Assembly (NCBI GenBank): GCA_001563305.1
Contig: CP013703.1
Location: 1,289,773 to 1,353,772 of the forward strand
Source: a methanogenic archaeon mixed culture ISO4-G1
Lineage (GTDB): Archaea > Thermoplasmatota > Thermoplasmata > Methanomassiliicoccales > Methanomethylophilaceae
Direction of reading: 5' to 3'
Length of the DNA: 64,000 bases
A model generated the notes under the pieces. The model worked only from the letters and a program-made list of their open reading frames with translations, searched no databases and was not told the origin of the DNA. Position numbers and translations under genes: made by a program. Below, piece after piece: positions 1-64,000 of this stretch; within the stretch, counting starts at the first letter, position 1; each line of letters begins with the position of its first letter.

Positions 1-1322
1 GTCCACAGGAGATCACTCCCCTGCTTCTGCCCATGCACCACGCCCCGTTACCAAATAACATTTCTGTCTTCTACAGTATCGGTAGTCGGTTTAGCCCCGT
101 CCATTTTCTGGGCCCACGATCTAGACCGGTGAGCTGTTACGCTATCTTTGAAGGATGGCTGCTTCTAAGCCCACCTCCCGGTTGTTTTAGACCGCCGACG
201 CCATTTCGTATTACACTTGACCGATATTTAGGGACCTTAACTGTAGTCTGGGTTGTTTCCCTTATGGCCACCAAGCTTACCCCGGATGGCCTCACACCCG
301 ACGTCTACGGTGAACGCAAGTTCGGAGTTTGACAAGATGCCGAGGAATTTCTTCCCCTAAGCACCCAATCGGTGCTCTACCTCACGTTCTGCCTCGATCG
401 AGGTCTAGCTGCGACTAGTTTCACGGGGAACCAGCTATTTCCGGCCTAGATTGGCCTTTCACCCCTATACCCAAGTCATCCAAACGATTTGCACATCAGA
501 ACTGGTTCGGTCCTCCACCCCCCCTTCGAGGGGCTTCAACCTGCTCAGGCATAGATCGACCGGCTTCGGGTATCCGCACCATTGACTCCTCGCGAGCACA
601 CGATGTCCCTCGTAAAAAACTGCGGACAATCGGTTTCCCTTCGGCTCCCTAATTGAATAGTTAACCTCGCCAATGACCAGAACTCCCTGGATCGTTTTTC
701 GAAACGAACAATATAACACTGGTCCACCAAAATTGGTTTCTTCCCTTTGATGCCATATAAATCTTTGACCGTATGGTTTCAGGTCTTTTGACCTCCCGTT
801 AAGGGTACTTTTCAGTCTTCGCTCACGCTACTACTGCACTATCGGACTAGAGACGTATTTAGGGTTGGAAGTGAATGCCTCCCAAATTCATCCGTGATAT
901 CCGACACAGACTACTCAAGGACATCAAAAATCTCCATACTCACCTTCCTCTAAGGGGCTATCACCCTCTATGGCCTGTCTTTCCAGACAAGTTCGAGTAT
1001 TTGAGCTAAGGAGTAAATGAGCCTACAACACCACATCTCCCCTACCTTTCGATAAGGGATTCAGTTTGCCCTATACCGCGTTCGATCGCCTTTAATAACG
1101 GTATCTCTGTTGATTTCTTTTCCTGCGGGTACTAAGATGCTTCAATCCCCCGCGTTCCCAATCATTACTGATTATTCCGAAGAATAGGAAGTCCCATTAG
1201 GTAATCGTCGGATCATAGGCTTCTTGCACCTACCCGACGCATATCGCTGCTTGACACGACCTTCTTCAGCGCTCTAGCCGAACCATCCCCCATACGGCGT
1301 AGCATCGCCGCTGGCGTATGAT
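1..1322 (-). rRNA. rrl: 23S ribosomal RNA, 5' portion (3' end lies beyond the window)
   Basis: The reverse complement carries conserved 23S blocks in order. They include the archaeal 5' region with GGATGGTTCGGC (about 1278-1289), the GATAGCTGGTTCCC-type block (near 430) and the GCGTAACAGCTCACC-type block (near 135), so about the first 1.3 kb of the gene is present. The 5' end at about 1322 is inferred from the distance to the GGATGG block and is uncertain by some 10 nt. No 16S or tRNA precedes it. Instead it has its own promoter array, so it is unlinked from the 16S gene at 24351-25823, as known for Thermoplasmata. The six-frame ORFs inside it are not genes. Confidence 0.95.
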
Positions 1323-1474
1323 CTAGCACACGTCCAGGTTTCGTATGATCGGTGATCACTGGGCTTATCCGCTCTCATCCTCCGTTTACGGGGCCCTACA
1401 CCACTTCCCCGAGACAGGACCTCTGTTCGGGTGCATGTTGCATTCGATTTGAATCGTTGTCATTGCTGACAGAC

Positions 1475-1509
1475 GCGAAATCCCCGTACAAGCAAGAAGT
1501 ATTTAACCC
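1475..1509 (-). promoter_or_regulatory. 23S rRNA promoter P3 (proximal)
   Basis: On the minus strand a TATA-like GGTTAAATACTT (1498-1509) is followed about 20 nt later by GGGGATTTCGCG (from 1485). The latter is a weaker version of the GGGGTTGCGCGA element found at the other rRNA promoters. It matches P3 of the 16S gene in relative position. Confidence 0.5.
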
Positions 1510-1583
1510 TTACCTGGCAGGTATTCCGCCCGAATGATTCGAACTTGACCAACGTGCTAAGCACTGGCCACGCGATGGTTGAG

Positions 1584-1620
1584 TCGCGCAACCCCCTGTA
1601 ACCGAACCAAGTACTTAAAG
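1584..1620 (-). promoter_or_regulatory. 23S rRNA promoter P2
   Basis: Minus-strand TATA-like CTTTAAGTA (1612-1620) with GGGGGTTGCGCGA starting about 22 nt downstream, where transcription would initiate. The centre lies 112 nt from P3 and 125 nt from P1. The sequence TCGAACTTGACYAAC recurs between P2 and P3 (near 1540) and between P1 and P2 (near 1658), which suggests duplicated promoter units. Confidence 0.6.
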
Positions 1621-1708
1621 ATTGGCAACCCGGTTTTCTGGCTGGTCTTGAAGTTCAATCGAACTTGACTAACCGACGTCTTTTCACCGTCGGTCACACG
1701 ATGGTACG

Positions 1709-1746
1709 CATCGCGCAACTCCGTGTAACTCAGAGTCATATAAAAG
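1709..1746 (-). promoter_or_regulatory. 23S rRNA promoter P1 (distal)
   Basis: Minus-strand TATA box CTTTTATATG (1737-1746), with GGAGTTGCGCGATG beginning about 22 nt downstream (1709-1722). It sits only about 8 bp past the stop codon of the UPF0216 gene, so any read-through from that gene would enter the rRNA leader. The leader from here to the 23S 5' end (about 400 nt) contains no gene. Confidence 0.65.
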
Positions 1747-1754
1747 CCTTAGGA

Positions 1755-2147
1755 TTACGGCGTGAACACCATCATTATGGCGTCGGGGATTACGGCCTTT
1801 AGATCCTTCAAATCGGGGTGATACAGGCGCAGATAGCCGTCCCTCATCATCTTCTTGTCCAGGATCCTCGCCACTACGGCAGCCTCCGGATTCCCCTCCA
1901 CCTTCCAAGCGCCGGTCTCGGCGGAGATGTCCGTGGAGACGAAGATGGGCAACCTCAGCCTGATCTTCTCGGATTCGTCGCAGATATCCCAAAGGTAATC
2001 GATCTGTTCCTTCGGGATCTCGACCGTCGCCCCGTCCCTCGTCCGATACGAGAAATCGCCGGATTCGACGATCTGCTCCAAGGTCCTCTTGTTGACCGCG
2101 AGGCTCGAGTTGAGGTCGGACATGACGGTGGCGAAGAAATCAGCCAT
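1755..2147 (-). CDS. UPF0216 (DUF61) family protein
   Basis: A protein of 130 residues. The pattern fits DUF61/UPF0216: an N-terminal LNSSLAVNKRTLEQIVES stretch, a central RLRLPIFVSTD strand, a GAWKVEGNPEAAVVARIL helix and a C-terminal LYHPDLKDLKAVIPDAI segment. The family is archaeal and its function is unknown. I chose the ATG at 2147 over the longer frame from 2207. A TATA-like CTATATTATAATA lies at about 2172-2184, inside the longer frame, and would place the transcript start just before 2147, giving an almost leaderless mRNA. It is divergent from nifB, and its stop codon lies just before the 23S P1 TATA box. TAA stop. Confidence 0.75.
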   Translation of the reverse strand: MADFFATVMSDLNSSLAVNKRTLEQIVESGDFSYRTRDGATVEIPKEQIDYLWDICDESEKIRLRLPIFVSTDISAETGAWKVEGNPEAAVVARILDKKMMRDGYLRLYHPDLKDLKAVIPDAIMMVFTP

Positions 2148-2240
2148 GGCCCAATATTCATTGTTCTTATTATTATAATATAGGGGAGACCGAAGCATGA
2201 ATACCAATCATAATAAGAATGATACGGCATCCACGCCGTC

Positions 2241-3473
2241 ATGGAGATACCGGAAGACATCAGGAAAGCGCTCTCGGAGCACCCCTGTTTCTGCGAGGAT
2301 GCGCACCACACGTTCGCCAGGATCCACCTGCCGGTAGCTCCGAAATGCAACATACAGTGCAACTACTGCAACCGCAAGTTCGACTGCTGCAACGAGTCCA
2401 GGCCCGGCGTCACCAGCGAGGTCCTGTCACCGCAGAGGGCCCTCGAAAAAGTCAGGGCGGTCAAGGAGGCCATCCCGCAGCTGTCCGTGGTCGGCATCGC
2501 AGGTCCGGGGGACCCACTGGCGAACGAGGATACGTTCACAGCGCTGGAACTCATCGGGAAGGAGATGCCGGGACTCACCCTGTGCGTCTCCACCAACGGT
2601 CTTGCCCTGCCCGACTGCGCGGAGAGGCTCCGTGACCTGAACGTGCACTTCGTGACGGTCACCATGAACTGCCTCGACCCGGAGATAGGTGCGAGGATCT
2701 ACGACGCCGTGATATTCGGAGGCAAGAAGTATTCCGGCGTCGAAGGTGCCGCGATCCTCCGCGACAGACAGCTCGAGGGTATACGCAAATGTGTCGATCT
2801 GGGTATGTTGGTTAAGATCAACGTCGTGATGATCCCCGGGATCAACGATTCCCACATCCCCGAACTCGTTAGGCACGTCCGCGACATGGGGGTCTACATA
2901 GTGAACATACTGCCGCTGATCCCCGTGGAAGGAACGAAATTCTCGGACCTCAGGGCACCCACCCCTCTGGAGAGGAAGGACATGATGGACCGCTGCGGTC
3001 TCGACATGAAGATGATGCGCCACTGCAGGCAGTGCCGTGCGGATGCGATTGGGCTACTGGGGGAGGATAGGTCGTCGGAGTTCGCCCACATCGAGGGCTG
3101 CGGCCTGAAGGACTGCGCCCCCAACGTGACGTTCGACACCGAATTGGACGAGTCCAAGGTCGCCGTGGCCACCAGCGACGGCAAGACGGTCAACTCCGGA
3201 TTCGGGAACGCATCTGAGTTCAGGATCTACGCCACGGACGGGAACACCGTCAGGTTCCTAAAGACCGTGCCCATCGACAGGTCCGGCACCGTGGCCGGCA
3301 AGGACCACAGGGATCACATCGCATCCATCATCGACAGCCTGGGCGACTGCGGAACGGTCATCGTCGAGGAGATAGGCCCAATGCCGTCCAAGATACTGGC
3401 ATCCCGCGGCATCAATGTCGTGATCACTAGCGGGGACGTCAACGAATCCGTCAGGCTCTCCAGGTCATCCTGA
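2241..3473 (+). CDS. nifB: NifB, nitrogenase FeMo-cofactor maturase (radical SAM, with NifX-like domain)
   Basis: The product has 410 residues. NifB is a radical-SAM enzyme that fuses two [4Fe-4S] clusters and inserts a carbide to form the nitrogenase cofactor precursor (L-cluster). Visible marks are the radical-SAM cysteines C36, C40 and C43 (CNIQCNYC), the NifB signature CNRKFDCCNESRPGVTS just after them, GIAGPGDPLAN, and HCRQCRADAIGLLGED near residue 265. From about residue 300 to the end there is a NifX/NafY-type dinitrogenase cofactor-binding domain, so this is the two-domain form. No nifHDK genes are in the window. A nitrogen-related amt-glnK pair lies 6 kb downstream. It is divergent from UPF0216 across a 93-bp gap. 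Family assignment is firm. Whether the organism fixes nitrogen cannot be told from here. Confidence 0.93.
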   Translation: MEIPEDIRKALSEHPCFCEDAHHTFARIHLPVAPKCNIQCNYCNRKFDCCNESRPGVTSEVLSPQRALEKVRAVKEAIPQLSVVGIAGPGDPLANEDTFTALELIGKEMPGLTLCVSTNGLALPDCAERLRDLNVHFVTVTMNCLDPEIGARIYDAVIFGGKKYSGVEGAAILRDRQLEGIRKCVDLGMLVKINVVMIPGINDSHIPELVRHVRDMGVYIVNILPLIPVEGTKFSDLRAPTPLERKDMMDRCGLDMKMMRHCRQCRADAIGLLGEDRSSEFAHIEGCGLKDCAPNVTFDTELDESKVAVATSDGKTVNSGFGNASEFRIYATDGNTVRFLKTVPIDRSGTVAGKDHRDHIASIIDSLGDCGTVIVEEIGPMPSKILASRGINVVITSGDVNESVRLSRSS

Positions 3474-3510
3474 GCCCTGCAGTCCCAGGTATCCAGGCTT
3501 TCAGACCTTA

Positions 3511-3520
3511 TTTTTATATG
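3511..3520 (+). promoter_or_regulatory. TATA box of alaS
   Basis: TTTTTATATG is centred about 25 nt before 3541, giving a leader of about 22 nt that contains the Shine-Dalgarno AGGAG (3550-3554) of alaS. Confidence 0.5.
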
Positions 3521-3562
3521 GGAGTGCGCGTTAGCCATCTCCATTAGACAGGAGTGTACATC

Positions 3563-5338
3563 ATGGACGCTCAAGAGATGAGAGAGACATTCGTCAACTT
3601 CTTCAAAGAAAGGGGCCACGCCTACATCAACTCGGCCTCGCTGATACCCGAGAACGATCCGACCGTTCTTTTCACCACCGCAGGGATGCACCCCCTGGTG
3701 CCCTACCTGCTGGGAGAGAAGCACCCGGCCGGAAAGAGACTGGTGGACTTCCAGAAGTGCGTCAGAACCGGGGACATCGATGAGGTCGGGGACGCAAGCC
3801 ACCTCACCTTCTTCGAGATGCTCGGGAACTGGTCCCTCGGGGACTACTTCAAGAAGGAGTCCATCGATTTCAGCTACACCCTCCTGACAGAGGTCCTCGG
3901 GATCAAGCCCGACCAGCTCTCCGTCACCGCCTTCGCCGGCGACGAGGACGCACCCAGGGACACCGAGACCGCTGAGCTGTGGAAATCCCACGGCCTCAGG
4001 GACGACCAGATCTACTTCTATCCCAAGTCGGACAACTGGTGGGGACCAGCCGGCCAGACCGGACCCTGCGGACCCGACACGGAGATCTTCTTCGACGACG
4101 GCAGGCCCAAATGCGGACCGAACTGCGGACCATCCTGCCACTGCGGCAAGTTCACCGAGATCTGGAACAACGTCTTCATGCAGTACAACAAGAACGCGGA
4201 CGGGACGTTCTCCCCCCTCAAGCAGAAGAACGTCGACACCGGAATGGGACTCGAGAGGATCCTGCGCATCCTCAACCACAACGAGACCGTCTACGACACA
4301 CCCCTGTTCACGCCCATCCTCGACAAGATCGAGGAGCTCACCGGAAAGAAGTACGGCGAGAACGCGGACGACACCAGGGCATTCAGGATCATCGCGGACC
4401 ACATGAGGGCCGCCACATTCATGCTGGGAGACGGCGTCGTCCCGGCGAAGATCGGTCAGGGATACATCCTCAGGAGGCTCATCAGGAGGTCCTCCAGATA
4501 CATGTCCAAGCTCGGCTATGAGGAGCTGTTCATGCAGAAGATCGCCGAGGTCATCGTGAACAACTACTCCAAGGCGTATCCCGAACTGGAGCAGAACAAG
4601 GACTTCATCTACACCAACATCGACAACGAGGAGAAGAAGTTCCACAAGGCCGTCATGAAGGGCCTCAGGAGATTCGACCAGATGGTTGCCGAGAACGGCG
4701 ACAGCCCGGTCCTGAACGGAGAGACCGTGTTCAAGCTGTACGACACCTACGGATTCCCGATCGAGATGACCGTGGAACTCGCGGCGGAGAAGGGACTGAA
4801 GGTGGACATGGACGACTTCAACGGCAGGTTCAAGACCCACCAGGACGTCTCCCGCGGAGACGGCGGAACGTTCAAGGGAGGTCTGGCCGATCACAGCGAG
4901 GAGACCACCAAGCTCCACACGGCCACCCATCTTCTCAACGCTGCACTGAGGAAGTTCGTATCCCCGGACATCCACCAGAAGGGATCCAACATCACCGCCG
5001 AGAGGCTCAGATTCGACTTCAACCTGGACAGGAAGGTCACCCCCGAGGAGCTCAAGCAGATCGAGGACTGGGTCAACGAGTGCATCAAGGCGGAGCTCCC
5101 GGTCGTCTGCGAGGAGATGCCCTACGAACAGGCCAAGGACGAGGGCGTCGAGGGAGTCTTCACCAACAAGTACGGTGAGGTCGTCAAGGTCTACAAGATC
5201 GGCGACGTGTCCGCGGAGATGTGCGGAGGGCCCCACGTCCAGAACACCAGGGAGCTGCAGGGATTCAAGATCAAGAAGGAAGAGAGTTCCGCTGCAGGCA
5301 TCAGGCGTATCAAGGCCGTCGTCGGCAAGTTCGACTGA
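3563..5338 (+). CDS. alaS: Alanyl-tRNA synthetase, unusually short form with editing domain
   Basis: 591 residues from the ATG at 3563, which follows AGGAG by 8 nt (the in-frame GTG at 3554 overlaps the SD and is less likely). The N-terminal ~440 residues are a class II AlaRS catalytic and tRNA-recognition region, with the GMHPLVPYLLG, FFEMLGNWSLGDYF and GMGLERI motifs typical of AlaRS. A C-terminal editing domain follows, with HTATHLL (HxxxH zinc ligands) and CGGPHV. The DRTPFYAESGGQ-type beta-barrel that normally separates catalytic and editing regions is absent: the GGTFKGGLADHSEETT linker leads straight to HTATHLL. The C-Ala domain is also absent, so the protein is some 280 residues shorter than a standard enzyme. 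It may be the organism's only AlaRS or an accessory editor. The window also holds a tRNA-Ala gene (14429-14501). Confidence 0.88.
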   Translation: MDAQEMRETFVNFFKERGHAYINSASLIPENDPTVLFTTAGMHPLVPYLLGEKHPAGKRLVDFQKCVRTGDIDEVGDASHLTFFEMLGNWSLGDYFKKESIDFSYTLLTEVLGIKPDQLSVTAFAGDEDAPRDTETAELWKSHGLRDDQIYFYPKSDNWWGPAGQTGPCGPDTEIFFDDGRPKCGPNCGPSCHCGKFTEIWNNVFMQYNKNADGTFSPLKQKNVDTGMGLERILRILNHNETVYDTPLFTPILDKIEELTGKKYGENADDTRAFRIIADHMRAATFMLGDGVVPAKIGQGYILRRLIRRSSRYMSKLGYEELFMQKIAEVIVNNYSKAYPELEQNKDFIYTNIDNEEKKFHKAVMKGLRRFDQMVAENGDSPVLNGETVFKLYDTYGFPIEMTVELAAEKGLKVDMDDFNGRFKTHQDVSRGDGGTFKGGLADHSEETTKLHTATHLLNAALRKFVSPDIHQKGSNITAERLRFDFNLDRKVTPEELKQIEDWVNECIKAELPVVCEEMPYEQAKDEGVEGVFTNKYGEVVKVYKIGDVSAEMCGGPHVQNTRELQGFKIKKEESSAAGIRRIKAVVGKFD

Positions 5339-5348
5339 ATATCATTAC

Positions 5349-5364
5349 CGGCCTGAACAGGCCG
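5349..5364 (+). terminator. Hairpin after alaS
   Basis: CGGCCTG and CAGGCCG form a perfect 7-bp stem with a 2-nt AA spacer (effectively a 4-nt loop), 11 nt after the alaS stop. No long T-run follows, so it is a terminator-like hairpin rather than a canonical one. Confidence 0.4.
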
Positions 5365-5422
5365 TTCAAACACCTTACCATCTTTCTCAATCATTAAATC
5401 CGTATATGCATCTGTTCAGACC

Positions 5423-5566
5423 ATGGCAGACATCAAAGAGGATTGCCCCTGCAAGAACACGAACTGTCCCAGACACGGGAACTGCCGCGAATGCGTCGAG
5501 TTCCACGTCAAGGGCGGTAAGAAGCCCCCCGCGTGCCTTCGCATCCAGTGGACGGAGTACCCCTGA
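5423..5566 (+). CDS. Cys-rich miniprotein (DUF6485-like)
   Basis: An ORF of 47 codons, too short for usual ORF thresholds. It contains six cysteines and two histidines in a CPCKNTNCPRHGNCRECVEF pattern followed by PPACL. This resembles small anaerobe proteins annotated DUF6485 (CxC, CPRHGxCxxCV, HxxxxxLPACL), presumably metal binding, of unknown function. The name rests on memory of the pattern and not on a search. A TATA-like CATTAAATC (5392-5400) is centred 27 nt before the ATG, consistent with a leaderless transcript of its own. It sits between alaS and the thi operon, and the stop is TGA. Confidence 0.7.
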   Translation: MADIKEDCPCKNTNCPRHGNCRECVEFHVKGGKKPPACLRIQWTEYP

Positions 5567-5662
5567 ACCGCCCGGTGGACGGCATACGGTCCTCAAACCC
5601 CTTACACTTCTTTACTTATGGACAAATCTTAATCGATGGATTGCTTGTCAAGCGATGATATC

Positions 5663-5866
5663 ATGGTCACGGTCAAGGTCAACGGTTCCGAGAGGTCCTA
5701 TCCGGATGGCACCACCGTCAGCGGCATGCTGCTGTCGGAGGGCATGGACCCGAAGAAGGTCGCTGTGGAGATCGAAATGGACATCGTACCCAGGCGCACC
5801 TTCGATGACAGGGAGATCAGGAACGGCGAGACCATCGAGATCGTGAGCTTCGTGGGCGGCGGATGA
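5663..5866 (+). CDS. thiS: ThiS, thiazole sulfur-carrier protein
   Basis: 67 residues from the ATG at 5663 (a longer in-frame start at 5636 adds nine residues with no family match). ThiS carries sulfur as a C-terminal thiocarboxylate to the thiazole synthase. The ubiquitin-like protein begins MVTVKVNGSERSY and ends in FVGGG, the Gly-Gly tail that ThiF adenylates. Its stop codon overlaps the thiF start (ATGA). It is first in thiS-thiF-thiG-thiH-thiE. No THI-box (TPP riboswitch) core such as CTGAGA or ACCTGAT is visible in the upstream gap. Confidence 0.9.
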   Translation: MVTVKVNGSERSYPDGTTVSGMLLSEGMDPKKVAVEIEMDIVPRRTFDDREIRNGETIEIVSFVGGG

Positions 5867-6687
5867 ACTTGAGGATCTTCGTTGACGGTAAGGAAATCGA
5901 TTTCAGCGGGACCTCCGTGGATGACCTGCCGAGGCCCGAGGGTGCGCTCTACGCACTGGTCAACGGCAGGCACGTCGATGACGGCCGCCCTCTGAAAGAT
6001 GAGGACAACATCGTGTTCGTCAGGAAGAACTCCCCGCTCGAAAGGGTGATCGAGGATTCACTGTGCCAGAGGTATTCCGAGGACATCCATTCCAGGATAT
6101 CTGCGGCCAAGATAGGGATAGCGGGGCTGGGAGGTATCGGGTCGCATCTTGCCATGGCACTTGTCAGGTCCGGAGTCAAGAACCTGGTCATAGCCGACTT
6201 CGACAGGGTGGATGCCACGAACCTCTCGAGGCAGAACTATTCCGTCAACGACATAGGGTTCCCGAAGAGCGATGCGACCGGCAGGATCCTCTCGTCCGTG
6301 TCTCCGGGCGTGAGGGTCGAATCACATGACGTGCTTCTTAACGAATCCAACATCCCCGGGATCTTCAAGGACTGCGACATCATATGCGAGGCGATGGACG
6401 GACCCGAATCGAAAGCGGTCTTCGCATCCTGCGTATCCGAATCCTTCCCGGACAAATGGCTCGTATGCTGCTCCGGAATGGCGGGCTTCGGTCCCACCGA
6501 GGAGATGATCGTGAAGCATCCCTTCAGGCACATGCTGGTGGTTGGGGACGGCCACAGCGACAACATGGTGCACGGCCTGGTGGCATCCAGGGTCATGACC
6601 TGCGCGGGCATGATGGCACATGCGGTCATCAGACTGATCCTCGACCCCGCTGGCTTCAAGGACAACAAGTATAAGCCAGATGAGTGA
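5863..6687 (+). CDS. thiF: ThiF-type adenylyltransferase with N-terminal ThiS-like domain
   Basis: 274 residues. It adenylates the ThiS C-terminus so that it can accept sulfur. The N-terminal 60 residues are a second ubiquitin-like (ThiS/MoaD) domain, ending in FVRKNSPL and lacking a Gly-Gly tail. The E1-like Rossmann domain then starts with GIAGLGGIGSHLA (about residues 86-98) and holds the DFDRVDATNLSRQNY adenylation motif and ICEAMDGPESK. The usual CxxC zinc pair of MoeB/ThiF is not evident. This fused arrangement matches the short ThiF of anaerobic Firmicutes-type thi operons. It overlaps thiS by 4 nt and precedes thiG by 12 nt. Confidence 0.88.
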   Translation: MNLRIFVDGKEIDFSGTSVDDLPRPEGALYALVNGRHVDDGRPLKDEDNIVFVRKNSPLERVIEDSLCQRYSEDIHSRISAAKIGIAGLGGIGSHLAMALVRSGVKNLVIADFDRVDATNLSRQNYSVNDIGFPKSDATGRILSSVSPGVRVESHDVLLNESNIPGIFKDCDIICEAMDGPESKAVFASCVSESFPDKWLVCCSGMAGFGPTEEMIVKHPFRHMLVVGDGHSDNMVHGLVASRVMTCAGMMAHAVIRLILDPAGFKDNKYKPDE

Positions 6688-6699
6688 TGGAGAATCGAT

Positions 6700-7473
6700 A
6701 TGATGAACGATGACCTTGTTATCGGCGGACACCGCTTCCACTCCAGATTCATCCTCGGATCGGGGAAGTTCTCATTGGAACTCACACGCGCCGTCATAGA
6801 GAACGGCGGGGTGGAGATGGCCACATTGGCGGTCAGGAGGGCCAACGCCGCCGGAGAGGGGAACATACTCGACCATATGCCGAAGGGCATCACCCTGCTC
6901 CCGAACACATCGGGTGCCAGGGATGCAGAGGAGGCGCTGAGGATCGCCAGGCTGGCCAGGGAGCTGGGCTGCGGCGATTTCATCAAGATCGAGATCATCC
7001 GCGATTCCAAATATCTGCTCCCGGACAACAGGGAGACCATCAAAGCCATCGAATTGCTGGCGAAGGAGGATTTCATCCCCATGCCGTACATGATGCCCGA
7101 TCTGACCGCAGCGAGGTCCATGGCCGAGGCCGGGGCCGCTGCGATAATGCCCCTTGGAGCGCCCATAGGCAGCAACAAGGGCATCCTCACCAAGGATTTC
7201 ATAAGGATGATCGTGGAGGAGATCGATCTCCCGGTCATCGTGGATGCCGGTATCGGCAAACCCTCGCAGGCATGCGAGGCGATGGAGATCGGATGCGCCG
7301 CAGTCATGGCCAACACGGCCATAGCCACAGCAGGCGACGTACCGCTGATGGCCAAGGCGTTCAAGTCCGCCATCGAGGCGGGGCGCATGGCATACCTGTC
7401 GAGACCCGGAAGGGTGCTCGATAAGGGCGGAGAAGCCTCCAGCCCGCTGACGGGATTCCTCGGGAAGAACTGA
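6700..7473 (+). CDS. thiG: ThiG, thiazole synthase
   Basis: 257 residues of TIM-barrel type. It condenses deoxyxylulose 5-phosphate, dehydroglycine and ThiS thiocarboxylate into the thiazole phosphate. The Schiff-base lysine is K96 in [36 protein letters not shown] and NTAIATAGD are the family phosphate-binding and active-site loops. The length is normal. Either ATG of the initial ATGATG may be used. The next gene, thiH, starts 1 nt after the stop. DXP is needed as substrate, so the cell must make or acquire it even though archaeal isoprenoid synthesis does not. Confidence 0.95.
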
Positions 7474-7474
7474 C

Positions 7475-8632
7475 ATGGCGAGAGACCTGAGCGTTGACGC
7501 GGAGCCCTACCACGAAGATATGGAACATATCGATTCCGATACCATGGACACAGTCCTGGCCATGGCCGAGGGCCTGGATCCCAATTCATTCACCGCGAGG
7601 GAAGTCAGGAGGACACTGTCGTCCGACAGGGTCGACCCCGAAGGGTTCGCCTCGCTCCTGTCCCCGGCAGCCGAGAGCATGATCGAGGAGATGGCCAGGA
7701 AGGCCCAAGGCGAGCGCAGGAGGTTCTTCGGCAACAGCGTCTGCCTGTTCACGCCATTATACATATCCAACTACTGCAGCAACGGATGCGTCTACTGCGG
7801 TTTCAACAGCAAGAACGACATCAAGAGGGCGAAGCTCGAACTGGACCAGGTCGAGAAGGAGCTCAGGGCCATATCCGCCACGGGTCTGGAGGAGATCCTC
7901 ATGCTCACCGGCGAATCCAGGGTGAAATCCGATGTGGACTACATCTGCGACAGCGTGGCCCTGGCTGCGAAGTACTTCACCAACGTGGGGATCGAGGTCT
8001 ATCCCATGAACTCCGACGAGTACCGCAGGATCCAGGAGGCCGGCGCGGATTACGTCACCGTTTTCCAGGAGACCTACGACCCGAAGAGGTATGCCGAGCT
8101 CCACCCCTATGGGAACAAGAGGATCTTCTCGTACAGGTTCGACGCCCAGGAGAGGGCGCTCATGGGAGGCATGAGGGGGGTCGCGTTCGGAGCACTGCTC
8201 GGGATCGGCGATTTCCGTAACGATGCCCTGAGATGCGGACTCCACGCGTACACCCTTCAGAGAAGGTATCCGCATGCGGAGATCTCCATGTCCCTCCCCC
8301 GTCTCAGACCGTTCATCCACAACGAGGATGCCACAGTGCCAGTCACCGAGACGCAGCTGCTTCAGGTGTCATTGGCATACAGGCTCTTCCTGCCCTTCGC
8401 GGGACAGACGATTTCCACCAGGGAATGCCCCAGGTTCAGGGACGGGATCGTCGGGATCAGCGCCACGAAGATGTCCGCAGGGGTCAGCGTCGGTATCGGG
8501 GAGCACAGCGGCGATACCAAGGGCGACGGGCAGTTCATGATCTCGGATCCCCGCAGTCTCGATGAGATCCTGGGGTCGCTGAGGTCCAACGGGATGCAGC
8601 CCGTACTGAACGATTACGTGAGGACCACATGA
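7475..8632 (+). CDS. thiH: ThiH, 2-iminoacetate synthase (radical SAM)
   Basis: 385 residues. ThiH cleaves tyrosine by radical SAM chemistry to dehydroglycine and p-cresol, the oxygen-independent route to the thiazole nitrogen and carbon. C101, C105 and C108 (CSNGCVYC) bind the [4Fe-4S] cluster. Downstream lie LTGESR, VFQETYDPKRYAELHP and the C-terminal SAGVSVGIGEHSGD..QF block of the BATS-type end. The length is normal. It overlaps thiE by 4 nt. Confidence 0.94.
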   Translation: MARDLSVDAEPYHEDMEHIDSDTMDTVLAMAEGLDPNSFTAREVRRTLSSDRVDPEGFASLLSPAAESMIEEMARKAQGERRRFFGNSVCLFTPLYISNYCSNGCVYCGFNSKNDIKRAKLELDQVEKELRAISATGLEEILMLTGESRVKSDVDYICDSVALAAKYFTNVGIEVYPMNSDEYRRIQEAGADYVTVFQETYDPKRYAELHPYGNKRIFSYRFDAQERALMGGMRGVAFGALLGIGDFRNDALRCGLHAYTLQRRYPHAEISMSLPRLRPFIHNEDATVPVTETQLLQVSLAYRLFLPFAGQTISTRECPRFRDGIVGISATKMSAGVSVGIGEHSGDTKGDGQFMISDPRSLDEILGSLRSNGMQPVLNDYVRTT

Positions 8633-9213
8633 TAGCAGTCACAGACCGCAGCCTCTGCAGAGAGGATTTCCTGAAGAAGATCGGGAGCATTGCGGAGAAC
8701 CATCCGGAGATGATCGTCCTCAGGGAGAAGGACACCGCCCATGACGAACTGTGCGAACTCGCCTACAGGTGCCTGAGCATCTGCGAATGCTACGATGTCC
8801 CTCTGTCCCTGAACGGGGATCTGGATGTCGCCAGGGAACTGGACATCTGCAGGGTCCATCTGCCGCTCCCCAAACTGAGGGCCGAGGACCTGTCCGCCTT
8901 CACGCTGGTGGGTGCCTCGGTGCACAGTCCCGAAGAGGCCGTGGAAGCGGAATCCCTGGGTGCGGACTATCTCATCGCGGGGCACATCTTCGAGACCGCC
9001 TGCAAGCCGTTCCAGCCCAGAGGCCTGGAGTTCCTGAAGGAGGTGTGCGGGTCCGTGGATATACCGGTCTATGCGATCGGGGGCATCAGTCCCGCGAATG
9101 TCAATCAAATCGCCGGAACGGATGCATCGGGCGTCTGCTCCATGTCGGGGATAATGACGGCCGATGATCCGGGGGAGCTCATAAGGAGACTGTCGATCCC
9201 CTTCATGGATTGA
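8629..9213 (+). CDS. thiE: ThiE/TenI family thiamine-phosphate synthase
   Basis: 194 residues, TIM barrel. ThiE couples the thiazole phosphate with HMP pyrophosphate to thiamine phosphate, and TenI paralogues aromatise the thiazole. Visible are AVTDRSLC, IVLREKD (substrate arginine/lysine strand), GASVHSPEEA, GADYLIAGHIFET, VYAIGGISPANV and GVCSMSGIM. The sequence is short and lacks the diphosphate-binding TRQADAR-like patch near the centre that I would expect of a strong ThiE (it has HLPLPKLRAEDL). A TenI-type role is therefore a real alternative. It is last in the operon, and a 212-bp gap with promoter-like AT stretches follows. Confidence 0.8.
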   Translation: MIAVTDRSLCREDFLKKIGSIAENHPEMIVLREKDTAHDELCELAYRCLSICECYDVPLSLNGDLDVARELDICRVHLPLPKLRAEDLSAFTLVGASVHSPEEAVEAESLGADYLIAGHIFETACKPFQPRGLEFLKEVCGSVDIPVYAIGGISPANVNQIAGTDASGVCSMSGIMTADDPGELIRRLSIPFMD

Positions 9214-9425
9214 GATGTATCCAAACCGAGCTTCGGAGAGCCGTTTCCGTCCATTCCTGCACACATCATGCTTTTTTGAAACATATCGGACATCCCTTGT
9301 GCCCTGAACCCTCATTTGTCGGCATGATGTCAATTCGGGACGAACAACGTCTTTTCGGGCCATTTCCTTTCAAATACGAGATGCCTATCTTTCAATACCG
9401 TCCGAGTGACTCAAGGAGGTTTCGG

Positions 9426-10733
9426 ATGGAAACGAAGAAGATTATGATCATACTGACGGCTGCCGTCGCAATGGTGTCGGCTGCCGCTATAGCATCGTCA
9501 CCGAGCATCAGTGCGGATCCGATTACGGATGCTGGCACATCCGGTGATGTCTCATGGATCCTTGTGAGTTCCGTATTGGTCTTCGCAATGGTACCGGGCA
9601 TCGCCTTCTTCTACGGAGGCATGCTGAGGAAACAGAGCATGTCGTCCATGATGACGCAGACGCTCATCGCCATCGGCGTGATGACGATATCATGGATGGC
9701 CGTCGGGTACTCCCTGGCGTTCAGCGGCGACGGTGCCCTGATCGGGGATCTGAGCAAGCTCTTCATGTCCGGGGTCACCGACAGTGCCCCGTCCGGGATA
9801 TCCGAGATGGAGTTCGCCCTGTTCCAGGGGATGTTCGCGATGATAACCGCGGCCATCGTTCTCGGGGCCTGTGCTGAACGTGTCAGATACACGGCGATGG
9901 TCTGGTTCCTCGCCGCATGGTCCATACTGGTGTATGCCCCCATGGCCCACTGGGTCTGGGGCGGGGGATGGTTCGACCAGTACCTTGTAGTGCTGGACTT
10001 CGCCGGCGGTACCGTGGTCCACATCTGCGCCGCCATAACCGGTATCGCGCTGGTCCTGTTCGCAGGGAAGAGAATCGATGCGGTCCGCAACTCCACTGCG
10101 CACAACCTCCCCCTGGCATTCCTGGGGTGTGCGATGCTCTGGATCGGATGGCTGGGATTCAACGGCGGATCCTCGCTCGCGGCCGACGGCACGGCCGTCC
10201 GCGCATGCGTGGTATCGATGATGTCCGCGGCATGCGGAATGATGGCATGGGCAGCCGCCCAATACATGGTCATGGGCCGCGTCGGGGTCCTGGGAATGAT
10301 CGCTGGATCCATAGCCGGTCTGGTGGGAATCACCCCTGCGGCCGGATATGTGGGTCTGCCTGAATCCATGGTCATCGGTGCGGTGGCCGGCGTCCTCTGT
10401 TTCTACTCTGTGAGATACACCAAGTCCAGGATGATGTTCGATGATGCGCTGGACGTCTTCGCTGTGCACGGTGTCGGGGGGATATGGGGCGCCATAGCCA
10501 CAGGTATCTTCGCCATCCCCGAATACAGCGGAGGGGTCGCCGGAGCGATCTACGGTTCCGCGGATCTGCTGATCGGACAGTTCATAGCAGTCATCGCGAC
10601 CCTGGTCTACTGCTTCGCGATGTCCTACGGTATAATCTGGGTATTGTCGAAGGTTATGAGGATCTGCGTCACGCCCGAAGAGGAGATGGTCGGTCAGGAC
10701 CTGATCGAGCATGGAGAGCACGCATACATGTGA
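9426..10733 (+). CDS. amt: Ammonium transporter Amt
   Basis: 435 residues from the ATG at 9426, which has a clear Shine-Dalgarno (AAGGAGGTTT, 9414-9423). The in-frame upstream extension to 9210 is not convincing. It has a signal-like first segment (IIMILTAAVAMVSAAAIASS) and then about eleven membrane segments of the Amt/Mep fold. The two pore histidines are recognisable in APMAHWVWGGG and FAVHGVGGIWGA. PGIAFFYGGMLRKQ and GAVAGVLCFY are further family marks. It is co-transcribed with glnK 9 nt downstream, the conserved arrangement in which the PII protein gates the channel. It conducts ammonium into the cell. Confidence 0.95.
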   Translation: METKKIMIILTAAVAMVSAAAIASSPSISADPITDAGTSGDVSWILVSSVLVFAMVPGIAFFYGGMLRKQSMSSMMTQTLIAIGVMTISWMAVGYSLAFSGDGALIGDLSKLFMSGVTDSAPSGISEMEFALFQGMFAMITAAIVLGACAERVRYTAMVWFLAAWSILVYAPMAHWVWGGGWFDQYLVVLDFAGGTVVHICAAITGIALVLFAGKRIDAVRNSTAHNLPLAFLGCAMLWIGWLGFNGGSSLAADGTAVRACVVSMMSAACGMMAWAAAQYMVMGRVGVLGMIAGSIAGLVGITPAAGYVGLPESMVIGAVAGVLCFYSVRYTKSRMMFDDALDVFAVHGVGGIWGAIATGIFAIPEYSGGVAGAIYGSADLLIGQFIAVIATLVYCFAMSYGIIWVLSKVMRICVTPEEEMVGQDLIEHGEHAYM

Positions 10734-10742
10734 GGTGGAATC

Positions 10743-11099
10743 ATGAAGATGGTCACAGCAATAATACGCCCCGAGAAGCTCCAGAACGTCAAGGATGCAC
10801 TGAAGGATATCGGGATCAACGGTATGACGATCACCCACGTCTACGGAAGGGGCAAGCAGGGAGGCCTCAAATTCACCACAAGGGCGGGAGAGATCGTTGT
10901 GGATGAGCTCGAGAAGACCAAAATCGAGATGGTCATCGAGGACGATTCCCTGGTGGACAAGGCCGTGGACACGATCGTGGAGCACGCCAAGACCGGGAAG
11001 CCGGGGGATGGACGTATAATCGTGACCCCGGTGGAGAGGTTCGTGAGGATCAGGCCCGAGCCCGAGCCCCCTAAGGGAGAACAGAAACCTTCGGAGTGA
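10743..11099 (+). CDS. glnK: PII signalling protein (GlnK type)
   Basis: 118 residues. It senses 2-oxoglutarate and ATP/ADP and blocks Amt at low demand. MKMVTAIIRPEKLQNVKDAL, GMTITHVYGRGKQGG, VDELEKTKIEMVIED and GDGRIIVTPVERFVRIR follow the PII pattern without indels. In the T-loop the usual uridylylated Tyr51 is replaced (FTTRAGEIVV aligns with xIYRGxEYVV), so covalent regulation at that residue is not possible. The C-terminus adds a Pro/Glu/Lys tail (PEPEPPKGEQKPSE). The SD-like GAGGTG lies just before the ATG. It pairs with amt. Confidence 0.93.
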   Translation: MKMVTAIIRPEKLQNVKDALKDIGINGMTITHVYGRGKQGGLKFTTRAGEIVVDELEKTKIEMVIEDDSLVDKAVDTIVEHAKTGKPGDGRIIVTPVERFVRIRPEPEPPKGEQKPSE

Positions 11100-11128
11100 T
11101 CCGATCAAACCGGGCATGACGACAGAGG

Positions 11129-12685
11129 TCAGACCTCTATCAGTCTGCCCATCTGGATCTTATCGGCGGTTATATTCTCGAGATCGTCGAGATAGGCGAC
11201 GAACGCCACCGCCTGGTCCCCGACCACCTGCCTCTCGTAATCGATCAGCGTCTTGTTGTCGTCCCCTCCGGTGGCTATGAAGTCAAGTGTCGTCAGCGTG
11301 TACGTGGCATCCTTCTGGACAGGTTCCTCGCCGACGTATATCGACTGCACCCTGGAATTCACTTCCTTGGACGGGTCGACGGTGACCGTCATTCCGGACA
11401 CCTGTATGAAACCACCGAATGTCAGGCCGTAGTAGCTGTATGAGAACTCCATGAGATCGTACAGGGTCTGTCCCGTCACCGTCATGGTGACGAGGTCGTT
11501 CTGGAAGGGCATGACGTCGTACACGTTCTTCAGCGTGATATCGCCCGCTTCCAGGCTTGTCCTGACACCGCCTCCGTTCACTACCGCGACCTGCGTTCCG
11601 GAATACGCCCTCATCGAATCGGCGACAAGATCTGCCAGATTCGTCTCCTGCGTACGGACGTACTGACGCTCCCCGTTGAGGTATATCTCGGATGTCGCGA
11701 CGACACCGCTGAGGATCTCGTCTATCTGTTCGTGGATCTCCTCGACGGTCTCATCGATCGTCGGATCGCTAATGGCCTCGCCGCGGTACAGATCAGCCAC
11801 GATCTCGCCCTCCAGCGAGACGGTGATCACTCCGACGTTCTTGTTGTAGGAACCGGTGCTGGCGATCACGGTATCGCTCGGGAGCAGTTCTATTGAACCG
11901 TCGGATACCTTCCCATGGTCCATCTCGGTGTGGCTGTGGGCGTCGATGAATATGTCGATTCCGGGGATCTCCGCACATATCTCGTCGGAGGTCACCGTGG
12001 AGGTCGCCTTGAGCCCCACGTGGCCCAATGCCACGATGTAGTCCACATGCTTGCTCTTCAGCAGCTTGACCATGCGTTCGGTGGCATCCATGATGTCGGT
12101 GACGACCGAGTCCCCCATGTTCCCATGGTTCGTGGTGGAAGGCGTATCGGGAGTGAGGATCCCGAAGAAACCTATCTTCCAGCCGTCCTTCTCGATGATC
12201 TTGTACTCCGGGAAGACGCTCTTGCCGGTGGATTCGTATGCCAGGTTCGCGCATATGATCGGATAGTCCAACTCCCCTATGCGTTCCATCATGACAGGGA
12301 ACGTGAAGTCGAACTCATGGTTCCCGGGGATCCCCAGGTCGTATCCTACTTCATTCATCACCTGGACAGAGGCCGCCCCTTCGGTCAGGGTACCGTAGGA
12401 GTTCCCCTGGAGGAAATCTCCCGCATCCACGAGGAACACGGTCTTCCCTTCGGCGACATACTTCTCCTTCAGCTCCTTGACGGTGGAGAACCCCAGGCTG
12501 CCGTCGTCCCCGTAGTAGCAATGGGTGTCGTTGGTGTGGAGGATTATGAATCCGTCCGTGGGTCTTTCCTGCTGCTGTTCGGACATCACGAACGATCCGA
12601 ACATCACAACGACGACGAGAACGATCGCCGCCACCAGGGCCTTTGATGAACGCATAGATGAAGAATCGCATGATTCGTATTTCAT
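11129..12685 (-). CDS. Secreted or membrane-anchored 5'-nucleotidase (UshA/CD73 family)
   Basis: 518 residues from 12685 (AGGA lies 9 nt upstream); an internal ATG at 12655 would remove ten residues and leave a more typical signal sequence. A hydrophobic segment (ALVAAIVLVVVVMFGSFVM) near the N-terminus indicates export or anchoring. The metallophosphoesterase motifs follow in order: HTNDTH, VDAGDFLQG, GNHEFD, GHVG and DAHSHTEM. The C-terminal substrate-binding domain has NGGGVRTS and TLDFIATGGDDN. These enzymes hydrolyse extracellular nucleotides, so a role in nucleoside or phosphate salvage is likely. It is convergent with glnK (29-bp gap) and divergent from cbiX. TGA stop. Confidence 0.9.
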   Translation of the reverse strand: MKYESCDSSSMRSSKALVAAIVLVVVVMFGSFVMSEQQQERPTDGFIILHTNDTHCYYGDDGSLGFSTVKELKEKYVAEGKTVFLVDAGDFLQGNSYGTLTEGAASVQVMNEVGYDLGIPGNHEFDFTFPVMMERIGELDYPIICANLAYESTGKSVFPEYKIIEKDGWKIGFFGILTPDTPSTTNHGNMGDSVVTDIMDATERMVKLLKSKHVDYIVALGHVGLKATSTVTSDEICAEIPGIDIFIDAHSHTEMDHGKVSDGSIELLPSDTVIASTGSYNKNVGVITVSLEGEIVADLYRGEAISDPTIDETVEEIHEQIDEILSGVVATSEIYLNGERQYVRTQETNLADLVADSMRAYSGTQVAVVNGGGVRTSLEAGDITLKNVYDVMPFQNDLVTMTVTGQTLYDLMEFSYSYYGLTFGGFIQVSGMTVTVDPSKEVNSRVQSIYVGEEPVQKDATYTLTTLDFIATGGDDNKTLIDYERQVVGDQAVAFVAYLDDLENITADKIQMGRLIEV

Positions 12686-12761
12686 ATGTTCTTATCCTGG
12701 GATTGCCAGATGCCCTTGATTACGGCAGTACGGGGCCCTTCCCTCCATACTTGGACTATAC

Positions 12762-12780
12762 ATCCATCTAAATATCATCC
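12762..12780. promoter_or_regulatory. TATA-like element between the 5'-nucleotidase gene and cbiX
   Basis: ATCTAAATATCATC is centred 27 nt before the cbiX ATG (12799), consistent with leaderless initiation. The same AT-rich core read on the minus strand (GATATTTAGAT) could serve the divergent nucleotidase gene. Confidence 0.45.
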
Positions 12781-12798
12781 TCATCTATTCTACCACTC

Positions 12799-13557
12799 AT
12801 GAAAACCGCAATCATGCTGATAACGCACGGAACCCCCAGATCGGAAGGGAACGATGCCGCCGTGATCAACCGCGAACCTCTGAAAGAGCTCACCGGCCTG
12901 GAAGTCTACATAGGCTATCTGCACATGGAGCCTTCCATAGATGCCACGCTGTCCAAAATGATGGCGGACGGGGTGGAACGCATCATCGCGGTCCCCTTGT
13001 TCATGTTCCCAGGTCTCCTGAGCGACACAACGGTGAGGGAGGCCTTCGGATTCGAGCCCAAGACCGCATCCGGCAGGATCGAGAGGAACGGGAAGACCGC
13101 GGAGGTCGTGTTCACCGGCACGTTCGGCGACCATCCTCTGATAGAGGACGTCATCATGAAGGTCTGCGAGAAATGCAAGGCCGCGCCCGAGAAGACCTCG
13201 CTGATGCTGATCTTCCACGGCACCAAGGCCCCCGAGACCACGGCCAAGTACGTCGACGCGTGCATCGGATACCTCACGAAGAAAGGATACAATGCCATCG
13301 CAGCGTACAACGAGTTCCAGTCCCCGGATGTCGATGCGGCGGCCGAAGAACTAATCAAGGCGGGAAAGAACGTTCTGGCCATCCCGATGTTCGTATCCCC
13401 CGGCAAGCATACGACTATGGATATTCCGCCGAAGCTCGGGCTCGACGGGGCCAGGACCCGCCAGATCGGCAACGGTCACAGACTGTGCTATGCCAAGGAG
13501 ATCGGCATGCATCCCTGTATATCCAGGATCCTGAAGGCACGCATCGACGAACTGTGA
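12799..13557 (+). CDS. cbiX: CbiX-type sirohydrochlorin cobaltochelatase, two-domain form
   Basis: 252 residues. It inserts Co2+ into sirohydrochlorin in anaerobic cobalamin synthesis (the short archaeal CfbA inserts Ni2+ for F430). Two chelatase halves are visible. The first has THGTPRSEGND at the N-terminus, and the second has IFHGTKAPETT near residue 140. The C-terminal half ends with MFVSPGKHTTMDIPPKLG, whose histidine is part of the metal site. The length is that of the long CbiX/CbiK forms, which favours cobalt. Corrinoids are needed for methyltransferases in this type of methanogen. It appears to be monocistronic. Confidence 0.85.
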   Translation: MKTAIMLITHGTPRSEGNDAAVINREPLKELTGLEVYIGYLHMEPSIDATLSKMMADGVERIIAVPLFMFPGLLSDTTVREAFGFEPKTASGRIERNGKTAEVVFTGTFGDHPLIEDVIMKVCEKCKAAPEKTSLMLIFHGTKAPETTAKYVDACIGYLTKKGYNAIAAYNEFQSPDVDAAAEELIKAGKNVLAIPMFVSPGKHTTMDIPPKLGLDGARTRQIGNGHRLCYAKEIGMHPCISRILKARIDEL

Positions 13558-13580
13558 ACCGAAGGATCCAAACCTATGGT

Positions 13581-13598
13581 CCCCTCAGCGATGAGGGG
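13581..13598. terminator. Convergent terminator hairpin between cbiX and the small membrane protein
   Basis: CCCCTCA-GCGA-TGAGGGG forms a perfect 7-bp stem with a tetraloop, and a T-rich tract (TACTTTTCCTGTCTTT) follows on the plus strand. It sits between the stops of the two converging genes. Confidence 0.55.
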
Positions 13599-13617
13599 GC
13601 CCATACTTTTCCTGTCT

Positions 13618-13797
13618 TTACGGCATTCTCCTCAAGGACATGGCCCTGAAGAGAGTGATGATTGCAACAGCAACGAACAGCACTCCGAACGCGATGAAGT
13701 ACCACGGTGCCCCCATCGAATTCGCCATGAATATCCAGAATATGCCGAAACAGACCACGAACAGTGCCATGAGGACTGCCATCAGCTTTACTCTCAT
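13618..13797 (-). CDS. Small membrane protein, two transmembrane segments
   Basis: An ORF of 59 codons that starts MRVKLMAVLMALFVV and ends in TLFRAMSLRRMP (TAA stop). Two hydrophobic helices (about residues 5-25 and 32-50) are joined by a short NSMGAP loop, with positive charges at both ends. I do not recognise a family. A TATA-like TTTCTATAAGG (about 13817-13827) is centred about 25 nt before the ATG, so it appears to be a leaderless single gene. The antisense and out-of-frame ORFs here have no hydrophobic or family pattern, which is why I favour this frame. Confidence 0.65.
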   Translation of the reverse strand: MRVKLMAVLMALFVVCFGIFWIFMANSMGAPWYFIAFGVLFVAVAIITLFRAMSLRRMP

Positions 13798-13958
13798 TCA
13801 TGGTACATCCAGTACCTTATAGAAAAATGTGACAACGGATGGTATCAATAAAGGATTGAATGAAGAAGTTTGGTGGACATGGAACCAGTGGAGTAACGGG
13901 GAGCTGCGCAGGCAGCGCCCCCGTCATTCCACACGGGAGGATGCCGAGCACGACTGGC

Positions 13959-14336
13959 TCATTCCTCTGGTCCGACTATGTTCAGCTCCTCGAGGTTGTT
14001 CCTTACGGAGTCCAATCCCTTTATGGCGCTCTCTTTGCGGGAATACCCTTCGGATGCCGCCAGTACGATCTCGCCGTTCATGGCCAACAGCCTGAACCTG
14101 AAATCCCCTGCAGCATCTTTGAATATCTGCCATTTCGGGAATCCGAGCTCCTCGAAGTCCGGAACGGTCTGGTCCTCGATGTAGGAGTTCCTGTTCCTCT
14201 TCACGGATTCGATGCCGGTCTTGGCGCTTCTCAGCGACTTGTACGTCTGCGATACTCCGACGACCTGCCCGTTGTTCGCGACAATGGTAAAGTGATAGCC
14301 GTCGTTCGATGTCTTCTTGATAACAATCTTGCCCAT
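13959..14336 (-). CDS. UPF0339 (YegP/DUF1508) family protein with two repeats
   Basis: 125 residues from the ATG at 14336. Two copies of the YegP domain are seen: one around DGYHFTIVANNGQVVGVSQTY with KSLRSAKTGIESVKRN, and one around GDFRFRLLAMNGEIVLASEGY-like sequence with RKESAIKGLDSVRNN. The family is small and common in bacteria, and its function is not established (stress-linked in some cases). The TATA-like GTTATAATCG (about 14357-14366) is centred 25 nt before this ATG. The longer frame to 14453 would run into tRNA-Ala and is rejected. It lies downstream of tRNA-Ala on the same strand. Confidence 0.85.
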   Translation of the reverse strand: MGKIVIKKTSNDGYHFTIVANNGQVVGVSQTYKSLRSAKTGIESVKRNRNSYIEDQTVPDFEELGFPKWQIFKDAAGDFRFRLLAMNGEIVLAASEGYSRKESAIKGLDSVRNNLEELNIVGPEE

Positions 14337-14428
14337 GTTCCCCAAATGGTCATCAACGATTATAACGGATGCCTCGTAAGTTCCGGAGGAATCGAGATAG
14401 ATGATGATTCGAATCTGAAAGAAAGAAG

Positions 14429-14501
14429 TGGACAGTGTGGGATTTGAACCCACGACCTCCTGCTTGCAAAGCAGGCGATCTTCCAGCTGATCTAACTGCC
14501 C
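14429..14501 (-). tRNA. tRNA-Ala (anticodon TGC)
   Basis: 73-nt cloverleaf. The acceptor is GGGCAGT/ACTGTCC with the G3:U70 pair and A73, both alanine identity elements. The anticodon stem CCTGC/GCAGG holds loop TTTGCAA, and the T-arm is GTGGGTTCAAATCCCAC. CCA is not encoded. A TATA-like AGTTTATATCC lies about 30 nt upstream (about 14525-14535). Confidence 0.95.
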
Positions 14502-14571
14502 GTTGAATCCCCCTATTCAGGTTTCGGATATAAACTTTTGTAGCCAGTCAAAAACCGATAGGAGAAATATG

Positions 14572-14589
14572 AGGGGGTCTCCCCCCTCT
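14572..14589 (-). terminator. Hairpin after rpsJ
   Basis: GAGGGGG-GAGA-CCCCCTC on the minus strand, about 15 nt past the rpsJ stop and preceding the tRNA-Ala promoter. It would end the str operon transcript. Confidence 0.5.
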
Positions 14590-14603
14590 GAAAAGTTTGT
14601 TCT

Positions 14604-14918
14604 TCAGGCGCTGCGGAGCACAATCTCAATGTTGACTCCATCGGGAACCTGGATCCTCATGAGCTGTCTGAGGGCACGCTCGTCGGCGTCCAGATCGATG
14701 AGTCTCTTGTGAATGCGCATTTCCCAGCGATCCCATGTCTCGCTTCCCTCTCCGTCAGGACTCTTCCTGCAGGGAACCTTCAGCTTCTTTGTGGGAAGCG
14801 GTACGGGTCCACGGATGTCGACGCCAGTCCTCTGGGAGATTCCCTTGATCTGGGCGCAGACACTGTCGACCTTCGCGGGGTCGGTTCCGCTGAGAGAGAT
14901 TCTTGCGCGCTGCGACAT
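14604..14918 (-). CDS. rpsJ: Ribosomal protein uS10
   Basis: 104 residues beginning [31 protein letters not shown]-like sequence ([21 protein letters not shown]) and the C-terminal [18 protein letters not shown] identify S10. I chose the ATG at 14918; the upstream frame to 14954 runs back through the end of tuf. It follows tuf by 11 nt and is the last gene of the rpsL-rpsG-fusA-tuf-rpsJ unit. Confidence 0.95.
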
Positions 14919-14929
14919 AGGGATCCCTT

Positions 14930-16195
14930 TCAAGCCTTCTGGACTTCGATGCACATACCTGCAGCGACAGTCTGTCCCATGTCACGGATGGCGAACCTTC
15001 CGAGAGGCGGGAACTCCTTTGCGGTCTCAACGACCATGGGCTTGGTGGGCTCGACCTTGACGACTGCGATGTCTCCGGTCTTGAGGAAGTCAGGGTGCTC
15101 CTGCTTTGCCTGTCCGGACTTGGGGTCGATGGTCTTGATGAGCTCAACGAACCTGCATGCGGTCTGGGTGGTGTGGCAGTGGAAGACAGGTGTGTATCCG
15201 ACTGTGATGACCGAGGGGTGGTTGAGGACGACGATCTGTGCAGTGAATGTCTTTGCGACGGAGGGCGGGTTGTCCAGAGGTCCTGCGACGTCTCCCCTCT
15301 TGATGTCGTTCTTTGCGACTCCACCGACGTTGAATCCAACGTTGTCTCCGGGGACTGCCTGGGCAAGCTGCTCGTGGTGCATCTCGATGGTCTTGACCTT
15401 ACCCTTCACGTTGGAGGGGTTGAAGATGACATCCATGTTGGGCTTGAGGACACCAGTCTCGACACGTCCGACAGGGACGGTTCCGATTCCGGTGATGGTG
15501 TAGACATCCTGGACAGGAAGCCTGAGGGGCTTCTCGGTGTGCTTCTCGGGAACCTTGAGGTTGTCGAGAGCTGCGATGAGTGTGGGTCCCTTGTACCAGG
15601 GGGTGTTGGCGGAAGCTACCTTGATGTTGTCTCCCATGTATGCGGAGACGGGGATGAAGGGGACTTCATCGGTCTTGACTCCGACCATCTTCATGAGCTT
15701 GACCATGGCTTCCTTTGCATCGTTGTACTTTGCCTCGTCGTACTTGACTGCATCCATCTTGTTGATGGCGACGATGATCTGCTTGACACCGAGTGTGGTT
15801 GCAAGGAAGACGTGCTCCTTGGTCTGTGCCTGGGGTCCCTCGATAGCGGAGCAGGTGATGATTGCTGCGTCTGCCTGGGAGGTTCCGGTGATCATGTTCT
15901 TGACGAAGTCACGGTGTCCGGGTGCGTCGATGACGGTGAAGTAGTACTTGTCTGTGTAGAACTTCTTGTGAGCGACATCGATGGTAACTCCTCTCTCCCT
16001 CTCCTCTTTGAGTCCGTCCATGACCCATGCGAAGTAGAAGGATCCCTTTCCCTTCTCCTCTGCCTCTTTCTTGTACTTCTCGACGATGTGGGGGTCGATT
16101 GCACCGGTCTCGAGCAGGATCCTTCCCGTGAGGGTGGATTTTCCGTGGTCAACATGTCCGATGATGACCAGATTCATGTGTTCTTTCTCTGCCAT
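14930..16195 (-). CDS. tuf: Elongation factor 1-alpha (EF-Tu equivalent)
   Basis: 421 residues. This GTPase delivers aminoacyl-tRNA to the ribosome. GHVDHGKST (P-loop, about residues 13-21), DAPGHRDF and NKMD are the G motifs, and [12 protein letters not shown] and [19 protein letters not shown] are typical of archaeal EF-1alpha. Domains II and III follow ([20 protein letters not shown]). The length is normal. It sits between fusA (57-bp gap with its own AT-rich stretch) and rpsJ. Confidence 0.97.
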
Positions 16196-16252
16196 TTTTG
16201 TTCCTCCAATGGAATCTTATTTTACGCGTAAACCTGTTTAATATAAAAAGTT

Positions 16253-18538
16253 TCAGAGCCCTGAGTAATACTTGTCGTCGTAGGGTTCGGGGTTGAGTCC
16301 CTTACGGGTCCTGATCTCGGTGACGACTTTCTTCTGTAGGTCGGGCATGAGCTTCTCGAAACCTGCGTTCTCGATGGACCAGATCGCACGTCCCTGTGTG
16401 CTTCCACGGATATCGGATGAGAATCCGAACATGTCTGCGACAGGACAGAGCGCGGTGACGGTCGAGTCAGCACCGTCCTGTCCCATCTCGAGGATGGTAC
16501 CGCGGCGCTGGTTGATCAGGTTGACTGCGCCTCCCATGTAGTCAGGGGGGACGCTGATGAAGACCTTCTGCATGGGCTCGAGCAGGATTCTGCCTGCCTG
16601 GCACATTGCTCCGTAGATACCGTCCCTGACTGCAGGGATGATCTGAGCGGGTCCTCTGTGGATGGTATCCTCGTGGAGCTTTGCATCCATGAGCTTGACC
16701 TTGAGTCCGGCGACCTTCTCGTTAGCGAGGGGTCCCCTCATCATGGCCTCTTCGAATGCCTGCTTCACGAGCTCCATTGTCTCGTGCAGGTACTGGATAC
16801 CCTTGGTGCAGTCGATCAGGACGTTGTTGTTCTTGAATGCGACCACTCCCTTGGCCTCATCGACGTTCATTCCGCAGTCGACGAGGATCTTCGCCAGTTC
16901 CTTGGGGTCCTTGATCTTCGCGTCGGTGTCGATGTCTCCCTTGTGGATGGCATCCTGCACTCCCTGCTCGAGAGGCTCGACGATGAAGTAGAACTTGTTG
17001 TGCTTGTTGGGTGACTTACCCTCGAACTCGTTCGCGTTGGGTCCCTTGACGGACTCCTGGTAGACGACGATAGGAGGCGAGGAGATGATGTCGACACCCT
17101 GTTCGTTGACGATCCTGTACTCGGTGATCTCGAGGTGCAGCTCTCCCATTCCGGACATGAGGTGCTCCCCGGTCTCGTTGTTGATCTCGATGCTCAGCGA
17201 GGGGTCCGCCTTCGCGATGACCCTCAGGACCTCGACCAGCTTGGGCAGGTCCGCCATGCTCTTGGCCTCGATGGCCTTGGTGATGACGGGCTCGGAGTAG
17301 TGTGTCATCTTCTCGAAGGGCTCCATGTCCTTCAGGGATGAAACGGTGGATCCGGCGATGGCGTCCTTCAGTCCGGTGACTGCGACGATGTTTCCGGCCT
17401 TACACTCCTCGATGGGAGTCCTGTCGGCTCCGACCATCAATGCGACGGTCTGGACACGCTGGGGTGCGGGTATTCCGCTGATGTACAGTGTCATTCCCTT
17501 CTTGACGGTTCCAGAGAACAGCCTTCCGATAGCGATCTCTCCGGCCTGCTTGTCCATGATGATCTTGGTGACCATCAGTGCGACCTCTCCGTTGGGGTCG
17601 CAGTTCAGCATCTGCTTTCCGAGCTCGGAGTTGAGGTCTCCCTTCCAGATGGTGGGGATACGGATCTTCTGGGCATCCACCGGGTTGGGGATGTGGTTGA
17701 TCGCCATCTCCAGTGCGACATCCGCGATGGGGATGATCTTGGCGAGCTTCTCCTGGCCGCCCTCCTGAGCGCACAGGTCGAAGACCGTGTTCAGGTTGAA
17801 GGGCTTTCCTGCGAGCTTGTCCTTGAGGTCAGGGCAGAGCTCGATGGCCCTCTTCGTGACCTCAGGCCTGCTGAGGTAGGGGATGGACACGGCCCAGTTG
17901 TTGAAGGCGGATCCGAGTGCGACGGTTCCGTCCTGGAGGCTGACCTGCCACTGCTTGTTGAGCGGTGCGGGCAGGATGTCCATGATCTTCTGGTTGAACT
18001 GGGTGATGATCTTCGAGAACTTCTCGATCATCATCTGGGGTGTGAGCTGCTGCTCGACGATTGCCCTGTCGACCTTGTTGATGAACAGCATAGGCCTGAC
18101 GCGCTCTTTCATCGCCTGCCTGATAACTGTCTCGGTCTGGGGCATGATTCCCTCGACTGCACAGCACAGGATGTAAACTCCGTCCAGTGCCCTCATTGCC
18201 CTGGTGACGTCTCCTCCGAAGTCGACGTGTCCGGGAGTATCGATGAGGTTGACCAGGTAGTGCTCCAGGGCTCCGGTCTTGGGGTTCTTGTAAGGAACGA
18301 CCATTGCTGCGGATGCGGCGTTGATGGTGATTCCCCTTGCTGCCTCCTGCTCGTCGTAGTCCAGCAGACGCTGCTCTCCGGCGGTCTCGGATGACATCAT
18401 TCCGGCTCCTGCGATCAGGTTGTCCGAGAATGTGGTCTTTCCGTGGTCGATATGAGCAGCGGTACCGAGGTTCCTGATGAGCGTCTGGTCCTTCATCAGC
18501 TCTACTGCTTTCTTCGCGTTGTCTTCTCTGCGTCCCAT
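16253..18538 (-). CDS. fusA: Elongation factor 2
   Basis: 761 residues. This translocation GTPase has AAHIDHGKTT, DTPGHVDFGG and NKVDR G motifs, and domains II-V follow. The diphthamide loop near the C-terminus reads LHEDTIHRGPAQIIPAVR, with the histidine that is modified to diphthamide. Part of the diphthamide ligase gene dph6 is at the right end of the window. The ATG at 18538 has AGGTGA 7 nt upstream; the GTG two codons earlier lies inside that SD. Confidence 0.97.
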   Translation of the reverse strand: MGRREDNAKKAVELMKDQTLIRNLGTAAHIDHGKTTFSDNLIAGAGMMSSETAGEQRLLDYDEQEAARGITINAASAAMVVPYKNPKTGALEHYLVNLIDTPGHVDFGGDVTRAMRALDGVYILCCAVEGIMPQTETVIRQAMKERVRPMLFINKVDRAIVEQQLTPQMMIEKFSKIITQFNQKIMDILPAPLNKQWQVSLQDGTVALGSAFNNWAVSIPYLSRPEVTKRAIELCPDLKDKLAGKPFNLNTVFDLCAQEGGQEKLAKIIPIADVALEMAINHIPNPVDAQKIRIPTIWKGDLNSELGKQMLNCDPNGEVALMVTKIIMDKQAGEIAIGRLFSGTVKKGMTLYISGIPAPQRVQTVALMVGADRTPIEECKAGNIVAVTGLKDAIAGSTVSSLKDMEPFEKMTHYSEPVITKAIEAKSMADLPKLVEVLRVIAKADPSLSIEINNETGEHLMSGMGELHLEITEYRIVNEQGVDIISSPPIVVYQESVKGPNANEFEGKSPNKHNKFYFIVEPLEQGVQDAIHKGDIDTDAKIKDPKELAKILVDCGMNVDEAKGVVAFKNNNVLIDCTKGIQYLHETMELVKQAFEEAMMRGPLANEKVAGLKVKLMDAKLHEDTIHRGPAQIIPAVRDGIYGAMCQAGRILLEPMQKVFISVPPDYMGGAVNLINQRRGTILEMGQDGADSTVTALCPVADMFGFSSDIRGSTQGRAIWSIENAGFEKLMPDLQKKVVTEIRTRKGLNPEPYDDKYYSGL

Positions 18539-18555
18539 GTTCACTCACCTGGGGA

Positions 18556-19140
18556 TCATCTGGCCGACTGTGCGACCCTCTCGATCTCCTCTTTCTTGGC
18601 GACCGAGAACGATGTCATGTCGCCCTTGGAAGCGAGGATGATCTCGTCTGCAAGGCATTCGTAGATGGGTTTCTTGTTCTTCGAAGAAGCGCTGACGACT
18701 CCGGAACTCAGGTTGCGGAGTGCGATGTCGAGCCTCCTCTGGGGGGACACATCGACGGCCTTGGGAACGGAGATTCCTCCGAACTGGAGCCTTGTGACCT
18801 CCTCACGGGGGGCCGCGTTCTCGAGGGCCTCGACGAGGACCTGGATCGGGTTCTTCTTCGTCTTGGTTGCGACGATGTCGAAGGCCTGTGCGACCGCCTT
18901 GTACGCCTTCATCTTCTTTCCGGTGTACTTCTCGGTCCTCATGATGTTGTTGATGAGCCTCTCGACGATGCTGAGCTTGGACTTTCCGAACCACCTGTTG
19001 GCGTGCTTTCCTCCGGAGTGGGGGACGTTGGTGGGTGTCAAGTCGATGTACTTTGCGAGTCCTCCGTCGTTGACGACGACCTCTGTGGTGTCGTACTTTC
19101 CGAACATGAGGGCCTTCTGTGTAACGATCTCGTCTGCCAT
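18556..19140 (-). CDS. rpsG: Ribosomal protein uS7
   Basis: 194 residues from MADEIVTQKALMFGKYD. SKLSIVERLINNIMR, LEARLENAAPREEVT-like sequence (VEALENAAPREEVTRLQFGG) and PQRRLDIALRNLS identify S7. An ATG three codons upstream (19149) overlaps the rpsL stop region and is possible. It lies between rpsL (5 nt) and fusA (17 nt). Confidence 0.96.
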   Translation of the reverse strand: MADEIVTQKALMFGKYDTTEVVVNDGGLAKYIDLTPTNVPHSGGKHANRWFGKSKLSIVERLINNIMRTEKYTGKKMKAYKAVAQAFDIVATKTKKNPIQVLVEALENAAPREEVTRLQFGGISVPKAVDVSPQRRLDIALRNLSSGVVSASSKNKKPIYECLADEIILASKGDMTSFSVAKKEEIERVAQSAR

Positions 19141-19145
19141 GATAA

Positions 19146-19574
19146 TCATCTCACAGGCTTGTCGATCCTTCCCCTGACCATTTCGTCAAGAGAGACGTTG
19201 TTCACCTTGATGACCTTGTAACGGACTCCGGGAATATCTCCGTAGGACCTTCCCATCCTTCCACCGATACCTTCGATCATGACCTCGTCGTGCTCATCGA
19301 TGAAGTTGATTGCACCGTCTCCCACAGCGAACGCTGTGATCTGACGTCCGTTCTTGATGAGCTGGACTTTCACACACTTACGGATAGCGGAGTTGGGCTG
19401 CTTAGCCTCGATTCCGACTTTCTCCAGTACGATTCCACGGCCCTGGGCGGATCCCTCGAGAGGATCGGACTTCTCCCTGAGCTTCAGGACCCTCTTCTTG
19501 TATCCCCTGTCGAGCCAGCGGAACTTCTGACGGTCCGTCTTCATTTTTCTTGCGGTATACAAACCATTTCCCAT
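19146..19574 (-). CDS. rpsL: Ribosomal protein uS12
   Basis: 142 residues of the archaeal S12 type. [20 protein letters not shown] and the loop [17 protein letters not shown] are diagnostic, and the basic N-terminus reads [25 protein letters not shown] lies 4 nt before the ATG. It is the first gene of the unit. The leader of about 70 nt begins at a TATA box at 19666-19676. Confidence 0.96.
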
Positions 19575-19665
19575 TGTTTCACCTTCAAGAATCTTTCTGA
19601 TTCCAATGATCGTGAAGCCATAGCGTACCCTACGGTAAACTAAAGCAAACTGCGTAGCCTCAACT

Positions 19666-19676
19666 GATATAAAAAG
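19666..19676 (-). promoter_or_regulatory. TATA box of the rpsL operon
   Basis: CTTTTTATATC on the minus strand, with initiation expected near 19644, about 70 nt before rpsL. That leader is long compared with the many leaderless genes in this window. Confidence 0.55.
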
Positions 19677-19743
19677 AGTTCCACGCGAGTATAGTCGCGT
19701 ACAATAGTAAAGAGACGGGAGAGGGCGCTCGGGCCCCTCCCTT

Positions 19744-21615
19744 TCACTGGAATTCCTTGAATGCCTTGAGGATCATCTCGAAGGTGACGCCCTTGAGCTC
19801 GGGGTTCATCCTGACGATCCTGTCGTGCCAAGCCTTGATGGCGTTGTTGTCGGGCTGACCGTCCTTGTAGAGCTCGTCCGGCAGGGGGATGCGCTTGCTC
19901 CTCGAGACGTACATCCATTTGTCCCCCATGTTGTCCCTGTGCAGGAACGGAAGGTTGCGGACGGCTACGGAGATGGACGTGTTTGGCTGACCGTTGTACA
20001 TCTCGATGACCTCCGCCTCGATGACATCTTCGGATACTGGCACATTGGGATTCTCGATGGTGACGGGGATCTCATCCACCGACTTGTCGATCTTGTAAAG
20101 ACGGCAGATGCATTCCTTGACCGAGGGGTCGAGGGTGACCGATACCTGTCCGTCCGCGTATCCCGCCTTGATCCTCACGGGGTTCTTGATCGTCATGAAC
20201 TTCTTGTTGGGGAAGGAGTTCACGGTGATGTACAGGCAGAACGTGGACGAGGGCGACGAGAGCACCTCGTCGCGCATGGGCGCGACATCTATGTCGTAGC
20301 TCTCACCCTCCCAGTCGGGTGTGACGTCCTTCTTCTTTCCGGAAACTCCGCCGAAGAACACCGCCTTCTTCCTCGCTCCGCGGACGGTGACCGTGATCTT
20401 GTCCTTGAGCTCGAGGACATCCTTCTCGATGACCTCGAAGGGCTTCGGTCCGTCGCCGAGATCGTAGGTGACATAGGGCACACACCAGATGACCTTGAAC
20501 TTCATCCCGTCGTGCTCGAACGAGTAGGGGTCCTCCGACGAAACATCCTTGGAGCCGGTCTCCCCGAACACCGTGTATTTGACCTCGGTGTCATCCGTGA
20601 TGTCACCTTTTCCGGAGTACTGGCACTTGAATCCCGGGATGATGAAGTACTTCGCCGTGGCGAGCTTCTTCGCCCCCTTCTCCAGATACACCGTGACGGG
20701 TCCTCCGTAGGCTCCGGTGTCCACGTACATCTGCGATGCGGCGGATGTGCTGAGGATCTCCCCGTCCTTGCCTTCGGCGCGGATGACGCACTCCGAGGGC
20801 TCGCATCCCTTGACCGAGATGGTCGCGATGGGACGGTCAGCGTACAGCGGGAGCCTCTCTCCCTCGTACACAACGTCGGCATCCTGGGAAGGCTGCGACA
20901 GGGACATCTCTCCCTTGGCCACAGTCTTCTTGGCGGGCTTCTTCTTGGGGGCCTCTTCCTTCACCGGCTCCTCGACGGGTTCCGGCTGCGCCTCCTCGAT
21001 CTCCTCCGCGGCAACGGCCGATACTCCCTCGACCTTGGCGGTACCCGATACGAATACGTTCAGCTTGAAGATTGAGAGTCCGTTCTTCACCGTGCTGTCC
21101 AGCAGCTCGGCCTTGAACAGTTTGAGCTCGGCCCCGGCCCTTGCGACTGCCGTGACCTCCCCCATGGGCCTCGTCACAGGCGATCCGACGCTGTTGTAGA
21201 ACGAGATGGGATGAGCCTTGTTGATGAATGCCTTCTCCCCGTCGATGGTGACGGTGAAGTCGTCCATGGGTGTGACCGCTGCGGGAGTGAGGTCGATGGT
21301 CGAAGGACGTGTGACCCTGGCCCCTCCCTGCTTAACGGATTCCAGGCGGTGCATGGGCACCACGTTGTCGCCGGATTCCACGGCGACGTTGAAACGGTCC
21401 GCCTCCAGGCCCTTGTACCTGGGCACGTAGAGAAGGAACTTGCCGTTGTTGAAATTGATCTTCGGGGTCGCCCCGATGAAACCGCGGCCTGATGCTGGCA
21501 CATTGTCCTGAGTCTTCTGCGAGGCCTTCCTGTCGGCCTCCCTCTCCGCCTTCTTCTTGGATTCGGAAAAGAATTCTTCAAAACTCATATCGGCAATGTC
21601 CTTCTGATCAGCCAT
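19744..21615 (-). CDS. Conserved-looking protein of unknown function, 623 residues
   Basis: The ATG at 21615 follows GGTGA (SD) by 9 nt. The GTG at 21627 is part of that SD region. No signal peptide or membrane segment is present. The N-terminal 40 residues are highly charged ([20 protein letters not shown]), followed by a beta-rich region to about residue 195. A Pro/Glu/Lys linker follows ([20 protein letters not shown], then KKKPAKKT). The rest is a long beta-rich part with repeated strand-turn patterns and several cysteines (about residues 235-560). A short C-terminal alpha region ([19 protein letters not shown]) ends it. I do not recognise a domain. Codon use is like that of its neighbours. 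It lies upstream of the rpsL operon on the same strand, separated by 169 bp, and diverges from aIF2beta. Confidence 0.8.
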
Positions 21616-21712
21616 GGTCTCACTCACCGCCCTATAACATTCATCCCAATAAAAGCTGACGGTACGACCGCTTCCTTTATACAGGGAGAAGAACGCGCGT
21701 GCACATGTAAAT

Positions 21713-21723
21713 CTTTATAAATA
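21713..21723 (+). promoter_or_regulatory. TATA box of the aIF2beta operon
   Basis: CTTTATAAATA, with initiation expected about 21743, directly before the Shine-Dalgarno AGGTG (21744-21748) of the first gene. Confidence 0.6.
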
Positions 21724-21754
21724 CACCGACGATAGCCGAGACCAGGTGTATATC

Positions 21755-22390
21755 ATGGCAAATGACGATGACTACTTGGCATTGCTCGACAGGGCGAAGA
21801 TCGCCTGTCCCGAGACGATCGAGAACCACGAGAGGTTCGAACTTCCCGAGATGGATGTCCTCCAGGAGGGAAAGATCACCGTGCTCAGGAACTTCATCGA
21901 CATCACCGACAAGCTCAGGAGGGACCCCCAACACCTGCTCCAGTTCATGCTGAAGGAGTTGGGAACCCCGGGGAACATCGAGAGCCGCAGGGCGGTCTTC
22001 AAGGCGAAGATCAGCCCCCAGCAGATCGATGACAAGATCCAGATGTACACCGAGACATACGTTATCTGTTCCGAGTGCGGCCTTCCCGACACCAAGATGG
22101 TGAAGGACGGAAGGACGCTCCTTCTCGAGTGCGAGGCATGCGGTGCACGCAGGCCCATCACCGTCAGGAAGTCGGTCAAGGCCGACACCGCCAACACCAT
22201 CAGGGAAGGGGACATCATCGAGCTCACCATCACCGACGTCGGAAAGAAGGGCGACGGAGTGGGCAAGATCTTCGACTATCTGGTCGTCGTCCCCGGTACC
22301 GTCAAGGGAGCCACGATCCACGCCAAGATCACCAAGATCTCGGCCAAGACGGCCTTCGCAGTTCCCACCACGGAAGCCTGCACACGCTGA
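21755..22390 (+). CDS. Translation initiation factor aIF2 subunit beta with C-terminal TRAM domain
   Basis: 211 residues. aIF2beta is part of the heterotrimer that brings initiator Met-tRNA to the ribosome. Residues 1-130 are the standard factor: PEMDVLQEGKITVLRNF, LLQFMLKELGTPGNI, and the zinc ribbon CSECGLPDTK..LLECEACGARRP. From about residue 148 a TRAM domain is appended (REGDIIELTITDVGKKGDGV, then FVVVPGTVKGA-like and VHAKITKIS-like strands), which usually binds RNA. The start at 21755 has AGGTG 6 nt upstream. The stop TGA overlaps the ATG of the next gene by one base, so the two are translationally coupled. Confidence 0.92.
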   Translation: MANDDDYLALLDRAKIACPETIENHERFELPEMDVLQEGKITVLRNFIDITDKLRRDPQHLLQFMLKELGTPGNIESRRAVFKAKISPQQIDDKIQMYTETYVICSECGLPDTKMVKDGRTLLLECEACGARRPITVRKSVKADTANTIREGDIIELTITDVGKKGDGVGKIFDYLVVVPGTVKGATIHAKITKISAKTAFAVPTTEACTR

Positions 22391-23619
22391 TGAAGTACTA
22401 CGTCGAATCGTACGGATGTACGATGAACTACGGGGAAGGGCGCAAGCTCTCCCGCGACATGGCCTCACTGGGTTACCATGAGGCATCTTCCGCAGAAGAG
22501 GCGGACATAGTCATCCTCAACACATGCACAGTGGTGGAGACCACCGAGAAGAAGATGCTCGCCAGGATCTCCGAGCTCAAGAAGCTGAAGAAGGAGGTCA
22601 TCGTCACGGGATGCATGGCCAAGGTCCAGCCCAAGAGGATCGAGATACGCCTGCCGGAATCACTCGTTCTACCGCCGTCCGACTACCATGAGTTCGCGAA
22701 GGAGGTAGCCTCTAAGTACGGCGTAGCGGGCCCTCCGCTGTCCGTCATCCAAGGCACCGATGCCATCCTTCCCGTTGCCCAGGGATGTCTCGGGAACTGC
22801 ACCTACTGCATCACCAAATTCGCCAGGGGAAGACTCCAAAGTTATGATGCTGGCTCATTGAAGAATGAATTCGATTCGTTCGTCGATTCCGGTGCCAAGG
22901 AGATACTCGTCACGGCACAGGACACCGCATGCTACGGGGCTGATACGGGAACGGATCTGCCCACTCTTCTGCGTTCGATGCTTACGAAGGACGGGGAATA
23001 CAGAGTCCGTATCGGAATGATGAACCCCAACCATCTGAAGAAGATCGCGGAGAACCTCGTATCCGTCATGGACGATGACAGGATGTACAGGTTCCTGCAC
23101 ATCCCCGTACAGAGCGGCAGCGACACAATCCTGAAGAACATGCACAGGGGGTACATGGCTGAGGACTTCATGGAGCTCGTGGACCTGCTGCGCTCCCATA
23201 TCCCCGAGATCAGCATCGCGACCGACATCATCACCGGCTTCCCCGGGGAGACCGACGAGGACCATGAGGCCACCAAGGACCTCATCAGGGCCCTCCGCGC
23301 CGACACCCTGAACATCACCAGGTTCTCGGCCAGACCGGGGACCGAAGCGGCCTCCATGGAGCAGCTCCACGGCAGGATCCTCAAGGAGAGGTCCACCGAG
23401 CTGACGGAACTGAAGAACCAGGTCGAAGGGGATGTCAACAGCAGGCTGATCGGCAGGGAGTACAGGGCGCTGGCGACGGAGGTCGGCAAGGAAGGGACCA
23501 TCGTCCGCACCGGCAACTACAGGCCGGTCGTCATTCGCGAGGAGATCCCGCTGGGGACCTTCGTGGATGTGAAGGTCACCGACAGTAGACCCACATATCT
23601 CTTCGGAAAAATGTTGTAA
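22390..23619 (+). CDS. tRNA N6-threonylcarbamoyladenosine (t6A) methylthiotransferase, archaeal/eukaryal MtaB type
   Basis: 409 residues. It adds a methylthio group to t6A37 of ANN-decoding tRNAs. The layout is canonical. The UPF0004 domain has C10, C46 and C75 for the auxiliary [4Fe-4S] cluster, the radical-SAM core has C133, C137 and C140 (CLGNCTYC), and a C-terminal TRAM domain spans about residues 345-405. HIPVQSGSDTILKNMHRGY and ITGFPGETDEDHE are family motifs. It shares a base with the aIF2beta stop. Both genes encode TRAM domains, and both act at decoding. TAA stop. Confidence 0.93.
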   Translation: MKYYVESYGCTMNYGEGRKLSRDMASLGYHEASSAEEADIVILNTCTVVETTEKKMLARISELKKLKKEVIVTGCMAKVQPKRIEIRLPESLVLPPSDYHEFAKEVASKYGVAGPPLSVIQGTDAILPVAQGCLGNCTYCITKFARGRLQSYDAGSLKNEFDSFVDSGAKEILVTAQDTACYGADTGTDLPTLLRSMLTKDGEYRVRIGMMNPNHLKKIAENLVSVMDDDRMYRFLHIPVQSGSDTILKNMHRGYMAEDFMELVDLLRSHIPEISIATDIITGFPGETDEDHEATKDLIRALRADTLNITRFSARPGTEAASMEQLHGRILKERSTELTELKNQVEGDVNSRLIGREYRALATEVGKEGTIVRTGNYRPVVIREEIPLGTFVDVKVTDSRPTYLFGKML

Positions 23620-23645
23620 TACCAAAAGGATATCTGACACTCAAC

Positions 23646-23718
23646 AGTCCTGTAGTGTAGTGGTCAATCATGCCGGCCTTTGGAGCCGGCGACTCCGGTT
23701 CGAACCCGGACAGGACTA
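23646..23718 (+). tRNA. tRNA-Gln (anticodon TTG)
   Basis: 73-nt cloverleaf with acceptor AGTCCTG/CAGGACT. The anticodon arm is CCGGC-CTTTGGA-GCCGG, and the T-arm is CCGGTTCGAACCCGG. The discriminator is A, and CCA is not encoded (ACC follows). It begins 26 nt after the methylthiotransferase stop. Confidence 0.95.
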
Positions 23719-23729
23719 CCATCCTTTCT

Positions 23730-24203
23730 TCAGCGTTCCGTACAGAGCGTAACGAGCTGTTCCAGGCCCGATTCGTCGTAGAAGCTGCCGCCGTTCATCA
23801 TCGCGTTGAACAGCGGCTCTGTGTGGCTGTCAAGGCCCTTAAGTTTGTATCTGGCACATATGAATGCGAACAGGAGTTTCTGCAGCGGGTTGAGCTTCTT
23901 GCGGTCGATCCATCCGCGGAGATGATAGAACGGCACGTTGATGTTGTTGCGGCTCTTGACCTTGTTCCAACCGAACTCGGGATTCTCGTCCAATGACACC
24001 GCTGCGACGGCACGGAGCCTCTTGGGATCCACCTTATCCAAGCCCACGATCTTCGGCCCGCTTATCCAACCGAAGAAGACGATCTGCTCCTCCGGATCGT
24101 AATCGTCCTTGACCGAGAAACAGCCGTAGCCCATCCTGGAAGCGAAAGACTCAGCATACTTCTTGGAAGAACCGGAACGGGAAGAATATACAACAATCGT
24201 CAT
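23730..24203 (-). CDS. Flavodoxin-like protein
   Basis: 157 residues from MTIVVYSSRSGSSKKYAES, which fits a flavodoxin phosphate loop (SRSGSSKK). IVFFGWISGPKIVGLDKVD matches the second strand with W/G-rich FMN loop of Flavodoxin_5-type proteins. The C-terminal half (NPLQKLLFAFICARYKLKG) is helical and less typical. FMN binding is inferred. AAGGTGG lies about 6 nt before the ATG. It lies just downstream of 16S rRNA on the same strand, and the processing-stem repeat (24228-24243) is in its 5' flank, so it might be carried on the 16S primary transcript. I see no clear TATA of its own. Confidence 0.7.
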   Translation of the reverse strand: MTIVVYSSRSGSSKKYAESFASRMGYGCFSVKDDYDPEEQIVFFGWISGPKIVGLDKVDPKRLRAVAAVSLDENPEFGWNKVKSRNNINVPFYHLRGWIDRKKLNPLQKLLFAFICARYKLKGLDSHTEPLFNAMMNGGSFYDESGLEQLVTLCTER

Positions 24204-24227
24204 TGAAACCACCTTAGAATATGAAGT

Positions 24228-24243
24228 GACGTTCGATGCTACG
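24228..24243. repeat. Left arm of the 16S rRNA processing stem
   Basis: GACGTTCGATGCTACG is the exact reverse complement of the 16 bases at 25941-25956, and the two arms flank the 16S gene. Pairing would form the helix that archaeal splicing endonuclease cuts at a bulge-helix-bulge motif. Confidence 0.75.
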
Positions 24244-24323
24244 TTTAGTGCATGGTAAGCTGCCAAGGAATTGCGGGAAATCCTTTACGAATTTCCTTGC
24301 AATTGTTACGCGTTAATGTTGAG

Positions 24324-24347
24324 AGGGATGGGGCGAACCCCATCCCT
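24324..24347 (-). other. Strong hairpin abutting the 16S 3' end
   Basis: AGGGATGGGG-CGAA-CCCCATCCCT is a perfect 10-bp stem with a tetraloop that ends 4 nt from the mature 16S 3' end. It could protect or position the end for 3' maturation, or act as a weak terminator. Confidence 0.5.
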
Positions 24348-24350
24348 GCG

Positions 24351-25823
<1,473 letters not shown>

Positions 25824-25940
25824 AATCATTGACTTATTTCGTCTCTGATGGATGAAATTGAAACTGGCAGTTTACCATGTTTCACCGCTGTCCCGTTGAA
25901 CGGCACACTCTTGTTCGAATATCCCGTCTAACGGAACATT

Positions 25941-25956
25941 CGTAGCATCGAACGTC
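25941..25956. repeat. Right arm of the 16S rRNA processing stem
   Basis: CGTAGCATCGAACGTC pairs perfectly with 24228-24243. It lies about 120 nt upstream of the 16S 5' end in the leader. Confidence 0.75.
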
Positions 25957-26026
25957 AGAATTCATGAGAGCACGGCAGGATGGTGTTTCCCTGTCGGGGA
26001 TCATGATTCTCCATGATTGCGGTCTG

Positions 26027-26065
26027 AAACCGCGCATTCCCCTGTATATTGCTCAAGTATATAAG
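26027..26065 (-). promoter_or_regulatory. 16S rRNA promoter P3 (proximal)
   Basis: Minus-strand TATA box CTTATATA (26058-26065) with GGAATGCGCGG starting about 21 nt downstream. That is a variant of the GGGGTTGCGCGA element at P1 and P2. Confidence 0.6.
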
Positions 26066-26142
26066 CCTATCAGATAGACCTCCCGAGCCACATACATGGA
26101 TCGTGACTTGACCGAGTATCCGACTGGGTCGGGTGCTCGTCG

Positions 26143-26180
26143 CATCGCGCAACCCCGTGTAATTCGAGGGAGTATATAAG
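26143..26180 (-). promoter_or_regulatory. 16S rRNA promoter P2
   Basis: Minus-strand TATA box CTTATATA (26173-26180) followed by GAATTACACGGGGTTGCGCGATG (the GGTTGCGCGATG part is 26143-26154). The 18-nt block ACACGGGGTTGCGCGATG is nearly identical at the distal 23S promoter. Confidence 0.7.
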
Positions 26181-26268
26181 AATTCGCAAGCGGACTCTTA
26201 GCCCCCATTTCACAGGGTCGTTTTCTATCGCAAATCCTCCGGTCCGCATCACTGGGTGATGCCCGATT

Positions 26269-26308
26269 CATCGCGCAACCCCCCTTATCTTACCCTATTA
26301 TAAAAAGG
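26269..26308 (-). promoter_or_regulatory. 16S rRNA promoter P1 (distal)
   Basis: Minus-strand TATA-like CCTTTTTATAA (26298-26308) followed after about 23 nt by GGTTGCGCGATG (26269-26280). Centre-to-centre spacing to P2 is about 127 nt, and P2 to P3 is about 115 nt, close to the 125 and 112 nt in the 23S leader. Between P1 and tRNA-Ser (26309-26478) I see only AT-rich sequence. Confidence 0.7.
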
Positions 26309-26478
26309 TTCAGTATAGGCCGTTTTCAGGTGGTTTTCCGGGCTGCGGAAGCATATCGTGAAGAGATCCTCCGCCATTCGATTCCTACAATATTCATTTC
26401 TTATTTCTTTACCTATAATAAGAGGAAAAATGGCACAACCAAACCTTTTTTTACGTTATCTCAATCCCCTTCACACAA

Positions 26479-26561
26479 GTGGAGGTGGCCCAGCCCGGTA
26501 AGGCGCCAGCCTGCTAAGCTAGTGCGCTATGCGCTCGCGTGTTCAAATCACGTCCTCCACG
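26479..26561 (+). tRNA. tRNA-Ser (anticodon GCT)
   Basis: Class II tRNA with acceptor GTGGAGG/CCTCCAC, anticodon loop CTGCTAA, a long variable arm (TGCGCTATGCGC region) and discriminator G. CCA is encoded directly after (26562-26564), unlike the other two tRNA genes in the window. Confidence 0.95.
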
Positions 26562-26664
26562 CCATTCTTTTTCGGTACTGATTCTTGAGCCTAGGATGCA
26601 TCCTTGGGTGAAACATTCTTAACTTCTTAAAGCATATATAAATCACTAAAGGGGGAGGGATGGT

Positions 26665-28533
26665 GTGGACGAGATTGAACTGGTCACGAGTGTCGCACTA
26701 TTTCTGCTGCTCGCCTCCGTCTGCGCCATCGTCTTCAACAAGGCCAAGCTCCCTCCGCTGATAGGATACCTGATGGCCGGGATCATAATCTCGGATTTCT
26801 GGACACTTAACGAAGCGGGGACCACCGTAGTGGAGACGCTGTCTGACATAGGTCTGATAGTGCTGATGTTCTCGATAGGCATGGAGATCAATCTGAAGAA
26901 GGTGCGTAAACAGGGTATGTTCGCGATCGAGGTCGCGATAATCCAGTTGCCTCTGATGGTCCTCGGCGGGATGTTGGGCGGGATGATGATGGGGTTCGAT
27001 TTCATCCAATGCCTCTGTCTGGGAGGGATAATCTCCGGTTCCAGTACCGCGGTGGTCATGGCTGTGCTGAAATCCCAGAACCGTCTGGACAAGGAACACA
27101 TCGACATGCTCGTCCTGATAACCATCATGGAGGACATAGGACAGGTCATAATCCTCTCGATAATCACCCCTCTGCTGGCAGGGAGCGAACTCGACGCCGG
27201 AGGACTGGCGGCCATGGTCATCAGCATCATGATATTCATGCTGGCCAGCCTGCTCCTCGGGATCAGGTTCATGCCCCGTATCATCAACTGGATATCGGAT
27301 AACGTGTCGCCGGAGATCCTCACGATCACCACTGTCGGCCTGGCATTCGGCATGGCGCTGCTGTCCAGTTACGTGGGGCTGTCGGTGGCCATCGGTGCGT
27401 TCTTGATGGGTATGATGATCGCATCGAGCAGGAAGAGCAAGGATGTGGCCCATGAGATCGAACCCATGAAGGACATATTCATGGCGATGTTCTTCATCTC
27501 GGTCGGGATGGAGATCAGCCTCAATTCGCTGGTCGAGAACATAGCGTTGATACTTTGCATCTACATCCTGTTCGCCGTCCTCAAGACCTCCACCGTGTTC
27601 CTCGGATACTGGATAGGCAACGAGTCCCCCCGCAACGGGTTCATATCCGCCGTTGGTCTGGTCGCGATGGGAGAGTTCGCCTTCATCATCGCGAAGCAGG
27701 CCCTGGACCATCATGTCGTCGACGATGCCTTCTACACCTCCGTGGTTGGGGCCGCATTGGTGTCGATGGTAGTCCTGCCGTTCCTGACTAGGAGCTCGGC
27801 CGAGATCTGGGACAAGGGATACGAGAGATGCCCCGACTGGATCTTCGACCGCCTGAAATCAGTCAACGGTGCCAGGGACCGCTTCTACCAGAGGATGTCG
27901 GAGCTCTCCAGGAGGAACAGGATGGAGGTGTCGTCATCGGTCACCATGTCCTACTTCATGATCCTGTTCATCGTCGTGGTGGAGGTATGCTATGAGCTGT
28001 TCATGCCTGACCTCAGGGCCTGGGGCATAGCGTACTTCGGAGGCACTCCCCTGATATGGAACATCATAATCCTCGTACTGAACATGGCCGTGATCTACTA
28101 TCCGCTGTACAAGGTCATCGCCACGCTGAAGAACATCCTGGAGACCATGCACGAAAAACGCGAAGGTACAAACAGAAGCAAACTGCTGGACAGATTCAGC
28201 GAGACCGATGAGAAGATCACCTCCCTGGCCGTCGGCATAGCGATGCTGATAGTCATACCGAACGACATGGGCATCTGGGAGCACTTCATAGTCCTGTTCC
28301 TTGCCCTGGCGGTGCTGCTCTACTACAACAGGAAGCGCATCGAGAAGAAGGCGGACACCGCATTCCTGAAGGACATAGATACCGCGGAGGACGTCACCCT
28401 CGATGAATTCGAGACGATGATCCGCAGGAAGATGGAGGCAAAGAGCCCCCGCGAGGAACCGGAGAACACCGTCGTTTCCATCATCATAGATAAACGATTG
28501 CGCCCCAGTTTTCTAAGTGAGGGGGTATATTAA
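26665..28533 (+). CDS. CPA2-family cation/proton antiporter (KefB/NapA type)
   Basis: 622 residues, starting at GTG 26665 with GGGAGGG just upstream (the ATG at 26660 is out of frame). About 12 N-terminal membrane helices make the antiporter core, with PPLIGYLMAGIIISD, GLIVLMFSIGMEINLKKVR, SGSSTAVVMAVL, and VLITIMEDIGQVIIL carrying the acidic pair region. A second hydrophobic part (about residues 425-500 and 530-560) with charged cytoplasmic loops follows. No RCK/TrkA domain is seen, which separates it from KefC-like K+ efflux systems. It probably exchanges Na+ or K+ for H+. The tail is charged. TAA stop. Confidence 0.85.
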   Translation: MDEIELVTSVALFLLLASVCAIVFNKAKLPPLIGYLMAGIIISDFWTLNEAGTTVVETLSDIGLIVLMFSIGMEINLKKVRKQGMFAIEVAIIQLPLMVLGGMLGGMMMGFDFIQCLCLGGIISGSSTAVVMAVLKSQNRLDKEHIDMLVLITIMEDIGQVIILSIITPLLAGSELDAGGLAAMVISIMIFMLASLLLGIRFMPRIINWISDNVSPEILTITTVGLAFGMALLSSYVGLSVAIGAFLMGMMIASSRKSKDVAHEIEPMKDIFMAMFFISVGMEISLNSLVENIALILCIYILFAVLKTSTVFLGYWIGNESPRNGFISAVGLVAMGEFAFIIAKQALDHHVVDDAFYTSVVGAALVSMVVLPFLTRSSAEIWDKGYERCPDWIFDRLKSVNGARDRFYQRMSELSRRNRMEVSSSVTMSYFMILFIVVVEVCYELFMPDLRAWGIAYFGGTPLIWNIIILVLNMAVIYYPLYKVIATLKNILETMHEKREGTNRSKLLDRFSETDEKITSLAVGIAMLIVIPNDMGIWEHFIVLFLALAVLLYYNRKRIEKKADTAFLKDIDTAEDVTLDEFETMIRRKMEAKSPREEPENTVVSIIIDKRLRPSFLSEGVY

Positions 28534-28570
28534 GGGTATATAATGTCTTAATATAGGGTCGACCGAGGGA

Positions 28571-28580
28571 TAAGTTTAAG
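28571..28580 (+). promoter_or_regulatory. TATA box of the diaminobutyrate operon
   Basis: TAAGTTTAAG is centred about 29 nt before the ATG at 28605, giving a nearly leaderless mRNA. A second TATA-like tract (GGGTATATAATG, 28534-28545) lies 35 nt upstream. Confidence 0.5.
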
Positions 28581-28604
28581 TTGTAGGGTACATGCCCCCC
28601 TTTA

Positions 28605-29954
28605 ATGAACCAAAAAACGAACCAATACTACATCGACCATCAGGGTGTTTTTGAGTCCTCAGCCAGAAGCTACCCCCGCAAGTTCCCGTTTGCGATAGTC
28701 AAGGGCAAGGGTACTTGGGTGGAAGACGTGGAAGGTAATCGTTACCTGGATTTCCTCAACGGTGCCGGATCACTCGCGTTGGGACACAACCACCCCGAGG
28801 TCAGCCAGGCCATGATCGAACTCATCCAGTCTGATGCAACGCTTCACACATTGGACCTCATGACCCCCAGGAAGGAGGAGTTCGTGGAGACCCTGTTCTC
28901 CATCATCCCTCAGGAGCTCGCCGCCAAGGCCAAGGTGCAGTTCTGTTCCCCGTCGGGGACCGATGCCACCGAGGCCGCGATCAAGCTGTGCAAGACCGCC
29001 ACCGGAAGGGGAACGGTCATCGCATTCTCCGGAGGATATCATGGAATGGGACACGGAGCAATGGCCCTCACAGGCAACCTAAATGCCAAGAACAGGGTCC
29101 AGAACATCATGCCCGGTGTCCAGTTCATGCCCTACCCCTACTCCTACCGCTGCCCCATGGGACTCGGAGGGGAGGCCGGCACCAAGGCCTGCATCGCATA
29201 TCTGGAGCGTTTCCTCAAGGACCCCGAGAGCGGTTTCACCAAACCCGCGGCGGTCATCCTCGAGCCCATCCAGGGAGAGGGAGGGGTCGTCCCCGCACCC
29301 GCGGAGTTCCTCCAGGCCGTGCGCAGGATCACGAAAGAGCTCGACATCCCCATGATCTGCGATGAGATCCAGAGCGGAATGGGCCGTACAGGTAAGATGT
29401 TCGCGTTCGAACATGCGGGAATCGTTCCCGATGTCATTCTCATATCCAAGGCTGTCGGAGGCGGACAGCCCATGTCCGTCGTCGTATACGACAAGAAGCT
29501 GGACGCATGGACCGCTGGCGCGCACGCGGGAACCTTCCGCGGCAACCAGCTGGCCATGGTCGCGGGTACCATCGTCATGAAGAAGATCAGGGAGCCCGAG
29601 TTCCTGGCCGAGGTCACACGCAAGGGGGACTACCTGAAATCCAAGCTCCTGAAGCTCCAGAAGGAGGTCCACATCATCGGTGACGTCCGCGGAATCGGAC
29701 TCATGCTGGGAATCGAGTTCATCGACCCCAACGGACCCAAGGATATCATGGGCGTACCGGAACCCTGCGGCGAGATCGCGGCACGCATCCAGCGCCTCTG
29801 CTTCGAGAACAAGCTGATCATGGAGAAAGGAGGCCGCAACGGCTCCGTCATGAGATGCCTGTGCCCCCTCAACATCAAAGACGATGAGATCGACCAGGCC
29901 TTCGCGATCTTCGAGAAGGCCGTCAAAGAGGTCGAAGCGGATGTCGTCCACTGA
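28605..29954 (+). CDS. dat: L-2,4-diaminobutyrate:2-oxoglutarate aminotransferase
   Basis: 449 residues. A class III PLP enzyme that would make L-2,4-diaminobutyrate from aspartate semialdehyde and glutamate. FSGGYHGMGHGAMALTG, VILEPIQGEGGVVPAPAEF, CDEIQSGMGRTGKMFAFEH and the PLP-lysine motif ISKAVGGGQPMSVVVYD are clear. The N-terminal SSARSYPRKFP and GTFRGNQLAMVAGT match the diaminobutyrate rather than the ornithine/GABA branch. The downstream decarboxylase overlaps by 14 nt, which supports this substrate. Related class III enzymes cannot be excluded from sequence alone. Confidence 0.88.
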   Translation: MNQKTNQYYIDHQGVFESSARSYPRKFPFAIVKGKGTWVEDVEGNRYLDFLNGAGSLALGHNHPEVSQAMIELIQSDATLHTLDLMTPRKEEFVETLFSIIPQELAAKAKVQFCSPSGTDATEAAIKLCKTATGRGTVIAFSGGYHGMGHGAMALTGNLNAKNRVQNIMPGVQFMPYPYSYRCPMGLGGEAGTKACIAYLERFLKDPESGFTKPAAVILEPIQGEGGVVPAPAEFLQAVRRITKELDIPMICDEIQSGMGRTGKMFAFEHAGIVPDVILISKAVGGGQPMSVVVYDKKLDAWTAGAHAGTFRGNQLAMVAGTIVMKKIREPEFLAEVTRKGDYLKSKLLKLQKEVHIIGDVRGIGLMLGIEFIDPNGPKDIMGVPEPCGEIAARIQRLCFENKLIMEKGGRNGSVMRCLCPLNIKDDEIDQAFAIFEKAVKEVEADVVH

Positions 29955-31389
29955 TCCGGTGCTCCTGTCCGACGACAAGACCGTCCAGGAGACGTTCTCC
30001 AGGATGATAGACGAGACCCTCCAGGCCGTATTCGGTTCGTTCTCGGACGACAGCGCGTTCTCCGGGATCGACCCCTACGAACTCAGGGAGAAGATCGGAT
30101 CCCTCGGATTCCTTCCCGAGAACGGGAAAGGGTTCGAGGAGGTCCTGGAAGCCACCAAGAGGGACATCCTCCCCCACATGCTCCGCACATGGTCCACCAA
30201 ATACATGCCGCACCTGCACTCGCCGGTGCTCACCGAGTCAATCTGCTCGGAACTGATCATATCGTGCTTCAACGACAGCATGGACAGCTGGGACCAGGGT
30301 CCAGCGGCCACCGAGCTGGAGGAGAGCATGGTCCACGGACTGTGCGGACTGTTCGGGCTCCCGAAGGACACATCCGACGGATGCTTCACCTCCGGAGGTT
30401 CTCAATCGAACATCTCCGCGATCATCGCGGCCCGCGACTGGTACTGCAAGGAGAAGTTCAACTGGGATGTGAAGATGAATGGTCTTCCCCCGGAATACAC
30501 CAAGCTCCGCGTCTACACGTCGGAGATATCGCATTTCTCGATGGACAAGGCGAGCCACATACTCGGTATGGGCTACGCCGCGGTCCGCAAGATCCCCGTC
30601 GATTCCAGATGCAGGATCGACCTCAAGGCCTTCGAGAGAATGGTCGAGGAGGACGTCAAGGCGGGACTGTACCCGTACTGCGCCGTGGCCACCTTCGGTA
30701 CCACCGACTTCGGATCTATAGACGACGCGGAAGGCATGAGGAAGGTCTGCGACCGCTACGGCATGCACCTCCACGGAGATGCCGCCTACGGGTCTGGGCT
30801 GATCATGAGTGCCAGATACAAGGATAGGATCGCAGCGGTCTCGCTCTGCGATTCCATCACCGTCGACTTCCACAAGATGTTCCTGCTCCCGATCTCCTGT
30901 TCCGCGATACTCGTCAGGGATGCGAAGAGGCTCAAGTGCTTCGAGCTCCACGCCGACTACCTCAACCGCGAGGAGGACGAGGAGGACGGTTACATCAACC
31001 TCGTCGGGAAGTCCATGCAGACCACCCGCCGCTTCGATGCGCTGAAGGTCTTCATGGCGTTCCAGACCAGGGGAGCGGACGGATTCGGAAGGATCATCGA
31101 CACGGCAGTCGGCAACGCCACATACTTCTACGGTAGGATCTCCAAGGACCCGGCGTTCTACGCACCCGTAGAGCCCGAGCTGTCGTCCGTGGTCTTCGCC
31201 CTTGAGGGCGGAGACGAGCTGAACAAGAAGGTCAGGCGCCATCTGCTCAGCAACGGTACGGTGATCGGACAGACGGTCATGGACGGCCGCGTCATGCTGA
31301 AGTTCACGCTCTTGAACCCCAACCTGACCCACGAGCAGATCGATGCCGTCATCGCCGACATCAAGGGTGCTGGTTCTAAGCTCGCTTGA
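29941..31389 (+). CDS. ddc: L-2,4-diaminobutyrate decarboxylase (group II PLP)
   Basis: 482 residues from the ATG at 29941. It converts diaminobutyrate to 1,3-diaminopropane. It is a group II decarboxylase with FTSGGSQSNISAIIAARD (PLP phosphate), VATFGTTDFGSIDD, LHGDAAYGSGLIMS and the PLP lysine in SITVDFHKMFLLPISCSA. The HMPHLHSPVLTESI-like sequence in the N-terminal part is typical of this branch. It overlaps the aminotransferase by 14 nt. The pair is known from bacteria such as Acinetobacter and Vibrio, and is unexpected in a methanogen. Archaeal MfnA (tyrosine decarboxylase) is shorter and less similar. Confidence 0.87.
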   Translation: MSSTDPVLLSDDKTVQETFSRMIDETLQAVFGSFSDDSAFSGIDPYELREKIGSLGFLPENGKGFEEVLEATKRDILPHMLRTWSTKYMPHLHSPVLTESICSELIISCFNDSMDSWDQGPAATELEESMVHGLCGLFGLPKDTSDGCFTSGGSQSNISAIIAARDWYCKEKFNWDVKMNGLPPEYTKLRVYTSEISHFSMDKASHILGMGYAAVRKIPVDSRCRIDLKAFERMVEEDVKAGLYPYCAVATFGTTDFGSIDDAEGMRKVCDRYGMHLHGDAAYGSGLIMSARYKDRIAAVSLCDSITVDFHKMFLLPISCSAILVRDAKRLKCFELHADYLNREEDEEDGYINLVGKSMQTTRRFDALKVFMAFQTRGADGFGRIIDTAVGNATYFYGRISKDPAFYAPVEPELSSVVFALEGGDELNKKVRRHLLSNGTVIGQTVMDGRVMLKFTLLNPNLTHEQIDAVIADIKGAGSKLA

Positions 31390-31432
31390 AGCTCGGTCAA
31401 CGATTAAGTACCGACCGTTTGATTACGGTCGC

Positions 31433-32077
31433 ATGAAGTTCCTATTGATCACGGACCTGCATCAGCACGGCTCCGCAATGGATTGGATCAACAAAGAGAT
31501 CGAGGAGAACAAGGTCGACTTCGTCCTGCACCTGGGCGACGTCACCGACATGGGTACGTCCGAGGACGCCGTTAAGCTGCTGTCCCAGATCAAGTCCAAA
31601 GTGTACGTCATCCCTGGTAACTGCGACCCCAGGGACATGCCCGGTAAGATCGGGGATGTCGCGGTCGACATGCACGGGAAGAAGGTCGTCATCGACGGCC
31701 ACGACATCGTCGGAATGGGCGGGAGCAACAAGAGCCCGTTCGGGACCCCGTTCGAGCTCGAGGACGACGAGTACTACGACACGCTGAAACAGATCTCGTC
31801 CGAGGGCATGATCCTCATGACCCACGCGCCATCCTACGGCATATTCGACGAGATCCCCGGCGGCATCCATGTGGGATGTCCCGCAATCAAGAGGATCGTC
31901 GACGAGTTCCATCCCATCTTGGCCATGTCCGGACACATCCACGAGGCCATCGGATGCAAGGTCATCGACGGCACCACGTTCATCAATCCCGGCCCGGCCA
32001 AGGACGGTTACAGCGCCGTAATCACCGTGAACGGGAAGGATGTCGACGTGAAGATGCTCCACCACAAGGGCATCTGA
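31433..32077 (+). CDS. Calcineurin-like metallophosphoesterase (YfcE/MJ0912-like)
   Basis: 214 residues from the ATG at 31433, 27 nt after a TATA-like GATTAAGTA (31402-31410). Upstream frame extension would overlap ddc. The metal-binding motifs are TDLHQHG, LHLGDVTD, PGNCDPRD, MTHAPSYG and SGHIHEA, ending with FINPGPAKDGYSAV. The DxH of the usual family is intact. The substrate is unknown. It is convergent with the transglutaminase gene. Confidence 0.88.
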   Translation: MKFLLITDLHQHGSAMDWINKEIEENKVDFVLHLGDVTDMGTSEDAVKLLSQIKSKVYVIPGNCDPRDMPGKIGDVAVDMHGKKVVIDGHDIVGMGGSNKSPFGTPFELEDDEYYDTLKQISSEGMILMTHAPSYGIFDEIPGGIHVGCPAIKRIVDEFHPILAMSGHIHEAIGCKVIDGTTFINPGPAKDGYSAVITVNGKDVDVKMLHHKGI

Positions 32078-32097
32078 GAATTCTGAAACGACAAAGA

Positions 32098-32117
32098 GGG
32101 CCGGATCGCTCCGGCCC
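32098..32117. terminator. Bidirectional terminator hairpin
   Basis: GGGCCGGA-TCGC-TCCGGCCC forms a perfect 8-bp stem with GTTTATT following on the plus strand. It sits in the 50-bp gap between two converging genes. Confidence 0.6.
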
Positions 32118-32127
32118 GTTTATTCCA

Positions 32128-34503
32128 TCACTGTCTGGATCTCATCTCCCTCTTCTTCCTGCCGTGGCGCCTGATGGCGACGACGATCAGCAGAATGAGG
32201 ATGATGGCCGCGATAAAGATGATCACCGACACGCCCTTGATGGGCGTGCTTCCGACTGCGAATGCCTGATCGTCCGATGACACCGGGATCATGACATAAT
32301 CGTCCTGGAAGTGGCTGCCGGTCACCGGCATGTACGGCTTCTCCGCATCCCATCCGAAGATCAGCATCTTGACGATGTCCAGACTGCCGGGCGTGAACGG
32401 TACGCCCAACTCGGGCTCGAATCCCCTTCCGATGCTCAGGAACTCTATGTACGAATAAGTCTCCGCGATCTTCAGGGAATAGACGTCGTTCGACAATGCT
32501 ACCGGTCCGATGCCGACCTTGTCCGAACGCTTCGAGACCACGAACTTGACGATGTCCAGCGATTTGGATCTCATGTAATCCAGGAGCATCTCCCCATCCG
32601 TCGAGTCGAGTCCGACCATGTAGCCGTACGTCCTCATCTTGAGGAAACCGCTCCCCATCCCCTGGGTCCTGTCCATCAGGTCCTCGATGACCTCGATGCC
32701 GACGGTGGCCACGAACGAGTCCCCGACGACCGAGGCATCCACGTCGATGGTGACCAGAGGATTCGTCCCGGGACGGATGTAGTAATCCGTGTGGGATGTC
32801 TCTGGCACAACGCTGTTGTTGTTGATTATGGATGCGGGGTGGCCCTCCTGGGACATGTCGAGTACGTGGGACTGTGCGAACGTCCTGTCCTTATAGACGC
32901 TGTCCAGACCGACCAGGAAGTAGTTGTAGCGGACCTCCCCGGTACCGATGCCTCCGATGATGACGGGATCGTCCCAGGTGACGTCCATATTGTACCACTT
33001 GCCGTCGTTCATGTGGATCAGGTTCCACATGTGCCCTTCCGATCCTGTATCGTTGATCCCTGTCCCCCTGACGCAGATCGCCTCGATGCCGTTCATGGCA
33101 CAGAGGTACTGCATCGAACGGGCGTATCCCTCGCAGACGCACTGCTTGTTGACCAGTGCACCGTAGATGTTCCTGCAGTCCTTGGTCTCCAGATAGGAGA
33201 GGTTCTTCACGAGAAAATCGTGGATGACCTTGACCTTGTCGTAGGTGTATCCGCACTTCGCCAGCTCCTTGTTCAGGGGCTTCATGGCATCCAATATCAT
33301 GGAGCACATGTTCTCGTACTGGCTCTTCGTGATCGAATATGTGACCTTGTACTGTCCTCCGGAGGCATCGCTCATTACGATGTGGGCCTCGTTCAGCTGG
33401 AACAGGTCCTGCCTCTCCAGCCTTATTGCTGAGACCGCATCGTTCATGACCTCGAAGTCCGTGGTGCCCGAGGGGATGACCTCGTCGAACTTGATCGCGC
33501 CCGCCACCAGGCTGTCGTAGGCCTTCTTCCCGGCCGCGGTGAGCTTGTCATAATAATAATGGGGAGCGTCGCTGTAATCCGGAAGGGTGTCCTGTCCTGT
33601 TGTGGATGAGTACTTGCTCTTCTCGATCTCGGGGACCCCGTACTTGGCGGAGATGTTGTCGATCTGGTGGCTCACACAGAACTTCTTCCCTCCTATGACC
33701 GTGTCGGATCCCACCAGGGTGTAGTCCGTCCTGGGTACGAGTATGGGGACGGTGGAGTCGGGGTCGTTCCATGTCGCATCCATCGCGTACCATCTGGAGC
33801 CCATCTGTACATAGTTCCACATATGTCCCGTCATGTCTGACGGGTCGGAACCCGCATTTCCCACGACGCATATGCAAGGGATGCCTAGGTAGTCGCAGAA
33901 GTACTTGAACGCCAAGGCGTATCCCTCGCAGACCGCCTTGCCGTTGATGAACACCCCCCTGATGTCGTGGGCGTATCTGTGTCCTTCGCTGTCCGCCGCT
34001 GCCTCGTCGTCGTACACCACGTTGTAGAACAGATATTCGTTGATGTCGTCCACGGATGCCTTCCTGGACAGATTGCTGATGTACGAGACCGCATCCGCGA
34101 ACTCGGAATCTATCGTGTTCTTCACCGACCTGTAATCGGCCTGTGAGAGCTCGTAGCTGGGCTTCAGGATCCCCGTGCCGGTGTTGTAGGTGTACGTTTT
34201 TCCCAAGTAGAACAACTCGGGATGGTCGTATCTGATGGAGGCGAGCACATCGGCCACATACTCCTTCAGGATGTCTCCCGTGACGCCGGTATCGATCTCC
34301 TTCTCGAATCCCAATATGGAGGCGTACGCCGTCCTGTACACGGCCTGCTCCTTGTCGGGGAGCGCGTTGTAGTAGTAATCGTCCGAGAAGTCGATGACGG
34401 ACGCGTCCTGTTCCTCGGAGAGCATGACGACGGCCGCAGAGGCCGTCGCGAACAGGGAAAGGATCACGACCGCTGTCAACACCGGACCTTTCTGGAAACT
34501 CAT
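32128..34503 (-). CDS. Surface protein with two transglutaminase-like domains
   Basis: 791 residues. It has a signal sequence (VLTAVVILSLFATASAAVV), a large extracellular part and a C-terminal membrane anchor (about residues 752-773, VIIFIAAIILILLIVV) followed by a basic tail. Two transglutaminase-core modules each keep the Cys-His-Asp triad: C192, H227 and D242, and C457, H491 and D507, in the contexts VCEGYA, GHMWN and MDATW/MDVTW. Each is preceded by its own helical region (YYYNALPDKEQAVY and YYYDKLTAAGKKAY), so this is an internal duplication. A protease, peptidase or crosslinking role at the cell surface is plausible. A TATA-like CCTATTTATTC about 27 nt upstream suggests a leaderless mRNA. 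Confidence 0.88.
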   Translation of the reverse strand: MSFQKGPVLTAVVILSLFATASAAVVMLSEEQDASVIDFSDDYYYNALPDKEQAVYRTAYASILGFEKEIDTGVTGDILKEYVADVLASIRYDHPELFYLGKTYTYNTGTGILKPSYELSQADYRSVKNTIDSEFADAVSYISNLSRKASVDDINEYLFYNVVYDDEAAADSEGHRYAHDIRGVFINGKAVCEGYALAFKYFCDYLGIPCICVVGNAGSDPSDMTGHMWNYVQMGSRWYAMDATWNDPDSTVPILVPRTDYTLVGSDTVIGGKKFCVSHQIDNISAKYGVPEIEKSKYSSTTGQDTLPDYSDAPHYYYDKLTAAGKKAYDSLVAGAIKFDEVIPSGTTDFEVMNDAVSAIRLERQDLFQLNEAHIVMSDASGGQYKVTYSITKSQYENMCSMILDAMKPLNKELAKCGYTYDKVKVIHDFLVKNLSYLETKDCRNIYGALVNKQCVCEGYARSMQYLCAMNGIEAICVRGTGINDTGSEGHMWNLIHMNDGKWYNMDVTWDDPVIIGGIGTGEVRYNYFLVGLDSVYKDRTFAQSHVLDMSQEGHPASIINNNSVVPETSHTDYYIRPGTNPLVTIDVDASVVGDSFVATVGIEVIEDLMDRTQGMGSGFLKMRTYGYMVGLDSTDGEMLLDYMRSKSLDIVKFVVSKRSDKVGIGPVALSNDVYSLKIAETYSYIEFLSIGRGFEPELGVPFTPGSLDIVKMLIFGWDAEKPYMPVTGSHFQDDYVMIPVSSDDQAFAVGSTPIKGVSVIIFIAAIILILLIVVAIRRHGRKKREMRSRQ

Positions 34504-34597
34504 GCGTGCTGGATGTAATGACCGAATAAATAGGGAACGACCCTTTTAGACACATTCCCATCCCTACTTTTTTAGGCGGATTCCCCTCTCTTTGTCT

Positions 34598-34611
34598 CCC
34601 TATTAATAGGG
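34598..34611. promoter_or_regulatory. Palindrome upstream of the eS8 promoter
   Basis: CCCTATTAATAGGG is a perfect 14-bp palindrome 23 bp before the eS8 TATA box (TTTAAATA, 34634-34641). Its position just upstream of BRE/TATA suits an activator or regulator site. Function is not shown. Confidence 0.35.
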
Positions 34612-34670
34612 TGTGCCCCTAAAATGGACAATCTTTAAATAGAGCACCATAATTAAAGGGCTCGATTACT

Positions 34671-35051
34671 ATGGCACTTTGGCAGGGTAAATCCAACAGG
34701 AAGCCCACTGGCGGCAGATACGTCCCCAGTCAGGGAAAGAGAAAGTTTGAGATCAGCAGAGAGAAGCACTTCACCAAGATCGGTGCGACGAATCTCAAGC
34801 AGTATCGCGGAATGGGCGGAAGTGTCAAGATTGGTATGCTCAGCACAGAGTACGCAAATGTCATGGACAAGAAGACCAACAAGGTCACAAAGGCAAAGAT
34901 TCTGACGGTTAAGTCGAATCCCTCGGATCCCAACTACGTTCAGCGTAACATCATGAACAAGGGAGCCACCATCTCCACAGAGATCGGAGATGCCATCATC
35001 ACATCCAGGCCTGGCCAGGATGGAGCAATTAACGCAGTGCTCATCGAGTAA
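34671..35051 (+). CDS. rps8e: Ribosomal protein eS8
   Basis: 126 residues of the short archaeal eS8: WQGKSNRKPTGGRY at the N-terminus, FEISREKHFTKIG and the C-terminal GAIITTSRPGQDG-like sequence (GDAIITSRPGQDGAINAVLIE). The TATA box at 34634-34641 predicts initiation about 8 nt before the ATG. TAA stop. An SRP19 gene follows after about 100 bp with its own promoter. Confidence 0.95.
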   Translation: MALWQGKSNRKPTGGRYVPSQGKRKFEISREKHFTKIGATNLKQYRGMGGSVKIGMLSTEYANVMDKKTNKVTKAKILTVKSNPSDPNYVQRNIMNKGATISTEIGDAIITSRPGQDGAINAVLIE

Positions 35052-35154
35052 TCACATTGACACAAACCTCTTACCTCACCCTAAAGGGTGAGTCCACTAT
35101 CTTTTCTGAATTCCAAGGGATAATCCTTATTACTACTTCCTCGATGCATCATCC

Positions 35155-35454
35155 ATGACATACGATCCGGATGTTGCGATTACACTGTGGCCAGAGTACT
35201 TCGACGCGAATCTGACCAGGGCCCAGGGCAGGAGACTGCCGAAGGAGCTTTGCGTACCCAACCCGAATCTCGACTTCATAGCGAAGGGCGCGATGATCCT
35301 CGACCTCGAATACGAGATCCTCGAGGACATGTCATACCCCAAATTCCCCCGCGAGAAGCACGGATGCGTCCGCGTGGAGAGGAGAGGAGACATGACCAAG
35401 ACCGAGCTGCTTCCCAAGATCGCAGAGGTCCTTGTCAAGAATCAGAGCAGGTGA
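35155..35454 (+). CDS. srp19: Signal recognition particle protein SRP19
   Basis: 99 residues. SRP19 binds the tips of helices 6 and 8 of 7S RNA and helps SRP54 bind. ITLWPEYFDANLTRAQGRRLPKE and CVRVERRGDMTKTELLPKIA are the family signatures. A TATA-like CTTATTAC lies about 25 nt upstream, so it is probably leaderless. The last codons overlap the SD of the next gene (AGGTGA). Confidence 0.93.
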   Translation: MTYDPDVAITLWPEYFDANLTRAQGRRLPKELCVPNPNLDFIAKGAMILDLEYEILEDMSYPKFPREKHGCVRVERRGDMTKTELLPKIAEVLVKNQSR

Positions 35455-35458
35455 GCAG

Positions 35459-36841
35459 ATGATCTCAGCCCTCGACTCAAGAGTCATCGATGCCAATTCG
35501 GAAGCGTTGGGAATCCCCGTCTCCACACTCATGGACAACGCAGGGAAGGTGGTGGCGCAGTTCCTGAACGACCACTATCCCGAAGGGAACATACTCTTCG
35601 TGTGCGGACCCGGTAACAACGGGGGCGACGGCTTCGCCGCAGCGCTCCTCCTGGACCCCGAGAGGGTCACAGTGGCACTCCTCAGGAAATCGTCCCAGAT
35701 CCACTCGGACATCGCCAAGCAGAAGTATTCCAAGCTCCAGTGCAAGGTCGAGGAGTACAACGTCGCTTTGCTCAACGAGGCGGACGTCATCGTGGACTGC
35801 GCGCTCGGCACGGGTATCAGAGGCAAGGTCAAGGACCCCTACAGGCAGTTCATCCTCGAGGCCAACGCATCGGGCCTCCCGATCGTCTCGGTGGATGTGC
35901 CTTCCGGACTCGGATCCGACGTCACAATCCTGCCCCAGACCACCATCACATTCCACGACGTCAAGGTCGGTATGAACGACGACAACTGTGGCAACATCCT
36001 TGTCGCGGACGTCGGCATCCCTGTGGATGCCATGAAGTTCATCGGACCTGGTGACGTCCTCAGATACCCTCTCCCGGACGAGAACAGCCACAAGGGGGAG
36101 AACGGCAGGCTCATGATCATCGCCGGCGGACCCTACTTCGGAGCCCCAGCGATGTGCTCCATGGCAGCCCTGCGCACCGGTGCGGACATCGTCAGACTGT
36201 TCACGCCGGAGACCGTGGCACATGCCATCTCGACCTACTGCCCCGTACTCATGATCACACCGCTCCCCGGAGACCATCTCTCCACTGAATCGGTGGACAT
36301 GCTCCTGGAGCAGTCCATGTACTACGATGCGGTCCTCCTCGGACCCGGCATCGGCAAGGACCCTGACACCATGCTCGCGGTCAAGGAGTTCGTCAGGAAG
36401 TGCAAGACCCCAATGGTCATCGACGCCGACGCGCTCACTGCGATCATCGGCATGGAGATCCTGTCCCCTGCCATCATAACGCCCCACAAGGGAGAGTTCC
36501 GCAAGCTCGACAGCCAATACGGCGGACCCGAGCCTCTGGCACAGTCGATGAACGTCACGCTCCTCCTCAAAGGGCACGTCGACACCATCACCGACGGTAA
36601 CGCCACGAGATACAACAAGGCCGGGACCCCTGCGATGACCGGTGCGGGTACCGGAGACGTCCTTTCCGGCGCCGTGGCGGCACTGCTGTCCAAGGGACTC
36701 AGCACCATGGAGGCGGCTGCCCTCGGAGCCTTCCTCAGCGGGAAGGCGGGAGAGTACGCGTTCAAGGACAAGTCCTACGGCCTCATCGCCACCGACATCA
36801 TCGAGGAGATCCCGCACGTTCTCAGGGACAACCTGAGGTGA
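35459..36841 (+). CDS. nnr: Bifunctional NAD(P)HX epimerase / ADP-dependent NAD(P)HX dehydratase
   Basis: 460 residues. It repairs hydrated NAD(P)H. The N-terminal YjeF epimerase domain (about 1-205) contains GPGNNGGDGFAAA and VDVPSGLGSDV. The C-terminal ribokinase-like dehydratase domain (about 215-460) contains NGRLMIIAGGPYFGAPAM, LLGPGIGKDPDT, VIDADALT, TPHKGEF and GTGDVLSGAVAALLS. The ATG at 35459 follows AGGTGA, which overlaps the SRP19 stop. The length is typical of the fused enzyme. Confidence 0.95.
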   Translation: MISALDSRVIDANSEALGIPVSTLMDNAGKVVAQFLNDHYPEGNILFVCGPGNNGGDGFAAALLLDPERVTVALLRKSSQIHSDIAKQKYSKLQCKVEEYNVALLNEADVIVDCALGTGIRGKVKDPYRQFILEANASGLPIVSVDVPSGLGSDVTILPQTTITFHDVKVGMNDDNCGNILVADVGIPVDAMKFIGPGDVLRYPLPDENSHKGENGRLMIIAGGPYFGAPAMCSMAALRTGADIVRLFTPETVAHAISTYCPVLMITPLPGDHLSTESVDMLLEQSMYYDAVLLGPGIGKDPDTMLAVKEFVRKCKTPMVIDADALTAIIGMEILSPAIITPHKGEFRKLDSQYGGPEPLAQSMNVTLLLKGHVDTITDGNATRYNKAGTPAMTGAGTGDVLSGAVAALLSKGLSTMEAAALGAFLSGKAGEYAFKDKSYGLIATDIIEEIPHVLRDNLR

Positions 36842-36843
36842 AG

Positions 36844-37638
36844 ATGGAGCTTCAGCCGGTCTACGGCATCCCCGCCCTGAAGGCGGACAACTGCCTCGTC
36901 ATCTGCGACCTGCACATAGGCGTGGAATCCCATCTCAGGGCGAAGGGTTTCCATCTCGTATCACATACATCTGACATGCACCAGGCCATCCTGGATGCCG
37001 CCGACGAGGACATAGGCAGACTGGTAGTCATAGGCGATGTGAAGGACTCCGTGCCGGGTTCAACCAAGCAGGAATATGCCGAGATCCCCGATTTCTTCGA
37101 GAGCCTGTTCGAGCGCTTCGATAACATAGAGGTTGTGCGCGGCAATCACGATACCATGATAGAGGAGTTCCTCCCGCCCCGCGTACGCATCCGTCCCGCC
37201 ACAGGGATCAGGATCGGCGATGTGGGGCTCGTCCACGGCCACACATGGCCCTCTGCAGAGGTCATGGAGGCCCAGACGCTCGTCATGGGGCATAACCACC
37301 CCGCCGTGATGTTCAGGGACGGCGTTGGCAGGCAGATGACAGAACCGTGCTGGTTCAGGGGAAGCTTCGCCAAGACAGAGGACGAGAAATATCCGAAGCT
37401 ACCGGAGAGGTTCATCGTGGTCCCCGCGTTCAACAGGATGCTGGGAGGGTCCCCCGTGAACGTCACAGGGGAGGACCTGCTTGGCCCCATCCTCAATAGC
37501 GACCTACTGGACCTCGACGAGGCCCACATTTACCTTCTGGACGGTGTGGATCTCGGCAGGCGTTCCAACAATATGATCAAGGGCCGCGAGAACACCAGGT
37601 TCAAGGATTCGCTGAAGACCCGTGCGAAATACAGCTGA
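36844..37638 (+). CDS. Archaeal metallophosphoesterase (COG1407)
   Basis: 264 residues from the ATG at 36844; a GTG at 36838 is also possible because it overlaps the nnr stop (GGTGA). Motifs are VICDLHIGVESHLRAKG, VIGDVKDSV, VRGNHDTMIEE, GLVHGHTWPS and MGHNHPAVMF, as in the archaeal COG1407 family. FIVVPAFNRMLGGSPVN is a family feature. The C-terminal sixty residues are charged. The substrate is unknown. Its stop codon abuts the stop codon of the convergent zinc-ribbon gene with no intervening base. Confidence 0.88.
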   Translation: MELQPVYGIPALKADNCLVICDLHIGVESHLRAKGFHLVSHTSDMHQAILDAADEDIGRLVVIGDVKDSVPGSTKQEYAEIPDFFESLFERFDNIEVVRGNHDTMIEEFLPPRVRIRPATGIRIGDVGLVHGHTWPSAEVMEAQTLVMGHNHPAVMFRDGVGRQMTEPCWFRGSFAKTEDEKYPKLPERFIVVPAFNRMLGGSPVNVTGEDLLGPILNSDLLDLDEAHIYLLDGVDLGRRSNNMIKGRENTRFKDSLKTRAKYS

Positions 37639-37935
37639 TCAATACGAGCTGCCGCGGTAGCTGTACTTCTCCTTGTCGATCTTCTCCCTCAGCTTGATCT
37701 GGGCCTGCTCCTCCTTCTTCTCCCCGGAACAGTAGGGGCATCCGCCGCCGGCCACCCTGTCGGCCACCGATTCCATCCACATATGGCCATGCTGGCACTG
37801 CCACCACTGAGGCTATGTGGAACTGATCCTGACAAGGTCCGGATTGGTGCACAGGTTGATGCAAAGATGCCATTCGGACACTATGGGCGAACCATTCTGC
37901 TCCGCCCATTCCCTGAGTGAGATTTCTCTTCCCAT
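37639..37935 (-). CDS. Zinc-ribbon (DUF4379-like) protein with in-frame TAG (candidate pyrrolysine codon)
   Basis: 99 codons from the ATG at 37935 to TGA, interrupted only by TAG at codon 41 (37813-37815). Before the amber the protein reads LREWAEQNGSPIVSEWH and NPDLVRISST. After it comes PQWWQCQHGHMWMESVADRV and GGGCPYCSGEK. Together these make one DUF4379-type zinc ribbon (EWH..N, then VWWxC..GHxW...V..R..G.GCPYC), with C47, H51 and CPYC at 66-69. The homology therefore continues in the same frame across the TAG, without a frameshift. In Methanomassiliicoccales TAG encodes pyrrolysine. The alternative is a recent nonsense mutation. A fragment starting after the TAG would lack the N-terminal half. 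It lies downstream of mvhA with its own TATA-like box (AGTTTTATCT, about 37968-37977). Confidence 0.7.
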
Positions 37936-37941
37936 GAGACC

Positions 37942-37962
37942 ACTTGGATGTATAATCCAAGT
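37942..37962. promoter_or_regulatory. Inverted repeat at the start of the amber-containing gene
   Basis: ACTTGGAT-GTATA-ATCCAAGT has perfect 8-bp arms and lies 7 nt before the start codon, between the probable TATA box and the ATG. It could be a repressor operator over the transcription start or a 5'-UTR hairpin. Confidence 0.45.
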
Positions 37963-38032
37963 ATCCTAAGATAAAACTATGCAACCAAAAGGAAACGGAG
38001 AAAAGGAAGTGGGTTGGAAAGGATTTGCGGGC

Positions 38033-38052
38033 GGGAGGGGTTTCCCCCTCCC
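38033..38052 (-). terminator. Hairpin ending the mvh-hdrA operon
   Basis: GGGAGGGG-(4 nt)-CCCCTCCC is a perfect 8-bp GC-rich stem, about 13 nt past the mvhA stop on the operon's strand. Confidence 0.55.
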
Positions 38053-38065
38053 TTGTTTGGGTTTA

Positions 38066-39583
38066 TCAGTTCCTGGTGATCGTGTCGTAGACGGATCCGT
38101 CAGCGTTCTTGATGACCGCTGTCAGAGGCATCTGTCCGGGCAAGCTGTGGGTCGCACAGGAGTTGCAGGGGTCGTATGCCCTGAACGCCATCTCGACCAT
38201 GTTCAGCAGACCGGGGGAGACCTCGAAGTTGTGGATGAGTCCCTTTGCGACCTTGGCAACGTCCATACAGATGGGTCCGTTGTTGTTGGTCGTTCCGACG
38301 ACAAGGTTACAGGCGGTGACGATTCCGTCCTCGTCGCAGGTGTAGTCGTGTGTCAGGGTTCCCCTGGGAGCCTCGACACATCCGACTCCGCGTCCGCCGG
38401 GGTGGATGTCCTTCTGCTTGATGTCGCTGTTGGTGAGATCGGGGTCCTCAGCATCCTGGAGACACTTCTCTGCGCAGCAGATCAACTCGATGATCCTTGC
38501 CCAGTGGGTGACCAGTGTGTGCTGGCATGCTCCCTCGACTCCGTTGTCCCTGAGGATTCCCTTGTATCTCTCGAACTCCTCCTGGGCGATCGGTGTGGGC
38601 ATCTCCTTCGCGACGTTGAGCCTCGAGAGGGGTGATGCTCTGTACATACCGCTGTCGGGTCCGGGAACGAGTCCCTTGTATCCGGGCTTCCTCAGGTAGG
38701 GAAACTTCTCGTAGGACCAGGGCTCGACTGCCTCTCCGATGTGGTCGAGGTAGTCGTAGGGGTCGTACAGGTCGTGGTCCTCTCCCTTCTGGTTGACGAC
38801 CTTGACCTTTCCGTCGTGGATCTCGAACTGTCCCTTGTCGTTGACAAGTCCCATGTGGTATGTCTCGTTGTAGTAGAGGTCGGGGTTGAGGACGATGTTC
38901 ATGTACTCGTTGTTGGCGAGGACGACGTCGTTGAAGACCTTCATGGAGGTCTTTGCGAACTCGACCATGTCCTTTGCATATCCGATGATCTCCTGCTGCT
39001 GCTCCTTGGTGATCGCGGTGGTGACTCCTCCCGGTACTCCCATGACGGGGTGGGTGGGCTTTCCTCCGATGATCGCCTGGATCTTCTGGGCCTCGGCACG
39101 GGTCTTGATGACCGCGCTTCCGAGCTCGAGTCCGACACGGGCAACGACTCCGAGGACGTTCCTCTCCGCAGCGGGTGCTGCGGGTCCGCAGACGAAGTCG
39201 GGTGCAGCCAGTGCGTAGAAGTGCGCGATGTGGCTGTGCACGAAGTGTGCGTTGTAGAACGTGTCCCTCAGGAGGTACGCGGTCTCGGTGGGCTTCGTGT
39301 TGAAACATCCGTCGATTGCCTTTGTCGAGGCCAGGTGGTGAGCGCCGGGGCACACACCGCACAGCCTTGCCGTGATCTGGTTGAGCTCTGTAACTTTCCT
39401 TCCGATACAGAATCTCTCGAATCCCCTCACCTCGGGGACCTGCCAGTAAGCGTTCGTTACATCTCCCTTGTCGTCAAGGAAGATCTCGATCTTTCCGTGT
39501 CCCTCGAGACGCGTGATGGGGTCAACGGTCACTCTGTTTCCTGTGACCTTCTGCTTGTCATCCCAAATGATGGGTCCTGCCAT
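38066..39583 (-). CDS. mvhA: F420-non-reducing [NiFe]-hydrogenase large subunit MvhA
   Basis: 505 residues. It is the catalytic subunit of the Mvh hydrogenase, which feeds H2 electrons to heterodisulfide reductase for flavin-based bifurcation. Nickel ligands are in RLCGVCPGAHH (N-terminal CxxC) and DPCNSCATHS near the C-terminus. The residues after CATH (LPGQMPLTAVIKN... to the stop) form the tail that is normally cleaved on maturation. ITRLEGHGKIEIFLDD is typical of Mvh/Frh type. It is last in hdrA-mvhD-mvhG-mvhA, with a 1-nt spacing to mvhG, and a terminator hairpin follows. Confidence 0.96.
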   Translation of the reverse strand: MAGPIIWDDKQKVTGNRVTVDPITRLEGHGKIEIFLDDKGDVTNAYWQVPEVRGFERFCIGRKVTELNQITARLCGVCPGAHHLASTKAIDGCFNTKPTETAYLLRDTFYNAHFVHSHIAHFYALAAPDFVCGPAAPAAERNVLGVVARVGLELGSAVIKTRAEAQKIQAIIGGKPTHPVMGVPGGVTTAITKEQQQEIIGYAKDMVEFAKTSMKVFNDVVLANNEYMNIVLNPDLYYNETYHMGLVNDKGQFEIHDGKVKVVNQKGEDHDLYDPYDYLDHIGEAVEPWSYEKFPYLRKPGYKGLVPGPDSGMYRASPLSRLNVAKEMPTPIAQEEFERYKGILRDNGVEGACQHTLVTHWARIIELICCAEKCLQDAEDPDLTNSDIKQKDIHPGGRGVGCVEAPRGTLTHDYTCDEDGIVTACNLVVGTTNNNGPICMDVAKVAKGLIHNFEVSPGLLNMVEMAFRAYDPCNSCATHSLPGQMPLTAVIKNADGSVYDTITRN

Positions 39584-39584
39584 T

Positions 39585-40793
39585 TTACTGACCTCCTTCT
39601 ACAACTGCTTTCTTAATCAATGACTTTCCGACGGTGAATGCGTAGAAGTATCCGAGGGGATCCTTGATCTCCGACATGATCTTCACGATCTCATCCTCTC
39701 CGATCACTCCGTCATCCTCGCGGATGGGGAACATGGAAGCGATAGCAGTGAACACGCTTGCTCCGTGCTCCTGGACATCAGATGTGGGTCCGTAGCATCC
39801 ACGGCAGGGCTGTCCTACCCTGGTGCACCTTGCACCGCATCCGCCGACGGTTGCGGGTCCGAGGCACAGGATTCCCTGGTCCATCAGACATACGTCGGGC
39901 TTGATGTCGACCTCGTACGGCTCGTAGATGTGCTCGATTCTGAGGTTCTCCTTCTTCCTGGGGCACTCCTCGCACAGGGTCTTGGATGTGATTCCGACCT
40001 CGGTTCCCTTGGGCGGGAGAGGCACTCCTTTGTATGCGAAGTCAGCAACAGCCTTCAGCAGATGGCTGATGGACTCCTGGAGCGGAGGGCATCCGGGGAT
40101 GTAGTAGTCCACATCGATGACCTGGTCGAGAGTCTTGACCGTGTCGTAGACGACGGGCAGTGTGAGCTCTCCCTCAGGTGCCTGGTATGAGGTCTGGGGA
40201 ACGACGGGTGCGTCCTTGTGGTAGTCTGCCTGGAAGTTGGCGGAGGAGGGGGTCTTGGTGTAGACGTAGTCCAGGATCTCCGCTGCCTCTCCGGGAACGA
40301 GGTTCGCCAGAGCGGGGCTTCCTCCGAAGCATGCGCAGGTTCCGTATGAAACAACGACCTTGGACTTCTGCCTGAGCAGCTTGACCATGTGTTCGTTCTC
40401 GGAGTTCCTGACGGCTCCGGAGATGATCGATACGAGGATCTCTCCGTCGGCCATTGCCTCGATGTCCTTCTCCTTTCCGTCGGCGGCGATAGGCCACATG
40501 ACGATGTCCGCCATGTCTCCGATGGTCAGGATCCTCTCGTTGGTGTCAAGGAGTGAAACGTCGCATCCACCGCAGGCTGCTGCCCAGTAGATGGCCAGCT
40601 TGAACTTTCCTCCTGGGGGCGCTCCGGGGAGCAGCTCTCCGAGGTCGGCTGCCTCGAGTCCGATCTTCTCGACGTATCCGTCAGGGCACTCGTGGTTGAC
40701 GTCCTTAAGGTCCTTGCGCTTCTCGGGCGCGGCCTCCTTCTTAGGCTCATCTTTCTTCTTGTCCTTCTTGAATAACTTGTCAAGGAATCCCAT
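39585..40793 (-). CDS. mvhG: F420-non-reducing hydrogenase small subunit MvhG
   Basis: 402 residues. It binds the iron-sulfur relay between MvhA and MvhD. YWAAACGGCDVSLLD, GTCACFGGSPAL, IPGCPPLQESI and the C-terminal CLGPATVGGCGARC..GQPCRGCYGP carry the cluster cysteines. An N-terminal extension of about 65 residues is highly charged (KLFKKDKKKDEPKKEAAPEK) and is not part of the usual MvhG; it might be a linker. Spacing to mvhD and mvhA is 1 nt each. TAA stop. Confidence 0.95.
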   Translation of the reverse strand: MGFLDKLFKKDKKKDEPKKEAAPEKRKDLKDVNHECPDGYVEKIGLEAADLGELLPGAPPGGKFKLAIYWAAACGGCDVSLLDTNERILTIGDMADIVMWPIAADGKEKDIEAMADGEILVSIISGAVRNSENEHMVKLLRQKSKVVVSYGTCACFGGSPALANLVPGEAAEILDYVYTKTPSSANFQADYHKDAPVVPQTSYQAPEGELTLPVVYDTVKTLDQVIDVDYYIPGCPPLQESISHLLKAVADFAYKGVPLPPKGTEVGITSKTLCEECPRKKENLRIEHIYEPYEVDIKPDVCLMDQGILCLGPATVGGCGARCTRVGQPCRGCYGPTSDVQEHGASVFTAIASMFPIREDDGVIGEDEIVKIMSEIKDPLGYFYAFTVGKSLIKKAVVEGGQ

Positions 40794-40794
40794 A

Positions 40795-41214
40795 TCAGTT
40801 CGCCTCCTTCTTGAGGGGTGTGGGTCCGAGCGCCTTGATGGTGTCGACGAATCCGCAGACTGTTGTCTGGAACTTCTCTCCCTCGGATGCGGAAACCCAC
40901 TCGAGTTTGAGTCTCTTGGGGTCGAATCCGTACTGCTCGAGGACCATCCTCAGCAGTGCGATTCTTCTCCTGGCCCTGTAGTTACCGCCAATGTAGTGGC
41001 AATCTGCGGGGTGGCATCCGAGCACCATGACTCCGTCTGCTCCCTTGGAGAAGGCCCTGAGGATGAACTCGGGGTCGACACGTGCGGAGCACATTGTCCT
41101 GATGATACGGAAGTTTGTGGGCATCTGAAGCCTTGCGACTCCAGCTCCGTCTGCACCGGCGTATGAACACCAGTTGCAGCAGAATGTTACGATCCTAGGC
41201 TCAAAGTCTGCCAT
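40795..41214 (-). CDS. mvhD: MvhD, electron-transfer subunit linking Mvh to HdrA
   Basis: 139 residues. The conserved cysteines of MvhD are C12, C13, C16, C42, C67 and C72 in FCCNWCSYAGAD, MCSARVD and GCHPADCHY. They hold a [2Fe-2S] cluster that passes electrons to HdrA. KGADGVMVLGCHPADC is family-diagnostic. The gene sits between hdrA and mvhG with single-nucleotide gaps, which means tight translational coupling. Confidence 0.96.
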   Translation of the reverse strand: MADFEPRIVTFCCNWCSYAGADGAGVARLQMPTNFRIIRTMCSARVDPEFILRAFSKGADGVMVLGCHPADCHYIGGNYRARRRIALLRMVLEQYGFDPKRLKLEWVSASEGEKFQTTVCGFVDTIKALGPTPLKKEAN

Positions 41215-41215
41215 T

Positions 41216-44200
41216 TCACTGACCTCCTACGGGGTAATCCAGACATGCGTCGATCTCGGCGCAGATCTGCTTGTTCCTGAATCCTCTCTGCTCCATCGCT
41301 CCTGCGGGGCATGACGCGACACAGCATCCGCATCCCTTACAGAGACCGGCGTTGACGTTGCTCTTGTATGCTCCGTTGGGCTGCTGGATCAGGGTGATTG
41401 CGTTGAAGTCACAGCATCCTACACAGACACCGCAACCGTCACAGCGGTCGGGGTTGGAGGTGGCGACGATACCCTCTGATACGTACTTGGACTTCGAGAT
41501 GACGGTGAGCATCCTGGAAGCTGCTCCGGAAGCCTGTGCGATACACTCGTCCATGAACTTGGGCCAGTGTGCGGCTCCTGCGACGTAGACTCCCTCTGTT
41601 GCGAAGTCGACGGGCCTGAGCTTCTGGTGTGCCTCGAAGTAGAATCCGTCCTTGGAGATGGGGACCTTGACCATCTTGGCGAGCTCCTCCTTCTCCTCCC
41701 TGAGGGGTGCGATTCCGGTTGCAAGCACGAGTGTGTCAACGGGGACCTCGAGCTCCATTCCGAGGGTCGCATCGAATGCCTTGACGACGTTTCCGTCGTA
41801 CTCGGGGAGTTCGTTCTCGACAGGGTACCTTAAGAACCTGACGCCCATCTGGCATGCCTTGAGGTAGAGCTCCTCGCGGTATCCGTATGTCCTGATATCC
41901 TTGTGGATGACCGTGACATTCGCGGTGGGGTCCTTCATCTTGATCTTGATCGCGTTCCTGAGCATAGATGCGCAGCAGACACGTGAACAGTAGTGGACCT
42001 TGTCGTTCCTGGAACCGATACAGCTGATGAAGGCAACGTCCTTGCCCTTGAAGTCGCCTTCCTCGAGTTTCTTCTCGAGTTCGATCTGAGTGACGACCTT
42101 TGCATCGCTTCCGTAGTTGTACTCAGTGGGCTGGTACTGTGCTGCTCCGACGGCGAAGAGGACCGCTCCGATGGGTGCCTTTGTGCCGTCGCTGAGCTGA
42201 AGCTCGAAGTTACCCTTGAATCCGGGGATGTCCTTGACTGTGACTCCCTTGTGGACGGTGATGAGCTTGCAGTTCTCAACCTTCTTGATCGTCTCTTTGA
42301 GGTAGTCGGCGACTGCGACTCCGTCCTCCTTGAAGGCGAAGTTGCGTGCGAATCCTCCGAGCTCCTTCTCCCTCTCGACGAGGTGCACGGGGAAGCCCTG
42401 TGCGGCGATGTCGAGTGCAGCGTTCATACCGGTGATTCCTCCTCCGATGACTGCGGCTGCCTGGGTGACGGGGATCTCTGATCCCTCGAGAGGCTCGAGC
42501 AGACATGCCTTGGCGATTGCCATCCTGAGAAGGTCCTTTGCCTTGGCAGTTGCTTCCTCGTGAGCGTGCATGTGGATCCACGAGCACTGGTCACGGATGT
42601 TGGCCATGTTGAACAGGTACTTGTTGAGTCCTCCGTTCCTGCATGCCTCCCTGAAGAGGGGCTCGTGTGTCCTGGGTGTACAGGATGCGACGACGACCCT
42701 GTTGAGGTCGTACTCACTGATCGCGTTGGAGATAGCGTCAAGGCAGTCCTGTGCACATGCGTACTGAGACTGGTTGGAGACGACGACTCCGGGGAGTGTC
42801 TTCGCGTACTCTGCGACTGCAGGTACGTCGACCACAGATCCGATGTTGATACCGCAGTGGCAGACCCATACTCCGACCCTGGGCTCCTTGCCGATGACGT
42901 CCTTCTCTGCAGGGTACTGCTTGGGGGCGCAGGGCGTGAAGTCCTTTCCGACGATCCATGCTCCGGCCTTTGCGGAGGATCCGCATGCCTCGGCGACGGA
43001 TGTGGGGATGTCCTTGGGTGCTGCGAAGGCTCCGGTGACGAAGACTCCGGGCCTTGTTGTCTCGAGCGGGTGGAAGACGGTGGTCTTACAGAATCCGTAC
43101 TCGTTGAGCTCGATTCCCAGTGTCTGGGCGAACTCCTCTGCTCCATCTGGGGGTGTGAGACCGATTGACAGGACGGCCATGTCGAATTCCTCGGTGACTC
43201 CGTCGTTGTTGTCGTCGGTGTAGCTGATGAGCAGTTTCTTTGTCTCGGGGTCCTCCTCGATGTTGGCGACACGTGCACCACGGTGCATGTTGATGCCGTA
43301 CTCTTTCTGACCCCTCTCGATGTATGCCTCGAACTCTTTTCCGTAGGACCTGATATCCATGAAGAAGATGTCCTCCTGGACGTCTCCGTGCTCCTTGGTG
43401 ATCATGGCCTGCTTCGTCGCGTACATACAGCAGACGGAAGAACAGTACTTCTTCCATCCCTTCTTCTGGGACCTGGATCCGCAGCACTGGATGAATGCGA
43501 TCTTCTTGGGGGGTTCTCCGGACGAGGGGACGACAATGTGTCCTCTGTGGGGACCGGATGCGCACATGATCCTCTCATACTCGATTGCTGTTACAACGTT
43601 CTGGAACCTTCCGTATCCGTACTCTGTTGCGACGTGTGCGTCCCAGACCTTGAATCCGGTTGCAGCGATGATGGAGCCGACGTCGAGTGTGATGAGTTCG
43701 TCCTTGTCATCGTAGTGGATTGCTCCCTTCTGACAGGTCTTGGCGCAGTTTCCGCACTTGTCCTTGGTGAGTTTCATACAAACCGAGGAATCGATGACAG
43801 CCACTCTGGGCACAGCCTGTGCGTGGGGGATGTAGATTGCCCTCCTGGTTGTGAGCCCGAACTCGTATTTGTCCGGGATGTTCTTGACAGGACACTTTGC
43901 AAGACAGTCTCCACAGCCGGTACACTCCTTGGGGTTTACGTACCTGGCCTTCTTGAGCACTGTGACCTTGAAGTTTCCTGCCTCACCCTCGACTTTCTGG
44001 ACCTCGTGATAGGTCAGAACGTCAATGTTCGGGTGTCCGTTACAGTCCGCCATCTTAGGCGAGAGGATACATGCGGAACAATCATTCGTAGGGAATGTCT
44101 TGTCGAGACGGCACATGATTCCACCGATTGTGGGGTCTTTCTCCACAAGGTAGACATGAATGTCCCTGTCTGCAAGATCAAGCGACGCCTGAATACCCGC

Positions 44201-44236
44201 AATTCCTCCTCCGATAACCAATGCCGATTTACTCAA
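41216..44236 (-). CDS. hdrA: HdrA, heterodisulfide reductase flavin subunit, double-module form
   Basis: 1006 residues from TTG at 44236. AAGGAGG lies 7 nt upstream, no ATG is in frame with better spacing, and the product then begins LSKSALVIGGGIAGIQASLD. HdrA holds the bifurcating FAD. Here the order is unusual. A first FAD core (about 1-450) has the inserted ferredoxin ECTGCGDCLAKCPVKN and CCGSR..YCSSVCC. Next is the N-terminal module that normally opens HdrA (VGVWVCHCGINIGSVVDV, VASCTPRTHEPLF, about 455-600). A second FAD core (AAVIGGGITGMNAALD onward) lacks the inserted ferredoxin. A C-terminal pair of [4Fe-4S] motifs follows (CDGCGVCVGCC and CKGCGCCVASCPAGAM). HdrB and HdrC are not in the window. 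It is first in the hydrogenase operon. Confidence 0.94.
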   Translation of the reverse strand: MSKSALVIGGGIAGIQASLDLADRDIHVYLVEKDPTIGGIMCRLDKTFPTNDCSACILSPKMADCNGHPNIDVLTYHEVQKVEGEAGNFKVTVLKKARYVNPKECTGCGDCLAKCPVKNIPDKYEFGLTTRRAIYIPHAQAVPRVAVIDSSVCMKLTKDKCGNCAKTCQKGAIHYDDKDELITLDVGSIIAATGFKVWDAHVATEYGYGRFQNVVTAIEYERIMCASGPHRGHIVVPSSGEPPKKIAFIQCCGSRSQKKGWKKYCSSVCCMYATKQAMITKEHGDVQEDIFFMDIRSYGKEFEAYIERGQKEYGINMHRGARVANIEEDPETKKLLISYTDDNNDGVTEEFDMAVLSIGLTPPDGAEEFAQTLGIELNEYGFCKTTVFHPLETTRPGVFVTGAFAAPKDIPTSVAEACGSSAKAGAWIVGKDFTPCAPKQYPAEKDVIGKEPRVGVWVCHCGINIGSVVDVPAVAEYAKTLPGVVVSNQSQYACAQDCLDAISNAISEYDLNRVVVASCTPRTHEPLFREACRNGGLNKYLFNMANIRDQCSWIHMHAHEEATAKAKDLLRMAIAKACLLEPLEGSEIPVTQAAAVIGGGITGMNAALDIAAQGFPVHLVEREKELGGFARNFAFKEDGVAVADYLKETIKKVENCKLITVHKGVTVKDIPGFKGNFELQLSDGTKAPIGAVLFAVGAAQYQPTEYNYGSDAKVVTQIELEKKLEEGDFKGKDVAFISCIGSRNDKVHYCSRVCCASMLRNAIKIKMKDPTANVTVIHKDIRTYGYREELYLKACQMGVRFLRYPVENELPEYDGNVVKAFDATLGMELEVPVDTLVLATGIAPLREEKEELAKMVKVPISKDGFYFEAHQKLRPVDFATEGVYVAGAAHWPKFMDECIAQASGAASRMLTVISKSKYVSEGIVATSNPDRCDGCGVCVGCCDFNAITLIQQPNGAYKSNVNAGLCKGCGCCVASCPAGAMEQRGFRNKQICAEIDACLDYPVGGQ

Positions 44237-44278
44237 ACCATTGCCTCCTTTAAAGGAATAATTTCGAGATAGCATCAG

Positions 44279-44290
44279 GATATATTAAGG
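44279..44290 (-). promoter_or_regulatory. TATA box of the hdrA-mvh operon
   Basis: CCTTAATATATC on the minus strand predicts initiation near 44259 and a 22-nt leader with the AAGGAGG site. A second TATA-like tract (ATATTTAACG, about 44304-44313) lies upstream. Confidence 0.6.
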
Positions 44291-44559
44291 CACATTAAGC
44301 AAGCGTTAAATATGATATTGTCATTTTATTGAGAGTTTTGTTTTTCGGCTTTTTTCTGAATTACAATTTGTTTAATTTTCCCGAAATCTCACATGTGCCA
44401 GCATCTTTATTTTCGATAATGATTTGTTTTATCTTTTTAGATAATGCAACTTGATTATAGGTAATTTATCATCATTTACTTCGTTTTTAGGCTAAGTAAA
44501 ATAAGTGGTATTCTGTTAACGGTGTTAAGATAAACGTTATATATAGAGCCGAAAAGAGC

Positions 44560-44642
44560 TGATCGAAGGCAAAAATGTGCTGGCTATTGTTTTCATCATG
44601 GATGCGGCATCCATCCATCAAATAGCCTAAATTTATTTAGGC
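44560..44642 (+). ncRNA. Candidate small structured RNA or attenuator
   Basis: A TATA-like GTTATATATAGAG is centred about 26 nt before 44566. The predicted transcript contains GGCTATT/AATAGCC outer arms (44582-44588, 44621-44627) around a hairpin ATGGATG-CGG-CATCCAT (44598-44614). It then reaches GCCTAAAT-TT-ATTTAGGC (44625-44642). The fold is by eye only. A 16-codon ORF from 44576 (MCWLLFSSWMRH...) ending in TAG overlaps it and might be a leader peptide, but nothing supports translation. Confidence 0.3.
44625..44642. promoter_or_regulatory. Perfect 18-bp palindrome upstream of rnp2
   Basis: GCCTAAATTTATTTAGGC has two 8-bp arms with a TT centre. It is a possible operator or terminator. It lies about 90 bp before the rnp2 start. 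Confidence 0.4.
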
Positions 44643-44734
44643 AAGACTAAAAATGGGGGTCGTTCCCGCCCATTTCCCGCCGTCCTCAGATATCGAACAA
44701 AATGTTATTTTTGATGAACCCATAACCTACCGTC

Positions 44735-45046
44735 ATGGTAGTGAAATCGGTCCGCGGAAGAAGGCGCTACATAGTGTTCACGGTACCCTCCGAAACAGGG
44801 AGGACCGACGTCCTGGATTCGTTGGGGACACTGACGGAGTCCATGGTCGACATCCGCGTGATCACCTCCTTCGGTGGCAAGGCCGTGGTGAGATGCTCCC
44901 CGGGGGAGATCCAAGCCGTCTCCGACCGCATGAAGGAGTGCTATCCCGGCTCCGAATCGCTCATCACATCGGGCACCCTCAGGAAGATCCGCGAAGAGTA
45001 TCCCGAGCTGAAGGTCCCCCAGAAGAAGAAACGCCGATCGCTATGA
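44735..45046 (+). CDS. rnp2: Ribonuclease P protein component 2 (Pop5 homologue)
   Basis: 103 residues beginning MVVKSVRGRRRYIVFTV, the typical RRYIxF start of archaeal Rnp2/Pop5. A ferredoxin-like fold pattern follows (ESMVDIRVITSFGGKAVVRCS, IQAVSDRMKECYP), and a basic tail (PQKKKRRSL). The sequence alone is weak, but its place directly before psmA in the exosome superoperon is where archaeal rnp2 is normally found. A TATA-like GTTATTTTTGATG about 25 nt upstream fits a leaderless start. The longer overlapping frame from 44653 is a shadow. Confidence 0.75.
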   Translation: MVVKSVRGRRRYIVFTVPSETGRTDVLDSLGTLTESMVDIRVITSFGGKAVVRCSPGEIQAVSDRMKECYPGSESLITSGTLRKIREEYPELKVPQKKKRRSL

Positions 45047-45064
45047 CGGTTTTCATCCCCTGAA

Positions 45065-45080
45065 TCCGAATATATTCGGA
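45065..45080. promoter_or_regulatory. Perfect 16-bp palindrome upstream of the psmA promoter
   Basis: TCCGAATATATTCGGA lies between the rnp2 stop and the psmA TATA box (TTTTATAATA, 45087-45096), ending 7 bp before it. This is the expected place for a BRE-proximal regulator site. It might alternatively be an rnp2 terminator stem. Confidence 0.4.
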
Positions 45081-45137
45081 CAGTCCTTTTATAATACTTT
45101 TAGAATCTCGTCGCGTAAAGATTTAGGAGCAGCGATT

Positions 45138-45866
45138 ATGCAACCCGGACAAATGGCTTATGACAGGGGGATAACTGTCTTCTCCCCTGACGGAAGACTT
45201 TTTCAAGTAGAATATGCCCGTGAGGCGGTCAAGAAAGGATCGACCACCATCGGACTGAAGTACAAGGGCGGAGTGGCCCTCATCGTCGACAAAAGGGCGT
45301 TGAGCAAGCTCCTCGAGCCCAAATCCACCGAGAAGATTCACGACATCGACGAGTACATCGGATGCGCAACATCCGGACTCGTGGCTGACGCGAGGGTCCT
45401 CGTGGACGAGGCCAGGCACGACGCTCAGGTCCACAGGGTCAACTACGGCGAGAACATCTCTGTCGAGATGCTCGTCAAGAAGGTCTGCGACTACAAGCAG
45501 CAGTTCACGCAGTACGGCGGAGCACGTCCCTTCGGAACGGCCCTGCTGGTAGCTGGAACCGATGATCTGGGAGTGCATCTCTTCGAGACCGATCCCTCGG
45601 GAGCCCTCGTGGCTTACAAGGCGACCGGTATCGGGAACGGACGCGCAGCAGTCATGGATGTGTTCGAGAAGGAATACAAGGATGACATGCCCTTCGCGGC
45701 CGCGATGAAGCTGGGACTGAAGGCACTGGAGGCGGCCATCGAGGAGAAGCCCGAGGCCGGCACAGTGGAGATCGGAGTCGCCGAGGTCGGAAAGAAGTTC
45801 AGAAGACTCGACGAGGACGAGATCAAGGCCCTGCTCAAGGAAAAGAAGACAAAAGAGAAGGCGTGA
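45138..45866 (+). CDS. psmA: Proteasome subunit alpha
   Basis: 242 residues. It forms the outer rings of the 20S proteasome. The N-terminal MAYDRGITVFSPDGRLFQVEYAREAVKKG-like block (only the start quoted: YDRGITVFSPDGRLFQVEY) is diagnostic of alpha subunits, and no propeptide or catalytic threonine is present. GGARPFGTALLVAG and TGIGNGRAAVMD follow. Its own TATA box and AGGAG (45125-45129) precede the ATG. The C-terminus is charged (LKEKKTKEKA) rather than the HbYX-docking beta type. It is followed by sdo1. Confidence 0.97.
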   Translation: MQPGQMAYDRGITVFSPDGRLFQVEYAREAVKKGSTTIGLKYKGGVALIVDKRALSKLLEPKSTEKIHDIDEYIGCATSGLVADARVLVDEARHDAQVHRVNYGENISVEMLVKKVCDYKQQFTQYGGARPFGTALLVAGTDDLGVHLFETDPSGALVAYKATGIGNGRAAVMDVFEKEYKDDMPFAAAMKLGLKALEAAIEEKPEAGTVEIGVAEVGKKFRRLDEDEIKALLKEKKTKEKA

Positions 45867-45875
45867 GGCGGCAAC

Positions 45876-46571
45876 ATGGTGAGCCTTGACGATGCAATCA
45901 CAGCGAAGCTGGAGAGTCACGGGGAGACCTTCGAGATCCTCCTTGACCCCAAGGTCTTCGACCTGATCAAGCAGGGAAAGACGTTCGACATCGTGGATTA
46001 CATGGCGGTGGAGGAGGTCTTCAAGAACGCCAGCAAGGGCACCAAACCCGCCGAGGACAAGGTCAAGGAGGCCTTCGGGACCGACGACATCGCGGAGATC
46101 GCGAAGAAGATAGTTGAGAAGGGTGAGATCCAGATCACGGCCGAACAGCGCAAGGAGATGCTGGAGGCCAAGAAACAGCAGGTCATCACCTACATCGCCA
46201 CGAATGCGATCAACCCGCAGACCCATACACCCCACCCGCCGACCAGGATCCAGCTGGCATTGGAGGAGGCGAAGTTCCATGTGGACCCCTTCAAGCCACT
46301 GGACAAGGAGATCGAGGAGGCCATGAAACTGCTCAGGCCCCTGCTCCCCATAAGGTTCGAGAAATCCCGCATCGCGATTAAACTCAACGGTGCGGACTAC
46401 GGACGCTGCTTCGACGACCTTATCGGCTTCGGCATAGTGGAGAAGGAGGAATGGACCGCCGACGGTTCCTGGATCGGTGTCATGGAGATACCGGCCGGCC
46501 TCATAAACGACCTGACGGACAAGCTCAAGCACAAGACCAAGGGCACAGCGTCCGTCAAATTGATAAACTGA
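45876..46571 (+). CDS. sdo1: Ribosome maturation protein SBDS (Sdo1)
   Basis: 231 residues. SBDS works with EF-2 in large-subunit maturation. The FYSH domain (VSLDDAITAKLESHGETFEILLDP...) spans 1-85. Then come the helical middle domain (GEIQITAEQRKEML, TYIATNAINPQTHTPHPPTRI) and the ferredoxin-like C-terminal domain (RPLLPIRFEKSRIAIKL). The length is typical. The gene lies 9 nt after psmA. Confidence 0.95.
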   Translation: MVSLDDAITAKLESHGETFEILLDPKVFDLIKQGKTFDIVDYMAVEEVFKNASKGTKPAEDKVKEAFGTDDIAEIAKKIVEKGEIQITAEQRKEMLEAKKQQVITYIATNAINPQTHTPHPPTRIQLALEEAKFHVDPFKPLDKEIEEAMKLLRPLLPIRFEKSRIAIKLNGADYGRCFDDLIGFGIVEKEEWTADGSWIGVMEIPAGLINDLTDKLKHKTKGTASVKLIN

Positions 46572-46590
46572 CATTCGCGAGAGTGATAAA

Positions 46591-47310
46591 ATGGAAAAAA
46601 GAAACGCCAGACAGACACGCGAGCTCGTAGTGCCCGGCGACATCCTCGACGGAACGGGGATGAGGCCCGGAGAGAACGCTTACGTGCTGGACGGTAAAGT
46701 TCGTGCCAGTGTTATGGGAGTAAGGAATGTCTTCCAGAACACTGTGGGAGTCATCCCCCTGAGGGGTGGCTACATGCCGACATCCGGGGACACGGTCTTC
46801 GGAGTGATCGTAGACATCGGTCCATCCAACTGGTTGGTGGACATCGGCGCGCCCTACCCGGCGCCGCTGCACGTGAGCGAGGTCCCCTGGAAGGTAGAGT
46901 TCGGGGACACATCCAGATTCCTGACCATCGGCAACGTGGTGCTGCTGAAGGTACTTTCGGTCGACGAGAGCAAGAAGATCTCCGTCACCATGAAGGACTC
47001 CGGTCTCAGGAGGATCGAGGGCGGAAGGCTCGTCAAGGTCTCCCACACCAAGGTCTCCAGGGTCATCGGTAAGAGCGGATCCATGATCTCCATGCTGAAG
47101 AACATGACCGACTGCCGCATCACCGTCGGACAGAACGGATGGATCTGGGTGGACGGCGACGACGAGAACGCCGACGTCGCGGTCGAGGCGATCAAGATGA
47201 TCGAGGACCAGGCTCAGAGCAGCAACCTGACAGACAGGATCAAAGAATTTATCGAAAAGAGGATCCCTCAGGACGAAGAAGAAGAGTACGATGATGAGGG
47301 GGATGAGTGA
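46591..47310 (+). CDS. rrp4: Exosome RNA-binding protein Rrp4
   Basis: 239 residues. It is one of the two cap proteins of the archaeal exosome. The N-terminal domain ([20 protein letters not shown]), S1 domain ([20 protein letters not shown]) and KH domain ([19 protein letters not shown]) are in order. The C-terminal tail is strongly acidic ([12 protein letters not shown]). It is followed directly by rrp41. Confidence 0.95.
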
Positions 47311-47312
47311 CC

Positions 47313-48053
47313 ATGAGCGGACACACTGATATGGTATTGGTTGATGAGAACGGCCTGAGGATCGACGGAAGGACCGCCGAACAGCACAGGCCCTTCAAGG
47401 TTGAGGCAGGAGTCCTCAACAACGCGGACGGATCCGCATACGTAGAGATCGGAAAGAACAAGGTCCTGGCAGCAGTCTACGGACCCAGGGAGTGCCACCC
47501 CAGGCACCTGCAGGACCCCACCAAGGCGATCGTGCAGTGCAAGTACAACATGCAGTCGTTCTCGGTCAGCGACAGGAAGAGGCCCGGACCGGACAGAAGG
47601 TCCATCGAGATCTCCAAGATCATCTCCGAGGCATTGGAGAAGGTCGTCCTCACCGAGCTGTACCCCCGCGCATCCATCGATGTGTACATCGAGATCCTCC
47701 AGGCCAACGCCGGGACCAGGTGCGCAGGACTCACCGCCGCATCCGTCGCACTCGCCGACGCAGGGATCCCCATGAGGGACATCGTCCCCGCACTGGCATG
47801 CGGAAAGGCGGACGGACACGTCCTCCTCGACCTCAACAAGGAGGAGGACAACTACGGACAGGCCGACGTCCCGATAGCGATCATCCCCTCCACGGACGAG
47901 ATCGTCCTCCTCCAGATGGACGGAAACATGACCCGTGAGGAGTTCGACTACGGAATCAAGATGGCCATCGCGGGCTGCCACGAGCTCAACGAGCTCCAGA
48001 AGGACGCCCTCAAGAGACGCTACTCCAAGAACACACAGGAGGCTTCAGAATGA
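47313..48053 (+). CDS. rrp41: Exosome complex exonuclease Rrp41
   Basis: 246 residues from the ATG at 47313 (the GTG two codons earlier overlaps the rrp4 stop). It is the catalytic RNase PH-like subunit. [48 protein letters not shown] (phosphate and RNA contacts) and [19 protein letters not shown] are present. It overlaps rrp42 by 4 nt (ATGA). Confidence 0.96.
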
Positions 48054-48820
48054 CCGAGATAATGTCCGAGATCAAGCGCGACCACATGCTCAAGCTCATC
48101 GCTGAGGGCAAGAGGCTCGACGGACGCGGACTCTCCGACGTCCGTGACATCCAGATCCTCACCGACGTCATCGAGAGCGCGGATGGATCCGCGAGGATCA
48201 AGCTCGGAAAGACAGAGGTCATCGCGGGAGTCAAGATCATCCCCGGAACCCCGTTCCCCGACACCCCCAACATCGGAGTGCTCACCACCGGAGCGGAGCT
48301 CATCCCCATGGCGCACCCCTCCTTCGAGTCCGGTCCGCCCGGAGAGGACGCGATCGAGCTGGCACGTGTGGTCGACCGCGGTATCCGCGAGTCGGGAATG
48401 GTCGACGTCGAGGCACTGTGCATCACCCCCGGAGAGGAGGTATGGATGTGCTTCGTGGACATCTATGCGCTGGACTACGACGGCAACCTCTTCGATGCGG
48501 CGAACCTCGCAGCGGTCTGCGCACTGAAGACAGCGGTCATCCCCGGAGAGCAGTACGGAAAGGGAGAGAACAAGCCCCTGCCGATCACCTGCACCCCCAT
48601 TTCGATAACCGAGGCCAAGGTAGGTAATGATTTAATAGTAGACCCTAATTTCGACGAAGAACAGATCTCTACCGCGCGTCTTACCGTCACGACGGACGAC
48701 AACGGTAACTTCAGGGCCATGCAGAAGGGAGGCCGCGGTTCCATCACGCTCGATGAACTCAGCCTCTGTCTCGACAGGGCCGTAGAGAAGGGCGCCGAGA
48801 TCAGGAAAATCATCGGGTGA
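48050..48820 (+). CDS. rrp42: Exosome complex component Rrp42
   Basis: 256 residues. It is the non-catalytic RNase PH-like partner in the Rrp41-Rrp42 hexamer. [54 protein letters not shown] and [14 protein letters not shown] match the family. The start overlaps rrp41, and the end overlaps the 5' flank of rpl37ae. Confidence 0.96.
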
Positions 48821-48825
48821 ATTCC

Positions 48826-49077
48826 ATGTCAAAGAGAACAGAGAAAGCAGGAAGTTCCGGAAGGTTCGGAGCAAGGTACGGAGTCATCGTACGTAACAGG
48901 ATCAAGACCATCGAGGCCCAGCAGAAGGGAAAACACGAGTGCCCCGTCTGCCACCACATGTCGGTCAAGAGGGTCAGCTCCGGTATCTGGTACTGCAAGC
49001 ACTGCGACACCAAGTTCGCGGCATCCGCTTACAGCCCCAACGCCAAGAAGGAACTGTCTCAGGTATCAGAGCAGTGA
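48826..49077 (+). CDS. rpl37ae: Ribosomal protein eL43 (L37Ae)
   Basis: 83 residues from MSKRTEKAGSSGRFGARYG. The zinc finger is CPVCHHMSVKR..WYCKHC (four cysteines). An upstream in-frame GTG at 48817 overlaps rrp42. It has its usual place between rrp42 and rpoP. Confidence 0.95.
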   Translation: MSKRTEKAGSSGRFGARYGVIVRNRIKTIEAQQKGKHECPVCHHMSVKRVSSGIWYCKHCDTKFAASAYSPNAKKELSQVSEQ

Positions 49078-49099
49078 GAAGATCTGAAGGGTGACCACG

Positions 49100-49240
49100 A
49101 TGAGCACGGAAGAATACAGATGTGCCAAGTGCGGCGAACCTCACAGCATCAACTCCCTCGGACTCCAATGCGAGAAGTGCGGATACAAGATCTTCCTCAA
49201 GGACAGACCTGTCGACAAGAAGGTCTACAAGTCCGATTGA
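49100..49240 (+). CDS. rpoP: DNA-directed RNA polymerase subunit P (Rpb12-like)
   Basis: 46 residues, too short for common ORF thresholds. YRCAKCGEPHSINSLGLQCE and KCGYKIFLK give the four-cysteine zinc ribbon of RpoP/Rpb12. It begins 22 nt after rpl37ae and is followed by pcc1 after one base. TGA stop. Confidence 0.93.
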   Translation: MSTEEYRCAKCGEPHSINSLGLQCEKCGYKIFLKDRPVDKKVYKSD

Positions 49241-49241
49241 C

Positions 49242-49481
49242 ATGATCACGGCCGAACTCAGGATAAACGGTCCCGCGGCACCCGTCGCGGTACCGACCAT
49301 ATCCCCCGAGGCGGGCAGGGAACTCCCCCGCACCGAGACCAGGGTCGAACTCCGCGGCGAGGAAGCGCTGATACACATTAAGGCGACCGACACCACGGCA
49401 ATGAGGGCGGCAGTCAATTCGTACCTCGAATGCGTCCGCGTGATACAGGACATAGGAAAACTTACCAAGGTGAATCAATGA
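49242..49481 (+). CDS. pcc1: KEOPS complex subunit Pcc1
   Basis: 79 residues from the ATG at 49242. Pcc1 is the dimerisation subunit of the KEOPS complex that makes t6A37 in tRNA. The N-terminal strand (ITAELRINGPAAPVAVPTIS-like), LPRTETRVELRGEEALIHI and the C-terminal helix ATDTTAMRAAVNSYLECV fit. Its position between rpoP and the prefoldin gene is the usual archaeal order. It overlaps pfdB by 4 nt. The MtaB-type enzyme at 22390 acts on the product of this pathway. Confidence 0.88.
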   Translation: MITAELRINGPAAPVAVPTISPEAGRELPRTETRVELRGEEALIHIKATDTTAMRAAVNSYLECVRVIQDIGKLTKVNQ

Positions 49482-49825
49482 ACGGAATCAGCCCACAGCT
49501 CCAGAACCAGATCGCCCAGTTCCAGCAAGTCCAGCAGCAGCTCCAGGCCGTCACCTCCCAGAGGGTGCAGATGGACGCCAGCAGGCGTGAGCTCGTAAAG
49601 ACCAAGGAGGAACTCGACAAGAGCACCGGAACCGTCTACAGGACATCCGGAGCCTTCATGATCAAGGTCGAGGATCTGGATTCCCTCAAGGCCGACCTCG
49701 ATGAGTCCATCGAGACCATGGAGGTCAGGATCGGCAGCCTCGAGCGCCAGGAGAACTCCCTCAAGGAGAAGTACACCTCGCTCCAGGAGACCATCAACAA
49801 GGCCATGGGGAACACCCAGGAATAA
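49478..49825 (+). CDS. pfdB: Prefoldin subunit beta
   Basis: 115 residues from the ATG at 49478 (overlapping pcc1). It is a chaperone beta subunit with two coiled-coil arms (LQNQIAQFQQVQQQLQAV and IETMEVRIGSLERQENSL) joined by a beta-hairpin around TVYRTSGAFMIKVED. It is the last gene of the superoperon. TAA stop. Confidence 0.93.
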   Translation: MNGISPQLQNQIAQFQQVQQQLQAVTSQRVQMDASRRELVKTKEELDKSTGTVYRTSGAFMIKVEDLDSLKADLDESIETMEVRIGSLERQENSLKEKYTSLQETINKAMGNTQE

Positions 49826-49845
49826 ACGGACTTCACCATCTCTTC

Positions 49846-49867
49846 CCCCGGGACGACCGTCCCGGGG
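49846..49867 (+). terminator. Terminator hairpin of the exosome superoperon
   Basis: CCCCGGGAC-GACC-GTCCCGGGG forms a perfect 9-bp GC stem, 20 nt after the prefoldin stop. The TATA-like ATACTTCTATATG that follows (about 49868-49880) serves the next gene. Confidence 0.6.
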
Positions 49868-49902
49868 ATACTTCTATATGAAAAATCCAAGATATCAGTC
49901 GT

Positions 49903-50628
49903 ATGACAGATGCGCTTGTACTCTCTGACGTGCACAAATCGTACGGCCAGAGGGAGGCGGTACACGGAGTATCGCTCACGGTCAAGGAAGGGGAGATCTT
50001 CGGTCTGATCGGCCACAACGGTGCCGGAAAAACCACGATCCTCAGGATGATATCGACGATCCTCAGGATCACATCGGGATCGATCGAGGTGTACGGGAAG
50101 GACGTCACCAAGGATGCCGACGCCGTCAGGTCTATGATCAGCTACCTGCCGGAGGACGCCGGTGCCTACAGGGATCTTACCGGAAGGACATATCTGTCGT
50201 TCATAGCGGATTTCTTCGCCACCGGGGAAGCGAAGGATGCCATCGTCGAGAAGGGCATAGAACTTGCGGACCTCGGCGACAAGATCGATTACAAGATCGA
50301 CACCTACAGCAAGGGAATGATGCGCAGGCTGCTCATAGCCAGAGCGATCATGACCGCACCCAAGCTCGCCATCCTGGACGAGGTCACCTCAGGACTCGAC
50401 GTCATCAACGCGTACGAGATCAGGGAGGTCATCCGCCAGATAGCGAAGGGGGGCGTGACCGTCATCATGTCGTCCCACAACATGTTCGAGGTGGACATGC
50501 TGTGCGACAGGGTGGGAATGATCGACCAGGGCAACCTGATCGAGGTCGGTACGCCCGAGGAACTGAAGAGGAAATACGGAAAGGACAGCCTCGAAGAGGT
50601 GTTCGTAACGGCGGTGAAAGGAGCATGA
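49903..50628 (+). CDS. ABC transporter ATP-binding protein (NatA-like)
   Basis: 241 residues. Walker A is GHNGAGKTTI, the Q-loop region reads SYLPEDAGAY, the signature is TYSKGMMRRL (a variant of LSGGQ) and Walker B is LAILDEVTSGLD, followed by the switch histidine MSSHNMFEV. It is a type typical of ABC-2 exporters such as NatAB. The TATA-like TCTATATG is centred about 27 nt before the ATG, so it is probably leaderless. It overlaps the permease by 4 nt. Confidence 0.92.
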   Translation: MTDALVLSDVHKSYGQREAVHGVSLTVKEGEIFGLIGHNGAGKTTILRMISTILRITSGSIEVYGKDVTKDADAVRSMISYLPEDAGAYRDLTGRTYLSFIADFFATGEAKDAIVEKGIELADLGDKIDYKIDTYSKGMMRRLLIARAIMTAPKLAILDEVTSGLDVINAYEIREVIRQIAKGGVTVIMSSHNMFEVDMLCDRVGMIDQGNLIEVGTPEELKRKYGKDSLEEVFVTAVKGA

Positions 50629-51962
50629 CCCATCTCAGCAACATCATGAAGAAGGAGATCAGGGAGCTCATGACCCCCGGCTCCGTGGCATCGGTACTGC
50701 TGATGGTCATCCTGTTCGCATTCCTGGGAAGCTTCCTCGGAGGGGAGATCAGCCACAGCGTATCGCTTCCGTCCATGGGGCTGGTGGACTTCCAGACCGT
50801 CACCACGGAGGAAGGCGAATGGGACGGCTACGAGATCCTCAGGGCCTACTACGAGGCCAACGGTATCTCGAGCGAGGACTTCGAGAAGATGGTGGTCATC
50901 CTGGAGGAAGGCGACATACTGGGCCAGATGACCGAAAAGGGCCTCAGCCTGGTATTGGTCATGGACGAGAACTTCGCCGAATCCGTGTACGCAGGGGTAC
51001 GCGGTCAGATCCATCAGTATTACGTCTACAAGCAGACCGGTATGATCAGCGGTGCCGTATCGTCCGTATCCGCGACATCCATCATCGGCATGCTCAACAA
51101 CAGCCTCTCCGCATACCTGATCGGAACGGAGGAGCTCCCGCACCACTACTTCCTGTCCAACCCCATCGACGGGGCGCACATCACAACCTACATCAACGGA
51201 CAGCCGCAGGACGACGTCACGCCTTACGACATCTCCAACGCGCTGACCGGACAGACAATGCTGATCCCGATGATCATAATGATCGTCATCATGATGATCG
51301 GAAGCATAGTCATCAGCTCCATGGGTTCCGAGAAGGAGAACAAGACCCTCGAGACCCTGCTCACGCTCCCGATCAAGAGGTCCACCATCGTCACCGGTAA
51401 GATCCTTGCCGCCGCAGTGGTGGGACTGGTGTTCGGACTGGCATACATGCTGGGCATCAGCATCTACATCGGCTCCATGACCGGGATGGCCATCTCCGGA
51501 ACGGATGTGGACCTGAGCTCGTTCGGTTTCACCCTGGGCATCACGGATTACATCCTCATCATGTTCTCCATGTTCCTAGCCATCTCCTGTGCTCTGGGCA
51601 TCTGCATGATCCTCGGAGCGTTCGCCAAGAACTACAAGTCCGCACAGACCATGACCATGCCTCTGGCTATCCTCGTGATCATCCCGATGTTCGTGATCAT
51701 GTTCTCCGGATTCAGCAACTCGAACCTCCTCATCCAGATCATCCTTTTCGCGATACCCTTCAGCCATCCGATGATGGCGATGGACGCGCTGATGAACGGC
51801 GACGTCATGTTCGTGGTGTTCGGACTGATCTACATGGCGGTGTTCGCGGCTGTATCGATCTTCATAACCGTGAAGCTGTACAACTCCGACATCCTGATCA
51901 CCGGACTCGGCCAGAACAAGTACGTCGAGATGCTGAAAGGTCAGGGCAAGAAACGCAGATGA
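50625..51962 (+). CDS. ABC-2 type transporter permease (NatB-like)
   Basis: 445 residues from the ATG at 50625. The N-terminal helix (SVASVLLMVILFAFLGSFLGG) is followed by an extracellular domain of about 170 residues. Then come five or six helices (IPMIIMIVIMMIGSIVISSM onward), as in NatB and other ABC-2 exporters with a large loop. KENKTLETLLTLPIKR is the family's cytoplasmic coupling motif. The substrate is unknown: Na+, a drug or a lipid is possible. It is coupled with the ATPase gene. Confidence 0.9.
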   Translation: MTHLSNIMKKEIRELMTPGSVASVLLMVILFAFLGSFLGGEISHSVSLPSMGLVDFQTVTTEEGEWDGYEILRAYYEANGISSEDFEKMVVILEEGDILGQMTEKGLSLVLVMDENFAESVYAGVRGQIHQYYVYKQTGMISGAVSSVSATSIIGMLNNSLSAYLIGTEELPHHYFLSNPIDGAHITTYINGQPQDDVTPYDISNALTGQTMLIPMIIMIVIMMIGSIVISSMGSEKENKTLETLLTLPIKRSTIVTGKILAAAVVGLVFGLAYMLGISIYIGSMTGMAISGTDVDLSSFGFTLGITDYILIMFSMFLAISCALGICMILGAFAKNYKSAQTMTMPLAILVIIPMFVIMFSGFSNSNLLIQIILFAIPFSHPMMAMDALMNGDVMFVVFGLIYMAVFAAVSIFITVKLYNSDILITGLGQNKYVEMLKGQGKKRR

Positions 51963-51970
51963 AACCCGAT

Positions 51971-52005
51971 GGCTGACGGTGCACACCGTCGGCCTCCATT
52001 TTTTA
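51971..52005 (+). terminator. Intrinsic-type terminator after the ABC operon
   Basis: GGCTGACGGT-GCAC-ACCGTCGGCC forms a 10-bp stem with one T-G pair, followed by TCCATTTTTT, so stem plus T-run. The T-run doubles as part of the TATA box of the next gene. Confidence 0.6.
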
Positions 52006-52029
52006 AATCCCGTATGCATGGCCCCGTCC

Positions 52030-53001
52030 ATGTTCGGTGAGATCGCGGAGAAGCTCAGAGGCAGGAGGAAGGTCATCCTCGTCCACGGCAATGCGGACAT
52101 GGATGCCGTAGGGTCCGCCTACGCGCTCCAGAGGGCCTTCCCTGAAGCCGACATATTCGCGCCCAACGGGATCGACCGCGTGACCAAGGTCGTCGTGGAG
52201 AAGATCGGCATCGAGATCCTGGAGGAATGCGACCTCACCGCCTACGAGCAGGTCGTCATAGTCGACACGTCCTCGCCCGAACAGCTCGAGATGGACCAGA
52301 GCATCCCCGAAGGTGCCATCGTCATCGACCATCACATGTCCACGGGCAAGTGGGAGGGCTACGATTTCTACTGCGACAGCGAGAAGACATCCTGCTGCGA
52401 GATCATCAAGGACATCCTGGACGAGAACGGCATCGACATAGACAGGAACATGGGTCTGATGCTCATCGGAGGGATGATCACGGACAGCGGGCACTTCCAG
52501 TTCGCCAGGCCGGACATGCTGACCGCATTCTCGGACATAATGACCAGATGCGGCATCGACATGGACGAGGCCTACAACCTCACCATCATGCCGGTGAGCA
52601 TGTCCGAGAAGATCGCGATGCTGAAGGCGATCGAGAGGACCAAGTTCGACCGCGTTGGGAACCTCATCGTTGCAACCTCCTACGGGAGCAGCTTCGAGGC
52701 ATCCTCCTGCCGCGCCATAATGGCCGCGGGAGCGGACGTGGTCTTCGTGGGATCCCAGAGGGATGAGACGTTCCGCCTCAGTACCAGAGCGACTCAGGAG
52801 GCCGTCCGCAAGGGCGTGAACCTGGGGGACATCATGAAGGGTATCGGCGAGGAGACCGAGAACGACGGCGGAGGGCACGGAGGTGCCGCGGGACTGTCCG
52901 GGATCGGCGATGTCGAGGCCATGCTATTCATTTGTATGAAGAGAACGATGGAGGTCTTCCGGGACATAAAGTCCAGGGACCTCCTTGGAAAGGAAGATTG
53001 A
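52030..53001 (+). CDS. DHH-DHHA1 phosphoesterase (NrnA-like)
   Basis: 323 residues. It probably degrades short oligoribonucleotides or pAp. HGNADMDAVGSAYAL, VDTSSPEQLEM, DHHMSTGKWEG (DHH motif), GGMITDSGHFQFAR and the DHHA1 motif NDGGGHGGAAG are present. The TATA-like TTTTTAAAT is centred at 52004, 26 nt before the ATG at 52030, which is why I chose it over in-frame ATGs at 51979 and 52018. It is convergent with tyrS. Confidence 0.9.
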   Translation: MFGEIAEKLRGRRKVILVHGNADMDAVGSAYALQRAFPEADIFAPNGIDRVTKVVVEKIGIEILEECDLTAYEQVVIVDTSSPEQLEMDQSIPEGAIVIDHHMSTGKWEGYDFYCDSEKTSCCEIIKDILDENGIDIDRNMGLMLIGGMITDSGHFQFARPDMLTAFSDIMTRCGIDMDEAYNLTIMPVSMSEKIAMLKAIERTKFDRVGNLIVATSYGSSFEASSCRAIMAAGADVVFVGSQRDETFRLSTRATQEAVRKGVNLGDIMKGIGEETENDGGGHGGAAGLSGIGDVEAMLFICMKRTMEVFRDIKSRDLLGKED

Positions 53002-53004
53002 AGC

Positions 53005-54084
53005 TCACCTGAGTTTGGTGAGTCCATCGAGGACCTTCTGGAGAGCCGCACGGTTCTCGGGGTGTGCCTCGAAGTATTCTGCGACGGGGGCCAGCGTCTT
53101 GGCCATTCCGTCGGTGACTCCGGTCTTGAGGTCGAAGGGCGACAGCTTTCCGCCGAAGTACGCCTCCTCCAGCTCCTCGTAGGAGTTGTAGGTGACGGGC
53201 CCGCCGTACTGCTCGGGGCGGTCCACGAACAGGCATCCGTTCCTGGGGATGATGATGTACTTGCACAGCATGAGGACGGGGTTGACCTCCTCGTTGCCCT
53301 CGGCATCCAGCTTGTCCATGGGGCAGTAGGCCTTCTTCATCTTCTTGGCGATGGTCTCCCTGTCGTCATGGATCGTGATGTTGCCCTCGGGCTTGCTCTT
53401 GGACATCTTGCTCTCGATGGGATCCATCCTGTTACCGCCCTTGAGTCCGGGGAGCAGCGGGGTGTGGAGCGCGACGGGCTTCTTCCAGCCGAGCTTGTCG
53501 GCCGCATCCCTGGCGAGCATGTGGGCCCTCCTCTGGTCGATACCGGCGTATGCGACGTCACAGTTGAGGAAGAATATGTCCGTGGCCTGAAGGATGGGAT
53601 AGAGCACCTTGGAGGCGTCGACCTCGGCCTCGTCCTCGGACCTTCCCATGATCGTCATGGCCCTCTTGACCCTGGACAGGGATGTGACCTTGGCGACCTT
53701 GATGACCTTCTCCCAGTACTCGATCTCCGAGCACAGGTCGCTGGCGTACTTGAACTCGACCTTGTCCTTGGGAACTCCGAGTGCGATGAAACAGTCCTGC
53801 ATGTATCTGGCACATGTCCTGATGTTCTCGATGTCGCCGCCGAGCTTATCGTTGATGTACGCATGCCAATCAGCCCAGAATATGGTGACCTTGAACCCTG
53901 CGTCGCAGAGGTCCCTGATCTTCTGAGCCACGAGCACCCAGCCCAGGTGGACGGTTCCGGACGGCTCGAATCCGATATATGCGGTCGGCTCCGGCTTCTC
54001 CGTGAGAAGGGCACGGAGTTCCTCTTCGGTAACGAGCTCTTCGGTATTCCTTGTGACCAAGGCCAGTCTCTGTTCGACATCCAT
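53005..54084 (-). CDS. tyrS: Tyrosyl-tRNA synthetase, archaeal type
   Basis: 359 residues from the ATG at 54084. It is a class I synthetase with YIGFEPSGTVHLGW (HIGH equivalent) and ESKMSKSKPEGNI (KMSKS). VLYPILQATDIFFLNCDVAY and YAGIDQRRAHMLARD are the tyrosine-binding regions. The TATA-like CTTAATATAAGG (about 54108-54119) is centred 30 nt before the ATG. The stop lies 3 bp from that of the DHH gene. Length and motifs are those of standard archaeal TyrRS. It is not a PylRS. Confidence 0.95.
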   Translation of the reverse strand: MDVEQRLALVTRNTEELVTEEELRALLTEKPEPTAYIGFEPSGTVHLGWVLVAQKIRDLCDAGFKVTIFWADWHAYINDKLGGDIENIRTCARYMQDCFIALGVPKDKVEFKYASDLCSEIEYWEKVIKVAKVTSLSRVKRAMTIMGRSEDEAEVDASKVLYPILQATDIFFLNCDVAYAGIDQRRAHMLARDAADKLGWKKPVALHTPLLPGLKGGNRMDPIESKMSKSKPEGNITIHDDRETIAKKMKKAYCPMDKLDAEGNEEVNPVLMLCKYIIIPRNGCLFVDRPEQYGGPVTYNSYEELEEAYFGGKLSPFDLKTGVTDGMAKTLAPVAEYFEAHPENRAALQKVLDGLTKLR

Positions 54085-54295
54085 TTTTATCGAATGTCGC
54101 AACGTCCCCCTTATATTAAGGGTTGGCGGGACACAGTGTGTCTCGGTGTCTGCATGGGATTCTGCCCGAACGATGACCGATTATGGATATTCTATTGATT
54201 ATTCAATTTGTTTTATTCATTTTTCTAACAACATCGGAGATGCAGCTTAACTGCAGTGATTTCCTTTATCTATTGATTCTCTAGAAACAAAGGGC

Positions 54296-55750
54296 ATGGA
54301 TCCAGTCTCCGTCTCGGTCATCGCACTGTTCCTGTTGCTCGGCTGTGCTCTCGGAACGATCACCGGACTCGTTCCGGGGATCCACGTGAACACCTTGGCG
54401 ACGATGATGTTTACATCGTATCCCGTCATGCGGGATGTCCTCGGCCCCCTCATCCAGGAGGATCTGGTCCCGATAGCGGTCTGCGGGGTCATCATGTCAG
54501 CATCCGTCGTCCATTCATTCATGGACTTCGTACCGTCCGTGTTCATAGGGGCACCGGATGCCGAGGATGCGCTGTCCGTCCTTCCCGGACATAAACTATT
54601 GCTCGAAGGGCACGGGATGACGGCGGTACGTGCTGCCGCGGTCGGCATCCTCATAGGGTGCTCCGCCGCCATAGTTATGGCCATACCGTTGCAGTACATC
54701 ATGCTGAACGGCGCGGCGGAGATCCTGAACGGAATGACATGGTACGTCCTGGTCGCGATAAGCGGATTGCTGATGATCAACGAGTACAGGAAAGGGACGC
54801 TCGTCCCGGGCATCACCGCCTTCATCCTGGCAGGTGTTCTGGGATATGCCGTGATGAACCTCCCCATTCCCTCCGGCGGGATACTCGGAGAAGGAACGCT
54901 GCTGATGCCCCTGCTCACCGGACTGTTCGGTCTGCCGGTCCTCCTGGAATCAGACGGCGGACATCGGTTCCCCGAGCAGACCGACGACGGGAAGGATCCC
55001 GTAGGACCTGTCCCCGGACTGAAAGGCGTGATAATGGGCACGGTGGCCGGGTGGTTCCCGGGGATAACATCCACGGTGGGTGCGACCGTCTCGTCCACGG
55101 TCATGCCAGACAGGAGCCCGGAGAGGTTCATCTCCACCGTTGCCTCCATAGGGACCGTGACCACGGTCCTATCATTGGTCACGCTCTCGGTTTCTGGCGG
55201 AGGAAGGTCGGGTACGGTCATCGTCATCGGACAGATCCTCGGGGAGTCCATCGGGGGATTCGCATCGGTGCCGTTCACCATGATGCTCCTTTCTGCGGCG
55301 GTGAGCTCGGTCATCGGTTATGTCCTGATGATCAAGGCGGGACGCGTGATGGCCGGAGCGATCACGGGAGTCGACCAGAAGAAGCTGGCACATATCGTCA
55401 TAATCTTCCTGCTGGCACTTACGTTCCTGACGACAGGCGTATGGGGATTGGCGATCTCCGCGATGGCATTGACGATAGGTTACATCCCGGTGAGGACCGG
55501 TTGCGGAAGGACGATGCTCTGCGGCTGTCTCATCCTGCCGTGCTTACTGCGATTCCCTCTTGGATTCCGCCTTGGACAGGAACTTCTGGGAATCGACGAT
55601 GAACCTCTCGTGCGTCCCCGAACCGATCTCCCCTGCGGAATCGTAGACCCTTACCGAGAACACCAGCCTGCGCCTGTCCACCTCGATAAGCTCCGTCTCG
55701 CACACGACGGTCATGCCGATCGGCGTGGGTGCGCTGTGGGCGATGTCTAG
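54296..55750 (+). CDS. TctA/DUF112-type permease with abnormal C-terminus
   Basis: The frame codes 484 residues to TAG at 55748-55750. About ten membrane segments and the DUF112 (COG1784, tripartite tricarboxylate-type permease) pattern are present, e.g. GTITGLVPGIHVNTLATMM at the N-terminus and GVIMGTVAGWFPGITSTVGA in the middle. Family similarity ends near residue 415 (GYIPVRTGCGRTMLCGCLIL). The last ~68 residues (from about 55544) are polar, have no family match and lie antisense to the thioesterase gene. The original stop seems to have been lost. This is the only gene in the window whose frame ends at TAG; reading through it would reach TGA six codons later (55766-55768). A TATA-like CTTTATCTA is centred 28 nt before the start. 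Confidence 0.75.
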   Translation: MDPVSVSVIALFLLLGCALGTITGLVPGIHVNTLATMMFTSYPVMRDVLGPLIQEDLVPIAVCGVIMSASVVHSFMDFVPSVFIGAPDAEDALSVLPGHKLLLEGHGMTAVRAAAVGILIGCSAAIVMAIPLQYIMLNGAAEILNGMTWYVLVAISGLLMINEYRKGTLVPGITAFILAGVLGYAVMNLPIPSGGILGEGTLLMPLLTGLFGLPVLLESDGGHRFPEQTDDGKDPVGPVPGLKGVIMGTVAGWFPGITSTVGATVSSTVMPDRSPERFISTVASIGTVTTVLSLVTLSVSGGGRSGTVIVIGQILGESIGGFASVPFTMMLLSAAVSSVIGYVLMIKAGRVMAGAITGVDQKKLAHIVIIFLLALTFLTTGVWGLAISAMALTIGYIPVRTGCGRTMLCGCLILPCLLRFPLGFRLGQELLGIDDEPLVRPRTDLPCGIVDPYREHQPAPVHLDKLRLAHDGHADRRGCAVGDV

Positions 55751-55993
55751 ATGGGTCCCCACGGTTGAAAAGCCCATGTCCAGATACGGGCCGACGCTCT
55801 CGGATGCGGTCTTCTCTATGAGAGCGATCATCGAAGGAGTGGCGAACACCGGGAGGTCCCCGCTCCCCACCGTCGAGGCCAGGTTCCCCTCGTCGACCGT
55901 GACGGACTGCGCCCCTTTGATACCTGTGCTGAGCATGCTCCGCAATACATCGGATGGATAATATTGGTTCCGTCGCAACTTCATATGGAACAT
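55544..55993 (-). CDS. Fluoroacetyl-CoA thioesterase (FlK)-like hotdog protein
   Basis: 149 residues (a start at 55984 is equally possible). FATPSMIALIEKTASESV, GFSTVGTHLDIAHSAPTPIG and the C-terminal GEIGSGTHERFIVD match the FlK family hotdog fold, in which Thr, Glu and His act in catalysis. The acyl-CoA substrate is unknown. It overlaps the 3' end of the permease frame by 207 bp on the opposite strand. It is divergent from the MFS gene. Confidence 0.85.
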   Translation of the reverse strand: MFHMKLRRNQYYPSDVLRSMLSTGIKGAQSVTVDEGNLASTVGSGDLPVFATPSMIALIEKTASESVGPYLDMGFSTVGTHLDIAHSAPTPIGMTVVCETELIEVDRRRLVFSVRVYDSAGEIGSGTHERFIVDSQKFLSKAESKRESQ

Positions 55994-56022
55994 TCATATA
56001 GATTCGGGACCTGGGTCTTTAC

Positions 56023-57432
56023 ATGAATATGTCGAGAGCAGAGTTGCTGGCATTGCTCGCCATGGCATTCGGCCTTCTTATGGACGGCCTGGATGCTAGC
56101 ATCGTCAACATCGCCCTGCCCTCGATCGCAGAATACTTCGGGACCGATACCAACGAGGTCGCGTGGGTCACCATAAGCTACTTCATGATGATCGCGGGCA
56201 TGATGCTCATCTTCGGAAGGATCGCGGATTCAGGTCACATCAGGAAGATCTACATCGCCGGGTTCGTCATCTTCGCGGCCACGTCCTTGGTGTGCGGACT
56301 GTCGCAGAACCTCATGACCCTGGTGGCGGCCAGATGCGCCCAGGGTGTGGGTGCGGCGATGCTCGCCGCGGTGGCCCCGATGATATGCGTCAAGTTCATA
56401 CCCGCCCGCAATCTGGGGGTCGCGATGGGAGTGTTCATGCTGGCAGGTTCCATCGGATTCGGCTGCGGACCCGCCGTGGGAGGGATCATCGTGGACCTCT
56501 CATCATGGCACTGGTGCTTCTTCATCAACGTCCCGATAGGGGTGCTGGGGGTGCTGATGGCGCTCCGCGGACTGCCCAAGGACCATGACATCTCCAAGGC
56601 CAGGCTCGACCTCAAGGGCAGCCTGCTCATAGCCACCTGCGTGATCAGCGCCGTATACATCCTGGAGATGTTCACCAGGGACGGTCAGGGACTCGTCTGC
56701 GCCGTTCTCGGAGCGGTCGTGTTCATAACGCTGGCACTGTTCGTTTACGTGGAGAAGAGGGTAGACCACCCCATGCTCAACGTTGGGATGTTCAGGGACT
56801 GGAGGCTCGGTGCTTCCCTGATGTGCTACATGCTCATCAACGTCGCCTACATGGGGATCTACTACATCCTCCCGTTCTACATGATCAAGGAGCTGGAGCT
56901 GGACTACGCCTTCTCCGGGATCGTCATACTGATTCCCAGCGTGGTCTGCGCACTGATATCGCTGCCTGCGGGCCGTTACTGCGACCTCCACGGCAGGAGG
57001 GGCACCGCCATAGCCTGTGCGGCGCTCATGATCGTGACATCCTTCGGATTCATGTGCTTGACACCGGAGCTGGGCTGGTGGCCGTTGGTCCCCGTGGGGA
57101 TCATGGGCGGTATCGTCTGGGGACTCTGCGGGCCTTCGGTGGCCAGCAGGATCATAGATCTGGCACCTTTGGAGGAGAAGGGCATGGCATCCACGCTCTC
57201 CAACCTCATGTACTATGCCGGAGGGAGCATAGGTACCGCGCTCTTCGCCACGCTCCTGACCTTCGGTGCTGGCAGCATCGGGATACCCATAGAGGACATA
57301 GCATCCGAGGCCTTCATGGACGGGTACGTGTTCACGATGGTCTGCGCCATATGCATCGCGGCGGTGGCCGTGGTCTGCGCATACGCCATCAAGGAGAATC
57401 GCACTCCCGCCGAAGAAAGCGGAGCTTTCTGA
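56023..57432 (+). CDS. MFS transporter, DHA2 (14-TM) drug exporter family
   Basis: 469 residues. MDGLDASIVNIALPSIAEYF (the DHA2 motif at the first helix), RIADSGHIRKIYIAG (motif A), GSIGFGCGPAVGG (motif C, antiporter) and about 14 membrane helices. The TATA-like TCATATAG is centred 25 nt before the ATG at 56023 (an ATG at 56029 is also in frame). It is likely a proton-linked multidrug exporter. Confidence 0.9.
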   Translation: MNMSRAELLALLAMAFGLLMDGLDASIVNIALPSIAEYFGTDTNEVAWVTISYFMMIAGMMLIFGRIADSGHIRKIYIAGFVIFAATSLVCGLSQNLMTLVAARCAQGVGAAMLAAVAPMICVKFIPARNLGVAMGVFMLAGSIGFGCGPAVGGIIVDLSSWHWCFFINVPIGVLGVLMALRGLPKDHDISKARLDLKGSLLIATCVISAVYILEMFTRDGQGLVCAVLGAVVFITLALFVYVEKRVDHPMLNVGMFRDWRLGASLMCYMLINVAYMGIYYILPFYMIKELELDYAFSGIVILIPSVVCALISLPAGRYCDLHGRRGTAIACAALMIVTSFGFMCLTPELGWWPLVPVGIMGGIVWGLCGPSVASRIIDLAPLEEKGMASTLSNLMYYAGGSIGTALFATLLTFGAGSIGIPIEDIASEAFMDGYVFTMVCAICIAAVAVVCAYAIKENRTPAEESGAF

Positions 57433-57480
57433 CCTACCTCGACGATGGGTTTACTTATTAAGAATGGGATACGGAGTCCC

Positions 57481-60400
57481 ATGGGATTGGAAGAGCAGCT
57501 CTACGACGAACTATACGACCTGAGGGAACGGCTCAGGGACGAGGGCAGGAACGCCACGGGGAGGATCCCCCCGGTCTGTTCCGACGAGGCCCTCAGGGAG
57601 ATGGCACAGCGCGTGCCCACCAAGATCGAGGACTTCATAGCTATCGTCGGCATAGGGCAGCGTTTCCTGGATGTCTACGGCGAGCGTTTCCTGGCCATCA
57701 CGAGGAAGTACGCCGTGTCCGCGGCCAAGGGTTCCGACCTGGCCAACGACACCGCCACCACGCTCAGGGAGCTAGAGAAGAAGCTCATCAACATCAGCAG
57801 GGCGAACCGCCTCCTGTACCAGGGGAAGATCTCGGCGAGGAACACGTTCGACCTCATGAAGATCCCCGACCTTGAACCGCTGGACCTCATATTCGGGAGG
57901 AAGAGGGTCCTGAGGCTCTGCGACATGGCGGAGAGCAAGGAGGACGAGAGGAACTACAAGCACCTCAACCAGGTCATCCGTGAGGTCAACAGGGAGATGA
58001 GGGAGAAGGGTCAGTACGACCTGTACATAGGATACCCGTTCGTCCAGGGGAAGATGCCCAACGACGACTTCGACATCCGTGCCCCACTGGCGCTGTTCCC
58101 GGTGACGCTGGAGAAGGATCCCCGCACGATCACGCTCACATACGACTCCTCCCGCGACGCCATGTACAACAACACGCTGATCCTGGCGTATATCAAGGCG
58201 ATGGGTCAGAACAGGCCCCTGCCCAACAACATCCTGGAGGACTTCGAGCCGGACACGTTCATCGACGACACGCTGGAATTCTTCCGCATCAACGGGATCG
58301 ACATAGGGTGCGAGCACACCAGTCCCGAGGAGTTCATCGACTACAAGACGGGCGAGTTCCCGGACTATCCCCCAGGACAGATGGAGCTCGTGCCCAACGT
58401 GGTCCTCGGCAAGTACCCCACATACTCCAGTTCGATCCAGAGGGACTTCGACATGATCCTCTCCGGAGGGGAGATCAACGGCATCCTCACCGACCTGGTG
58501 GAGAACCTGGACAAGACCGACTTCCTTTCGGACAAGCCCGACCCGCTCTCGCTGGAGGAGATCCAGGAGAAGGGCATGGAGGCATCGGAGAAGGACCTCA
58601 TCTACATCAATTCGCTCAACAGCGCCCAGGAGAACATCCTGACCGCCATCGCCAAGGACGACGAGATAGTCGTCCAGGGGCCTCCGGGGACTGGGAAGTC
58701 CCAGGTCATCACCGGACTGATAACGTCCGCCATCGTGAGGGGCAAGACCGTCCTCATGGTTTCGGAGAAGAAGACCGCTCTGGACGTGGTCTACTCGCGC
58801 CTGGGGAACCTGGCCAAGTACTGCCTGCTGATCGACGACGTCGGTAACAAGGACCTGTTCTACAGCCAGCTGGAACGCATGCTGTCCACCGGCGTCCCGA
58901 AGCGCGGTACCGACCTGGAGGAGATCTCGGAGAGCATCGACAACGACGTCGAGATGCTCACCAGGATCGCGGACACCATGTACACGCCCGGGGACTTCGG
59001 GATCGCTCCCTACAAGCTCTACGGCCTGGAGAAGGCCAACCTCTCGGACGAGAGGCAGTTCAGCGAGTACAAGGTCCTGAAGAGCAAGATCGACCCGCGC
59101 CTCATGACGCTGAAGTACGATGAGGTCTCCGACCTGCACAGGAACTACAGAAACGAAAGCCTGATGAAGAACTTCCACGACTACACCGAGCTGGCATCCG
59201 GCAACCCCTGGCTGACCCAGATGAGGACCGACCTCTCCGAGTACAACATCGGCGAGATGAAGGCGGACCTCATGGACCTTGAGATGCAGATGAAGGAGTT
59301 CAACTCCAAGGGGTTCATGGGAAGGCTGTTCTCCAAGGGCAAGGTCAACAGGGAGGCCACCCTTATGGCCTCCAAGTACTTCGACAACTACAACCAGCAC
59401 ACGCTCAACGTGCTCATGGACGACCCCCAGAAGATCGTGGAGGGTCTGGACGACTACGAGAGGTTCGCATCCCTCGGCACCGTCTACAGGAAGCTGTCCA
59501 AGGACGAGAGGCTGTACGGCGACGACATTCTGAGCGTCTCGGACAGCACCAAGATGAAGTTCTCGGACAGCAACGACAGGATCTACAACTGGATCCTGAA
59601 CGAGCACCTGATGAAGTTCGATGCGGAGCACAAGGACATAATGCAGCAGATCTGGGACTTCGACAGCATCATCCGCGACATGGACCGCAAGATGGACCAG
59701 AAGCGCAGGCTCTGCAAGGACAAGGTGGAGGAGATCCTCCAGGACAACCTCAGGTACATCTCCGAGTCCAAGAGGCGCGGGGACATCAACAGGATCATCG
59801 AATCCAAGAGGAAATGGAACCTTAACAAGTTCATCAACCGCTACGGCTACGAGCTGTTCAAAGGAGTCCGCATATGGCTGCTGACCCCGGAGGTGGTGTC
59901 TGAGATCCTCCCGCTGGAGATGGGTGTGTTCGACCTGCTGATCTTCGACGAGGCGTCCCAGATGTACGTCGAGAAGGGAATCCCGTCGATCTACCGTGCG
60001 AAGAAGGTCGTCGTAGCCGGCGACCACAAGCAGCTGAGGCCCTCCAGCCTCGGTGTGGGGAGGATAGAATGGGATTCTGACGAGGACGACCTGGACGACG
60101 ACGTCTCCGCCGCCCTGGAGGAGGAGTCCCTGCTGGACCTGGCCAGGGCCAGGTACGACTCCATCCTGCTGAACTTCCATTACAGGTCGAAGTACGAGGA
60201 GCTGATAGCGTTCTCCAACTACGCCTTCTACGGCGGAAGGCTGTACGTGTCGCCGAACGTCAAGGAGCCGGAGAGGCCCCCGATAGAGACGATCAGGGTG
60301 GACGGGCTCTGGGAGAACAAGTCCAACCGCGCGGAGGCGGACAAGGTCATCGAGCTCCTGAAGAACATATTCAACACCAGGAAACACGACGAGACCATCG

Positions 60401-61197
60401 GCATCATCACTTTCAACGCTTCCCAGAGGGACCTGATCAACGATATCCTGGACGACGAATGCACCAGGGACGGTTCCTTCGGGAAACTGGTCACCAACGA
60501 GATGAGGAGGTTCGACAACGGAGAGGATGTGGGACTGTTCATCAAGAACATCGAATCCGTCCAGGGTGACGAGCGCGACATCATCATCTTCTCGATAGGC
60601 TACGCCAAGAACGCCGAGGGCAAGCTGATGCAGAGGTTCGGCTGGCTCAACAACAAGGGCGGGGAGAACCGTCTGAACGTGGCCATCTCCCGTGCCAAGA
60701 AGAAGATCTACATCGTCTCCTCCTTCGAGCCGAAGGAGCTGGAGGTGGACGACAAGAAGAACGAGGGTCCGCGCGTGCTCAAGAAGTACCTGCAGTACGC
60801 GGACGCCATCAGCAGCGGCAACAGGGAGCTGGCCGATGCCATATTACACTCATTCGGAGACGAGCGCTGGGTCGAGAAGGAGGAATTCGACTCCGGCCGC
60901 ATCGCGGACAAGGTCTACAACGCACTCCTCAGGAAGGGATATTCCGTGGAGAGGAACGTGGGTATCGGAGGATACCAGATAGACATGGCCGTGAAGCAGA
61001 ACGATCGGTACATACTGGGAATCGAGTGCGACAACCGCCTGTACGAGATGTCCAAATCCACCAGGGAGAGGGACTACCACAGGCAGAAGTACCTCGAATC
61101 CAGGGGATGGAAGATCCACCGCGTGTGGACCCCAGGGTTCTGGAAGAACCCGGACAAGGAGATATCCGGTATAATCGACGCAATAGAGAGGGATTGA
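57481..61197 (+). CDS. HRDC-DUF4011-SF1 helicase-nuclease protein, Hhe-like
   Basis: 1238 residues from the ATG at 57481 (GGAG 6 nt upstream; a TATA-like TTATTAAG is centred about 25 nt before). The order is: an HRDC domain (about 27-77, REMAQRVPTKIEDFIAIVGI); a DUF4011-like segment (about 93-125, LEKKLINISRANRLLYQGK); Walker A VQGPPGTGKSQV (about 398-409); a long helical insert (about 480-800); Walker B FDEASQM (about 822); GDHKQLRPS; VQGDERDIIIF; and motif VI NRLNVAISRAKKK. The C-terminal Vsr/PD-(D/E)XK-type nuclease (about 1134-1230) contains GYQIDMAV, LGIECD and the RDYHRQKYLESRGWKIHRVW block. The single-gene antiphage system Hhe has the same DUF4011-helicase-Vsr order. It is immediately followed by copper genes, which are probably unrelated. 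Confidence 0.88.
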   Translation: MGLEEQLYDELYDLRERLRDEGRNATGRIPPVCSDEALREMAQRVPTKIEDFIAIVGIGQRFLDVYGERFLAITRKYAVSAAKGSDLANDTATTLRELEKKLINISRANRLLYQGKISARNTFDLMKIPDLEPLDLIFGRKRVLRLCDMAESKEDERNYKHLNQVIREVNREMREKGQYDLYIGYPFVQGKMPNDDFDIRAPLALFPVTLEKDPRTITLTYDSSRDAMYNNTLILAYIKAMGQNRPLPNNILEDFEPDTFIDDTLEFFRINGIDIGCEHTSPEEFIDYKTGEFPDYPPGQMELVPNVVLGKYPTYSSSIQRDFDMILSGGEINGILTDLVENLDKTDFLSDKPDPLSLEEIQEKGMEASEKDLIYINSLNSAQENILTAIAKDDEIVVQGPPGTGKSQVITGLITSAIVRGKTVLMVSEKKTALDVVYSRLGNLAKYCLLIDDVGNKDLFYSQLERMLSTGVPKRGTDLEEISESIDNDVEMLTRIADTMYTPGDFGIAPYKLYGLEKANLSDERQFSEYKVLKSKIDPRLMTLKYDEVSDLHRNYRNESLMKNFHDYTELASGNPWLTQMRTDLSEYNIGEMKADLMDLEMQMKEFNSKGFMGRLFSKGKVNREATLMASKYFDNYNQHTLNVLMDDPQKIVEGLDDYERFASLGTVYRKLSKDERLYGDDILSVSDSTKMKFSDSNDRIYNWILNEHLMKFDAEHKDIMQQIWDFDSIIRDMDRKMDQKRRLCKDKVEEILQDNLRYISESKRRGDINRIIESKRKWNLNKFINRYGYELFKGVRIWLLTPEVVSEILPLEMGVFDLLIFDEASQMYVEKGIPSIYRAKKVVVAGDHKQLRPSSLGVGRIEWDSDEDDLDDDVSAALEEESLLDLARARYDSILLNFHYRSKYEELIAFSNYAFYGGRLYVSPNVKEPERPPIETIRVDGLWENKSNRAEADKVIELLKNIFNTRKHDETIGIITFNASQRDLINDILDDECTRDGSFGKLVTNEMRRFDNGEDVGLFIKNIESVQGDERDIIIFSIGYAKNAEGKLMQRFGWLNNKGGENRLNVAISRAKKKIYIVSSFEPKELEVDDKKNEGPRVLKKYLQYADAISSGNRELADAILHSFGDERWVEKEEFDSGRIADKVYNALLRKGYSVERNVGIGGYQIDMAVKQNDRYILGIECDNRLYEMSKSTRERDYHRQKYLESRGWKIHRVWTPGFWKNPDKEISGIIDAIERD

Positions 61198-61416
61198 ATG
61201 AAGACCACATTGAAGATAGAAGGTATGATGTGCGAAGGCTGCGTGGCGAAGGTCTGCGAGGGACTCCAGGCCGTTGACAAGGTCATCGGCGTGAAGGTCG
61301 ACCTGAAGGCGGGCAAGGCAGTGGTCGAGCATGACGGCGCATCCGACCAGGCACTGATCTCCGCGGTAGTGGACGCGGGATTCAGGGCATCGGTGAAGCG
61401 CGGACTGTTCTCATGA
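61198..61416 (+). CDS. copZ: Heavy-metal-associated (HMA) chaperone, CopZ-like
   Basis: 72 residues of ferredoxin-like HMA fold. The metal motif [11 protein letters not shown] (CxxC) binds Cu+ for delivery to CopA. The start directly abuts the stop of the helicase gene, and it overlaps copA by 4 nt. Mercury or other soft metals are less likely given the copA pairing. Confidence 0.88.
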
Positions 61417-63626
61417 GGACGCGCGTATTCCGCATAGGCGGCATGTCCTGTGCGGCCTGCTCCGGCAGGATCGAGAAGGCCATCGGCGCCATAGCCGGCG
61501 TGAGCTCGGTCAGTGCGAACTACGGCAACAACACCGCCACGGTGACCTATGACGATTCGGTAGTCACAGAGGACATGGTCCGCGATGCCGTGGAATCGGC
61601 GGGATACCAGCTGATCAGCGACGACCGCGAGAAGGCCGAGAGGCAGGAAGTCGAGGCCCTCAGGATCCAGAGGAGGGACCTCATGATCGCGATACTGTTC
61701 GCGATCCCCCTGAGCATCATCGCCATGGGGCCGATGCTCGGACTGTCCCTGCCGTGGGACACCAGGACGGACTGCATCATACAGCTGGCACTGTTCATTC
61801 CCATCATGTATTCGGGCAGGCGCTTCTACAGGAAGGGCTACCCCGCACTGTTCTCCAGGAGCCCCACCATGGACTCCCTGGTGGCGCTCAGCACCACCGC
61901 CTCCCTTCTGATGGGACTGTACTACACCTACGTGGCATTCGCATCGGACGAGATGATGCACATAATGCTAAGCTTCGACTCGGCCGGAATGATCATCGCG
62001 CTGGTCAGCGTCGGCAAGTACATGGAGGCCCGTTCCAAGCACAACACCAACGATTCGCTGAGGAAGCTCCTGTCGCTCGCACCCAGCAAGGCTACGGTCA
62101 TAGTCGACGGAAGGGAATGCGAGGTCGATGCATCCACGCTTCTGGTAGGGGACGTGGTCCTGGTCCGCCCGGGTGAATCCATACCCGCGGACGGAACGGT
62201 CATAGAGGGATCCTCCGCTGTCAACGAATCGATGCTCACAGGCGAATCCATCCCCGTCTCGAAGACGGTGGGTTCGATCGTCTACGGTGCGACCGTGAAC
62301 GGGAACGGGAGCCTGAAGGTCAGGATCGAGAAGACCGGCGACGGGACCGTACTGTTCCAGATAGCCAGGATGATGGAGATGGCACAGGGTACCAAGGCAC
62401 CTGTGGCACATGTCGCGGACAGGGTCTCGGCGGTGTTCGTCCCGGCGGTCATACTCATCGCAGTGCTGTCATTCGTCGCATGGTACGTCACAGGCATGAT
62501 GCTCCCGGACAGCGGATACGACCTTGAGTTCTGCCTGACGATAGCCATCTCGGTGCTGGTCATCTCCTGCCCCTGCGCCCTGGGCCTGGCGACACCGCTG
62601 GCCATAGTCATCGGCACGGGGAACGGATCCAAGTACGGCATTCTGTTCAAGACCGCCTCGTCCATAGAGGCGGCAGCCAAGATCGACACGGTGATACTGG
62701 ACAAGACCGGTACCATCACCAAGGGCCATCCCACCATAACGAGGATAATCACCAGATCCGACGAGGACGCGTTCGTATCGATCGTAGCTGCGGCGGAATC
62801 CGATTCAGAGCATCCGATCGCCGAGGCCATCGTCAACTACGCCAAGGACATGGGGCTGGAACTGCCTCCCCACTCCGACTTCGAGGCGGTCACCGGACAG
62901 GGCATCCGCTGCAACGTGGACGGGAAGTCCGTGCTGGTCGGGAACCTGGCACTCATGCATGATAACGGCATCGACGCCGTGGATTCCCCGGGGATCATGG
63001 TCGCCATAGACGGGACCTACTCCGGTTCGATAGTCGTGTCCGATCCGATAAGGGACGAGAGCCCGAAGGCGGTCGGACACCTGAAGGAGATGGGCATAGC
63101 CGTGAAGATGGTGACCGGCGACTGCAGGGATACCGCTGAGGCGATAGCCTCCAAGGCCGGCATAGACGATGTCGTCGCGGAGACGAAACCCCAAGACAAG
63201 CTGGACATCGTGAAGAGACTGCAGGTCCAGCAGAAACACGTCGCAATGACTGGGGACGGGATCAACGATGCCCCCGCACTCACCCAGTCCGACGTTGGAC
63301 TCGCCGTAGGTTCCGGTACGGACATAGCGATGGAATCGGCGGACATAGTCCTGATGAACGACGACCTCAGGAATGTGCCAGCAGCGTTGGAGATAGGAAG
63401 AGCCACGCTGAGGAACATCAAGCAGAACCTCTTCTTCGCACTCGTATACAACGCGATCTGCATACCGATCGCCGCGGGACTCCCCGCGGTGTTCGGTTAC
63501 ACAGACCTCGTCATGGTCATGCCCATGATCGCCGCTGCTGCGATGTCCTGCTCATCCATATCGGTGGTCAGCAACGCCCTGAGGATGAGGGGATTCAGGC
63601 CCAAGTCACTGAGCAAGTCTGACTGA
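61413..63626 (+). CDS. copA: Copper-exporting P1B-type ATPase CopA
   Basis: 737 residues. One N-terminal HMA domain ([12 protein letters not shown]13 and C16), eight membrane helices with the CPC site ([14 protein letters not shown]), the actuator loop [11 protein letters not shown], the phosphorylated aspartate [11 protein letters not shown], the SEHPIAEAI histidine and [19 protein letters not shown]. The ATPase exports Cu+. It overlaps copZ at the start and the convergent dph6 by 21 bp at the end. Confidence 0.96.
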
Positions 63627-64000
63627 TGTCACGTTGAGGGTACCGCTCCCGCGCTTCCAGACCTTCTCCGAGGAGACGATCTCCAGCGGATGCGAGTACA
63701 ATGGGGAGTCGATCGTCATCGATTCGTACTCCCCTCCCTCGCCCATGATGCTGATGCCGGTCCTCTCGCGGATCTCCTTCAGTTCCCTGACCGATTCCTC
63801 GTCGATCTCGCGTCCGAGCCACTCCGGTCCGAGGCCCTCTGCGTAGCACCCGACGATTATCGCCCTGATGCCTGACTGGAGGAATGCGTCCATCACGAGG
63901 TCCTGGTCCTTCCTCCACAGGGGAGAGAGGACCTTCAGGCCCAGGTCGTTGCAGACGAGGTTCATCCTGTCCCACTGGTAATCGGACCAGACCGCCCCGG
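63606..64000 (-). CDS. dph6: Diphthine-ammonia ligase (Dph6), C-terminal part; 5' end beyond the window
   Basis: About 131 residues are visible, open to the window edge. [55 protein letters not shown] and [17 protein letters not shown] are the conserved C-terminal motifs of the Dph6/ATP-pyrophosphatase family. Dph6 amidates diphthine on the EF-2 histidine; EF-2 itself is at 16253. Its N-terminal PP-loop is outside. It overlaps copA convergently. TGA stop. Confidence 0.93.

Follow-up and report, generated by a model that had tools for sequence, protein, structure and literature searches.

In-frame UAG codons in archaeon ISO4-G1: a DUF4379 zinc-finger gene with a probable pyrrolysine and the reading of UAG in a genome sample

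Introduction

Archaea that read all of their TAG codons as pyrrolysine (Pyl) were reportedly described by Kivenson et al. in Science in 2025. For 'Candidatus Methanomethylophilus alvus', Borrel et al. (2014) predicted 16 Pyl-containing proteins other than methyltransferases, in a genome in which TAG accounted for 1.6% of the stops (PMC4153887, Table 7), and a background with so few TAG stops was proposed to make in-frame amber codons stable (PMC4153887). Pyl had also been described in a tRNA-His guanylyltransferase (Heinemann et al. 2009, cited in PMC4153887). The DUF4379 domain, in turn, occurs in mt-SAF33, a protein of the mitoribosome assembly intermediates of Trypanosoma brucei (PDB 6sga, 7pua). 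No earlier mention of a Pyl-containing DUF4379 protein was found in the searchable literature.

In this study, a DUF4379 gene with an in-frame TAG from the gut-type methanogenic archaeon of mixed culture ISO4-G1 is compared with these systems. The gene lies in a stretch of 64,000 nucleotides, here called the window, to which positions without a prefix refer, and it had been singled out in a first-pass annotation of the sequence as a candidate Pyl gene outside methylamine metabolism.

The capacity to decode UAG

The genome consists of one contig of 1,593,503 bases (1.59 Mb; 98% completeness), and a search for pylTSBCD, the check proposed with the first-pass annotation, recovered all five genes. 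The pyrrolysine cassette is complete and ordered pylT-pylS-pylB-pylC-pylD, with proteins scoring above the NCBIfam cut-offs (TIGR models); tRNA-Pyl, with anticodon CTA, is encoded at C1:657602-657672 and is followed by pylS, pylB, pylC and pylD. PylS comprises 273 residues, without the N-terminal domain in the frame read. It is present in 28/31 genomes of the genus, and its relatives in named records are mostly from Methanomethylophilaceae, Methanoplasma and Methanomassiliicoccaceae archaea, which places the organism in the Methanomassiliicoccales.

The DUF4379 gene and its zinc finger

The frame described earlier, running from ATG to TGA and broken just by a TAG at codon 41, was confirmed and assigned to the minus strand, on which the annotation had been silent (Table 1). 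Its translation reads MGREISLREWAEQNGSPIVSEWHLCINLCTNPDLVRISST before and PQWWQCQHGHMWMESVADRVAGGGCPYCSGEKKEEQAQIKLREKIDKEKYSYRGSSY after the TAG, which is its sole interruption. The codon-usage score was +24 in this frame and between -7 and -77 in the other five; by halves, it was weakly positive before the TAG (+4.2) and reached +19.8 after it. A start downstream of the TAG was ruled out, since the first methionine there, M52, sits within the GHMW zinc motif.

Table 1. Coordinates of the DUF4379 gene, its features and surroundings, and of the DNA ligase gene used as a control
Feature	Position	Strand	Remarks
DUF4379 zinc-finger gene, 98 residues when read through TAG	37639..37935	-	ATG at 37935, TGA at 37641-37639
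In-frame TAG, codon 41, probable pyrrolysine	37813..37815	-	column K in 18/33 relatives
PF14311 DUF4379 domain, residues 18-71, crosses TAG	37723..37884	-	Pfam profile match
C47 codon (WWQC), inferred zinc ligand	37795..37797	-	ligand role inferred from family
H51 codon (GHMW), inferred zinc ligand	37783..37785	-	
C66 codon (CPYC), invariant, inferred zinc ligand	37738..37740	-	
C69 codon (CPYC), invariant, inferred zinc ligand	37729..37731	-	
Inverted repeat, perfect 8-bp arms, directly upstream of start codon	37942..37962	.	ACTTGGAT-GTATA-ATCCAAGT
Terminator-like stem-loop between mvhA-like gene and DUF4379 gene	38033..38052	.	scored on + strand
Phosphoesterase gene (SbcD-related/PdeM-like), convergent neighbour, synteny anchor	36838..37638	+	
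mvhA-like hydrogenase large-subunit gene (named by inspection), neighbour on the upstream side, synteny anchor	38066..39583	-	
ATP-dependent DNA ligase gene, TAG at codon 46	L069:2539-4305, G000:C1:1052542-1054305	-	DNA_ligase_A_N match 3-176

The claim that one DUF4379 domain occupies both sides of the TAG was borne out by the profile match across the codon, which scored 48.5 bits against a curated cut-off of 24.5. On its own, the segment that follows the TAG scored 37.7 bits, so that the preceding half contributes about 11 bits, and the 40 residues before the TAG gave no Pfam match on their own. Homology is also seen ahead of the domain, where residues 5-32 matched the N-terminal end of a DUF4379 protein from the congener G089 (ISLREWAEQNGSPIVSEW versus ISLYEWCLQNNSSLIEEW) with an alignment score of 68 that was reached by none of 5,000 shuffles, the largest value being 50.

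The protein carries the EW(x)4N, WWxC, GHxW and CPxC motifs, and all four inferred zinc ligands within them are intact. In the DUF4379 alignment, W22, N27, C66 and C69 were invariant across 26 sequences, and W45, G50 and H51 were nearly so. When modelled with lysine at position 41, the predicted structure was confident over residues 1-70 (block pLDDT 90-96) and placed residue 41 directly before the strand bearing WWQC. The best solved relative by both profile and fold was mt-SAF33, from trypanosome mitoribosomal small-subunit assembly intermediates; the profile match had an E value of 1e-12, and the best PDB fold match, 7pua_Fd, had a probability of 1.00, an E value of 1e-3 and a TM score of 0.54. 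Nucleic-acid binding is therefore the likeliest role of the archaeal protein, which, judging by its homology to the solved DUF4379 proteins, probably binds nucleic acid. However, mt-SAF33 is eukaryotic and without Pyl, and the role in ribosome assembly belongs to mt-SAF33.

The TAG column, the origin of the gene and its surroundings

The TAG had been said to lie just before the conserved WWxC, near the first zinc ligand. It is indeed situated six residues ahead of that ligand, but the column itself is variable and mostly lysine, neither conserved nor a ligand: in 33 DUF4379 domains of relatives it held K 18 times, Q three times, G, N, E, V and F twice each, and A and R once each. The codons for K, Q and E that end in G are each one base away from TAG. 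Conservation of a TAG would support Pyl insertion without strictly defining it, and no DUF4379 homologue was found with TAG at the codon-41 column; neutral Pyl sites share this lack of conservation, as in the DNA ligase. In the alignment of homologues proposed earlier, the TAG was not kept, being replaced by K, Q, E and others in relatives; the window copy showed no sign of decay.

The multi-repeat DUF4379 proteins of congeners (L076-L079) share the domain, and one of their N-termini is clearly homologous to that of the window protein; they differ in having many repeats against one, in some cases with a nuclease-like segment, and in a TAG that is either absent or located at columns other than codon 41. 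In G089, TAGs in the DUF4379 repeats replace R, Q/K/E and L, and the repeat genes of that congener in L076 (G089:C88:3000-11500), with TAGs at several other columns, look partly fragmented. A single-domain orthologue of the same architecture was found neither among 147 genomes of the order nor among 390 of the phylum, and no close relatives of the protein were found in GTDB r220 contigs or IMG/VR. The gene is specific to its own lineage.

In most of the genus the phosphoesterase and mvhA-like neighbours keep their synteny, and the interval between these two anchors measures 434 nt here versus 85 nt in the two nearest relatives with this synteny. In two other congeners unrelated genes are inserted at the same place, so that the interval gains genes repeatedly. 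By eye, the inserts in L084 (G080) and L102 (G078) are dipeptidase-like and nitroreductase-like genes, and the spot appears to be one of recurrent insertion.

With regard to DNA and RNA elements, the inverted repeat upstream of the start codon is a possible operator or leader hairpin. A relative of this repeat with three mismatches occurs at 12749-12769, two matches being observed against a chance expectation of 0.24. The terminator-like stem-loop, in turn, was also found in congeners that have no DUF4379 gene. No PYLIS-like RNA structure stood out 3′ of the UAG (z = -0.89); such structures are not required for UAG decoding. Rfam returned only rRNA and tRNA over the whole window. A search against a defence-system library gave no match. 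The rRNA genes of the window are unlinked, LSU (1-1314) and SSU (24352-25821, minus strand) lying on the same strand about 23 kb apart.

UAG in a sample of the genome

The use of TAG was surveyed in the window and in 20 further stretches, each about 20 kb long, which together amount to 463,772 bases or 29% of the genome. With a crude ORF caller, based on a codon score and a length of at least 30 codons, which misses short genes and also lists spurious antisense ORFs, 432 ORFs with coding-like codon usage were found to end in TGA (377), TAA (36) or TAG (19). Coding-like sequence continued past the stop in 13 of the 19 TAG cases versus 41 of the 413 TGA or TAA cases (Fisher P = 6.9e-9), although one of the 13, at L064:17276, seems to be an artefact of an adjacent gene. 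The other TAG ends mostly look like spurious antisense ORFs. An unclassed TAG end was observed at L066:17643-18044, where 133 residues of a secreted-like protein are followed by 83 more codons. A second unclassed end lies in the window, where a long frame resembling a membrane protein (54296-55768, plus strand) has a TAG at codon 485 and a TGA five codons later; the TAG may be a genuine stop, or it may be read through briefly, with the TGA as a backup. Altogether, hardly any of the sampled genes clearly depends on TAG for termination. Since the Pyl cassette is present as well, UAG would behave, as judged from this 29% of the genome, essentially as a sense codon.

As expected, interior TAGs were found in the methylamine methyltransferase controls, namely two copies of mtmB, mtbB and mttB, the last two also serving as controls for Pfam matches across a TAG, and the TAG of mtmB is retained throughout the genus. 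Outside this group, the codon falls within Pfam matches of SfsA (TAG 166, match 80-213), a VTC-domain protein (TAG 196, match 23-241), a NifH/NifD-like fusion (TAG 541, Oxidored_nitro match 305-669), a phosphoglucomutase-like protein (TAG 387, match 383-435 to the C-terminal domain PGM_PMM_IV) and a GT8 glycosyltransferase (L075:3982-5073, minus strand), in which two TAGs, 155 and 262, lie within one match (32-287). In a UvrD-like helicase the TAG (codon 410) stands between domains, and a 142-residue protein with an interior TAG has no Pfam match. The non-methylamine TAG genes of the sample, the DUF4379 and DNA ligase genes included, number nine, which scales to about 30 genome-wide. Three of these genes, the UvrD-like helicase with a possible PD-(D/E)XK end, SfsA and the VTC-domain protein, occur within 14 kb of L066 (3229-6117, plus; 12307-12993, plus; 15798-16583, minus). 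The product that joins a NifH-like and a nitrogenase-component-1-like part has 712 residues and is encoded at L075:1297-3435 (minus strand), about G000:C1:1531297-1533435.

The strongest control for UAG decoding is the ATP-dependent DNA ligase, of which the copy in Table 1 was the sole one found in the genome. Truncation after residue 45 would leave the ligase without any of its catalytic domains. The gene is present in 29 of 31 genomes of the genus, and the internal stop occurs in the source genome only (0/28 congeners); in the 15 congeners in which codon 46 could be read, it was CAG in 13 and CAA in 2, and CAG becomes TAG by a single C-to-T change. The TAG of mtmB being kept genus-wide and that of the ligase being found in one genome, the sequences point to two classes of Pyl site, a conserved one (mtmB) and a lineage-specific one that is apparently tolerated (DNA ligase, DUF4379).

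Pyrrolysine insertion and rival explanations

Taken together, the complete cassette, the mostly lysine column and the lack of any sign of decay make Pyl the likely 41st residue of the DUF4379 protein, as had been proposed earlier. We consider it quite probable that UAG 41 is translated by tRNA-Pyl as pyrrolysine, through a near-neutral codon change of the kind described for 'Ca. M. alvus' (PMC4153887), and that the product is a treble-clef zinc-finger protein of 98 residues. The codon would have arisen, most likely recently, from AAG (or CAG or GAG) by a one-base change at a position that is presumably at the surface; UAG being generally decoded in this archaeon, it would be read without a special signal, and the change, presumably neutral, would be tolerated as it is decoded. 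The full-length protein would then fold and bind zinc like its relatives. The main rival is a pseudogene, in which a zinc-finger gene acquired laterally or derived from an array was broken by a nonsense mutation and yields no functional product. A lineage-restricted orphan, absent from the 85-nt interval of the two nearest relatives with the same synteny, would suit such a history, as would the weak codon score before the TAG and the partly fragmented arrays of G089. However, the only interruption is the one stop codon for which the genome holds a decoding tRNA, the frame, start, end and inferred zinc ligands are all intact, and TAG likewise interrupts the DNA ligase and other housekeeping genes; a pseudogene is thus unlikely.

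The first-pass annotation had also raised a switch between a short and a long form, and a regulated read-through would yield 40- and 98-residue forms in proportion to the pyrrolysine supply, thereby sensing methylamine status. Decoding at UAG would always compete with the release factor, and low Pyl would lead to less full-length product. However, the 40-residue form ends ahead of C47, H51, C66 and C69 and so lacks all four inferred ligands and most of the domain, no relative conserves the TAG, no structured RNA element follows it, and its equal occurrence in DNA ligase, SfsA and others argues for general decoding. A useful switch is very improbable, given a short form without zinc ligands and a TAG spread over unrelated genes. 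The same low standing is given to a Pyl-gated regulator, in which production of the full-length, nucleic-acid-binding zinc finger would depend on the Pyl supply and the protein would possibly act on its own operator-like inverted repeat. A sequencing or assembly error that conceals a sense codon would require a single-base difference from AAG or CAG, but the genome is a single, nearly complete contig and many other genes, the methyltransferase controls included, show TAG-only interruptions, so the chance of such an error is slight.

Implications and comparison with known systems

The reading of UAG 41 as Pyl would bring DUF4379, a family that the 2014 list does not contain, into the set of predicted Pyl-containing proteins. 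The more useful outcome is the broad reading of UAG as a sense codon in this genome, apparently including its only ATP-dependent DNA ligase. If UAG 46 of the ligase, a glutamine (Q46) in congeners, is read as Pyl, DNA replication would need pyrrolysine, beyond growth on methylamines, and if this reading is confirmed, the dependence of viability on Pyl would be directly testable. For annotation, the standard code would truncate perhaps 30 non-methyltransferase genes in the genome, as scaled from nine in 29%.

The likeness to the archaea of Kivenson et al. lies in the fact that hardly any gene ends in TAG here, as sampled in 29% of the genome. The tRNA-His guanylyltransferase, said to be that of Methanosarcina acetivorans, resembles the present case in having a single Pyl, explained by neutral change, in a non-methyltransferase gene; it differs in being another protein and in having been studied experimentally. 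'Ca. M. alvus' belongs to the same order and shares the Pyl cassette, the rare TAG stops and the in-frame TAGs in unrelated genes, which often have sense-codon homologues in relatives, as here (PMC4153887). However, it is another species, and its Table 7 names neither a DUF4379 or zinc-finger protein nor a DNA ligase (PMC4153887). The earlier view of the DUF4379 gene as a special Pyl case outside methylamine metabolism found no support, as read-through of UAG extends to many genes here and 16 such proteins had been predicted in 'Ca. M. alvus' (PMC4153887); the gene is a further example of a known phenomenon.
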